Below the pieces are notes generated by a model. It had not been told where the DNA came from and did no database searches. It was given only the letters and a program-made list of their open reading frames with translations. The position numbers and the translations under genes are program-made. Below, in pieces: positions 1 to 44,479 of a DNA stretch of 44,479 nucleotides. Numbering within the stretch: the stretch's first letter is position 1; every line of letters begins with the position of its first letter. Origin of the DNA: Bacteroidia bacterium (GTDB lineage: Bacteria; Bacteroidota; Bacteroidia; Flavobacteriales_D; JAUILH01); assembly GCA_030433115.1 (NCBI GenBank), contig JAUILH010000016.1:1-44479 (forward strand). Reading direction: 5' to 3'.

Positions 1-2
1 AT

Positions 3-3000
3 TCAAAAACAACATCTGAAGAGTGTAAATATGACATTGTTTTACCTGCATTTACTTTTTTACCTCAGTCTCCAGATAGTACGGATGTGGTGATCGTTCC
101 ACCACTATGCAGAGATTCGACAAATGGTCAAATTCAGATCACAGATGTTTGGGAAGGTGGTGTAAGTGATCAAAACTCTCAATACACCTATACACTTAGA
201 GATCAGGACACCATTCAGGTATGGAATATTCCAGCGACTTCTTCCTCAGATTACCCTGTGACTTTTTCAGGATTGGCACCAGGAGACTACTTCTTGTCCA
301 TTGAAAATGTACATTTCTGCACCACCGCTGAGGTTCAATATACAGTTCCCAACCCAGCACAATTCACTAGTTCATTCTCAGGAATCATTAACAACAATTG
401 TTTTGGAGATAATCAAGGTAGTGTTCAGCTGTCTTCTACCAATGGGACTCCACCATATGCATATACACTTTACGATTCAGGAGGATCTGTTTATGGGCTC
501 ATTAATTCAACAAATTCTTCAGTCACCATGTCTTTGTTACCCGCAGACACATACTCTGCCACAGTTGATGATGCCAATAATTGTCCTGCCATACCAGATA
601 GCTTGTCCAACATTGTAATCACTGAACCAACTAAACTTCAAGGCTTTGTGCTTAGTATCTCTGATGTGTCTTGTTTTAATGAAAGTAATGGTGGTTTTGA
701 TCTGTTTGCTACAGGTGGAACCGGGGCACTAGAGTATAGCTCAAATGCTGGAGCGAGCTGGCAACCATCTAACAGCTTTACTGGTTTAACTGCGGGAGTC
801 TACAACATCAGCATTCGAGATGCGAATCTTTGCCAATGGGACAGTACAGTAACAGTGATGGAACCAAGTACAGCAGTGGCAATTGACGTTGTTAGTACAA
901 GCCATGCCGGTTGTTTTGGAGAAGCTTCTGGGGAACTTGTTTTAGATGGAATTGGAGGAAGCCCCATGACCGGAGGGAGCTACAGATTCTACTTAGATGG
1001 ATTCCAAGGCGATCCTGACATGGATAAAACAGGTGTTCCATCGGTGACTTTGACCAATATCCCTGCAGGAACCTATGATGTTTATGTTGAAGACGACAGC
1101 GCTTGTACAAGTCAACAGTCTGTAACTATCAATCAACCTGCTCAACTGGATTTGACAATGCTCAACCAGATACCGCCTTCCTGCCCAGGTGCCAGTGATG
1201 GAAGTATTCAAGTTCAAGCTATTGGAGGCACTCCCCCTTATGAATTTTCAACTGATGGTGTTGTTTGGGAGACCGACTCAATATTGACATTCACGGCAAC
1301 CAGTTTAGCTCAAGGGAGTCACACATTTTACATTCGAGATGCCAATTTTAGTGGAAACACGTCATATTGTTATAATATTCAGTCCTACTCACTCAACGAT
1401 CCCCCCTCTTTGGCTGCGAGCATGGTTGTTACAGATGTAGACTGTTTTGGCAACTCCACTGGAAGCATAGTTTCGAATATTACCGGAGGAACAGGTTCAG
1501 TATCAAATTACACCTTCGAATGGAGAATTAACGGGCAATCTACTGTAATAGACAGCAATGAGGATTTGATATCCTATCCGGCAGGAGATTACGAACTCAC
1601 TGTATTTGATGAGAATGCTTGTTCCATGACTTTCCCCTTTGAAACCATATCAGAACCAACAGAACTCATTTTTACAAGTATTTTCACAACTACAGCAACT
1701 TGTTCTGGACATAATGATGGAGATATCACGATGGCGGGATCAGGAGGTACTGGTGCTTTAGAATTTTCAATAGACGCCACTAATTTTTTCCCGACCAGTA
1801 CATTTCTTTCACTGCTTCCCGGCAATTATACTTGCACCATTCAAGATGCAAACGGTTGTTTGATAGATAGTACAGTACTAGTAGACTCTGTAGTCGTAGA
1901 GCAATATTATACAATAGATTCTATAGATTGTGCCGGAGGAACAGGAACAATCACCGTAAACAGTCTTTATGGATCATTACCATACTCGTACCATTACTTT
2001 AATGGTTCGTGGAACACGCAAGGATTAAATATCATTTCAGGATTAAGCACCGGAAACTATCAATTGGTAACGGTTGACAATAACAATTGTCCATCTGATA
2101 CTGCCACAGTAGTACTCACGGAGCCAAGTATATTAAGCGGAATTACAAGTCTGGATGCTCAAGACCAATGCGCTTTGAATATTGGAATGGCCTCAATTAG
2201 CTCTTCAGGTGGAACACCTCCTTACTCTGAGAATTGGTTCGATAGCAATCTTCAAACGATTAATCCCTTGTCTCTAGAAACGGGTTGGGCTTATGTTGAA
2301 GTTACTGACTCAAAAGGTTGTACCTATCTTGATTCAGTGAACGTCACTAGCTTACCAAATCCAAGTTTGGCGATTAATGTAGTGGATACCTCACATTGTT
2401 CTATGTCTGACGGCTCACTGTGGGTTGATGTAATTGCTAATGGAAATGCGCCCTATTCCTATTTGTGGGATGATGTGAGTGCTCAGACGAATGATACAGC
2501 AGTTTCTCTTACCGCCGGAACTTACTCTGTTACAGTGACCGATAATATCGGATGTGTCGTCTCCGAGAGCTACTCTTTAGTTGATGGCACCCCAGTAAGT
2601 ACGTCCATGGTTCATTTTATCAATTCTACTTGTGGAAATGCAGATGGAGAACTCGGCGTATCAATTTCTGGAGGTGTTGCGCCCTATTCTGTTCAATGGA
2701 ACGATCCAGGGATGCAAACCACGGATACGGCTTTTGCCATTGCTTCCGGACTCTATACAATAACCGTCACCGATGATGTAGGTTGCTCATACCCATTTGT
2801 ATACAGCATGACTGACTTAAGCGCTCCTACGATTGATAGTGTTGTTCTGTATAAGTCGTATTGCAATCTTCCAACTGGTGCAGCCAAAGTCTATGCCACT
2901 GGTGGCACCCAACCATACGATTTCGAATGGCAAGACAATTTGGGCACAAACCTTGGCGTTTTGGTCGATACAATTTCCGGTTTGGCAGCAAATAATTATT

Positions 3001-4781
3001 TCGTTCAAGTGACAGATCAGGGAGGATGTATAGTCTCGGCGCCATTTGCAATAGAAGATGATACCTTACTAACCCCAACACTATCATTTGTCTCTCTTGA
3101 TAGTTCCGCTTGTGGAAAACCAATTGGTGAAATCACAGTTCAAATGACAGGTGGTGATATGCCATATTCTTTTCTTTGGTCATCAAGCATTAATGATACC
3201 TTACCCACAGTAGACAGCCTATTTGCAGGCACATACAATGTTATAGCAGAAGACAATAAAGGCTGCCAGGAGACTATGTCGTTTAGCATTGTTGATAAGG
3301 TGACGCCTAGCTTAAACCTGGTAAATATTACACCAGCCGACTGTGGGGTTAATAATGGTGCTTCAACAGTGAGTGTTAATAATGGAAAAGCACCATATAC
3401 ATTTGTTTGGAACGATCCGGCACTTCAAACAACCGCCACTGCCAACTCTCTGAATGCCGGTACCTATCAAGTATACGCTATTGATGCCGATAGCTGCTAT
3501 TCGGATACACTCACTATCGTGGTCAACACCAATAACCCCATCATAATCACACAAACTGATTTCGTTTCACCAAGTTGTCATGATTCTAACGATGGTGAAG
3601 TAGAAATAAGTATTTCTGGTGGTGTTAGTCCATACTTCTCTAATTGGTCGACGGGAGAAACAGATACAATGCGTGTATACAATCTTCCAGCTGGCTTGCA
3701 TTACGTGATAGTGAATGATGGATTTGGATGTGAAGATTCTTTATCTTTCGTGGTAACAGCTCCTAATCAACTAATGGTCAATAATATCTTATTGACCGAA
3801 CCAAGTTGTGCGGGGAATTGTGATGGACAAATTCAGATCAGTACAAGTGGAGGAAGTGCTCCAGTTAATACAAGCTGGGACAATGGAACCCCAGGCTTAT
3901 TGAATACGGCACTTTGTACAGGAAATCATCAGGTGACTCTGACAGACAACAATGGCTGCACCTCTGATTCTACCCTATTTTTAGGAGAACCAGCTCCCAT
4001 CACCAGTATTGGTGTACCCGATAGCAATACGATTTGTGTAGGCCAGATCTTTGAGATAGACTTATCAGCTCAATATAACAGTTCCACCTGGGGAGGAGAC
4101 AATGGTTACAGCGCTACTGGGGAAATAGTTGCATTAGATCAAGCAGGGCAATATTGGGTAAATACCTTTACCAACGCGGGGTGTGAGGTCAATGACACGT
4201 TCAACATTGCAACTTCCAACGATCTTTTACAAGCTAATTTTGTAGTCCCCTCTGCCACAATTATAAGTGATACAGTTGTTGCGGTTGATGTTACCTGGCC
4301 ATTACCAGAAACTAACCAATGGATATATATAGACTCTGTCACAGACATCATAGATTCCTCCATGTCAGATAGAATTGAATTCTCATTTAATCAGGTTGGC
4401 ACATTTCCAATTACACTTTACACTACGCTAGCTCAATGTTCGGATAGTATTACAAAGCACATTGAAGTTTATGCTGACTCGGCACAATTTAATCAAGGGC
4501 AACGACCAGTAGACAACATTGATAAAATATTAGAAGTTCTGCTCTACCCCAACCCAAATAATGGAATATTTACAGTGACCGTTGAGCTGGATACAATAGA
4601 AACGGTTGTTCTCAGTGTTCATGACATTCTCAATGGGTCAACTTATGACACACAAACTCAATCAGGGCAGGATGATTATACGTTCAGCTTCAACTTATTA
4701 AATCTTAATCCAGGCGTATATATCGTGAGGCTTTACGCATTCGGAGAATATAGGATGTTCAAATTTATCATAACGAATTAG
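3..4781 (+). CDS. SprB-repeat giant surface adhesin with T9SS type A sorting domain (5' partial)
   Basis: The frame is open from base 3, so the true start lies upstream; 1592 residues are visible. From about base 100 to 4010 there are some 16 diverged repeats of 75-90 residues, each opening with a Cys and a small acidic/Gly stretch (for example CPGASDGSI) followed by GGTPPY and an aromatic turn: the SprB repeat. Two beta-sandwich-like segments follow (about 4020-4500). The last ~75 residues form a type A sorting domain (LYPNPNNGIF, then LNPGVYIVRLYAFGEYRMFKFIITN split at its middle: LNPGVYIVRL and FKFIITN). Proteins of this kind cross the outer membrane by T9SS and act as adhesins, for example in gliding. 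Its TAG stop shares one base with the next GTG start, so the genes are probably co-translated. Exact function unknown. Confidence 0.9.
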   Translation, partial: SKTTSEECKYDIVLPAFTFLPQSPDSTDVVIVPPLCRDSTNGQIQITDVWEGGVSDQNSQYTYTLRDQDTIQVWNIPATSSSDYPVTFSGLAPGDYFLSIENVHFCTTAEVQYTVPNPAQFTSSFSGIINNNCFGDNQGSVQLSSTNGTPPYAYTLYDSGGSVYGLINSTNSSVTMSLLPADTYSATVDDANNCPAIPDSLSNIVITEPTKLQGFVLSISDVSCFNESNGGFDLFATGGTGALEYSSNAGASWQPSNSFTGLTAGVYNISIRDANLCQWDSTVTVMEPSTAVAIDVVSTSHAGCFGEASGELVLDGIGGSPMTGGSYRFYLDGFQGDPDMDKTGVPSVTLTNIPAGTYDVYVEDDSACTSQQSVTINQPAQLDLTMLNQIPPSCPGASDGSIQVQAIGGTPPYEFSTDGVVWETDSILTFTATSLAQGSHTFYIRDANFSGNTSYCYNIQSYSLNDPPSLAASMVVTDVDCFGNSTGSIVSNITGGTGSVSNYTFEWRINGQSTVIDSNEDLISYPAGDYELTVFDENACSMTFPFETISEPTELIFTSIFTTTATCSGHNDGDITMAGSGGTGALEFSIDATNFFPTSTFLSLLPGNYTCTIQDANGCLIDSTVLVDSVVVEQYYTIDSIDCAGGTGTITVNSLYGSLPYSYHYFNGSWNTQGLNIISGLSTGNYQLVTVDNNNCPSDTATVVLTEPSILSGITSLDAQDQCALNIGMASISSSGGTPPYSENWFDSNLQTINPLSLETGWAYVEVTDSKGCTYLDSVNVTSLPNPSLAINVVDTSHCSMSDGSLWVDVIANGNAPYSYLWDDVSAQTNDTAVSLTAGTYSVTVTDNIGCVVSESYSLVDGTPVSTSMVHFINSTCGNADGELGVSISGGVAPYSVQWNDPGMQTTDTAFAIASGLYTITVTDDVGCSYPFVYSMTDLSAPTIDSVVLYKSYCNLPTGAAKVYATGGTQPYDFEWQDNLGTNLGVLVDTISGLAANNYFVQVTDQGGCIVSAPFAIEDDTLLTPTLSFVSLDSSACGKPIGEITVQMTGGDMPYSFLWSSSINDTLPTVDSLFAGTYNVIAEDNKGCQETMSFSIVDKVTPSLNLVNITPADCGVNNGASTVSVNNGKAPYTFVWNDPALQTTATANSLNAGTYQVYAIDADSCYSDTLTIVVNTNNPIIITQTDFVSPSCHDSNDGEVEISISGGVSPYFSNWSTGETDTMRVYNLPAGLHYVIVNDGFGCEDSLSFVVTAPNQLMVNNILLTEPSCAGNCDGQIQISTSGGSAPVNTSWDNGTPGLLNTALCTGNHQVTLTDNNGCTSDSTLFLGEPAPITSIGVPDSNTICVGQIFEIDLSAQYNSSTWGGDNGYSATGEIVALDQAGQYWVNTFTNAGCEVNDTFNIATSNDLLQANFVVPSATIISDTVVAVDVTWPLPETNQWIYIDSVTDIIDSSMSDRIEFSFNQVGTFPITLYTTLAQCSDSITKHIEVYADSAQFNQGQRPVDNIDKILEVLLYPNPNNGIFTVTVELDTIETVVLSVHDILNGSTYDTQTQSGQDDYTFSFNLLNLNPGVYIVRLYAFGEYRMFKFIITN

Positions 4782-6985
4782 TGAGAAAACTCCTGATCAT
4801 ATTGATTCTTTTGTGTGCCCCGGTTAAAGCCTGGCTGCAAACCTATCCGGTTACATCCAACGTGATATTAATCCCTCCGTATTCATTAAGATTAAGTGAT
4901 TATGCAGATCCGTCAAGTAATAATCTAATGATTAATTTGACATTGAATGATTTATCGGTTCCGGCATATGATGTCAGGATGAAGATTTATATTAAAAGTT
5001 CCTCTGTAATTATCAGCACTAAAGATAATTGGCTTCCCCCTCCCATTACTTTGCAAGGCGGATTTACGAATCAATTATCCGGAGCTGATTTAATGCAGTA
5101 TTTAGATCCTGCCAATTTAGAGTTTCAGGGGATCACTCAAACTCAATTTCAGCAAACCGGACTTTTACCGGAAGGTGTTTATCAATTTAGTGTGGAAGTT
5201 TATGACTACAATGTAAATACCCTAGTGTCTAATTCGGGAAATACCGCAGCATGGCTCATACTCAACGACCCTCCATTACTCAATTTACCTCTTAATCAAG
5301 ACAAACCCACCGCCACGGATCCTCAGAACTTAGTTTTTCAATGGACTCCGAGACATACTGGTTCTCCGAATTCGGCTTTCAGTACAGAGCATGAGTTCGA
5401 ACTTTTTGAAATATGGCCTTCAGGGGCTGATCCCAATAATGCAGCACTGTCTTCTCCTCCAATTTACACTGCCATAACTAGTGCAAACACTCTAGTATAT
5501 GGTCCTGCAGAACCCCCTTTAGTTCCTGGACGAGAATACGCCTGGCGTGTTCAAGCAAGAGATGTGCTAAACAGAGATTTATTCAAAAACAACGGCTATT
5601 CAGAGGTATTCATGTTCAAGTTTGGCGATGAGTGTATATTGCCCACCAATATTTCTGCTCAAGCCATCAATGCTGAGAGGGTTAAAATTACCTGGACACC
5701 AGAGTTTGTGCACACAGGTTTTCAGATTGACTATAGACTACAAAGTCCGGGAGCAAGTTGGGCAACCACCACCAGTCTTACAAATTATGTTAACATCAAT
5801 AACTTGAGTCCCGGAGAGATCTATGAGTTTCGCGTGATGGGACAATGTGGAACGGTCTTAGGATCGGGGTCACCAATTGATACAGTAAGTACACCATCTG
5901 TCTCCCCTACTGCCTTTGCATGTCAACCATTAAATCCTAACCTTGACCTCATCAACCAAAACCTCATTCAGCAATTAAATCCGGGAGACGTCATTCATGC
6001 TGCTGACTTTGATGTTGAGATCATTTCTTCGAGCGATACAACTGGAGGCGCATTCAATGGTTTTGGTCGCATGGCCATTCCCATGCTAGACAACATCAAC
6101 TTATATGCGCAGCTGGTTAATGCCAAAATAAACACCGATTTGGTTCTAATCGATGGAAAAGTAGAATTACTAGGAGTTGAAAACCCAATTCCTGAGGATA
6201 TTAGAGATGATATTAATGATATGTTGGACGATATTGAGGATGGGTTGGATGATATAGGAGATCATCTTGACAATATTGATAACCTTGGTAGCTTAATTGT
6301 TGATCAATATTTGAAGAGTCCTTACATACCAGATACCCTAAAAGATAATATTCGGGATGCCCTGGACAATTTAATTGATGCCATAGAAAATGGTGATCAG
6401 GGACTTATAGACGCGGCTGTAGAGCAACTACAGGAACTAATAGACCAAGCCCAGGAAATACTGGACAATCTTGCCACTTTTCTGTCTGATTTAAAGGCCA
6501 TTGTTACTCAAAGCATTAATGATATGAGAGGTGATTCTGAATATGAAAAAGACTCTCTTGAAATGTCGGCTGACTCGCTCTCCATAATTTTACAGGACTC
6601 TTTGTACAATTTTAACGAACAGGAATTGATTCAATCTACTACATATGATAATGTTAATGTGCTGCACTATCAAAACGATGATATCATATCACACGACATT
6701 GATGACCCTAATTTGCCACCACCTGTCTTGTTTATTATGGATAAGTACAAGAAAATTATGGACCTCAAAAGAAGATATAGGTTTTTGACTTTCTTAGTAG
6801 AAAATGCAGACATGTTCCTAACACCAGGTTATCTGGACAATCTTGTTGCAGAGATAAAACAGGACATAGAAACTGTAGCAGTGCACCTCATTAATATGAT
6901 TGCAGAGGGAACAGACACTGAAGATGTCATCACATACGTGAAACAATATTTACTATCTAAAATAGAGGACAGTTATGTTGAATAA
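4781..6985 (+). CDS. Secreted fibronectin type III domain protein (possibly TANFOR-like)
   Basis: 734 residues from a GTG start at the TAGTG junction with the adhesin gene; the resulting N-terminus is a clear signal peptide (basic MRK, then a Leu/Ile core). Residues ~22-170 form a beta-rich region (motif PPYSLRLSDYA) that I associate with TANFOR-type proteins found near SprB-like genes; this name is from memory and unverified. Residues ~285-372 are a fibronectin type III domain (VKITWTP, GEIYEFRVMGQCG). Residues ~400-460 are beta-rich, and ~465 onward is an Asp-rich predicted helical or coiled-coil region (IRDDINDMLDDIEDGLDDI) to the end. No sorting domain is visible. The gene overlaps the next ATG by 11 bases. 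It may be an accessory or linker for the neighbouring surface proteins; that role is inferred from context. Confidence 0.75.
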   Translation: MRKLLIILILLCAPVKAWLQTYPVTSNVILIPPYSLRLSDYADPSSNNLMINLTLNDLSVPAYDVRMKIYIKSSSVIISTKDNWLPPPITLQGGFTNQLSGADLMQYLDPANLEFQGITQTQFQQTGLLPEGVYQFSVEVYDYNVNTLVSNSGNTAAWLILNDPPLLNLPLNQDKPTATDPQNLVFQWTPRHTGSPNSAFSTEHEFELFEIWPSGADPNNAALSSPPIYTAITSANTLVYGPAEPPLVPGREYAWRVQARDVLNRDLFKNNGYSEVFMFKFGDECILPTNISAQAINAERVKITWTPEFVHTGFQIDYRLQSPGASWATTTSLTNYVNINNLSPGEIYEFRVMGQCGTVLGSGSPIDTVSTPSVSPTAFACQPLNPNLDLINQNLIQQLNPGDVIHAADFDVEIISSSDTTGGAFNGFGRMAIPMLDNINLYAQLVNAKINTDLVLIDGKVELLGVENPIPEDIRDDINDMLDDIEDGLDDIGDHLDNIDNLGSLIVDQYLKSPYIPDTLKDNIRDALDNLIDAIENGDQGLIDAAVEQLQELIDQAQEILDNLATFLSDLKAIVTQSINDMRGDSEYEKDSLEMSADSLSIILQDSLYNFNEQELIQSTTYDNVNVLHYQNDDIISHDIDDPNLPPPVLFIMDKYKKIMDLKRRYRFLTFLVENADMFLTPGYLDNLVAEIKQDIETVAVHLINMIAEGTDTEDVITYVKQYLLSKIEDSYVE

Positions 6986-9900
6986 ATATTTGAATTATAT
7001 CATTCTTCTTATCCTCCTTGGTTTTGCAAATTCAACTTTCGGGATAAATGACGACATAGAAAGAAAAGCACAACTAATAGTCGAACAAATTCTAAAGAAT
7101 AGGACGTCAAAGAATCAAATTCGAGTTATAGACATTAGTCAATTGAATCCTGATGACAGAGTTATTCCGAGAGGTCGACCAATTATTGACGATCATGTTT
7201 ATTTGAATAATCTTGAAAATCAATTAATTCAACACAACGTTCAGAATGATGATGCAGCCATCATTTATGTTCTCCTCAACGGATATAAAATCAACGAACT
7301 GAAACCAATTTCGATCAACAGTGATTCACCAAACTCTGAACTTACCGTTGATGAAATTGATCAAACATACATTAATGAGAGAATTAAAGAAGAGGAAGAA
7401 GCATATACAGAAGAGCTATTCTCTGCGGTTCAGGCTGGTTTGGGGAACCTTGAGAGTTTTCTGGATTTTGATGACCCTGCTCTTGATGAAGCTCGCAGAT
7501 TGTGCATTATTAACATTAAGGCTTACTATAGCTTGGTTAAAGCAGAAAATGGAGGTCAATACCAAGTCGGGGAACAATATGTTAAGTCCGTGGCATTTGG
7601 AGACTATTTCAATCCACAAATAAAAACGTTTAAAGATAAAATCATTGAGGCAGGAGCCGCTGCAAATTTTCATATTCCAGGGCAAGCGGATAATAAAAAA
7701 ATAGCACTTAATAAATACGTGGAAGCTGCTAAGCAACTGCGGGGTAATGATTTTGTTGAAGGGATATGGCAGGATACCGAGCAAGATAGACTAGATGAAA
7801 ATAAGTGGAATCAGGAAGTCTCAGAATTGGCTTTGGCCATTAATGATTTATACAGTGGTGCCCATGCTGGGCATTATTGGAGTGACATTGATGGTATTAC
7901 ATCATTTTATTCACACCCCGAAATCTATGACTGGGCGTGGGCAAACAATGGAGTAAAGCTTAAAACATGGCTATTCGATCGACTCAGTAAACTCAAGACT
8001 GCTTCAGACGTTCGTATCATAACAGTGCATAAAGAACTGCCTTTTTATGTACCAAGTTCCCTGAATGTACAAAACAATCTTAGCACATTGATTACTGAGG
8101 CTATTGAGGCTTCATTAGCAGAATTAAATGACAACCTTATAATATTATTCAATTTCAGAGTAGTTACACCAAACAATCCATCTTTAACTATTGCGTATAC
8201 CTATGTATCGTCAGGACCTCAAGTCCATCCTTATAAAGACCTTATAAAAGGTGTAAAATACGATAATGAGTTAAGCGGACTTTACGACATTTTCATCGCT
8301 CTACCAAAATATTACAGAGAATTTAGATTCCTCATTAGACCTGACGGTCAAATCCTGGAATCCGTAATCGAAAACAAAGCTTATCCTGGTGAAGAACTTT
8401 TTAAAACGTGCAAGCTCTATGTTCATAAAGAGATACCACATAATGAAGGTTGGGGTGGTATGAATTGTATTGAATTTGCGTGTGAAGAATTAAGCAGACC
8501 CGATAATACAATTATTGCTCCGAAACATTGGGACCAAATGTATGAAAGACATCCTTTACAGGCAACGATTATGCAAATGCAAAGGGAGGGTATGTACAAT
8601 ACAACTGATTTACCTGATGGCGTCATTGACCAGACCTGTAGTTATCTTAAAGGGAAATTTGAGGAGTGTTTATACAGAGCCTCAAATAACGAAAATTCCG
8701 AGTACGCGATTTTTGAACCAGAGCAGGTTAAACATGAAAAAATCCTCCTTTTAGGGGATGCCAGGTTTTATGTAAAATACACCTTAAATAAATACCTCCG
8801 GAACTTCTATAATTACCACAAATTGAATAAATGGCACGAATCCATAGACCCTACTTCTCCTGCGGTAGGAATGTTGGTAGTGCAAAATATCCCACAAGAA
8901 ATAAAGGACCTGGACCTTCTTATTCTTGATGGTATTTCATTGTTAGCATCAGCAGTTGAAGCAGATTTCTTCGTCGAATTTATTGCCATGTCATGGAGCG
9001 CTGCTACCGGACGCTATGAACAATCAGCAGAATATGCCATGTGGATGGCGATACCTGGGGGAACTATCTTGTTATCCAAAATGTTTATAAGAGGTTATAA
9101 GCACGGGGTTAAGTTTGTCAGAAAATTTAAATATGGGGGAACTGTGCCTTCATCTGTATGGGATAAGACAGAAATTGCTTTGAAATCAGATTTAGACGCA
9201 TTTTTTTCAAGTAAAAACCTACTCAATCAAGGAAAAGTATATAACAAAAATGTTTCATCTGGTTTAAACGGTGCTCAAGAAATAGCAGAGTACAATTCAA
9301 CGCTTGGTTCTTTGACCATAAAAGAAGAAAAATTCATTACCAACACTGATCTAATTGATAAAAACGTTCCGGAAATCACAATTCACAAAAGTGATAATTT
9401 GCCAATTGTTATTTCCAAACTAGATGGCGCAGCAGAGGTAATGAAGATTGCTGTAGGTCTGGTAAAAAAGACAGATGGGACATGGGGACTAGTTAGAAAG
9501 TCCGAATTTGCCGGAACTTATTTGGGAGAGAAAGTAGAAGTCTTAAAATCGATTCTTACAGGAAGCAAAATTAATTACAGTCACTTATCAGACCAAACTC
9601 TAAAAACACTAGGCGACCTTCATTATTCAGATAATATTTTTGGTTCTCAAAATACTTCTAAAATTAGTCAAATATCTAGAGAGGCTAAAATTGGAAATCA
9701 AACCGTTACTAAGCAAGAAGCTTTTCTCCACGACCTAGCCAATAACAGCTCGTTTAGAAGTAAAATGTTGGATAATGGTGGGCAGATTAAACCAACTGAA
9801 TTAGATGCATGGACCGCAGTAGCATTTTATAGTGAAACCCACAGAGTTAACATAAATCTTATAGATGATCTTGTCAGTGTGCTAGATAAACCTGGAGACT

Positions 9901-10511
9901 TAGTGACAAAATCCAAGCTTCAAAACGTACTTTTTCACGCATATACCATTGGTCCAAAGGTTTCTGTGGATATACTAGAAATTGGAGATGCTCTGAAGAA
10001 ATTAAGTGCCATGCATGATGCACAAATTCCAGGTGCCAAATCTGTAATCTCTTCTTTGTGTCATCCAAAAAAGTCATTTTCACAAGGTGCATTTGGGCAA
10101 ATTCGATTCGCTAAATCAAAAAATTGGCAGGGTATCTCGGCCTTTGAAAGCTCAGTGGACATATCCGGCACAACCAGGCGATATGATGTTATTTGGCAAG
10201 GGAAACAAATTGAGCTTAAAAACTATAGTGTTAAGGTAGATGAGGTAAGTTTTACAAATCAAATCTCTAGAGATTCTAAAGAAATAAATTTAGATATTGA
10301 TATACCTAATGACATTGGAAATAAACGTTGGTATTTTTTAAATAATGATTTATATCCTAATGGGGATATTGACTTTCGGGCAAGTTTGCAAAATGCTTTT
10401 ACTGGCAATGGAAAATACGCGGGTAAAGTTGATATTGATAAAATAGAAGATGCAGGTTTTGATGATCTTGAAGATTTTCTTAACTCAAATTTTTTCAACT
10501 TAATAGATTGA
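6975..10511 (+). CDS. Candidate secreted polymorphic toxin with C-terminal REase-fold nuclease domain
   Basis: 1178 residues. The ATG inside the end of the upstream gene gives a good signal peptide (~1-23). Residues 24-640 match no family I recognise. Residues 645-696 form a hydrophobic segment (LLILDGISLLASAVEADFF, later YEQSAEYAMWMAIPGG) resembling the 'pre-toxin' stretch ahead of toxin tips in polymorphic toxins. The C-terminus carries a PD-(D/E)XK-like signature: RRYD with D1071, a beta-turn, then IELK with E1080 and K1082, and a possible helical Glu at E1058. That predicts a restriction-endonuclease-like DNase. There is no T9SS sorting domain at the C-terminus. Four bases downstream begins a cytoplasmic propeller gene, a good immunity candidate. 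Toxin function and secretion route are inferred. An adhesion-only role cannot be excluded. Confidence 0.7.
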   Translation: MLNKYLNYIILLILLGFANSTFGINDDIERKAQLIVEQILKNRTSKNQIRVIDISQLNPDDRVIPRGRPIIDDHVYLNNLENQLIQHNVQNDDAAIIYVLLNGYKINELKPISINSDSPNSELTVDEIDQTYINERIKEEEEAYTEELFSAVQAGLGNLESFLDFDDPALDEARRLCIINIKAYYSLVKAENGGQYQVGEQYVKSVAFGDYFNPQIKTFKDKIIEAGAAANFHIPGQADNKKIALNKYVEAAKQLRGNDFVEGIWQDTEQDRLDENKWNQEVSELALAINDLYSGAHAGHYWSDIDGITSFYSHPEIYDWAWANNGVKLKTWLFDRLSKLKTASDVRIITVHKELPFYVPSSLNVQNNLSTLITEAIEASLAELNDNLIILFNFRVVTPNNPSLTIAYTYVSSGPQVHPYKDLIKGVKYDNELSGLYDIFIALPKYYREFRFLIRPDGQILESVIENKAYPGEELFKTCKLYVHKEIPHNEGWGGMNCIEFACEELSRPDNTIIAPKHWDQMYERHPLQATIMQMQREGMYNTTDLPDGVIDQTCSYLKGKFEECLYRASNNENSEYAIFEPEQVKHEKILLLGDARFYVKYTLNKYLRNFYNYHKLNKWHESIDPTSPAVGMLVVQNIPQEIKDLDLLILDGISLLASAVEADFFVEFIAMSWSAATGRYEQSAEYAMWMAIPGGTILLSKMFIRGYKHGVKFVRKFKYGGTVPSSVWDKTEIALKSDLDAFFSSKNLLNQGKVYNKNVSSGLNGAQEIAEYNSTLGSLTIKEEKFITNTDLIDKNVPEITIHKSDNLPIVISKLDGAAEVMKIAVGLVKKTDGTWGLVRKSEFAGTYLGEKVEVLKSILTGSKINYSHLSDQTLKTLGDLHYSDNIFGSQNTSKISQISREAKIGNQTVTKQEAFLHDLANNSSFRSKMLDNGGQIKPTELDAWTAVAFYSETHRVNINLIDDLVSVLDKPGDLVTKSKLQNVLFHAYTIGPKVSVDILEIGDALKKLSAMHDAQIPGAKSVISSLCHPKKSFSQGAFGQIRFAKSKNWQGISAFESSVDISGTTRRYDVIWQGKQIELKNYSVKVDEVSFTNQISRDSKEINLDIDIPNDIGNKRWYFLNNDLYPNGDIDFRASLQNAFTGNGKYAGKVDIDKIEDAGFDDLEDFLNSNFFNLID

Positions 10512-10515
10512 GCAA

Positions 10516-11604
10516 ATGAAACTAATAAGTACACATGATAAGTTTGATAGCTACTACGGTCCCTTCATATCGTTGAGAAATGATATTCTTTGCAAGGTTA
10601 AGTCGGGTCAGTCAACTAAATTAGTATCTCTTATAAATGAAAATATCGTCTATGATCAAGATAATTTTCATGGGTTGATTTCCAATACTAATGGCAATGA
10701 TGCTTTGGTTCTATTAAGAAACAGAAAAATTGCTGATATCGAAACGTTACATTTTCTTGAATCTGAACAAAAAATTGCGCCATCGGCAAAAATATGTGGA
10801 AATGAAGTTTACTCTTCAATAAAACAAGATGGAAAAAAAAGTGTGTTCTCTATGAACCGTAGTACAGGCAAAATCAATTGGATTGAGCCTATAGAAGAAT
10901 CTAAGGCGATCGGATTTGTCACAGATGATAATAATTTGTACGCATCTAACATGAAGGCTAGTGTACTCTGTCTTGATAAAAAAACCGGAAAGCACAAATG
11001 GACCTTTAATGGTGATTCTAAATATAAAATTTCTCCTCCACTTGAAGCTGATGCTGAATTGCATCCTCATGATAAAATTATCGTCACTGATTGTTGTTTG
11101 ATTGTATATTATAAAAATTCACACATAGTCGCAATTGATAAACATTCAGGTCAATTGAAATGGGAAATAGATATGTTTCTACAAGATATTTCCGTACTCG
11201 AAATTGTGAATGATGAACTTATCGCTTTTGGAGTAAAATCTTCCATTTTTCAAGTTGAAGGAATGGCTCTGTTAAGACCTCAGGACAAAGAAGTGTTCAT
11301 ATATAAAATAAACCTTGAAACAGGGGCATTGAAAAGCACAACTTTAGTTAATGATGATGCCATAATGGCTAGAGTAATTAATGATCATGAGTTTTTTGAG
11401 AAAGGTGGAATAATAGATTCCAGGATGATCATTGGCTGTAGTAGATCAAATGCAGTTTTTGAGATTGATTTGTCGTCTGCAAAAGTATTAGATTCTTATG
11501 AACATGAAGTGAATCTAAACGGTATGATGGGAATTTTTCAGAATAAAATAATTGTGAGAGACATCAATATGAATTTGTTAATTCTGGAACGTGAGAACGC
11601 TTAA
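10516..11604 (+). CDS. PQQ-like beta-propeller protein without signal peptide; candidate immunity protein
   Basis: 362 residues starting 4 bases after the nuclease-tipped gene. At least four blades show the PQQ-like signature of a turn plus Trp or equivalent: NRSTGKINW, DKKTGKHKW, DKHSGQLKW and NLETGALKS. The N-terminus (MKLISTHDKFD) is polar, with no signal peptide or membrane helix, so the protein should stay in the cytoplasm. That is unusual here because all four neighbours are exported. I see no quinoprotein dehydrogenase features. Position directly after a toxin-like gene suggests it neutralises that toxin (inference). Sampled 60-base lines at 10621 and 11101 contain 15 G+C each, against 28-30 in sampled lines of the flanking genes. 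Its end overlaps the next gene by 14 bases. Confidence 0.7.
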   Translation: MKLISTHDKFDSYYGPFISLRNDILCKVKSGQSTKLVSLINENIVYDQDNFHGLISNTNGNDALVLLRNRKIADIETLHFLESEQKIAPSAKICGNEVYSSIKQDGKKSVFSMNRSTGKINWIEPIEESKAIGFVTDDNNLYASNMKASVLCLDKKTGKHKWTFNGDSKYKISPPLEADAELHPHDKIIVTDCCLIVYYKNSHIVAIDKHSGQLKWEIDMFLQDISVLEIVNDELIAFGVKSSIFQVEGMALLRPQDKEVFIYKINLETGALKSTTLVNDDAIMARVINDHEFFEKGGIIDSRMIIGCSRSNAVFEIDLSSAKVLDSYEHEVNLNGMMGIFQNKIIVRDINMNLLILERENA

Positions 11605-13294
11605 AAAATGTGTCATAGCAATAGGCTGTTTGTGGCTTTTTAGCTATAGGACTTCTGCCCAAACCATCTCCCTCGATCAGTTCGATAAAGAAAACAAATT
11701 CAAAGCAAGTGGAGGCGTCAACACCAGCCACATTTATTACAATAGCTTTGGAAGTGATAATAGAAGAAATCCGTATACCTACTTCCTTAATGGAAATTTT
11801 AATATGCGTGTGTTTGGTTTCGATCTTCCTTTTTCATTCAGTTACTCTAATCAGCAAGTATCCTACAGACAACCATTTAACAGACTTAAAATTTTGCCTA
11901 AATACAAATGGATACGTTTACATCTCGGAAATTCAAGCATGAATTGGTCTCCCCTCACCTTAAGTGGACACATGTTCAATGGATATGGTGTTGAACTGAC
12001 CCCTAAAAAGTTTCATCTAAGTGCCATGTACGGGACCATGCTTCAGGCAGTGGAAATCGACACATTAAATCCTAACAATACGCCCTCATACAAGCGCACA
12101 GGCTATGGGGTTAAATTTGGCACATCTTCCGAAAAAGGCAATAAGATTGAGTTCATCATGTTCCGTGCAAAAGATGATACCATGAGCATCAAAAAGGTGG
12201 AGAACTATGACCTGGATGCCCTTGAAAATGTTGTATTGAGTCTGAATACCTCCGCTAAGATCAAAGAAAAAATTGTACTGAATCTTGAGTTGGCGACCAG
12301 CGCAATTACACACGACCTAGAAATTCCCGAAAGTATAACTGGCGACAACAAGTTCAGAGCCATAGGATACAAATACACCAATGCGACCTCATTCTATAAT
12401 GCTGTTAAGGGAGACGCCACCTACAAACACGACAAGTTTAATTTGGGCATTGGCTACGAAAGAATTGCACCTGAATACAGAACTCTTGGCGCTTACTTTT
12501 TCAATAACAATTTAGAGAATATTACCCTAAATGGCGGGACAACTTTGTTTAAAAAGAAGGTCAGTGTAAATGGAAACGTAGGACTTCAAAGAGACAATTT
12601 AAATGACGCAGAACTCAGTTCTATGCTACGAGTCGTTGGGTCGTTGAATGCAGCATGGGCAATCTCCCCCACCCTTAACTTAGGAGCATCATACAGCAAT
12701 TTCTATACGTTTACAAGAATACAACCAGACATTGACGAGTTAAATCAATTCCTTCCCGGACAAACTTTCTCTGAACAAGATTACACGCAATTGTCTCAAA
12801 ATGCCAACACCAATTTAGCCTGGACCATTAGCAACACAGATAAAAAGCGAGAAAACCTTAATGTAAACTTGGCCTATCAGGTAGCCAGTAATCAGCAACA
12901 AGGGCAAACTCAAAATGCTGGAAGTGTGTTTTACAATCTCAACACCTCATATACACGTTCTTTTGTGCCACTTGGACTAGGTTTAACGGCAAGTTTAAAC
13001 GGTAATCATAATGACGCCGGTGTTGCAAAAACTACAACCATAAGTCCTACAATTGGGTTAACCAAAGCATTATTTAAAAAGAAATTAAATACGCAATTTG
13101 GCATTACCTACAATCAGGCGATTAATAATGGAGCTTCAGTGAAATCTGTATTTAACACCAGGTTGTCTTTACGCTATATCCTCAAAGAAAAACACAATTT
13201 CAGCTTGAATACCATATTCCTAAATTCCAGCAACCTGAATGCCCCAACATTTAATGAATTGACCTCTACATTTACCTACGGCTATTCTTTTTAA
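11591..13294 (+). CDS. Outer-membrane beta-barrel protein of the adhesin operon
   Basis: 567 residues from a GTG inside the last codons of the propeller gene. Signal peptide ~1-24 ends in TSAQ. The rest is a long series of alternating amphipathic strands rich in Tyr, Asn and Thr (for example FDLPFSFSYSNQQVSY, LGLGLTASLNGNHND) ending in an aromatic-terminated strand (FTYGYSF), which is typical of barrels inserted by BamA. No plug domain is seen, so a TonB-dependent receptor is unlikely. The operon context suggests a surface anchor or passage for the adhesin complex; this is inferred. It converges on the next gene, and the two stop codons share four bases (TTAA at 13291-13294). Confidence 0.7.
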   Translation: MRTLKKCVIAIGCLWLFSYRTSAQTISLDQFDKENKFKASGGVNTSHIYYNSFGSDNRRNPYTYFLNGNFNMRVFGFDLPFSFSYSNQQVSYRQPFNRLKILPKYKWIRLHLGNSSMNWSPLTLSGHMFNGYGVELTPKKFHLSAMYGTMLQAVEIDTLNPNNTPSYKRTGYGVKFGTSSEKGNKIEFIMFRAKDDTMSIKKVENYDLDALENVVLSLNTSAKIKEKIVLNLELATSAITHDLEIPESITGDNKFRAIGYKYTNATSFYNAVKGDATYKHDKFNLGIGYERIAPEYRTLGAYFFNNNLENITLNGGTTLFKKKVSVNGNVGLQRDNLNDAELSSMLRVVGSLNAAWAISPTLNLGASYSNFYTFTRIQPDIDELNQFLPGQTFSEQDYTQLSQNANTNLAWTISNTDKKRENLNVNLAYQVASNQQQGQTQNAGSVFYNLNTSYTRSFVPLGLGLTASLNGNHNDAGVAKTTTISPTIGLTKALFKKKLNTQFGITYNQAINNGASVKSVFNTRLSLRYILKEKHNFSLNTIFLNSSNLNAPTFNELTSTFTYGYSF

Positions 13295-14616
13295 GACTTA
13301 TCGGTTTTATCCGCCTCTATCTTCTCCCGATACAAGAACTTCTTCTGAGCACTTTCAAAAGGACGGTAGATATAATAAATAGCCCCATCTCTTATCTGAA
13401 TGTTCTCAGTGTACTTATGGTACAATTTGTGCGCATTGCCCAATTCTCCGGTTTCCAAATTAATCTCGGCAAGAATCTGATAGCCACCACTGCTCAAAAC
13501 GGTGTACACCTGATCTCCGGTTTGATCTTTCAAGACCTGCTTTTCCCAGCTTTGTCTTCCCTTCAAATGATGATAGTAGATTTGAGTAGAGTCAATCAAC
13601 TCATCTTCTTCATCATAAATTTTAATGTAGTCCGAATAATGATCGAAAACAACCAACTCCCCTCCTACCACAAACATAGGTGCATAAAGAGCTTTATAGT
13701 ATATGTTATTGGTAAAATACTTTAAACCGATCCAAATTTCCTTATCAACACCCGTTTCCTGCTCCTTTTTCATCGCCCATACTTTCTCAGCTCCACTCAC
13801 ATATTTGTACTCCGCTAAATACAATTCCATGATGAGTTTGTCTTCAACTTGTGCCAATTGGGTGTGAGATGAATCTACAGGATCGAACACGTAATACTCA
13901 AAAGCAGGATAATCAGGGTTATAATTCGTGTAATACACCTTAGAATTCAGTGTATCAATAATCGGCATGGTATATCTGTAAAAACGGTCTTCGTCCATCT
14001 CCTCTAACCTCAATTTATTGCCAAAAATTTTCACCGCATACATGCCCTCTTCACACATCACATAAATCTTTCCGGCAAAATCTTTATATAATTCTTTGGC
14101 TCGTTTCGGAATCTCATATTCACTAAGAATGGTTTGCTTCTTATCTACCAACATGATCTTGCTTCCTTTCCTCAGCCTTTGATCGTAGGCCAGCATGATG
14201 TACCTGTTCTCATAAAACTCATAGTCAGAAATGCTATGCTGTTCACTTCCGTATATGGTATCCGGGACCGGACTGGTAATCTCCATTGGTCCAAGTGTCT
14301 TTATTTCCAGAATCAGGTTGAAGTAAACCGTATCCTTAACAGCCTTTCTCATTCGTCTTTTATTGATGATAATGGCTTTGGGAAGGAAACCTATGTGTTC
14401 AAACTCCAAATAATCTTCACCCTTGTATGTATATTCAAACTGAAACTCTCCGTCTTCATCTGTGGTAGCCAGCCTTTCTCCGTTTGATCTTAACTTAACA
14501 TCAACTCGCTTTACAGGTTCTCTATCTATTTCATCTAAAACAATTCCCTTGAAAATGACCGTTTGAGCTGAGGCACTCAACACACAAAAACACGCTATCA
14601 GTAAAAAAAATCTCAT
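13291..14616 (-). CDS. Secreted protein with CarboxypepD_reg-like domain, possible beta-propeller
   Basis: 441 residues. Signal peptide ~1-18 (MRFFLLIACFCVLSASAQ). Residues ~19-110 are a carboxypeptidase-regulatory-like beta-sandwich (GIVLDEIDREPVKRVDVKL, then DEDGEFQFEY, then FEHIGFLP), common in periplasmic and outer-membrane proteins of Bacteroidota. Residues ~125-430 are beta-rich with recurring YE/YD-type strands and Asp turns, and may form a propeller, but I recognise no family. No sorting domain. It lies 38 bases downstream of the porin-like gene on the same strand and may be co-transcribed with it. Function unknown. Confidence 0.6.
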   Translation of the reverse strand: MRFFLLIACFCVLSASAQTVIFKGIVLDEIDREPVKRVDVKLRSNGERLATTDEDGEFQFEYTYKGEDYLEFEHIGFLPKAIIINKRRMRKAVKDTVYFNLILEIKTLGPMEITSPVPDTIYGSEQHSISDYEFYENRYIMLAYDQRLRKGSKIMLVDKKQTILSEYEIPKRAKELYKDFAGKIYVMCEEGMYAVKIFGNKLRLEEMDEDRFYRYTMPIIDTLNSKVYYTNYNPDYPAFEYYVFDPVDSSHTQLAQVEDKLIMELYLAEYKYVSGAEKVWAMKKEQETGVDKEIWIGLKYFTNNIYYKALYAPMFVVGGELVVFDHYSDYIKIYDEEDELIDSTQIYYHHLKGRQSWEKQVLKDQTGDQVYTVLSSGGYQILAEINLETGELGNAHKLYHKYTENIQIRDGAIYYIYRPFESAQKKFLYREKIEADKTDKS

Positions 14617-14654
14617 CTATAATAGGGATGCAAGTCTTCAGTAAATTTCACAAA

Positions 14655-15302
14655 CTACCGCCGTCCACCTTGTCTCAAATACGCTGAAAAGCCGAATCCT
14701 ATTGAAAAATTCTGCATGGTTCCAACATAGTCAGACTCGGCAAATCCGGGGAAATTATCCATACATAAATTTGCCGGACTGTAGTTCAATCCACTAATGC
14801 CATAAGCCAAAATCAAGCCAATCGTGAAATTCTCTTGTGCTTCCATGTACAGACCAAATTCCGGTTGAATAAAATAAGACTCGCCTAAAGAAACTTCTCC
14901 CGTTGCCGTGCAATAATTACTGGAGAACTGATACCAGGAATACCCAGCTTTTACGGCATACTCAAGTCGGAATTTATCGTTAAAAACCTGCTCATAAAAC
15001 AACTTACCGAAAGGAGACCAACGCAACATTTTTCCTCCAATTTGGTTGTTATTAATGTTGATTGACAACTCATTGACCTGAGTGTAGAGCAAGTTGAGAC
15101 CAGTTCCCAATCCTATTCCTTTAAAAATGGGATATTGGTAGTTGAAACTGGCATCCACAATACCATCCATGGTTGCGCGCATGGCTGTATTGCCAGTTGG
15201 ACTTGGCAATTTAAAATCTCCACGAATGCTGTGTCTGAGGTTTTGTGCTTCTCCGAGTTGAGAAAATCCACACAAGGCTATGATCCACAACAAACGTTTC
15301 AT
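14655..15302 (-). CDS. Small outer-membrane beta-barrel (porin family) protein
   Basis: 215 residues. Signal peptide ~1-20 ending GEAQ, then alternating strands (FNYQYPIFKGIGLGTGLNL, FRLEYAVKAGYSWYQF, FTIGLILAYGISGL, FSIGFGFSAYL) in the style of 8-strand 'outer membrane beta-barrel domain' proteins of Bacteroidota. The start ATG overlaps the stop of the upstream gene by 4 bases (ATGA), so it is the last member of a coupled four-gene operon starting at 17059. Ligand or role unknown. Confidence 0.65.
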   Translation of the reverse strand: MKRLLWIIALCGFSQLGEAQNLRHSIRGDFKLPSPTGNTAMRATMDGIVDASFNYQYPIFKGIGLGTGLNLLYTQVNELSININNNQIGGKMLRWSPFGKLFYEQVFNDKFRLEYAVKAGYSWYQFSSNYCTATGEVSLGESYFIQPEFGLYMEAQENFTIGLILAYGISGLNYSPANLCMDNFPGFAESDYVGTMQNFSIGFGFSAYLRQGGRR

Positions 15303-15769
15303 GCATTATAAACTATCAGTTTTTTGGCATTATTATAATTGTGCGTGCGCAACTCGTAAAAATAAGTGCCGTTAGACAATTCTGTCGTATTGAAATCTAC
15401 TGGATAATTGCCAGCAGCCAGCTTGTCATCAATAATGGTTTTAAGGGGTTCACCATTGAGATCAGTAATATTCAACTTAACGTGACCTTCTTCCGGTAAT
15501 TCAAAAAACAATTTAATTGTTCCGGATGCCGTATCCGCTTCATAAGACCTGAGTTCAGCATATTTGACCGGTTCCACATCTAATTTATTCCTACCAAAAT
15601 ATGCCATTAGGAAACGATAGCCCATATACAAAGCAATTACGCCTCCTACAAGTGCCACTACTCCAACATAGCCATCATATTTAACCTGTCCGGTTTGAAA
15701 CAAGGCATAAACCGCCACAGTAAGCAATACTGCCGCAATGATGATTTTCAGATTATTATTCAGTTTCAA
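15299..15769 (-). CDS. Two-helix membrane protein with C-terminal sorting-domain-like beta domain
   Basis: 156 residues. Two hydrophobic helices at ~8-26 (IIIAAVLLTVAVYALF) and ~34-55 (GVVALVGGVIALYMGYRFL), then a linker and a beta domain at ~80-156 containing GHVKLNITDLNGEPLKTI, LAAGNYPVDF and NGTYFYEL. That pattern is the fold shared by FlgD-Ig and T9SS type A sorting domains. There is no cleavable signal peptide and the helices should hold it in the inner membrane, so it is not an ordinary T9SS cargo. It overlaps both neighbours by 4 bases. Function unknown. Confidence 0.6.
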   Translation of the reverse strand: MKLNNNLKIIIAAVLLTVAVYALFQTGQVKYDGYVGVVALVGGVIALYMGYRFLMAYFGRNKLDVEPVKYAELRSYEADTASGTIKLFFELPEEGHVKLNITDLNGEPLKTIIDDKLAAGNYPVDFNTTELSNGTYFYELRTHNYNNAKKLIVYNA

Positions 15770-16344
15770 GCGATTAATTCTTGATTAATATGATTTTTCA
15801 CCCTTTGAAATTCGTACCATAAACCTGGGAATTTCTTTTCAAATTTACCGAGATTTTTCTTTTCGTCGGCTTTTAAATCATCAAGTTGTTGAAGTTCCCG
15901 AATTATTTCCATGATATCGGCGACATTCTTGTAGGGTACTTCCAAATGTTTTTGCTCAATTTCCTTGAGTTTAAGATAGATGTACTGCTCATACTGAAGT
16001 GCCAAAAAATCATACTCAATTAGTAAATGTTTTAGTTGATGAGGTGTTTCTGCCTGATGGATTCTCAATTTCACTGTAGATTGAGCCTGAAGAATCTCTG
16101 AAATAGTTTTGTTCTCTAATTTATCTGCTACCACACTATTTTCAGAAGTAACTAATGTTGGAAACAGAAGCGCTTGAATCTCCTGAATTTGCTGAATTTT
16201 CTTAAGTTTCAGGCGGATCAATTTAGAAGCGAAAGGCATTCGCAGGAGCTCCTGTTTAAACTGAAAAAAATGCATCTCCCATGCTTCTTCCAAATCTTCA
16301 TACAAATCGCTTTTGATTAATTGTAAGGCCAGCTCCTTAGTCAT
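15766..16344 (-). CDS. Hypothetical protein, mostly alpha-helical
   Basis: 192 residues with no signal peptide or membrane helix. The sequence is rich in Leu, Glu, Lys and Gln with heptad-like spacing (RLKLKKIQQIQEIQALL, YLKLKEIEQKHLEV), so it should be helical and perhaps coiled-coil, and cytoplasmic. I recognise no family. It overlaps the upstream gene by 9 bases and the downstream gene by 4, which argues for a function shared with those envelope proteins. Confidence 0.55.
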   Translation of the reverse strand: MTKELALQLIKSDLYEDLEEAWEMHFFQFKQELLRMPFASKLIRLKLKKIQQIQEIQALLFPTLVTSENSVVADKLENKTISEILQAQSTVKLRIHQAETPHQLKHLLIEYDFLALQYEQYIYLKLKEIEQKHLEVPYKNVADIMEIIRELQQLDDLKADEKKNLGKFEKKFPGLWYEFQRVKNHINQELIA

Positions 16345-17059
16345 TCTTCAAAGCTAAATATTCTTTGTAACGCACCTGAAAGAAGGTAATGAGTTCATAT
16401 TCTGACGCTTTTCTTAAAAACTCATCGCTCACATTACAAAAGATGATGAACCGGTCGAATTCGTCTGGTGACAAATTGATGACGTCTTGATCTACATAAA
16501 GCTTAAACAACTCCTTGAGCAAATCTTCCTTATGATCCTGATGCTCCCATTCAGCGACCTGAGCTTTGCTTTTAGCCAGTTTACTGAATTTCTCGTAGAT
16601 GGCGGTAATTGGACTAGACACCGCATCAATACCCGTTGGTCGGGCAGGCAATTCTAAACGCAATTCTTCCAAATCCTTGTGAACTTCAGACAATTTCCTT
16701 TTGGGCATTATAATGGCAGCTGCCAACTCCCTGTTCAGCTTGGAAATTTTAACATCAAGGTTGAATTTGGTTCCGCTCGAATCTTTGAAACAAAACTTCT
16801 TCAAGTGATAGCCCATAGCTGAGATGAGCAAAGTATCTTGTTTCTTTATCCAAATCTTGAAAGTACCATCGGGATTTAAAAAACGTCCTCCCACTCCCTT
16901 TTGGATAATCAATGCATTGGGCACATTGGCACCCGTCTTTAAATCCTTAACCTTTCCTGAAATCAGAATATTGGGATTGACTTTCTTAGTAGAATCGGTA
17001 TCATGCGCCTTTCCGAGAAAGCACATCAACAACCATATGACTAGCAAATAAAGCTTCAA
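16337..17059 (-). CDS. Secreted protein with CarboxypepD_reg-like domain
   Basis: 240 residues; first gene of the four-gene coupled run 17059-14655. Signal peptide ~1-18 (MKLYLLVIWLLMCFLGKA). Residues ~28-100 are a carboxypeptidase-regulatory-like domain (ILISGKVKDLKTGANVPNA, then NPDGTFKIWI, then LLISAMGYHLKKF). Residues ~110-240 are helical and charged with no recognised family. No barrel and no sorting domain, so it is probably a periplasmic partner of the adjacent membrane proteins. Function unknown. Confidence 0.6.
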   Translation of the reverse strand: MKLYLLVIWLLMCFLGKAHDTDSTKKVNPNILISGKVKDLKTGANVPNALIIQKGVGGRFLNPDGTFKIWIKKQDTLLISAMGYHLKKFCFKDSSGTKFNLDVKISKLNRELAAAIIMPKRKLSEVHKDLEELRLELPARPTGIDAVSSPITAIYEKFSKLAKSKAQVAEWEHQDHKEDLLKELFKLYVDQDVINLSPDEFDRFIIFCNVSDEFLRKASEYELITFFQVRYKEYLALKND

Positions 17060-17145
17060 GACAATTCAAATTTAAGTAATAACGTTGATTGCAACGAATT
17101 ATTAAGCTTAAAGCTTGTTAAATCAAGAATGGTGCCAGCGATGAA

Positions 17146-17472
17146 CTAGGTGTTTTCTTTAGATGCCTGATCTAATTCCTTCTGAGTTTCTGCGTATTCT
17201 TTCAACTGAACCACCTCTCTGGTCAAATCTTTAATGGTTCTGTTTTTGTCGCGAACAGACAACATCCAATACACACCAACAATGGATGCACCAAGCGCTG
17301 CAAAACCAAGAATGAGCACAATCAAAGGCACTTGCATATCTGTAAAAACCAAGTGAAAAGTCACATCCTGGTTATTTTGAACCATGAAAACAATCAATAA
17401 AATGATGAGTAGACCAACAATGATCTCTTTTCGATATTTATTGGCTTTGGATAAAAAACTTTCTTCTGACAT
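17146..17472 (-). CDS. LapA-domain (DUF1049) inner-membrane protein
   Basis: About 108 residues when started at MSEESF. The longer frame to 17526 would run into the end of pdxH and adds an unlikely basic tail, so I prefer this ATG. Two membrane helices (EIIVGLLIILLIVFMVQNN and LIVLILGFAALGASIVGVYW) flank the segment DVTFHLVFTDMQVPL, which is the LapA pattern; a short coiled coil follows (LTREVVQLKEYAE). LapA-like proteins help assemble lipopolysaccharide in Proteobacteria; whether this one does so is unknown. It lies 26 bases after pdxH and may be co-transcribed with it. Confidence 0.7.
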   Translation of the reverse strand: MSEESFLSKANKYRKEIIVGLLIILLIVFMVQNNQDVTFHLVFTDMQVPLIVLILGFAALGASIVGVYWMLSVRDKNRTIKDLTREVVQLKEYAETQKELDQASKENT

Positions 17473-17498
17473 GCGTTTATTTTTTTTAAATGTATGAA

Positions 17499-18152
17499 TT
17501 ATGGATTCAATCTCCTTTTTATCCACGATAAATTTTCATGAGTATAGGCCAATCTGTCATGCAACCTGCTGGGATGTCCTAACCAGAATTCGTAGTAAGA
17601 TGGTTTAAACCGATAACCTCCCCAATGATTTGGTCTGGGCACATTCTGTCCTTCAAAACGGACTTCCAATTCTTTGATTCTTGCCTCCAACTGGTCTCTG
17701 GACTCCAAAACTTTGCTTTGCTCAGAAGCCCAGGCACCTATTTGACTCCCTCTAGGTCTTGAAGCGAAATAAGCATCCGACAGCGTGTCATCCAAACGCT
17801 CTACAACACCCTCTAATCTAATCTGCCTACTCAATTCCGGCCAAAAAAATGTCATACACGCTTGAGGGTTCTTGAGAACTTGCTGTCCTTTATCAGAACC
17901 ATAATTGGTATAAAACACCAAATCCTGATCCATCAAATCCCTCACGTAAAGTATTCTTGCATGTGGCTTGCCATCTTCATCCACAGTGGCTAAGTTGAAA
18001 GCATATGGTTCGTTCACTTCTTTTTGAATGGCTACTTCTAACCAGGATTCGAACAAATGAAACGGATGCTCAGGGCATTTCTCCAAATCCAAAAAACCGT
18101 CATTATAAAAGTCATGACGATTTGAATTGATATAATCTCTTGTTGTGCTCAA
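17499..18152 (-). CDS. pdxH: Pyridoxamine 5'-phosphate oxidase
   Basis: Oxidises pyridoxamine/pyridoxine 5'-phosphate to pyridoxal 5'-phosphate with FMN; soluble dimer. Family marks: PFHLFESWLEVAI, NLATVDEDGKPHARILYVRD, FYTNYGSDKGQQVLKNP, FFWPELSRQIRLEGVVERL, ASRPRGSQIGAWASEQS and the C-terminal RLHDRLAYT, ending at a conserved RRLNP. I chose the TTG at 18152, giving 217 residues (usual family length ~215). A GTG at 18206 would give 235 residues but would abut the divergent miaE ATG at 18207 and leave no room for promoters. The start remains uncertain. Confidence 0.93.
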   Translation of the reverse strand: MSTTRDYINSNRHDFYNDGFLDLEKCPEHPFHLFESWLEVAIQKEVNEPYAFNLATVDEDGKPHARILYVRDLMDQDLVFYTNYGSDKGQQVLKNPQACMTFFWPELSRQIRLEGVVERLDDTLSDAYFASRPRGSQIGAWASEQSKVLESRDQLEARIKELEVRFEGQNVPRPNHWGGYRFKPSYYEFWLGHPSRLHDRLAYTHENLSWIKRRLNP

Positions 18153-18206
18153 AAAATATCGTGTTTTTAAAGTTCTAAAGATATTGTTTTTGTAGTTTAG
18201 AAGCAC

Positions 18207-18791
18207 ATGAAATATTCAATAGATTTAAGTTATCAAACTCCTCAGGAATGGGCTACTCAGGTTGTCGCTAATTTTGATGATTTCCTGAGAGATCATGCAG
18301 ATTGTGAAAGAAAAGCGTCTGCTATGGCCATGAGTTTTATTGCCAAATGTCCTGATAAAACAGAAATCATCCCTGAATTGATTGAAACCGCCATTGAGGA
18401 ATTGGAACATTTTCAACAGGTCTATGAATTGATGCAGGAAAGAGGTGTGCAACTAAAAGCAGACATGCCTCAAGACACCTATATGCGTGATTTAATAGCA
18501 CTTTGCAGATCTGGAAGAGACGACAGGCTCATGGACAGAATGTTGCTGGCATCTATTGTTGAATGCAGAGGTGCGGAACGTTTTAAACTAGTGGCAGACG
18601 CATTGGAAGATCCTGAATTGAGTCGGTTTTACAAAACTCTTTGGACCTCAGAAGCCAAACATGGCAATATCTTTGTGAAAATGGCACTTAATTACTGGCC
18701 GGAGGATGAAGTGTACAAAAGATTACATGAATTAACCGAACAAGAAGGCGAAATTTGTTCTAAATTAGAATGGCGACCCGCATTGCATTGA
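18207..18791 (+). CDS. miaE: tRNA 2-methylthio-N6-isopentenyladenosine hydroxylase
   Basis: 194 residues. Di-iron ferritin-like enzyme that hydroxylates the isopentenyl side chain at A37 of tRNA. Ligand motifs are visible: a first Glu in DCERKASAMAM, EELEHFQQVYELM (ExxH), VECRGAERFKLVADAL, and SEAKHGNIF (second ExxH). Length fits the family. The gene diverges from pdxH and is followed one base after its stop by the YqgE gene, so the two are likely co-transcribed. Confidence 0.92.
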   Translation: MKYSIDLSYQTPQEWATQVVANFDDFLRDHADCERKASAMAMSFIAKCPDKTEIIPELIETAIEELEHFQQVYELMQERGVQLKADMPQDTYMRDLIALCRSGRDDRLMDRMLLASIVECRGAERFKLVADALEDPELSRFYKTLWTSEAKHGNIFVKMALNYWPEDEVYKRLHELTEQEGEICSKLEWRPALH

Positions 18792-18792
18792 T

Positions 18793-19365
18793 ATGGACAT
18801 CAAATTTGAAAATAATCTTGAACCGGAAAAAGGTAAATTGCTTGTGTCAGAGCCTTTTTTGGATGACGAGTACTTCAAGCGCTCTGTTGTCTTGCTTTGC
18901 GAACACAACATTGAAGGGAGTTTCGGATTTGTATTAAACAATTACATTGATGCCAAAATCAGTGAGCTTGTTCCTGATTTTCCTGAAGTTGATTCCAGAG
19001 TGAGTATTGGCGGACCAGTGAGTACCAGCAACGTCTATTACATACACAATATTGGCCCTTCCGTTGAAGGCAGCGTGGAAGTGTTTGATGGCATATATAT
19101 GGGTGGCGATTTTGACGCCATTAAGTCTCAAATTAATCTTGGGATTGCCAAACCGGAAAACGTTCGTTTTTTCATTGGATATAGCGGTTGGTCAGCCAAT
19201 CAGTTGAATGATGAATTGAAGGAACATGCCTGGATCGTGAGCAAAACTTCTGGTAAAGAAATCATGAACACAAGTATTGATGGTTTATGGAAAAAAACCA
19301 TGGAAAGACAGGGTAAAAAGTATAAGATGATTTCAGACTTCCCTACGAACTTCCGCTTGAACTAA
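18793..19365 (+). CDS. YqgE/AlgH family protein
   Basis: 190 residues, soluble. Family pattern is clear: GKLLVSEPFLDDEYFKRSV, then ALL-type strand VVLLCEHNIEGSFGFVLN, SIGGPVSTSNVYYIHN, VRFFIGYSGWSANQLNDEL and the C-terminal WKKTMERQGKKY. The biochemical function of YqgE is not established. It follows miaE by one base and converges with the aminotransferase gene; the two stop codons share four bases (CTAA at 19362-19365). Confidence 0.9.
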   Translation: MDIKFENNLEPEKGKLLVSEPFLDDEYFKRSVVLLCEHNIEGSFGFVLNNYIDAKISELVPDFPEVDSRVSIGGPVSTSNVYYIHNIGPSVEGSVEVFDGIYMGGDFDAIKSQINLGIAKPENVRFFIGYSGWSANQLNDELKEHAWIVSKTSGKEIMNTSIDGLWKKTMERQGKKYKMISDFPTNFRLN

Positions 19366-20216
19366 TTGATTAACTCTCTGTTGAGTAAATCCACTAACTT
19401 GACAGACGTATTGTTGAAATAGCGTTTGTTTTTGTAGCTACTCACCCATCGGATTCCGGAAATAGAATTGGTGAAAAACAACTCATCAGCTGCCAACAAA
19501 CTTGATGGCGCTATATTGCTCTCATAAACCCGGATAGAATGTTTAATTGCCAAATTGATGATTTGCATACGCATGGTGCCACCAACACAACCGGAGTCCA
19601 AACCAGGAGTATACAAAACACCATTGCTCACAATAAATAGATTAGAGCTTGTGCCTTCTATGATCTCAAATTTATTGTTTTGGAGAATGACATCATCAAA
19701 TCCATTTTCCTCAGCATATAAAGCGGCCATGATGTACAGAAGTGCGTTGGAATTTTTGTATTTTGATAAACTTGAAATGGGCTTTCTGTTTTCGGGATAT
19801 AAATCAACCGATAAACCGTTTTGATTGAGCACGAATAAGTTGTCGTCATAAGCGTCTGCCTCAATTGTAAAGCATGCACCATTTGCTTGTGGTCTGTAAA
19901 AACCGCCATTCTCCCTGGAAACTGTTAGTCTCACACGACCGCCTTTTTCAATGCCATTTTTTTCAATCAGTTCTTCGATTCTTTGATTGAAAAATGAAAA
20001 TGAAAAATCTACTGGTTTTTCAATCTTCAGTTCTTTGAGCCCGCTGAAAAGTCTGTCCAAATGCGCCTGCAAACCAACAATCTTTCCGTTCACCACACGG
20101 ATAGACTCAAACAAGCCATCACCGTAGCGATACGCACGGTTGTCTATATTGAGGTTGTGCCCCTCTTTAGGAAGTATTATTCCACTATTGTTGATGTACT
20201 GATCAGCCAAAATCAA
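19362..20216 (-). CDS. Aminotransferase class IV (PabC / branched-chain / D-amino acid family)
   Basis: 284 residues, PLP fold type IV. Motifs: NIDNRAYRYGDGLFESIR near the N-terminus, HLDRLFSGLKEL, GGRVRLTVSRENGG, SLSKYKNSNALLYIMA (the first Lys is the likely PLP lysine), DDVILQNNKFEIIEGTSSN and FTNSISGIRWV. PabC-like aminodeoxychorismate lyase and IlvE cannot be separated by eye, so no symbol is given. The start overlaps the HAD phosphatase stop by 4 bases; it is the last gene of the operon that starts at 23447. Confidence 0.88.
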   Translation of the reverse strand: MILADQYINNSGIILPKEGHNLNIDNRAYRYGDGLFESIRVVNGKIVGLQAHLDRLFSGLKELKIEKPVDFSFSFFNQRIEELIEKNGIEKGGRVRLTVSRENGGFYRPQANGACFTIEADAYDDNLFVLNQNGLSVDLYPENRKPISSLSKYKNSNALLYIMAALYAEENGFDDVILQNNKFEIIEGTSSNLFIVSNGVLYTPGLDSGCVGGTMRMQIINLAIKHSIRVYESNIAPSSLLAADELFFTNSISGIRWVSSYKNKRYFNNTSVKLVDLLNRELIN

Positions 20217-20698
20217 AGCATTTGCTCCACAATATCCAATAAATTCTGGTTAGAATCAATTTTTATGGACATCAATCCAGCTTTTTCTCCGGCAATAATG
20301 TCTCTTTCGCTGTCTCCAATCAAGTAGGACTTACTCGAATCAATGTTAAACCGTGCCAATCCTTTTTCCATCATAATTGAATCTGGTTTGCGGTCTAAAC
20401 TGGCAGAAAAATCCGAATGATGCGGACTGTAGTAGTATTCTGAAATATCAATACCCTCGGCCTTCAAGCGAGCACACATCTTGTCTAAAATATCTTCTGC
20501 TATTTCTTCAGTATATAGCCCTTTTTCCACACCTCCTTGATTCGTCACTACAATCAACAAGTAACCATCAGATTGTAGTTTCCTGAGGGCTTCAAAACAT
20601 CCCGGATTAAACTCAAATGCCTCCCAGGACTTGATATAATCACCAATTTCCTTGTTTATGACGCCATCTCGATCTAAAAAAACCGCTTTATTCATCAA
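20213..20698 (-). CDS. HAD-IIIA phosphatase, GmhB-like (heptose bisphosphate type)
   Basis: 161 residues. HAD motifs: FLDRDGVINKEIGDYI (motif I, nucleophile Asp), VTNQGGVEKG (motif II) and KSYLIGDSERDIIAGEKAG (motif IV); RKP in DRKPDSIMMEKG is motif III. The order matches D-glycero-D-manno-heptose 1,7-bisphosphate 7-phosphatase and histidinol-phosphatase-like enzymes. The GmhB zinc loop normally has Cys residues between motifs II and III; here the equivalent stretch (SPHHSDFSASLDRKP) has two His and no Cys. Substrate is therefore uncertain. It overlaps both neighbours by 4 bases. Confidence 0.85.
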   Translation of the reverse strand: MMNKAVFLDRDGVINKEIGDYIKSWEAFEFNPGCFEALRKLQSDGYLLIVVTNQGGVEKGLYTEEIAEDILDKMCARLKAEGIDISEYYYSPHHSDFSASLDRKPDSIMMEKGLARFNIDSSKSYLIGDSERDIIAGEKAGLMSIKIDSNQNLLDIVEQML

Positions 20699-21336
20699 AA
20701 CTTGTTTTGAATTTGAGTGATGAAATTCTCTGCAATGTGATAATCCAATGCAATTGTGTAGATAATTCCGAATAAAGCACCATAAAAATGAGCGTCATGC
20801 GCAATTCTACCTCCCCCCCTCTTATCCATATAGTATTCATAAGCCAGGTAAGCAATTCCCAATACAAATGCAGGAATATCAACACCAGGTAAAAAGATGA
20901 AGTTTAAAGTATTTGTGGGAACCATCATGATGTACGAAAACAGGACGGCTGACACCGCTCCGGACGCTCCAAGTGACCAATATAAGTCGTTATCGGAATG
21001 TTTGTTAATCGAGGGTAATGTGGCGAAAAACACACCTCCTACATATAGGATGATGAAAAAGTACCAACCCTTGTCACCAAAATAATTTCCATACATATCC
21101 TCAAGTCCGGTATACCCTGGTGCCTGAGTATATGCAAAGACATACAAAACATACATATTGAAGAACAAATGCATAAAATCTGCATGTACCAATGCATGTG
21201 TGACCACACGATACCACTCCTTATGCTGCACAGCTCTATATGGACTGAACATCATTCTGCGCTTCACATCAGGGTCATTAAAAGCCCATAGAGAAGCGCC
21301 ACAGGTAATGAGTATTATGATAATTGTTATTGACAT
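20695..21336 (-). CDS. Rhomboid family intramembrane serine protease
   Basis: 213 residues with about six membrane helices. Signature elements: EWYRVVTHALVHADFMHLFF with N in NMYVLY (loop and helix 2 oxyanion residues), the catalytic serine in SLGASGAVSAVLF, and the catalytic His in AHDAHFYGALFGI. Cleaves substrate helices within the inner membrane; the substrate is unknown. The ORF starts 33 bases after trmH-family gene end and its stop overlaps the HAD gene start by 4 bases. Confidence 0.92.
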   Translation of the reverse strand: MSITIIIILITCGASLWAFNDPDVKRRMMFSPYRAVQHKEWYRVVTHALVHADFMHLFFNMYVLYVFAYTQAPGYTGLEDMYGNYFGDKGWYFFIILYVGGVFFATLPSINKHSDNDLYWSLGASGAVSAVLFSYIMMVPTNTLNFIFLPGVDIPAFVLGIAYLAYEYYMDKRGGGRIAHDAHFYGALFGIIYTIALDYHIAENFITQIQNKF

Positions 21337-21369
21337 AGTTTCTGCAAGGCGTGAAGATACTATTTTAGA

Positions 21370-21915
21370 TTACTTACCGGATTTATCAGGACCAGCTATT
21401 TGTCTCTGTTTGGTGGCTTCATACAAGACTATGCCGGTTGTGGTAGACAAATTTAAGCTCTCTATCTTTCCTTTCATGTCGATTGTCAAGCACTTTTCGC
21501 AACTTTCAATCGCTTTTTCGCTCAATCCGCGTGCTTCCTCACCAAACCAAATGGCCAGTTTAGGATGACTTAGGTCTGAGTCGATCAAATTCACTTGCTT
21601 ATTGGACATATTGTGAGGAGATGTTCCGAATGATATGAAGCCGTTTTCTGACAAAAATTGAGCACAAGATTCTGTTGAATGAAACACCTTTACATCTGTC
21701 CACTTAACAGCGCCATTAGAGTGCTTTAAAACAGACCTCCGCTGTCTGATTTCCTCCAGGTCATCCTCAAGCCTATTCTGTCCGTCAACAACAAATAATC
21801 TATCTACCCCCAGTCCATTGACGTTTCTAATCACGTTCCCGATATTCCTCATGTAATTGGGATTTTCTAAAACCGCGATAAGCTCAAATTCAGTAGTCAA
21901 GTTGGGCGAATACAT
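21370..21915 (-). CDS. SpoU/TrmH-family RNA 2'-O-methyltransferase
   Basis: 181 residues, SPOUT fold with trefoil knot. Motif 1: NPNYMRNIGNVIRNVNGLG; motif 2: LAIWFGEEARGLSEKAI; motif 3: IDMKGKIESLNLSTTTGIV. These are the SAM-binding and dimer segments of SpoU enzymes. The target RNA position cannot be told from sequence. Length is short for TrmH and closer to single-domain SpoU proteins. Its ATG overlaps the previous stop by one base (TAATG), so it is translationally coupled to the PD40 gene. Confidence 0.88.
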   Translation of the reverse strand: MYSPNLTTEFELIAVLENPNYMRNIGNVIRNVNGLGVDRLFVVDGQNRLEDDLEEIRQRRSVLKHSNGAVKWTDVKVFHSTESCAQFLSENGFISFGTSPHNMSNKQVNLIDSDLSHPKLAIWFGEEARGLSEKAIESCEKCLTIDMKGKIESLNLSTTTGIVLYEATKQRQIAGPDKSGK

Positions 21916-23447
21916 TATTTCTTCAACATAATGTCTTTGGCCATAAAAGACTTGTAACCGGATTTGTCTTTAATCTCAAGCTCTTCAATATAGAACTCGT
22001 AACCATCTACTTCCAAATTGATCTCAAAACTACCAGGGGGTAAAATGATCACGAATCGGTTGGTATTGGGGTTGGGTTTGTAATCTCCATATACTTCATC
22101 AGTCTGTTTGTCGATAACTGCTAAATAAACATTCTCAGCGTCCACCGTGCTGCCTTCCGGTGTCTTTATAGTTCCGGTGATCACAGTAAATTTAGGCTCC
22201 ACCTCATTGAAAGTAATTCTATAAATATCAGTATCACCAAAGCCGTCTGCTCTTAAAGATGACATGTACCCGTAACGACCGTTTTCCGACAACATAAAGT
22301 TCATATCGTCGTCTGGTGTGTTGATGGGGAACCTCATGTTCTGAACACCAGTGAATTTTCTTTTCTGTCCGTCCCAACTGGCTTTAAAGATGTCATATCC
22401 TCCCATGGATGTGTGTCCTTTAGAGCTAAAAAACAAAGTTTTTCCATCCGGAGAAATATTGGGAAAGTCTTCATCATACTCTGTATTAATAGTTGGCCCC
22501 AGGTTTTGAGCGGGTCCCCACTTCCCATTCGGTAAAATACGAGACACGTAGATGTCTGTTCCTCCTTTTCCTCCTGGTTTATCGCTGGCAAAGTAAATAG
22601 ATTGACCATCTGCAGAAATAGAGGCTGCGATCTCAGTGTATTTCGAATTGATTTTTTTGTCCAGTTTCATTGGTTTATCCACCTGCATGCCTTCAACACG
22701 ACACACATATAAATCTCCCGTTCCATCAAATTCATCCTTGTACATCACCAATTTGCTACCATCAGCTGTTAAACCAACTACTTCTTCATTTAATTCATTG
22801 CTGTTGATATGCTCTCCCAAACGTCTGGCCTGAGTAAAATCGCCATCCACAACTTTAGAAATGTATAAGTCAGATGTAAACCGACCGTCCGGCATCTCAA
22901 CCCCATTCTCTCTTCTTGAGTTAAAAATCAAGAAAGATTCATTAGCAGGCACAAATGGGAAATAATCGGGGTAAGCAGAATTAATGTTTTCTCCTAAATT
23001 TTCAATATCCACGTTAAGTGGGAATTTCATGTACTCCTTGGCGTTTTCGCAGTATTCGATTTGCTTTGACACTTGAGCGAGATTGTCCTCATTTCCCTCC
23101 CCCTTTTTAGCAAATTGGTTGTAGCTACCGATTGCTTTATCAAATTCATAACCGTATTGATAGGCGCGAGCCAACAGGAATAGCGTGTTCGGATTGGCTT
23201 CTTTTTCGTCCTTTATTTTCTCTAAAAAAGGAATGGCTGCACTTTTATCAATATTCGAATTGAGGTAACACACCCCTATTCTGTAATTCAACTCAATGGC
23301 TTCATCTGTTCCCTCGAGTGCTTCCTGGTAGATAGGAAGGGCTTCTTCAAAATTTCCGTAATCAAAGTATTTATCAGCTTGCTTTAGATCCTGGGACTGG
23401 AGTGCGGACAGGCTGAACATGAGGGTAAGACTGGCAATTGTTTTCAT
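21915..23447 (-). CDS. Secreted TPR / PD40 beta-propeller / CRD protein (PorE-like without OmpA)
   Basis: 510 residues. Signal peptide ~1-19. Residues ~20-115 hold TPR-like helical pairs (ADKYFDYGNFEEALPIYQEA, FLLARAYQYGYEFDKAIGSY). Residues ~165-400 form a PD40 propeller (ISADGQSIYFASDKPGGKGG, ISPDGKTLFFSSKGHTSMGG, DIYRITF). Residues ~418-500 are a carboxypeptidase-regulatory-like domain (ITGTIKTPEGS, FVIILPPGSFEINLEVDGYE). The T9SS protein PorE has this order plus an OmpA domain that binds peptidoglycan; that domain is missing here. It is the first gene of a five-gene - strand operon ending at 19362. Confidence 0.8.
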   Translation of the reverse strand: MKTIASLTLMFSLSALQSQDLKQADKYFDYGNFEEALPIYQEALEGTDEAIELNYRIGVCYLNSNIDKSAAIPFLEKIKDEKEANPNTLFLLARAYQYGYEFDKAIGSYNQFAKKGEGNEDNLAQVSKQIEYCENAKEYMKFPLNVDIENLGENINSAYPDYFPFVPANESFLIFNSRRENGVEMPDGRFTSDLYISKVVDGDFTQARRLGEHINSNELNEEVVGLTADGSKLVMYKDEFDGTGDLYVCRVEGMQVDKPMKLDKKINSKYTEIAASISADGQSIYFASDKPGGKGGTDIYVSRILPNGKWGPAQNLGPTINTEYDEDFPNISPDGKTLFFSSKGHTSMGGYDIFKASWDGQKRKFTGVQNMRFPINTPDDDMNFMLSENGRYGYMSSLRADGFGDTDIYRITFNEVEPKFTVITGTIKTPEGSTVDAENVYLAVIDKQTDEVYGDYKPNPNTNRFVIILPPGSFEINLEVDGYEFYIEELEIKDKSGYKSFMAKDIMLKK

Positions 23448-23576
23448 ACAGATTCAATAATTGAGGGCGCAAAGGTAAGGAGCGAATGCGAATAAGGCAA
23501 TAAATGGCTCATTTTATCATACGAATAATGCCTTTTTGCCGACAAAAAATAATAGTCTGCCATATTTTGCCAACAT

Positions 23577-23611
23577 TTTGGGGTTATTACGCGTTAATAT
23601 ATTTAGATTTG
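23577..23611 (+). promoter_or_regulatory. Possible promoter of the L,D-transpeptidase lipoprotein gene
   Basis: TAGATTTG at 23604-23611 matches TAnnTTTG exactly; TTTG at 23577-23580 lies 23 bases upstream, a little wide for the usual ~19. The box ends only 8 bases before the ATG at 23620, so the transcript leader would be very short. Confidence 0.4.
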
Positions 23612-23619
23612 ACCCATCA

Positions 23620-25290
23620 ATGAAACTTACCTCTGTTTACATCATATTAATTGCCTTTTTGGCTGCCTGTTCTCAACAAAGAGAAAGTGCCCAACCTGCT
23701 GTGGTTGAAGAGGACCCAGAGACCATCCGATTAGAGGCGGTCGAGAACATTGCATTCACGATTGAAAACAGGATTCAAAAAACATCTGAATCTCCTCTGA
23801 ATGACAAGGTAAAATTCTTGTATGAAGGAGAAGACATTCAACCGCTGTGGAGTAACGGTGACAGCTTAAATCTCTCGGGCTTATTCATGATTGAGACCTT
23901 AGACAAATCATGGAATTATGGTTTGCCATTGAACTACAAGCAGAACTTGCTCTCCGCCCTGCGAGATTCGTTAAACACAGAATTGTCCAGAGAAAACAGA
24001 ACAGATATCCTTTCAGAAATCGAAATTCTACTGAGCTATAACAGTGTTCAATTTCTGTCCGACCTTAAATATGGCTTTGTCAATTTAGACTCTATGCGCA
24101 TAGAGGATCACATTGATTCTCTAAATAATGAAGACATTGCTCATCTGAAAAAGTTTATTGAGAAGCCCGAAGACAGTATGTTTTTACAATCGTTTTTGCC
24201 TCAATACCAAACCGCACTCGAATTGCAGACGGCTCTGTCGCATTATGTAGACAGCACTGAATTGAGTGATCACACCTTTTCCCTTCCTAACTACAAACAA
24301 GATTCCATAAAAGCATACACCATTGCCAAAGAAGCTCTGATTGCACATGAATTCTCAGATTCCAGCATCCTGGAAGTCGACAGCCTTTTTATTAAAGACC
24401 TAAAGGCCTTTCAGCAACTGCATGGTTTGGAAGGAGATTTCAAGATTGGCAACAACACTAAGGATGCTATTGGGATGAGCAACCTGGATCGTTATCTCAT
24501 GGCCGTAGCCTCTCTTGAGAAATGGAAATACCACGAATTGCTGGATGAAGAAGAGAATCACATATTCGTAAATATTCCCTCATACACCTTGCGTTTTATG
24601 GACGATGGCAAAGCTGTGAGAAAACACAATGTGGTGGTAGGCACACCCATTACCAGAACGCCAAGCTTCAAGGCAAAACTGAAATACATCACACTTAACC
24701 CAAGATGGCACGTCCCCTATAGCATTTCAAGCAAAGAAATTCTCCCGTCAATTAGAAAAGACCAATCTTATCTGTCAAGAAATGGCTATACCTTGTATGA
24801 TAGAGACCGAAATCCGGTAGATGTGAACTCTGTGGATTGGGACAAAGTGTCATCAAATAATTTCAAGTACAAGATTGTTCAGGGAAGTGGAACCTACAAC
24901 AGTTTAGGCATTGTGGCTTTCATCTTTCCCAATGAGCACAGTGTTTTCATTCACGACACACCTTCCAAATATTTTTTCTCAAGAGATGTCAGAGCATTCA
25001 GCCATGGTTGTGTGAGACTACAAGATCCTATGGACATGGCTAAGTTTATTGTGGAGAGGGATTCTAACGAAAAAATCACTTTAGATACGGTTCAAGCCTG
25101 GTCCGACTCAAGAGTAGAGAGACGTATCTACCTTAAAAAACCATTTAACGTATACATTCAATACTTCACAGCAGAAGGAGATTCAACTGGCATTCGTTTC
25201 CACCGAGATATTTATGGGAGAGATGAGAAGCTCCGCGCCAGTTTAAAGGCTTTTATAAAAGAAAGCCAAAGTCGTGCCCAAACTCTATGA
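23620..25290 (+). CDS. L,D-transpeptidase (YkuD) lipoprotein
   Basis: 556 residues from the ATG at 23620; an upstream TTG at 23536 would add 28 residues before the lipoprotein signal and is unlikely. The start gives a lipobox (LAACS). Residues ~40-250 resemble the scaffold domain of LdtD/YcbB-type enzymes; residues ~255-285 look like a peptidoglycan-binding repeat (LKAFQQLHGLEGDFKIGNNT). The catalytic YkuD domain follows, with the active-site motif AFSHGCVRLQDP (Cys nucleophile) and VFIHDTPSKYFF. It forms 3-3 crosslinks or attaches proteins to peptidoglycan. The end overlaps the convergent gene at 25253 by 38 bases. Confidence 0.88.
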   Translation: MKLTSVYIILIAFLAACSQQRESAQPAVVEEDPETIRLEAVENIAFTIENRIQKTSESPLNDKVKFLYEGEDIQPLWSNGDSLNLSGLFMIETLDKSWNYGLPLNYKQNLLSALRDSLNTELSRENRTDILSEIEILLSYNSVQFLSDLKYGFVNLDSMRIEDHIDSLNNEDIAHLKKFIEKPEDSMFLQSFLPQYQTALELQTALSHYVDSTELSDHTFSLPNYKQDSIKAYTIAKEALIAHEFSDSSILEVDSLFIKDLKAFQQLHGLEGDFKIGNNTKDAIGMSNLDRYLMAVASLEKWKYHELLDEEENHIFVNIPSYTLRFMDDGKAVRKHNVVVGTPITRTPSFKAKLKYITLNPRWHVPYSISSKEILPSIRKDQSYLSRNGYTLYDRDRNPVDVNSVDWDKVSSNNFKYKIVQGSGTYNSLGIVAFIFPNEHSVFIHDTPSKYFFSRDVRAFSHGCVRLQDPMDMAKFIVERDSNEKITLDTVQAWSDSRVERRIYLKKPFNVYIQYFTAEGDSTGIRFHRDIYGRDEKLRASLKAFIKESQSRAQTL

Positions 25291-25993
25291 GGTAGTCTTT
25301 TCTGTTGAGCAACTTACTGTATCTGTGATAATTTCTGTTGGGATGATAAATGAAGTAGCAAGTGCCTTCATCGATTAAGTTCACGAAATCTAAATACCCT
25401 TCTTCCGGTACTGCCGGACAACCATAACTCCTGCCTAGTGTACCATAGCGTTCTATATATTCGCAATTCGCATAGTCTGCTTTGTGCACAATAATGCCTC
25501 TGGTTAATGCCCGGTAATTGCAGTATTCCCTTCCGTATAATTGGAGGCACTCCCCTAGTCTGCTATCATGCCATCTCTGTCCTGTGACGTAGAATCCAAG
25601 GCTGCTCTGATGAGAATCTTCCGTATTACTAAAATGTTTGGCATACAAGCCTCCCGTTTTCTCACCGTGAGACACTAAACTCTTCCACAAAAGGGTATTC
25701 TCTTTTAAGTCAATCACATATAGACGCTCCTCATTACCAGATTTGGAAAAATCAACAATGGTCAATTTTGTCGTATCCTTGATCTTGCCCTCATACTTCA
25801 ATTGATAGTAGCCTCTGAGTCCTTCTGACAAAGCTTGTTTGCTCATGGAACTATCATCTATCTGAAAATAGACATAATCCACATAATTCTCGAATGAATA
25901 TTTCACTTCCCGGACAGAATCCGGAAGCACAGGATTGTGGGCATAGACATATCCTGAAAACAACAGCGCGAATGTCAAGGCTATTTTTAACAT
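25253..25993 (-). CDS. Secreted murein L,D-transpeptidase catalytic-domain protein (YkuD_2 type)
   Basis: 246 residues from the ATG at 25993, which gives a signal peptide (MLKIALTFALLFSGYVYA); a longer frame from 26044 hides it. Residues ~90-240 form the catalytic domain: SHGEKTGGLYAKHFSN, SLGFYVTGQRW, GIIVHKADYAN and the nucleophile motif GRSYGCPAVPEEGY. This is the YkuD_2-like branch with a Cys followed by PAVP instead of VR. Its 3' end overlaps the lipoprotein L,D-transpeptidase gene, an unusual pairing of two such enzymes. Confidence 0.85.
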   Translation of the reverse strand: MLKIALTFALLFSGYVYAHNPVLPDSVREVKYSFENYVDYVYFQIDDSSMSKQALSEGLRGYYQLKYEGKIKDTTKLTIVDFSKSGNEERLYVIDLKENTLLWKSLVSHGEKTGGLYAKHFSNTEDSHQSSLGFYVTGQRWHDSRLGECLQLYGREYCNYRALTRGIIVHKADYANCEYIERYGTLGRSYGCPAVPEEGYLDFVNLIDEGTCYFIYHPNRNYHRYSKLLNRKDYLIEFGHDFGFLL

Positions 25994-26081
25994 AGGGATC
26001 GCAAATATAACAAATTGAAATAATTTGCTTATTTCTTCATTCAAGCCTGGTCTTTTTTAGTCCTAAACTCCCCATTTTGGT

Positions 26082-26089
26082 TACTTTTG
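26082..26089 (+). promoter_or_regulatory. Possible -7 box of prfC
   Basis: TACTTTTG matches TAnnTTTG exactly, 4 bases before the prfC ATG. No well-spaced -33 element; TTTA at 26056-26059 is 22 bases upstream. Confidence 0.4.
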
Positions 26090-26093
26090 CGGC

Positions 26094-27683
26094 ATGAGTA
26101 TAGTTGAAGAAATTCAAAAGAGAAGAACCTTTGGAATCATCTCTCACCCGGATGCTGGAAAAACGACCCTAACGGAGAAATTACTGCTTTATGGAGGCGC
26201 CATTCAATCGGCTGGAGCCGTTAAAAACAGTAAAATCAAAAAAACTGCCACATCCGATTTTATGGAAATTGAGAAGCAAAGAGGAATTTCTGTGGCCACT
26301 TCTGTGATGGCTTTCAACTACAAAGGACGAAAAATCAATATTCTCGATACCCCCGGTCACAAAGACTTTGCAGAAGATACGTATAGAACTTTGACGGCAG
26401 TGGATAGCGTGATATTAGTAGTGGATTGTGTGAAAGGTGTTGAGGCGCAGACAGAACGACTCATGGAAGTTTGTCGTATGCGAAAAACACCTGTGATCAT
26501 ATACGTTAATAAGCTGGATTTGGAAGGTCAGGATGGATTTGATCTGCTCGATGAATTGGAAAGTAAATTAGACATTAAGGTACGTCCGCTGAGTTGGCCA
26601 ATTGGTGTGGGACATACTTTTAAGGGCGTTTATAACTTATTCGATAAAAACCTGAACCTATTCAATCCCAGCAAAACGAAAGTTGAGACTGATACGGTGA
26701 GCATTGAAGACATTTCTTCACCGGTCTTAGATGAACAAATTGGCGAAGATCCTGCCAATCAATTAAGAGAAGACATTGATTTGATTGATGGTGTGTATGA
26801 CGCTTTTAGCGAAGAAGATTATATGAAAGGTGATGTGGCTCCGGTATTTTTTGGATCTGCCGTTAACAACTTTGGTGTGAAAGAGATGCTGGATACTTTT
26901 ATTCGAATTTCTCCCTTTCCTCAAGCGCGTGAAACGGATGAAGGTATGATAGAGCCTTTGGACAAAAAATTCTCCGGATTCATTTTTAAAATCCACGCCA
27001 ATTTGGACCCTAAGCATAGAGACAGAATTGCCTTTTTGAGAATCTGCTCCGGGATTTTTGAGCGAAATACCTTTTACAAGCATGTTCGATTAGATAAAAA
27101 AATGAGGTTCTCCAACCCTACAAGCTTCATGGCACAAGACAAAAGTGTGATTGAAGAAGCTTATCCTGGAGATGTGATTGGTCTGTACGACTCCGGAAAC
27201 TTTAAGATTGGGGATACATTGACTCAGGGAGACAACTTCATGTTCAAAGGCATTCCGAGCTTCTCTCCTGAAATTTTTAAGGAATTGGAGAACCGAGATC
27301 CTATGAAGTCCAAACAATTGGAAAAAGGCATTCAGCAATTAACCGATGAGGGAGTTGCTCAGTTGTTTATCATGCAACCAGGAAATCGTAAGATCGTTGG
27401 AACGGTTGGAGCGCTTCAATTTGATGTAATTCAATACAGACTAGAGCACGAATATGGCGCTAAATGTGAATTTGTACCAAAGAAGTATCATATGGCTTGT
27501 TGGATGACATCTGACAATGAACAACAATTGGATCAATTTCTTAAAGTAAAGGCAAACTACATTGCCGATGATAAAGACGGAAACAAGGTATTTTTGGCAG
27601 AATCTCCATTCTTATTGAAAATGGCCGAGCAAGATTATCCGGATATTGTGTTCCACAGAACCTCAGAATTCAAGGTAGCGTGA
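26094..27683 (+). CDS. prfC: Peptide chain release factor 3
   Basis: 529 residues. GTPase that recycles RF1/RF2 from the ribosome. G1: [19 protein letters not shown]; switch I region: [15 protein letters not shown]3: [17 protein letters not shown]4: [11 protein letters not shown]. The C-terminus carries the RF3 domain ([19 protein letters not shown]). Length fits the family (~529). It overlaps the TVP38 gene start by 4 bases (GTGA), so they share an mRNA. Confidence 0.96.
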
Positions 27684-28252
27684 AGCTTTACCAAAAAATT
27701 GGCATTGCGGTCTGGGGCACATTGATTCTCGGTACCATCATGCTGTTTGTTATCCGCCCAGATTTGTTGAACGGTGCCAATTTGAAGGAATATATCAGTG
27801 ACAATAGTTCCGAGCTCAAAATTTATTACGCCACCATCTGTACCTTAAGGTGTTTGACCCTGATTCCGGCAACTCCCTTTATTGTTGCCGGTGTGTTGTT
27901 GTTTCCGGACGATTTGAATTTCGTATTTCTAGTGGTCATGACCACTATTTTGTTGGCAGCCACCATTCATTTTAAACTGTCGAGAGTACTTGGGTTTGAT
28001 GACTATCTGAACCGAAAATTTGCTTCCAGAATGGATCAACTGACAAGTGGCATGCAGAAAAGAGGCTTTTTATACATTCTTCTTTGGACCATGGCACCTT
28101 TTCTACCAAGTGATCTGGCTTATTATCTGGCAGGAATTTCCGGCATGAAATACTGGACTTTTATATCGGCTGTATTGCTCGGTGGTGTAGCACTTTCGGG
28201 GGTTTACATTTACATGGGAAAGAACTTCTTTGAATGGATGTTGGGGATGTGA
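27680..28252 (+). CDS. TVP38/TMEM64 (DedA-like) family membrane protein
   Basis: 190 residues from a GTG start inside the prfC stop. Four or five hydrophobic helices, with the conserved core [20 protein letters not shown] and the helix-capping segment [24 protein letters not shown], typical of the SNARE-associated/TVP38 family. In other bacteria related proteins move lipids across the inner membrane, but this one's substrate is unknown. Confidence 0.82.
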
Positions 28253-28264
28253 TGAATTCACCAC

Positions 28265-28948
28265 TCACTCCAAGGTCAACTCTCCCCAATAAATGGTCTG
28301 TCTTGTGTCTTTCCTGAAATGAAAATAGCTTACCCGGCGTCTGTAATTCTTGATATCTTTCTTAAAACGCTTGGGAATATAACCATGTCCTGTAGTAACC
28401 ATCCCAAGCGGATCTTCTTTCACCCAAATCTTCACGGAGTATTCTTGTCCATTAATCATTAGATTCATAGACTTTAAAGTATCCATTTCGTACGCATCTA
28501 CTCCGGTTTTTCGATCCCTTTCAACCTTGTAAGTAGTGTCCAAAGAGCCATCTTTTTTTAAGCGATTGTATGTTGCCACAGTGGTCACTTCTTTGCCCAA
28601 ACAGTTTTTATGGATTTTAAGAGAATTAATCATCAATTCATCATATTTCCTGAAATTTTTGATGACCAATCTACTTCCCTTATCATCGATAGGTAACTCC
28701 AAATAATTGGTGTCACTTGAAGTAACTAAATCAAAGGTCACCTGATTGGATCGTTTTAAATTCAATATCTCTGCAGCTCCGAACACCTCTGCCAACTCGG
28801 GTTGAACCGTAGGCATAAAATAAAAGTTATTCTCCCCTACCTCAGTATAGTCAACATGTTTAATAACGATCCGAGTCGTATCCTTTTGTGTCCATCCGAT
28901 TTTGGACAGCCAGAGAATACAGTATACAATACAAACAAAGTGTTTCAT
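28265..28948 (-). CDS. Hypothetical secreted protein
   Basis: 227 residues from the ATG at 28948, which leaves a signal peptide (MKHFVCIVYCILWLSKIGW). The rest is polar and beta-leaning, with segments DGSLDTTYKVERDRKTGVDA and MLN-type strand LMINGQEYSVKIWV. I recognise no family. No sorting domain, so likely periplasmic or at the outer membrane. It runs convergent to the TVP38 gene, 12 bases apart. Confidence 0.5.
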   Translation of the reverse strand: MKHFVCIVYCILWLSKIGWTQKDTTRIVIKHVDYTEVGENNFYFMPTVQPELAEVFGAAEILNLKRSNQVTFDLVTSSDTNYLELPIDDKGSRLVIKNFRKYDELMINSLKIHKNCLGKEVTTVATYNRLKKDGSLDTTYKVERDRKTGVDAYEMDTLKSMNLMINGQEYSVKIWVKEDPLGMVTTGHGYIPKRFKKDIKNYRRRVSYFHFRKDTRQTIYWGELTLE

Positions 28949-29035
28949 ATAAGGTAGATGCAAAATACGAATCTCTTACACAAACTCAATTCTTGTTCAA
29001 TATAAATTTGTGAAACGCGTTATAGATAAGAATTC

Positions 29036-29043
29036 TAACTTTG
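29036..29043 (+). promoter_or_regulatory. Possible -7 box of the choice-of-anchor J gene
   Basis: TAACTTTG matches TAnnTTTG exactly, 4 bases before the ATG at 29048. TTTG at 29007-29010 is 25 bases upstream, wider than usual. Confidence 0.4.
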
Positions 29044-29047
29044 CAGT

Positions 29048-29854
29048 ATGAAATTAAGCTTATTACTCCTTGTATTGATTGGAAGTTCTTTGGGAAGCAC
29101 GGCTCAAAACACCTTGTTGTTCGAAGACTTTAACTCTGGAATGCCTACCTGGGGATTTTTTAATGAAGATGGCTTGACCCCAAACTCGGCTGTAAGCTAC
29201 ATCAATGATGCCTGGGTGATTAGTGAAGATACAGATTCGACCGGCATGATGGATTCTTGTGCCATTAGTACGTCTTATTATGATCCTGCCGGACAGAGTG
29301 ACGACTGGCTTGTTTTGCCGGCTATTACACTCGGGAGCAACGGCAACTATTTGTTTTGGGATGCCAAATCTGAAGATCCATCCTTTCCCGACTCCTATGA
29401 GATTTGGGTGAACACAACAGGAGGCAATGTAAGCAACTTTGTAGACTCAGCTTTTTATGAAGTGAACAATGAAAATCCTTATTGGCAATCTCATGTGGTT
29501 GAATTGGACTCTTTTGCCAATCAGACTATATATATTGCCTTTAGAAATGTGAGTAATGATCAGTTCATACTGTTTCTGGACAACATTCACATTACTGAGT
29601 TTGATCCATTGTCTGTGGGCGCAACGATTGAAAACGACCTAAGTATTTACCCCAACCCAAGTCAGGATGTAGTTTACGTGGAGGGACTGTCTAAAGGCAG
29701 TGTCTATGTGATTACCGATATGACAGGTAGACAAATTTTAACTGGTACCTATCAGGAATCCATTGACATTTCGGAGCTAAATTCAGGGAACTATTTATTG
29801 GGAATCAAATCGCCTGGTTCTGAATTCTCATTCTCAAGATTCATAAAGAATTAG
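29048..29854 (+). CDS. Secreted choice-of-anchor J domain protein with T9SS type A sorting domain
   Basis: 268 residues. Signal peptide ~1-19. Residues ~24-185 form a jellyroll of the cleaved-adhesin/choice-of-anchor J type (LLFEDFNSGMPTWGFFNEDG, SDDWLVLPAITLGSNGNY, FILFLDNIHI). Residues ~195-268 form a type A sorting domain (LSIYPNPSQDVVYVEGL, then LNSGNYLLGI and FSRFIKN). The protein should be exported by T9SS and attached or released at the cell surface. Ligand unknown. Stop codons with the convergent WG gene share four bases (TTAG at 29851-29854). Confidence 0.85.
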   Translation: MKLSLLLLVLIGSSLGSTAQNTLLFEDFNSGMPTWGFFNEDGLTPNSAVSYINDAWVISEDTDSTGMMDSCAISTSYYDPAGQSDDWLVLPAITLGSNGNYLFWDAKSEDPSFPDSYEIWVNTTGGNVSNFVDSAFYEVNNENPYWQSHVVELDSFANQTIYIAFRNVSNDQFILFLDNIHITEFDPLSVGATIENDLSIYPNPSQDVVYVEGLSKGSVYVITDMTGRQILTGTYQESIDISELNSGNYLLGIKSPGSEFSFSRFIKN

Positions 29855-32757
29855 GGAACAAGGGTAAACTCGTATGTTAAGTGCCATTGTTCGTCTCCCT
29901 TTTTAACAATTCCAATATATCCTTCATCGTCCTCAACTTCAAACAGCTCAATGCTATCATAATGTATTTCTACTAAAACTTTGTCATCCAAATCGATTAA
30001 ACCATACTTGCCATTTTTCTTAACTATGGCAGCCATTTCGTCGGCTTCAACGTACTTTATGTCATCATAGTATTCTTTAAACACCATAGATTCTGAACCA
30101 TAAAGGCTTAGAAGGTTTACTTTACCATCTTTCCTGGCACCAATATAGGCTTCATCGAAATAATCAAAATCCAGGTGGAAAAACTCATCAACGGGTCCTG
30201 CAATGAGTTCTCCATTTTCGTAATAGATGTATGCCATATTGTCCTTTATGACTTCTACCATTCCAGTGCTAGCATAGTAATCATCAAACTTATAACCATC
30301 AATGAGGTCTTGAACAATAAGATTGCCATTTGAATTGTACATATGATACTTGCCCCCCATATCCTTAAAGGCAATCATATCATCGTACGAATCGGCTTCT
30401 TCAAAAGATTTCCCAATGAGATCTTTACCCGATTCATCGATTAAATAGAATTTGCCGTCGTCCTTTTTGACTAAAAAATTCTTACTGCCAAATCCTTCAA
30501 TATATTGATAAACAAATTCGTTGATGGGAGAAAAATCATCACTATAAATCTGATAGGCCCCTTTTTGCCCCACGGCATAGGCAGATTGCAATTGGCCATT
30601 GATGCGACGGACATGGTACAACACATCAATATTCTTGTAAGTTTTGCCAATCGGTTGACTTTGAATATCCCGAATGACCAGATCGTTTTTTCTTCCAAAC
30701 AGAATTAAAAATGGTTCTTTACCTTGATTACTGGAACTGTACTTTTTAGGTTCAATCAATAATTTTCCATCGGGCAGCACCAAACCCAATCTGAATCTGG
30801 AGCTATAGTCAGATTTGCCGTTCGTACAAATATAAGCCCCTTCCCCTCCTACGACATCAGGTGATATAAAGGCGGTAGGCCTGTATTTCATTTGCACGGC
30901 ATGAGTTGCTTTTGGAGTAATGAGGTAGTACGCTTTATTCGCTACATCAAATAAGGACAAGGCGTCATTTTTTAGAGGTTGGAAAATTCGAAAATCACCG
31001 CTAAACACAATTTGACCATCCTTACTGATAAGTTTATCTACCTGCGCTACGGTATCTTTAATATGATAATGGTATTTATAGGTTTTGTGAAGCACTTGGT
31101 TTTTCGCTATTCTGGTCCCCTGGTCAGAGTAGATATAGTTGTCTCCGCCAATAAATACCTTGTGAGATTGATAGCCTAACTCAGCAGAATCTCCAATAAA
31201 TGGAATGATGAGTTGGTAGTTGTTATTCATTATTCCATGTAGCCCATTATGATTGAGTAAATAGTTTTTCTTGTTGGAACCCATGTTTTTCCATGACACT
31301 ACATCACAAGCCTCAAATCTGAAACCTCCATTTTTTTTACTAATAATTAATACAGAATCACTTGAAGACAAAAAGCGTTTATCCATCAAATGAAAAGTAG
31401 AGTCGTTGATCTGGTTCCTCACCTGATAATTAGGAGACAATATCCAATCACCGCTAGTTACATTTTTAATTCCCCATTTATTTTTCCAATCTCTTTCAAA
31501 CTCATATCTAGGGTCGAAAGTTCCTAAAACCTCTGTGTTACGATTAATATAAAACCTGGCTTCACCGTAACTTTCACAATACAAATACTTCCCGTACGCT
31601 CTCACATATCGTATTTCGAGAGCCACCAACTTCTGACCTTGTCGACCATCGTATAAAATTTGTCCATAAGCCTTTTGTCCTCTCACGGAAAGCACTTTAA
31701 AGTCATGGTAGTAATCCGTTATTTCTAAAGACATTGATTGTCCCAACTTTCTGCCATCATGGTTAAGTATATGGTTGAGTCTGCCCTTTTTTTGAATGAA
31801 GAAGCCATCTGATGCAGTGCTTTTCAAAGTATCGGTACTCATATAACTGAGTTCCCCTAAGCTATTTATTACACCATATCTTCCATCTTTGACCTTAACC
31901 AGTCCATACTTTTGTTTGAAATTGATAACATGATCAAGCTGTTCGATTTCCTTTAATTTCTGTCCAATGGCGTTATACAACTCCCAATTTGACCCCTCAT
32001 TATTTCTGGCTAGAAAGTGCCCTTCCTCAAACAAATAGAATTGTTTCAAGCCTGGTTTCGAAATTCGTTTACCCGACATATCGATGACCATGTTTTTTGA
32101 GTGCAATACTGCATGCTCTCCAGAGAAAACCGGTCCCCAGAAATCGTTATATTCTATTGTTCTGGACCTTTTTGTATGTACGTTGAGAAACTTCCAACGA
32201 AAATCTCCTTCCTTTATCATCACATAAGATTTATCCAAAATAGATATTGGAGAATGGGGTCTCATGTCGAAACTAAAGCTTGGATAGATGGTGTCGAGCA
32301 GGACTTTGCCTTTCACATCCAATATACCCCAGTGTCCCCAGTTATCATTGACCTGGACATTGAGAAGTCCATTTGACATATAAATACGATGAAATTGAGC
32401 AGGAATAAGTATTTGTCCACTGGCATTCATCAAGCCATATTTGCCATCAACCAATTCGCCTTGTATCACATTTAGTTGCCCACCTTCGGCAAAAACGACA
32501 TGCGACTTATCTGGCATGTACAGACTTGAATATGTCGTCTCCAAAATCAACTTTCCTGAAGGATCAAGAAGTCCGTACAACTTGTCTTTTTTGACAATAA
32601 AGTGCCCTGATTGTTGTGGAGAGATGAGGTCATACTTTGGCTCCAGCAACCATGTATGTCCCTTCTTTAGTCCCCATAGTCCATTTTGATTGTAGGGTTG
32701 TTGTGCCATTCCTTGGAACAGATAAATGATAACAATGAAAAGCAATAATGATCTCAT
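29851..32757 (-). CDS. Large WG-repeat protein, secreted
   Basis: 968 residues. Signal peptide ~1-19. Many WG (KWG-like) repeats run through the protein: GLWGLKKGHTWLLEPKYDLI, KLYGLLDPSGKLILETTYSS, GKYGLMNASGQILIPAQF, GKYGLIDLDDKVLVEIHYDSI. Each consists of a G-x-(W/Y)-G-(L/I) strand, a short turn and a strand ending in P/E-x-x-Y/F. Function of WG repeats is unclear. No sorting domain is seen, so it is probably periplasmic or exposed at the outer membrane. Confidence 0.8.
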   Translation of the reverse strand: MRSLLLFIVIIYLFQGMAQQPYNQNGLWGLKKGHTWLLEPKYDLISPQQSGHFIVKKDKLYGLLDPSGKLILETTYSSLYMPDKSHVVFAEGGQLNVIQGELVDGKYGLMNASGQILIPAQFHRIYMSNGLLNVQVNDNWGHWGILDVKGKVLLDTIYPSFSFDMRPHSPISILDKSYVMIKEGDFRWKFLNVHTKRSRTIEYNDFWGPVFSGEHAVLHSKNMVIDMSGKRISKPGLKQFYLFEEGHFLARNNEGSNWELYNAIGQKLKEIEQLDHVINFKQKYGLVKVKDGRYGVINSLGELSYMSTDTLKSTASDGFFIQKKGRLNHILNHDGRKLGQSMSLEITDYYHDFKVLSVRGQKAYGQILYDGRQGQKLVALEIRYVRAYGKYLYCESYGEARFYINRNTEVLGTFDPRYEFERDWKNKWGIKNVTSGDWILSPNYQVRNQINDSTFHLMDKRFLSSSDSVLIISKKNGGFRFEACDVVSWKNMGSNKKNYLLNHNGLHGIMNNNYQLIIPFIGDSAELGYQSHKVFIGGDNYIYSDQGTRIAKNQVLHKTYKYHYHIKDTVAQVDKLISKDGQIVFSGDFRIFQPLKNDALSLFDVANKAYYLITPKATHAVQMKYRPTAFISPDVVGGEGAYICTNGKSDYSSRFRLGLVLPDGKLLIEPKKYSSSNQGKEPFLILFGRKNDLVIRDIQSQPIGKTYKNIDVLYHVRRINGQLQSAYAVGQKGAYQIYSDDFSPINEFVYQYIEGFGSKNFLVKKDDGKFYLIDESGKDLIGKSFEEADSYDDMIAFKDMGGKYHMYNSNGNLIVQDLIDGYKFDDYYASTGMVEVIKDNMAYIYYENGELIAGPVDEFFHLDFDYFDEAYIGARKDGKVNLLSLYGSESMVFKEYYDDIKYVEADEMAAIVKKNGKYGLIDLDDKVLVEIHYDSIELFEVEDDEGYIGIVKKGDEQWHLTYEFTLVP

Positions 32758-32835
32758 ATCTCAAAAATATGGAATTGCCTGAATCGAGATCTAAGTGTAT
32801 ATACCTAATTATGCCCGTTTCTCTGTAATCCCCCC

Positions 32836-34266
32836 CTATTGAATGATCAGTCTATCCTTTAACACACCATGTTCTGTGGTTAAGAGAATTGTATAAATGC
32901 CAGCAGGCAAGTCAGACACATCTACTAATTGTGGATTTGTATCCAAAGTATATTCTCGCACTAACTGTCCTGAACTGGCCATCAAACTGAGCATGGCTTT
33001 TTCTCCACTAAATTTTTCGAGTTGAATGGATATTTGTTCAGTTCCAGGATTAGGATAAATCATTAATTTACCCAGATTTGGATTCTCAATAGAGTTAGTA
33101 CAATGACTTCCACTAACCACCATAATTGTAGTAGAATCTTGTAACTCACAACCAGGATTATTACCAGGACTAGTAGCCACTAAAACATACGTACCTAGCG
33201 CCAATCCATTCGGATCAAATTGATTGCCAACTACACCATTCCCAGACCAACTGGCATAAGAAGGAGATAGATTGGGCAGATTTACCGGATTTGCATTAAA
33301 GCAAATGCTATCAGGATTAAAAGAATTGGCACTTAATGTTGGGAACCCACAACTATCGACATAAATGATAGACCCAAAGCCATTTATATAAGTTTCTCCA
33401 TTTGGCTTAGTGGTGATCTTATAAAAAGTCTCATTGGTAATGTTTAGAGGCTCATCGTGCCACGTCTCTCCTCCATCAAAAGATTTAATCACAGTGTTAC
33501 CTTGTCCTGCTGCATAAAGAATTGTTCCGGTAATGTACTCTATATCATACAAACGCTCGGTTGTTCCAGATGGTTTAGACTGCCAACTGGTTCCTCCGTC
33601 AATTGTCTTTAAGATGGTTCCATTGTCTCCTACTGCAATTCCTTCCATGGTATTGATGAATCTAACTCGCCACAAATAATCATTGCCTGTAGTGGTATGA
33701 ACAACGGTCCAGGAATTCCCCTGATCTGTGCTTTTGGTAATCAAATTGCCTCCACAACCATAGCCTATCATATTACTGGCAAAGTACACCGAGTTACCTG
33801 CATTCTGGTTTGCCGCATGCGTCCAGCTGGCTCCTCCATCAGTGGTCTTCCAGGTATTCACGGTTCCACTTACAAATGCCAGATTCGCGTCAAAAGCATG
33901 AACTGAAGAATAGCTTTCTGAAGGACCTGCATCTAAAATTTCAGTCGTCCAGGTAGCACCACCATCATTGGTAATCATAATAATGTTGTTACTCCCTGAA
34001 ACATAACCTTTGCTCTGATCTCCAAAGCTTACATCAGCCAATATTGGTGTTGAATTATGCGCTACCTCCAACCAATTAGTTCCTCCATTAGTCGTTCTAA
34101 AAACTCTGCCTTCAGTATCCGCTATGAAGCCGGTATCATTGTTTATAAATTCGAAACCTATGTACCAAAAGGCATTACTAGGGATGGAATGAGACAATTG
34201 TTGCCATTGCGACATGACATTCGTGGAAATAGCAAGTCCCACGAGAACGATAAGCAGTTTTTTCAT
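32836..34266 (-). CDS. T9SS cargo with YCF48-like propeller repeats
   Basis: 476 residues from the ATG at 34266, which gives a signal peptide (MKKLLIVLVGLAISTNVMS); a longer frame to 34338 does not fit. Residues ~20-310 hold repeated TNGGTNWLEV, TNDGGATWTT, TTDGGASWTH, STDQGNSWTV, IDGGTSWQS and FDGGETWHD motifs, one per blade: a BNR/YCF48-type propeller. Residues ~320-400 form an Ig-like module (ASWSGNGVVGNQFDPNG). The C-terminal ~70 residues are a type A sorting domain (MIYPNPGTEQISIQL, LPAGIYTILL). Expected at the cell surface. Partner unknown. Confidence 0.85.
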   Translation of the reverse strand: MKKLLIVLVGLAISTNVMSQWQQLSHSIPSNAFWYIGFEFINNDTGFIADTEGRVFRTTNGGTNWLEVAHNSTPILADVSFGDQSKGYVSGSNNIIMITNDGGATWTTEILDAGPSESYSSVHAFDANLAFVSGTVNTWKTTDGGASWTHAANQNAGNSVYFASNMIGYGCGGNLITKSTDQGNSWTVVHTTTGNDYLWRVRFINTMEGIAVGDNGTILKTIDGGTSWQSKPSGTTERLYDIEYITGTILYAAGQGNTVIKSFDGGETWHDEPLNITNETFYKITTKPNGETYINGFGSIIYVDSCGFPTLSANSFNPDSICFNANPVNLPNLSPSYASWSGNGVVGNQFDPNGLALGTYVLVATSPGNNPGCELQDSTTIMVVSGSHCTNSIENPNLGKLMIYPNPGTEQISIQLEKFSGEKAMLSLMASSGQLVREYTLDTNPQLVDVSDLPAGIYTILLTTEHGVLKDRLIIQ

Positions 34267-34337
34267 GATGATTGGTTTTGACAAATAAGAACGCTTAAAA
34301 TAAGCTTTTATTGCTTTATAGTTTCGATCTGAAAACA

Positions 34338-34360
34338 AGGTATTGATTAAATCAATACCT
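34338..34360. promoter_or_regulatory. Perfect 23-bp palindrome, possible operator
   Basis: Arms AGGTATTGATT and AATCAATACCT are exact reverse complements of 11 bases around a single central A. It sits 72 bases upstream of the T9SS propeller gene start at 34266. With a one-base centre it cannot form a stable hairpin loop, so a binding site for a dimeric regulator is more likely than a terminator. Regulator not identified. Confidence 0.5.
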
Positions 34361-34403
34361 CAGTACGTCTATCTTAAACTGGGAAGAAAGAGATTGCTTT
34401 GCC

Positions 34404-34505
34404 ATCCCTAAAGTATCCTTATTGAAGATTACAAGAGCCCTGTTCGCTACGCTCATTGGCTTTTTTATTGATTCAAGCACTATGGAATGAATTCCTGCGT
34501 CATGA
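34404..34505. repeat. Imperfect direct repeat, copy A (~102 bp)
   Basis: Shares ordered words with 34534-34635: ATCCCTA, AGCCCT, TTCGCT, GCGCTCAT/ACGCTCAT, CTTTTTT, TTCAA and CCTGCGTCATGA, offset by about 128-130 bases. No start codon or coding bias links the copies. In the copy A orientation AGCC...GGCT-TTTTTT could form a weak terminator-like stem. Confidence 0.6.
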
Positions 34506-34533
34506 CAAACTAGATTATATGGGATTACTCGTG

Positions 34534-34635
34534 ATCCCTAATGCTCCTTTCTGGGGAATACAAAAGCCCTATTCGCTGCGCTCATGTCTTTTTTGATGTT
34601 TCAAACGCTTAGGAATAAAATCCTGCGTCATGAAA
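34534..34635. repeat. Imperfect direct repeat, copy B (~102 bp)
   Basis: Second copy of the repeat at 34404-34505, with clear divergence by substitution and small indels. It directly precedes the tRNA terminator. The two copies account for most of the non-coding stretch 34361-34637, where I see no gene. Confidence 0.6.
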
Positions 34636-34637
34636 CA

Positions 34638-34672
34638 TAAAAAAAGCCTCTCATCTCAGATGAAAGGCTTTT
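34638..34672 (-). terminator. Rho-independent terminator of tRNA-Ser
   Basis: On the - strand a stem AAAGCCT with its partner AGGCTTT, containing an inner ATCT/AGAT pairing, is followed by a run of seven T. It starts 4 bases after the tRNA 3' end (34676). The symmetric A/T runs could also let it act on the + strand. Confidence 0.75.
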
Positions 34673-34675
34673 GTG

Positions 34676-34760
34676 CGGAGAGTGAGGGATTCGAACCCCC
34701 GGTACCTTTCGGCACAATGGTTTTCAAGACCACCGCATTCGACCACTCTGCCAACTCTCC
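34676..34760 (-). tRNA. tRNA-Ser (anticodon UGA)
   Basis: The reverse complement opens GGAGAGTTGGCAGAG and ends GGTTCGAATCCC-TCACTCTCC. The 7-bp acceptor stem GGAGAGT pairs exactly with ACTCTCC, with discriminator G at 34676. The anticodon loop CTTGAAA gives anticodon TGA (34724-34726 on the + strand). A long variable arm (GTGCCGAAAGGTAC) is typical of tRNA-Ser. No CCA is encoded: the next bases are CAC. Confidence 0.95.
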
Positions 34761-34790
34761 AAAACGGTCGTGTTGTTTCCAACAGGACCG

Positions 34791-34820
34791 CAAAAATAAC
34801 AAGCTTTTTGAATTCACAAA
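34791..34820 (-). promoter_or_regulatory. Promoter of tRNA-Ser
   Basis: On the - strand a TTTG (34820-34817), 18 bases, then TATTTTTG (34798-34791), which matches the Bacteroidota -7 consensus TAnnTTTG exactly, with near-standard spacing. It lies 31-60 bases upstream of the mature tRNA 5' end. Consensus is known for the phylum; activity here is inferred. Confidence 0.6.
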
Positions 34821-34891
34821 TACAAATCACACTTTTTTATTGATCAAACCCTCACATTTTCGTATTTTAGCCTATAAATTCACAAAAGTAT

Positions 34892-36346
34892 ATGAGACAT
34901 CTATTAGGTTTCCTATTCCTACTACCTACGTTTGTTTCTAGTGGTTTTGACGTTGAGGCGCGCTTTGAGTACGGTGTTTTCCATGCACCTGAAGTCGGCT
35001 CTTATCTTGAAACCTATCTCAACATTGCCGGACACTCAGTGAAGTACAAACCCAATGAAGCCGGTGGTTTACAAGCCAGAATTGAAATCACGCAAGTTGT
35101 AAAACAAGGGGAAGAGATCATTGACTTTAAAAAGTATGAATTACTGGGACCTGAACTTATAGATTCTTTGGCTACTGATATTAAAGATCAAAAAAGATTT
35201 AGTTTACCGAGTGGTCGCTACGAAATTGAAGTGACAATCCGAGATATGAATAAGGAAGCTGGTGTGACTTCTAAATTCACTAAGGATATCGAAATCACTG
35301 ATATGAGCCATGGTTTACATATGTCTGACGTAGAACTCCTGGAAGGCATCATGGAAACTAAAGAAAAATCCAACATCACTAAAGCAGGATATGATTTGAT
35401 TCCTTTAGTGGATAATTTTTATCCGATTGAAATCAATAAACTGGCGTTCTATACAGAGATTTATAACACGGATAAGACCATTGGATCAGATGATAAATTT
35501 TTACTTAAAGTAGACATTGAAGATTACGACAACATGTCGAAGATCGATGGCATGGGCTCCATCAAAAAAATGGAAACTGCTCCTGTAGCTCCGGTTCTTC
35601 AAGTAATTGACATTCAAAATTTACCTACTGGCAACTACTTATTGGTGCTCAACATCATTAACAGAAGTAATGAAGTATTGAAGTCTAAAAAAGTCTACTT
35701 CACACGTTTTAATCCTGATCAAAATGCTGTGGTTGAAGACTTATCCAAAGTAGACATCAAAAGTACCTTCGTGAACCTCATTGCCAGTGAAGACAGTCTG
35801 GACAGGTATATTGCTTCTACCCGACCAATTACGGATGAGTTAGAAAAAAGAATCATGGATAAGGACATGGCTGATTACGATTTCACTACCAAGAAGCAGT
35901 ATTTCTACAAATTCTGGAAGAAAAGAAATCAAACAATGCCTGAGGACGAGTGGTATCGTTACAAAAGGGAAGTTGATCTGGTTGATCAATTATACTCCAC
36001 TACCATCAAACGTGGATTTGAAACAGACAGGGGTCGCGTATACCTGCGTTACGGAAAGCCAGATTATGTGGAACAACGCCCAAACGAGCCAAGTTCTTAT
36101 CCATATGAAATGTGGCAGTATTACAGAATTGATAAGTTCAATAATCGATTTTTTATCTTCTACCAACCTGATTTAGTCACCAACGATTATTCTTTGTTAC
36201 ACTCAGACATGCAGGGAGAGGTTTCTAACTATCGTTGGAAACAGGAGTTGAACAAGCGAAATACACCATTTCAGGACATTGATGCGGAAAATCCTATTGA
36301 TCACTATGGTGGTCGTGCCGGGGAAGTCTTTGATCGTTCCAGATAA
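34892..36346 (+). CDS. GWxTD domain-containing protein
   Basis: 484 residues. Short hydrophobic N-terminus ([18 protein letters not shown]) consistent with a signal peptide. The region ~340-440 carries the GWxTD-type motifs: [36 protein letters not shown] and [13 protein letters not shown]. Earlier residues ~20-320 form beta-rich modules that resemble the N-terminal part of this family. Function of GWxTD proteins is not established. Ends 30 bases before the glycosyltransferase start. Confidence 0.82.
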
Positions 36347-36376
36347 ACTATTTCTTAGTACTTTCGACAATCCAAA

Positions 36377-37429
36377 ATGAAAGTAGCGGTTGTCATACTC
36401 AATTACAATGGCCGAGAACATCTCGAAACCTTTCTGCCGTCTGTAATCCAACATTCAGGGCAGCATGACATCATTGTGGCGGACAATGCGTCTACGGATG
36501 ATTCTGTGAATTTTCTTCAGAAGAATTACCCCAATATCACTCTCATTGAGAACAACAGTAATGGTGGATTCGCAAAAGGCTACAATGAGGCTCTGAAACA
36601 GGTTTCAGCCGACATCTACGTGCTCTTGAATTCTGACGTGGAAGTCACTGAAAACTGGATTGATCCGGTGGTTCAAAAGATGATGGCTCATCCAAAAGTT
36701 GTTGCCTGTCAACCAAAGATTCTCGCTTACAAGAGAAAAGATCATTTCGAGCATGCTGGGGCTTGTGGGGGGTATATTGATAAAAACTACTTCCCATTTT
36801 GTCGCGGACGCATGTTTCATGTTGCTGAGAAAGATGTTGGTCAGTACGATAATGATGCTCAAATTTTTTGGGCGACCGGTGCCTGCATGTTCATCCGATC
36901 TGAAACATTTCATGAACATGGCGGGTTTGATGCTGATTTTTTTGCGCACATGGAAGAGATTGATCTGTGTTGGCGAATTCAGAATAAAGGTGACGAAATC
37001 TGGTGTTTTCCAGAGTCAAAAGTCTACCATTTGGGTGGAGGCACTTTGAACTACATGAGCCCCAAAAAGACTTACCTGAATTTTAGGAACAATTTGTACA
37101 TGATTCACAAAAATCATGAAGGAATCTTATTCTTTAAGATGTTTTACCGTTTGTTCCTTGATGGTCAGGCTGGCGTAAAATTTACTTTGGGAGGACAATT
37201 CAGTCATTGCTGGGCTGTTTTGAAAGCGCACGTTCATTATTATCGAGATTTCTTCACTTTGGTGCGTAAAAGAAAGGCACTCAAAGCAAAAAAAACACAT
37301 TCCGCCCAAACTATCTTCAAGGGAAATATTTTGTGGTCATTTTTCTTCAAGAAAAGACGCACTTTCAACGAACTTGATCTGAACAAATTCAACAGTAGAC
37401 TACCAGGTCTCAAAAAAACTGATGGCTAG
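36377..37429 (+). CDS. Family 2 glycosyltransferase
   Basis: 350 residues, GT-A fold. KVAVVILNYNGREHLETF at the N-terminus, IIVADNASTDDSVNFLQ, NSNGGFAKGYNEAL, VLLNSDVEVTENW (DxD-like SDV) and the downstream FDADFFAHMEEIDLCWR, PESKVYHLGGGTLNY. This is the rhamnosyltransferase-like pattern (WbbL-type); donor and acceptor are unknown. A basic, amphipathic C-terminus suggests membrane attachment. Its 3' end overlaps convergent aroQ by 30 bases. Confidence 0.92.
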   Translation: MKVAVVILNYNGREHLETFLPSVIQHSGQHDIIVADNASTDDSVNFLQKNYPNITLIENNSNGGFAKGYNEALKQVSADIYVLLNSDVEVTENWIDPVVQKMMAHPKVVACQPKILAYKRKDHFEHAGACGGYIDKNYFPFCRGRMFHVAEKDVGQYDNDAQIFWATGACMFIRSETFHEHGGFDADFFAHMEEIDLCWRIQNKGDEIWCFPESKVYHLGGGTLNYMSPKKTYLNFRNNLYMIHKNHEGILFFKMFYRLFLDGQAGVKFTLGGQFSHCWAVLKAHVHYYRDFFTLVRKRKALKAKKTHSAQTIFKGNILWSFFFKKRRTFNELDLNKFNSRLPGLKKTDG

Positions 37430-37816
37430 CTCATAACTCGTTAAGCCAAAACCACTGATCACCCCTACACAGCTTTTTGCCATTTTAGACTCATGTCTGT
37501 ATGGTTCGCGCGCATACACATTCGAAATATGAACTTCAATCACAGGAACATCAATTGCGGCAATGGCGTCTCCAATAGCCACGGAAGTATGTGTATATCC
37601 CCCGGCATTAAACACAATCCCTTCAAACCTTCCCTCTGCATCTTGCAGTGCATTGATCAACTCCCCTTCTACATTGCTCTGAAAGTAAGTAATGGCACAA
37701 GAGGACTTTGAACGCAAACTCTCCAAAAAGTTTTCAAAGCCTTCTGCCCCGTATATTTCGGGTTCTCTTTTCCCCAACAAATTTAGGTTTGGACCATTTA
37801 AAATTAGAATTCTCAT
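37400..37816 (-). CDS. aroQ: Type II 3-dehydroquinate dehydratase
   Basis: 138 residues; forms a dodecamer and dehydrates 3-dehydroquinate in the shikimate pathway. Motifs: ILNGPNLNLLGKREPEIYG (catalytic Arg and Tyr region), NVEGELINAL, FNAGGYTHTSVAIGDAI, VPVIEVHISNVYAREPYRH (His and substrate loop) and FGLTSYELAISF. The Arg usual after THTSVAI is Gly here (IGDA); I do not expect loss of activity. Shorter than the common 145-150 residues because of an early end. Confidence 0.93.
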   Translation of the reverse strand: MRILILNGPNLNLLGKREPEIYGAEGFENFLESLRSKSSCAITYFQSNVEGELINALQDAEGRFEGIVFNAGGYTHTSVAIGDAIAAIDVPVIEVHISNVYAREPYRHESKMAKSCVGVISGFGLTSYELAISFFETW

Positions 37817-37840
37817 ATTGCGTACCTTTATCTCAACTCA

Positions 37841-38749
37841 ATGAGCAACTGGAATGTAAATATAAGCGGATTTAAGTCATTTTTGCAGTTAGAAAAGAGT
37901 TTGTCTGCCAATTCTATTGATGCCTATCTTCGAGATGTGGGCAAGATCAGAGACTATGCTTTAAATGAACTTCAGATCAACAATCCGAATAAGTTAAGCC
38001 TGGATCATTTTCAAGCTTTCCTGGCGGATTTAAACGCCATTGACATTTCAGCACGCAGTCAGGCCAGAATTATTTCAGGCATCAAAGCCTTCTATAAATA
38101 CCTTTTGCTGGAAAACCTGATTAACCATGACCCCACTGAATTGTTAGAAACACCAAGGTTGGGCAGAAAATTACCGGATACGCTCAGTATTGAAGAAATT
38201 GATAAGATTAGTGGTGCCATAGATTTGAGTGTGACACTTGGACATAGAAATAAAGCCATTATTGAAACCCTTTATGGCTGTGGCTTGAGGGTAAGCGAAC
38301 TCGTCAATATGAAGCTCTCCAATTGTTACTTTGATGAGGGGTTTGTGAGAATTACAGGAAAAGGAGACAAAGAACGATTGGTACCTATTTCTAAGTATAC
38401 CATCAAATTCATTCGAAATTATGTTGATGGTGAAAGGCTTGAAATGGTACCACATCCGGATCATGAGGATTTTATTTTTCTAAACAGAAGAGGCAAGCAA
38501 TTGACCAGGGTCATGATTTTTACGATTGTCAAAAATTTGGTGAAGGCATCTGGCATTCAAAAAAACATCAGTCCGCACACCTTCCGTCACTCATTTGCCA
38601 CGCACTTAGTGGATGGAGGCGCTGATTTAAGAGCTGTTCAGGAAATGTTGGGACATCAGTCTATCACAACAACAGAAATCTATACACACCTGGATACCAA
38701 CTTCCTTAAACAGAATATCATTGATTATCATCCCAGGTCGACCAATTAA
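37841..38749 (+). CDS. xerD: Tyrosine recombinase XerD
   Basis: 302 residues, usual XerD length. N-terminal SAM-like domain (residues 1-95: FLQLEKSLSANSIDAYLRD, FYKYLLLENLINHDPTELL). Catalytic residues: Arg in YGCGLRVSELVNM, Lys in GKGDKERLVPISK, HTFRHSFATHL (H-x-x-R), LGHQSITTTEIYTHL (H and the Tyr nucleophile). Resolves chromosome dimers at dif together with XerC. Flanked by housekeeping genes and with no att-like repeats, so I read it as the core enzyme and not a phage or integron recombinase. Confidence 0.94.
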   Translation: MSNWNVNISGFKSFLQLEKSLSANSIDAYLRDVGKIRDYALNELQINNPNKLSLDHFQAFLADLNAIDISARSQARIISGIKAFYKYLLLENLINHDPTELLETPRLGRKLPDTLSIEEIDKISGAIDLSVTLGHRNKAIIETLYGCGLRVSELVNMKLSNCYFDEGFVRITGKGDKERLVPISKYTIKFIRNYVDGERLEMVPHPDHEDFIFLNRRGKQLTRVMIFTIVKNLVKASGIQKNISPHTFRHSFATHLVDGGADLRAVQEMLGHQSITTTEIYTHLDTNFLKQNIIDYHPRSTN

Positions 38750-38767
38750 TGTATATATTTAAAGACT

Positions 38768-40912
38768 GTGCGCGCACTCCTTGTCATATTTTTGGTGATT
38801 TCTCAGACCTTGTTGGGGCAAATTGTTCTTACGGACAACAATCTGAACAAATCATTGAGCGACCAAACTGTAATTTTGGAAGACGCAGATCATCAACTGA
38901 CAATTGAAGACATTTTAACAGGAGAACACAACTTTCAGGACGTCACTCATGAAATAGAAATTCTTGACTTTAACAGTTCCCGTTGGTGGATGAAGTTTTC
39001 AGTAACCAATAAAAGCAGTGAGAGTCAATTTGTATTAGAACTTGCGCGTCCTATCACCAATAAAATCTTTCTATACGAGCATATAGGTGATTCAATATTA
39101 TATACGTGGAAAGGCGGAGATGCTTTGGATTTTTCGGAAAAGACTTACAAACACCGAAAGAACCTGTACGTCATTAATCTAGATTCCGCGGAGACCAAAT
39201 ACTTTATAGTCGAAATGGAAAGTGATGGTGAGGTAATCACTCTTCCCGTTAAATTCTGGCAAACTCAAGCCTTTTTGTCCGCAGATTATGACGACCAGTT
39301 GGGACACGGATTTTACTATGGATTACTGGTTTTGGTGAGCATCATTTTTTTCTTCTTCTACAGAATGCTCAACGAAATTTCGTTTCTGTATTACGTGCTC
39401 TATGTTTTCTTTCAAATTCTGCTACAATTTAGTTTGGATGGTTATACGTTTCAGTACTTATTCCCCTCAAATGCTTACTTGGCCAATCATATGGTGATTT
39501 TTTCCGCAGGAGGTGCGGTGATATTTGTGATGCTGTATGCCCGTGCGTTTCTGAAACTCAAAAAACGTCATAAAAAGCTGGATAAAATTATGCTTGGTCT
39601 GCTGGTCGTAGTCGGCTTGGTTACTGGTTTATCTGCTATTCCCGGTCCAACTTATGAGTTTTCTTATCCCCTAATCAATGGCGTAAGTCTGATCTCAACT
39701 CTGTACATCATTGCCTGTATTTTTATTCTGAAGCGCAAAGGATTTACAATATGTAATTACTTTACCGCAGCCTTTGTGATTCTAATTTCCGGAGTAGTTA
39801 TTTTCATTCTAGGGAATTTCCACGTAGTTGGTAATGCTGAGCTATCGCAAGTTGCGCTTAAATGGAGTTCGGCCATTGAGGTAGTTGCTCTGAGTTTATC
39901 CATGGCCAATAAATACCGCGACCTTCAGATGGAGAAGGAAGTGGCTCAGGAAAAAGCACTAAAGAGCCTAGCTGAAAAGAATAAGTTGGCAGACGAAATG
40001 AATGTCAAGCTAGAGCATCAGGTAAAGGAAAGAACGGCTGAAATTGAAAGACAGAAAGAAGAACTGGCCATCAAAAATGATGACATTTTATCGAGTATTG
40101 AATACGCCAACAGAATTCAAACTGCCATTCTCCCCTCTTCATCTAAAGTCAAATCTATATTTCCAAGTTCTTTTATATTGTACAAACCCAGGGACATAGT
40201 AAGTGGTGATTTTTATTTCGTTGATCAGGTGACGACCGCAGGGGGTTCCAAAATTAGTTTGGCTGCTGCGGTAGATTGTACCGGTCATGGCGTACCTGGC
40301 GCGTTTATGAGTATTGTAGGAAACAACTATCTGAAGCAAAGTTTAAAAGAAGATAATGTCAACTCTCCAGCTGAAGCCTTAGATTTTCTGAACGCAGGTG
40401 TCCGTTCAACATTAAGTCAAAATGAAGACTTTAATATTCATGATGGTATGGATATCGCATTGTGCAGTGTGGACTTCAGTAATATGAAGCTCTACTTTGC
40501 TGGTGCGAAAAACCCGGTCTATATCATTAGACAAGTTGAAGCCACAGAAACGGTAGATCATGAATCCAGGAACCCTTTTTACTCAGAAGATGGTTCGGCA
40601 GTACTCCATCAAATTAAAGGCGACAAACATCCTATTGGTCACTTTCTGGGGGAAGAACAAATTCCATTTACCAATCAAGAGTTCGACCTGAAAAAAGGTG
40701 ACATGATTTATACATTCTCAGATGGATACGCAGATCAATTTGGTGGTCCGAAAGGCAAAAAATTCAACTACAAGAATTTCAAGAAACTTTTACTCCAAAT
40801 TTCAACCAAGCCCGTCGCAGAGCAACAGATCATTCTAGACCAGGAGTTTTCTAAGTGGATGAAAGAGTTTGAGCAAATTGATGACGTTCTTGTCATTGGA
40901 ATCCGCATTTAA
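38768..40912 (+). CDS. 7TM-DISM sensor fused to SpoIIE-type PP2C phosphatase
   Basis: 714 residues from a GTG start that gives a signal peptide (residues 1-18). Residues ~20-160 form an extracytoplasmic beta-domain of the 7TMR-DISM type (SSRWWMKFSVTNKS). About seven membrane helices fill ~180-380. A coiled coil spans ~385-440 (EKNKLADEMNVKLEHQ), then a SpoIIE-like phosphatase ~455-712 (GDFYFVDQV, DCTGHGVPGAFMSIVGN, FSDGYADQFGG, QIDDVLVIGI). It likely dephosphorylates a partner anti-anti-sigma protein in response to an outside signal. No partner gene is next to it. Confidence 0.88.
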   Translation: MRALLVIFLVISQTLLGQIVLTDNNLNKSLSDQTVILEDADHQLTIEDILTGEHNFQDVTHEIEILDFNSSRWWMKFSVTNKSSESQFVLELARPITNKIFLYEHIGDSILYTWKGGDALDFSEKTYKHRKNLYVINLDSAETKYFIVEMESDGEVITLPVKFWQTQAFLSADYDDQLGHGFYYGLLVLVSIIFFFFYRMLNEISFLYYVLYVFFQILLQFSLDGYTFQYLFPSNAYLANHMVIFSAGGAVIFVMLYARAFLKLKKRHKKLDKIMLGLLVVVGLVTGLSAIPGPTYEFSYPLINGVSLISTLYIIACIFILKRKGFTICNYFTAAFVILISGVVIFILGNFHVVGNAELSQVALKWSSAIEVVALSLSMANKYRDLQMEKEVAQEKALKSLAEKNKLADEMNVKLEHQVKERTAEIERQKEELAIKNDDILSSIEYANRIQTAILPSSSKVKSIFPSSFILYKPRDIVSGDFYFVDQVTTAGGSKISLAAAVDCTGHGVPGAFMSIVGNNYLKQSLKEDNVNSPAEALDFLNAGVRSTLSQNEDFNIHDGMDIALCSVDFSNMKLYFAGAKNPVYIIRQVEATETVDHESRNPFYSEDGSAVLHQIKGDKHPIGHFLGEEQIPFTNQEFDLKKGDMIYTFSDGYADQFGGPKGKKFNYKNFKKLLLQISTKPVAEQQIILDQEFSKWMKEFEQIDDVLVIGIRI

Positions 40913-41050
40913 TACAGGCTATCTGAGTATAACTATCCGGTTATTTATATGTTACCAGACCTGCCAATTTCGCATTGACTTATTGAATACATTTTTTTAA
41001 AATCAATCATAATCAACACAACTCTGACCTTTTTTTCTCACGACACAAAA

Positions 41051-41068
41051 TGATTGTACCTACAATCA
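41051..41068. promoter_or_regulatory. Palindrome upstream of tetR (18 bp)
   Basis: TGATTGTA-CC-TACAATCA: two perfect 8-base arms around a 2-base centre, 124 bases upstream of the tetR start. It differs in sequence from the palindrome inside the promoter, so it may serve another regulator or a second operator class. Confidence 0.45.
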
Positions 41069-41143
41069 AAATACTAATTCACTGAAAATAAAATACTTAA
41101 AAACAAAATCAATAGTATGGAAATAAAAAAATGACTAATTACT

Positions 41144-41174
41144 TTTATTTTTAATAGTAACACTATTATATTTG
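41144..41174 (+). promoter_or_regulatory. Promoter of tetR-ABC-HlyD operon
   Basis: TTTA at 41144-41147, 19 bases, then TATATTTG at 41167-41174, an exact match to the -7 box TAnnTTTG with the standard 19-base spacing. The ATG of tetR lies 18 bases downstream of the box. Consensus is established for Bacteroidota; use here is inferred. Confidence 0.6.
41152..41168. promoter_or_regulatory. Putative TetR operator within the promoter
   Basis: TAATAGT-AAC-ACTATTA: perfect 7-base arms around a 3-base centre. It overlaps the start of the -7 box (41167) and lies between -33 and -7, the position expected for an operator that blocks RNA polymerase when bound by the adjacent TetR protein. Confidence 0.55.
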
Positions 41175-41192
41175 TAGGCAATAATAACTGTT

Positions 41193-41870
41193 ATGGAGTA
41201 TTTAGGAGGGAAAATAAGTATAGATGTCAATGACAAGGTCTTTTTAAAAGATCCCCGTTCCAGTAAATTAGGAAATAAGATCATTGAGGGAGCCATTGAT
41301 TTGATTGATGAAATAGGGTTTGAGGAATTCACATTCAGAAAACTTGCCAGCTCAATTAATTCTACAGAAGCATCAGTGTACCGATATTTTGAGAACAAAC
41401 ACAACCTTTTGGTATATCTCACTTTGTGGTATTGGGGGTGGTTAGAATATAGATTGGTTTTTAGGCTAGTAAACGTGGAAGACCCATATGAAAGATTGGA
41501 CAGAGCCATTAAAACTTTAACAGAACCCATCAAACAAGATTCTGATTTCACGCAAATTGATGAGGTTAAACTGAATAGAATCGTCATTTCAGAGTCTTCA
41601 AAAATATATTTACACAAATTAGTTGAGCTCGATAACTCTCACGGTTTCTTCAAGCCTTATAAAGATTTGGTTCAGAGAGTTTGTGACATTATTCTTGAAA
41701 TAAACCCGGGATACAAATATCCGCATATGCTTATTTCCACGTGCATAGAAGGTGCGCATCATCAGAGATTTTTTGCAGAACACTTACCTAGACTAACGGA
41801 CATTTTACCAGATGAGGATGCCGTCACCACTTTTTACCTGGATCTAATAAAAAAAGCCATTCAAAAGTAG
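41193..41870 (+). CDS. TetR/AcrR family transcriptional regulator
   Basis: 225 residues. N-terminal helix-turn-helix ~25-75: KIIEGAIDLIDEIGFEEFTF, then RKLASSINSTEASVYRYFENK, the classic TetR DNA-reading helix. The C-terminal ~80-225 is the helical ligand/dimer domain and cannot be assigned. It should repress its own operon and the downstream ABC/HlyD export genes. The palindrome at 41152 fits such an operator. Confidence 0.88.
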   Translation: MEYLGGKISIDVNDKVFLKDPRSSKLGNKIIEGAIDLIDEIGFEEFTFRKLASSINSTEASVYRYFENKHNLLVYLTLWYWGWLEYRLVFRLVNVEDPYERLDRAIKTLTEPIKQDSDFTQIDEVKLNRIVISESSKIYLHKLVELDNSHGFFKPYKDLVQRVCDIILEINPGYKYPHMLISTCIEGAHHQRFFAEHLPRLTDILPDEDAVTTFYLDLIKKAIQK

Positions 41871-41925
41871 TTCATTATAAACAAAAGAACTGCTCAATGG
41901 TTGTTACCACATCAACAGACTCAAC

Positions 41926-43620
41926 ATGGAAATAAAACCAACATACAGTCCAATTCAAAGATTCTGGCTCTTACTGAAGCCTGATCAATCAGAGATTAGA
42001 AACGTATACATCTATGCCTTTTTCAATGGATTGGTAAACCTGTCGCTTCCAATTGGAATTCAATCGATTATCAACTTGATTCAAGGTGGTCAAATGAACA
42101 CATCATGGGTCATCCTGGTAAGTTTTGTGATCCTTGGTGTTGCCATAACAGGGCTGCTTCAAATTTCTCAGTTAAAAATTACTGAACACCTGCAACAAAA
42201 AATCTTTACCCGAGCTGCTTTCGAATTTGCTTACCGCATTCCAAAGATCAAACTGGAAGCCATTTACAAACACTACGCCCCCGAATTAATGAATCGTTTC
42301 TTTGATGTGGTATCTGTACAGAAGGGATTGTCCAAGATTCTTATTGACTTCTCCACAGCCTCTATTCAAGCAGTATTTGGTCTGATTCTGCTCTCACTAT
42401 ACCACCCGTTTTTCATCATCTTCAGTTTGATTCTGGTAGTCTTGCTATTCGCAATTTTCAAACTAACCGGGCGAAGAGGACTGGAAACAAGTTTAGAAGA
42501 ATCCAAAAGTAAGTACAACGTTGCTCACTGGTTGGAAGAACTTGCACGAACGAACGTCACTTTCAAATTGGCCGGAAAAACGGACCTCCCACTTGAGAGA
42601 ATCAACGCATCAACCGATGACTATGTGAAGGCAAGAGAAGGTCACTTCAAAGTACTCATTCAACAGTACTCATTAATGATTGTATTCAAGGTGCTCGTTG
42701 CTATGGGCTTGCTTGTTATTGGAAGTATTCTGGTTATGGAGCAACAAATGAATATAGGACAGTTTGTGGCGGCAGAGATCATTATCCTTTTGGTACTGGC
42801 CTCAGTTGAAAAACTCATTCTAAGCCTGGAAACCATTTATGATGTACTTACCTCATTAGAAAAAATTGGTCAGGTAACTGATTTTGATTTAGAAAATGAG
42901 ACCGGAGTCGATATTGGAACACATACACCCAACAAGGGCTTAACTGTAGAATTAGCCCACGTGAATTTTTCTTATCCAGAGCAAAACAAATTGGTGTTGA
43001 ATGATGTCTCTATGCGCATTGAGTCTGGTGAAAAAGTCATCATAAAAGGAGAAAACAACAGTGGAAAGTCTACCCTACTCTACATGCTGGCCGGTGTCTA
43101 TGATGCCAAATCGGGTTACCTCTCATACAATGAATTACCTGTTGGTAATCTTGAATTGAGCGCATTAAGAACTGTTATTGGCGATTGTCTTATGGATGAG
43201 TTGTTGTTTGAGGGAACCGTTTTCGAAAACATCAGCATGGGTCGAGATGATGCCACATTCGAGAATGTCAAGTGGGCTGTTGAAATGATGGGACTCACAG
43301 AGTTCATTAAAAGACTCCCACAAGGTTTTGACACTGTAATTCTTCCACAAGGACGTCAGTTCTCCGATGGAATCGTGAGTAAGTTGGTATTGGCGAGAAG
43401 TATTGCCGACAAACCAAGACTACTGCTCATCAAAGATGTATTTAGTTCAATCGAATCCAAAGAAAGAAGACGAATTCTCAATTTCTTACTGGAGGATGAG
43501 CACCCCTGGAGCATGGTTGTGGCAACTGCCGAAAACGATAGAACGCTTGAATCTAAAGCTGATAAAGTATACCTCATTGAAGATGGCATCCTCACACTTC
43601 AAAATACGGCTAAAAAATAA
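41926..43620 (+). CDS. ABC transporter, permease-ATPase fusion with degenerate ATPase motifs
   Basis: 564 residues. Membrane domain ~1-300 with about six helices (type I exporter pattern: IYAFFNGLVNLSLPIGIQSI, ITGLLQISQLKITEHLQQK). The ATPase domain begins ~325. Walker A is intact (GENNSGKST, 375-383). Other motifs are altered: Q-loop Gln replaced (Met423), signature FSDGIVSK (479-486) in place of LSGGQ, Walker B with Lys503 and Asp504 in place of Asp-Glu, and no His near residue 535. The HlyD gene follows 11 bases after its stop, typical of one-gene type I exporters. Possibly regulatory or slow; activity not certain. Confidence 0.85.
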   Translation: MEIKPTYSPIQRFWLLLKPDQSEIRNVYIYAFFNGLVNLSLPIGIQSIINLIQGGQMNTSWVILVSFVILGVAITGLLQISQLKITEHLQQKIFTRAAFEFAYRIPKIKLEAIYKHYAPELMNRFFDVVSVQKGLSKILIDFSTASIQAVFGLILLSLYHPFFIIFSLILVVLLFAIFKLTGRRGLETSLEESKSKYNVAHWLEELARTNVTFKLAGKTDLPLERINASTDDYVKAREGHFKVLIQQYSLMIVFKVLVAMGLLVIGSILVMEQQMNIGQFVAAEIIILLVLASVEKLILSLETIYDVLTSLEKIGQVTDFDLENETGVDIGTHTPNKGLTVELAHVNFSYPEQNKLVLNDVSMRIESGEKVIIKGENNSGKSTLLYMLAGVYDAKSGYLSYNELPVGNLELSALRTVIGDCLMDELLFEGTVFENISMGRDDATFENVKWAVEMMGLTEFIKRLPQGFDTVILPQGRQFSDGIVSKLVLARSIADKPRLLLIKDVFSSIESKERRRILNFLLEDEHPWSMVVATAENDRTLESKADKVYLIEDGILTLQNTAKK

Positions 43621-43631
43621 TCTTAGAAACT

Positions 43632-44479
43632 ATGTTGAACATTTCACCAAATAGCGTTTCGGTCAAAATCAAAAAGAGGTCCTACCCGACACTTGAAAAA
43701 GTGGAAAACAAAAAGACCAGGAAGGTCTTACTGAGATTGATCACTATAACCATGATTATAGGTACAATCATCATGTTTTTGCCTTGGACTCAGAATATTC
43801 GTTCTAATGGAAGTGTAACTGCGTTAAAGCCAGACCAGAAGCCCCAAACCGTGCATTCTTTGATTGCAGGCAGGGTTGAGAATTGGTTCGTTCAGGAAGG
43901 AGATTTTGTTGAACAGGGAGATACAATTGTGAGAATCTCAGAAGTAAAGGACGCCTATTTCGATGACCAACTCTTGCCGAGAACTGAGAATCAACTGGAA
44001 CTAAAAAAGCAGACTGTTGCATCTTATGAGTCAAAAATTCAAGCTTTGAATAACCAATTAGTCGCTCTCAGAACTCAAAGAGATTTGAAATTAAATCAAG
44101 CGAGAATTAAATTGCAACAAGCAAGACTGAAGGTTCAAAACGACAGCATTGCCTTTAAAGCTGCCGAACTAAACTTCATCACGGCAGACAGGCAGTATAG
44201 ACGAATGGATAGTCTTTATACGGCAGGATGGAAGTCCTTAACCGATCTTGAATCGCGCACATTAAAACGTCAGCAAGCCAAAGCTTACGAAATTGAGGCT
44301 CAAAATAAGTGGCTCAACAGTCAAAATGAGTTAATCACCTTAAAAATTGAGCTTTCAACCATACAAACCAAGTTTGAAACAGATTACGCCAAGACTCAAT
44401 CCGATCTATACACAGCGACTTCAACCAAATTCAATGCAGAAGCGGAAGTCACCAAACTGAGTAATCAATTGAGCAATTA
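43632..44479 (+). CDS. HlyD-family membrane fusion protein (3' partial)
   Basis: Starts at ATG 43632, 11 bases after the ABC gene stop, and runs off the window end with no stop (~282 residues visible). One membrane helix at ~35-55 (LLRLITITMIIGTIIMFLP). A lipoyl/barrel-sandwich half follows (TVHSLIAGRVENWFVQEGDF, VEQGDTIVRISE), then a long coiled-coil hairpin from ~115 on (KKQTVASYESKIQALNNQL, RTLKRQQAKAYEIEAQNK). It links the ABC exporter to an outer-membrane TolC-like channel, whose gene likely lies beyond the window. Confidence 0.9.
   Translation, partial: MLNISPNSVSVKIKKRSYPTLEKVENKKTRKVLLRLITITMIIGTIIMFLPWTQNIRSNGSVTALKPDQKPQTVHSLIAGRVENWFVQEGDFVEQGDTIVRISEVKDAYFDDQLLPRTENQLELKKQTVASYESKIQALNNQLVALRTQRDLKLNQARIKLQQARLKVQNDSIAFKAAELNFITADRQYRRMDSLYTAGWKSLTDLESRTLKRQQAKAYEIEAQNKWLNSQNELITLKIELSTIQTKFETDYAKTQSDLYTATSTKFNAEAEVTKLSNQLSN

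What the first reader, a model, noticed from the sequence alone, without database searches (positions are those of the whole stretch)
10141..10511. PD-(D/E)XK nuclease signature at the tip of the third operon gene
D1071 in RRYD, then E1080-L-K1082 on the following strand, with a candidate helical Glu at 1058, is the spacing of restriction-endonuclease-fold toxins. The RR-x-D / ExK arrangement is usual in bacterial toxin REase tips. The C-terminal position fits a toxin tip.
Basis: partly seen in the sequence, partly recalled or inferred. Interest (0 to 1): 0.72.

Follow-up and report, generated by a model that had tools for sequence, protein, structure and literature searches.

The report
Likely nuclease tip of bacterial toxin
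The end of this secreted Bacteroidota protein carries the residues of a DNA-cutting enzyme and sits in a gene set built like known bacterium-against-bacterium toxin loci, with a likely antidote gene next door; it is probably a new example of a known kind of weapon, but no relative was found and its fold could not be confirmed.

Summary
A bare D...ExK match is chance level; the strand context (D-h...h-E-h-K preceded by GxxxQ and followed by Q) is uncommon (1 of 167 background C-termini, 0.2% of shuffled tails). The helix residue is better placed at Q1042 (GAFGQ) than at E1058.

The locus is a TANFOR polymorphic-toxin locus of the kind described by Jana et al. 2020: SprB-repeat/T9SS-CTD protein, short TANFOR/Fn3 protein, separate toxin gene, cytosolic candidate immunity gene (PQQ-type beta-propeller, 4 bp away), outer-membrane-barrel-like gene. 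Sister loci keep near-identical TANFOR halves and swap C-termini, one of them to another D...ExK tip.

No relative of the tip was found in any collection searched, no Pfam, NCBIfam or PDB match exists, and both AlphaFold runs failed (pLDDT about 32). The PD-(D/E)XK fold is therefore probable but unproven. Best reading: an orphan REase-like tip at a TANFOR/T9SS locus; a new member of a known kind. Separately, the operon's last gene belongs to an unnamed family found at nearly every well-supported TANFOR locus.

The parts
3..4781 (+). g1: SprB-repeat surface protein with T9SS type A C-terminal sorting domain (5' end outside the contig)
   Evidence: Pfam SprB E 3.7e-68, Por_Secre_tail E 2.6e-06; TIGR04183; C-terminal ~450 aa homologous to the gene upstream of TANFOR in L034, L035, L039, L040
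4781..6985 (+). g2: short TANFOR + fn3 protein (734 aa), the delivery half of a TANFOR toxin without a toxin tip
   Evidence: TIGR02542 28.4 bits, below the curated 67 (no genome of 396 passes that cut-off); fn3; 30-36% identity over about 450-600 aa to five TANFOR proteins
6975..10511 (+). g3: 1178-aa secreted protein with the candidate toxin tip; hydrophobic N-terminal signal-like segment
   Evidence: ORF, residues, hydropathy; no relatives
10059..10508 (+). candidate PD-(D/E)XK domain, aa ~1029-1178: GAFGQ1042 (10086-10100), RRYD1071 (10176-10187), E1080LK1082NY (10212-10226), TNQISRD (10254-10274), KRWYF (10323-10337)
   Evidence: fold not confirmed
8898..9080 (+). hydrophobic segment of g3 (aa ~642-702) ending in AIPGG, resembling by eye the pre-toxin segments of polymorphic toxins
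   Evidence: hydropathy; no sequence match to other TANFOR proteins, so inference only
10516..11604 (+). g4: 362-aa PQQ/BamB-type beta-propeller without signal peptide; candidate immunity protein
   Evidence: PF13360 E 1e-08; BamB and PQQ propellers in the PDB, E down to 2.4e-07; starts 4 bp after g3
11591..13294 (+). g5: 567-aa secreted, probably outer-membrane beta-barrel protein of a family linked to TANFOR genes
   Evidence: homologues at 9 of 14 TANFOR stretches and all 7 copies in 5 genomes at TANFOR-family genes; no Pfam or NCBIfam model

Best explanation
g3 is the toxin component of a split TANFOR polymorphic-toxin locus. Shown: the residues, the tight operon, homology of g2 to the delivery half of TANFOR toxins, the T9SS substrate gene upstream and the signal-less propeller gene downstream. 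Inferred: g3 is exported by Sec and then across the outer membrane together with g1, g2 and g5 (T9SS-linked route); its last ~150 residues enter a competing bacterium, fold as a PD-(D/E)XK nuclease that holds Mg2+ through D1071, E1080 and K1082 (with Q1042 on the first helix) and cut DNA; the producer and its kin are protected because cytosolic g4 binds the tip.
For: Motif in strand context, with GxxxQ before and Q after; C-terminal position 98 aa from the end, compared with 108 in the L034 TANFOR toxin and 117 in BaCT (PMC7073777). Operon g1-g5 with overlaps or 4 bp gaps. g2 homologous to N-terminal halves of TANFOR toxins, which keep 88-96% identical N-termini with unrelated C-termini. Jana et al. 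report toxins encoded just downstream of TANFOR genes and SprB/CTD genes beside them. A sister locus of the same layout carries another D...ExK tip.
Against: No profile, PDB-sequence or genome relative of the tip; AlphaFold gave no usable model; hhalign to the L034-type tip is not significant; the simple secondary-structure estimate does not call ELK a strand; a beta-propeller is not among the immunity families I found described.
Confidence: 0.58

Rival explanations
1. g3 is the toxin of the locus and g4 its immunity protein, but the C-terminal domain has another fold or target (for example an RNase or an unclassified toxin domain), and the D...ExK match is fortuitous.
For: No REase profile or fold support; bare D...ExK is at chance level; other TANFOR tips in sister loci have different folds, e.g. 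an HNH-like tip in L040.
Against: Complete element order with GxxxQ and Q, 0.2% in shuffles.
Confidence: 0.28
2. g3 is not a toxin: it is a structural or adhesin-like secreted partner of g1 and g2, and g4 is an unrelated propeller protein.
For: Several TANFOR proteins of the sample have beta-rich, non-toxin-looking C-termini and are followed by Fn3 proteins (L032, L033, L036-L038, L041). g4 is a propeller, not a known Imm family.
Against: The order g1-TANFOR-[toxin/immunity genes]-g5 matches the loci with toxin cassettes (L034+L084, L035, L039, L040); g4 is signal-less and 4 bp from g3.
Confidence: 0.14

Closest known systems
TANFOR-class polymorphic toxins of Bacteroidetes (Jana, Salomon, Bosis 2020, PMC7073777)
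   Same: TANFOR/Fn3 protein, SprB + T9SS-CTD gene upstream, toxin encoded in the gene after TANFOR (a layout the paper reports), candidate immunity gene next
   Different: The TANFOR gene here ends without a tip and the toxin has its own signal-like segment and a ~900-aa backbone without relatives; candidate immunity is a beta-propeller; TANFOR score is below the curated cut-off
BaCT (Bacteroidetes C-terminal Toxin), PD-(D/E)xK DNase
   Same: ExK near the C-terminus (98 aa from the end here, 117 in BaCT of F. hydatis), TANFOR context, gene for a candidate immunity protein directly downstream
   Different: No BaCT sequence could be compared; membership untested
Tox-REase-7 and Tox-REase-8 (Zhang et al. 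2012, PMC3482391)
   Same: GxxxE/Q - D - [EQ]xK order, with Q after ExK as in Tox-REase-7
   Different: No hit to PF15649 or any other Tox-REase model; GxxxQ together with ExK is a combination that neither published signature lists
L034 TANFOR toxin tip (G202; relative in L047)
   Same: D...ExCK tip in a locus of the same layout, with g5 homologue downstream in L084
   Different: No detectable sequence similarity to the g3 tip; tip fused to TANFOR in one chain

Membership tests
PD-(D/E)XK (restriction-endonuclease-fold) superfamily | D and (D/E)xK on neighbouring core strands, with E/Q on the first helix | tested here: met
   Q1042, D1071, E1080-L-K1082 present with hydrophobic flanks; strand placement inferred from sequence only
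PD-(D/E)XK (restriction-endonuclease-fold) superfamily | alpha-beta-beta-beta-alpha-beta core | tested here: inconclusive
   AlphaFold on single sequences: pLDDT 31.9 and 32.7
PD-(D/E)XK (restriction-endonuclease-fold) superfamily | profile similarity to a known member | tested here: inconclusive
   No Pfam, NCBIfam, PADLOC, PHROGs or PDB match; another D...ExK TANFOR tip (L034) also matches nothing, so silence is weak
PD-(D/E)XK (restriction-endonuclease-fold) superfamily | metal-dependent nuclease activity lost in D/E/K mutants | not testable with these tools
   needs the bench
Tox-REase-7 (PF15649) | match to the family model; GxxxE, IxD, ExK, Q | tested here: not met
   no hmmscan hit up to E 10; GxxxQ and RYD in place of GxxxE and IxD
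BaCT | match to the BaCT PSSM around the invariant (D/E)xK | not tested
   no BaCT sequence or model was at hand; the L034 tip may be one but this was not confirmed
TANFOR-class polymorphic toxin locus | TANFOR-domain protein | tested here: met
   TIGR02542 28.4 bits, sub-cut-off, but 224-267 bits to TANFOR proteins of other genomes
TANFOR-class polymorphic toxin locus | neighbouring SprB / T9SS-CTD gene | tested here: met
   g1
TANFOR-class polymorphic toxin locus | conserved N-terminus with exchangeable C-terminal toxins | tested here: met
   shown among sister loci; for g3 itself no relative exists to compare
TANFOR-class polymorphic toxin locus | cognate immunity protein encoded next to the toxin | tested here: inconclusive
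   g4 is placed and built as expected (no signal, 4 bp away) but is a propeller of no known Imm family

The most novel reading that the evidence does not exclude
The tip founds a new PD-(D/E)XK toxin clade (GxxxQ...RRYD...ELKNY...Q...WYF), carried on its own secreted chain beside a tip-less TANFOR protein, neutralised by a cytosolic beta-propeller immunity protein, and exported or anchored through a dedicated TANFOR-linked outer-membrane barrel (g5 family).
Probability: 0.25. Interest if true: 0.6.

Novelty: new member of a known kind. Interest (0 to 1): 0.36.

Why it matters
It would add an orphan nuclease tip, a beta-propeller immunity candidate and a clearly split TANFOR arrangement to a thinly studied class of Bacteroidota weapons whose export route is still a hypothesis. 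The TANFOR-linked barrel gene gives that export question a specific gene to delete.

Tried and rejected
Relatives of the tip or of the whole protein: 396 phylum, 199 order, 100 relative and 159 class genomes, genome contigs twice, viral contigs, plasmids and phages gave none; the weak hits (E 0.003-5) were checked by alignment and none keeps D and ExK in place at a C-terminus. BRISC hits in the PDB (E 0.08-0.4) cover the D...ELK segment but belong to an unrelated eukaryotic scaffold; taken as chance. TruB, FabA and UgpB profile hits (E about 0.1-0.2) rejected as chance. hhalign with L034/L047: probability 0.2%, not through the motif; one search used the wrong strand of L047 and is void for that comparison. 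AlphaFold on aa 1009-1178 and 1030-1127: no confidence, so no fold search was made. Search for Tox-REase-7 members to build a comparison profile: none over the cut-off. A small ORF in L039 (6032-6571 -) with the full motif looks like a SUKH-type protein and was rejected as a relative. The 105-aa REase-like fragment in L039 has no relatives in plasmids, phages or viral contigs.

Full report
Observation. The ORF 6975-10511 (+) encodes 1178 aa, and the named residues are present at the stated positions. The loose D...(D/E)xK pattern is at chance level in this protein: 12 seen, about 15 expected in shuffles. What is unusual is the context: hydrophobic residues flanking D and ExK, a GxxxQ whose Gln lies 29 residues before the Asp, and a Gln 14 residues after the Lys. 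That combination occurs in 0.2% of shuffled tails and in one of 167 background C-termini. The pattern was shaped after looking, so this is support, not proof.

Anatomy of the tip. From about residue 1029 the order is GAFGQ(1038-1042)IRFAKS - ISAFESSVDI - RRYD1071VIW - GKQIE1080LK1082NY - VSFTNQISRDSKEI - NKRWYF. By inference this is the order of a PD-(D/E)XK domain: helix with E/Q, strand with D, strand with ExK, helix with Q, strand. Zhang et al. 2012 list GxxxE-IxD-ExK-Q for Tox-REase-7 and GxxxQ-DD-QxK for Tox-REase-8 (PMC3482391). A Chou-Fasman estimate gives strands at RRYDVIWQ and KRWYFL but does not call ELK a strand; it is weak evidence either way. AlphaFold had no relatives to work with and gave pLDDT 31.9 and 32.7: the fold is untested, not refuted.

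Relatives. None was found for the tip or the backbone at any sensitivity available. Pfam, NCBIfam, PADLOC, PHROGs and PDB sequences give only chance matches. As a yardstick, two other D...ExK sequences at sister TANFOR loci (the L034 toxin; a 105-aa fragment GDGKRYFDNVLEGTAREVKSG in L039 7666-7983 -) also match no REase model of Pfam, so silence of the libraries says little.

Locus. Five genes are packed head to tail: g1/g2 overlap 1 bp, g2/g3 11 bp, g3/g4 are 4 bp apart, g4/g5 overlap 14 bp. g1 has SprB repeats and a T9SS type A sorting domain; g2 has a TANFOR domain (below the curated cut-off) and fn3; g4 is a signal-less PQQ/BamB-type propeller; g5 is a barrel-like secreted protein ending in Phe. 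Jana et al. 2020 define TANFOR proteins as polymorphic toxins, report SprB and CTD genes enriched around them, describe cases with the toxin in the gene just after TANFOR, and show one tip family (BaCT) to be an Mg2+-dependent PD-(D/E)xK DNase neutralised by the next gene's product (PMC7073777).

Test of the class. A TANFOR search of 396 Bacteroidota genomes found 13 positive genomes, all below the curated cut-off. g2 is 30-36% identical over about 450-600 aa to the N-terminal halves of five of these TANFOR proteins. These show the mark of polymorphic toxins: L034 and L035 share 88% identity over 478 aa and nothing of note in the last 250; the two proteins of L040 share 96% and nothing in the last 250. 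One L040 tip looks like HNH; the L034 tip has EVDVVF...ILECK, and a 45%-identical relative keeps D and ExCK... E-C-K. In the window the TANFOR chain stops at 734 aa without a tip, and g3 plus g4 occupy the place that toxin and immunity genes hold between TANFOR and g5 elsewhere (L034+L084, L035, L039, L040).

Mechanism. Shown: anatomy, residues, neighbours, homology of g1, g2 and g5 to TANFOR-locus genes. Inferred: Sec export followed by T9SS-linked passage of the outer membrane, entry of the C-terminal tip into a competitor, metal-dependent DNA cleavage by D1071/E1080/K1082, self-protection by g4. I put toxin-with-immunity at about 0.86 and PD-(D/E)XK nuclease at about 0.58.

A separate result. 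g5 has no family model, yet homologues occur at 9 of 14 TANFOR stretches examined (9 of the 10 with the better support, L032-L041), on either side of the TANFOR gene, and all seven copies in the five genomes searched whole lie at a TANFOR-family gene; in G392 all three copies end at or within the start of one. It is a candidate export or anchoring partner that domain-based enrichment could not have listed.

Verdict. Observation confirmed, interpretation partly supported: a likely orphan REase-like tip of a split TANFOR toxin, a new member of a known kind.

Noticed in passing
window 11591-13294 (+); L032 7669-9372, L036 15452-17182, L082 2673-4388, L083 10408-12171, L084 8197-10653: g5, a secreted barrel-like family without a Pfam or NCBIfam model, is linked to TANFOR genes: 9 of 14 TANFOR stretches, and all 7 copies found in 5 whole genomes. 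Candidate outer-membrane partner for TANFOR protein export or anchoring.
   Followed up: partly
L034 7026-11960 (+), L035 8362-11403 (-), L040 7827-10898 and 12925-18105 (+): TANFOR proteins with 88-96% identical N-terminal 480 aa and unrelated C-terminal 250 aa, two of them in one genome: clear tip exchange.
   Followed up: yes
L034 11058-11957 (+) and L047: A D...ExCK tip fused to TANFOR, with a 45%-identical relative keeping the motif, a broken copy in a third genome (L048/L049) and a 259-aa candidate immunity gene next to it; no Pfam model. Possibly BaCT, not confirmed.
   Followed up: partly
L039 7666-7983 (-) and 6453-6728 (-): Short orphan fragments downstream of a TANFOR gene that look like remnants of an REase-type tip (KRYFDNVLEGTAREVKSG) and an HNH-type tip, as in toxin-cassette arrays.
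   Followed up: partly
window 8439-8530 (g3 aa ~489-519): GWGGMNCIEFACEEL followed by KHWDQMYERH: a Cys/His-rich stretch that might be an autoprocessing protease or a metal site; no match in Pfam or the PDB.
   Followed up: no
window 32836-34338 (-): A second T9SS type A sorting-domain protein (PSII_BNR/sortilin-like propeller) in the same window, consistent with an active T9SS in this genome.
   Followed up: no
window 1-90: g1 runs off the start of the contig, so the operon's first gene and promoter are not seen; the genome is a draft of 264 contigs.
   Followed up: no
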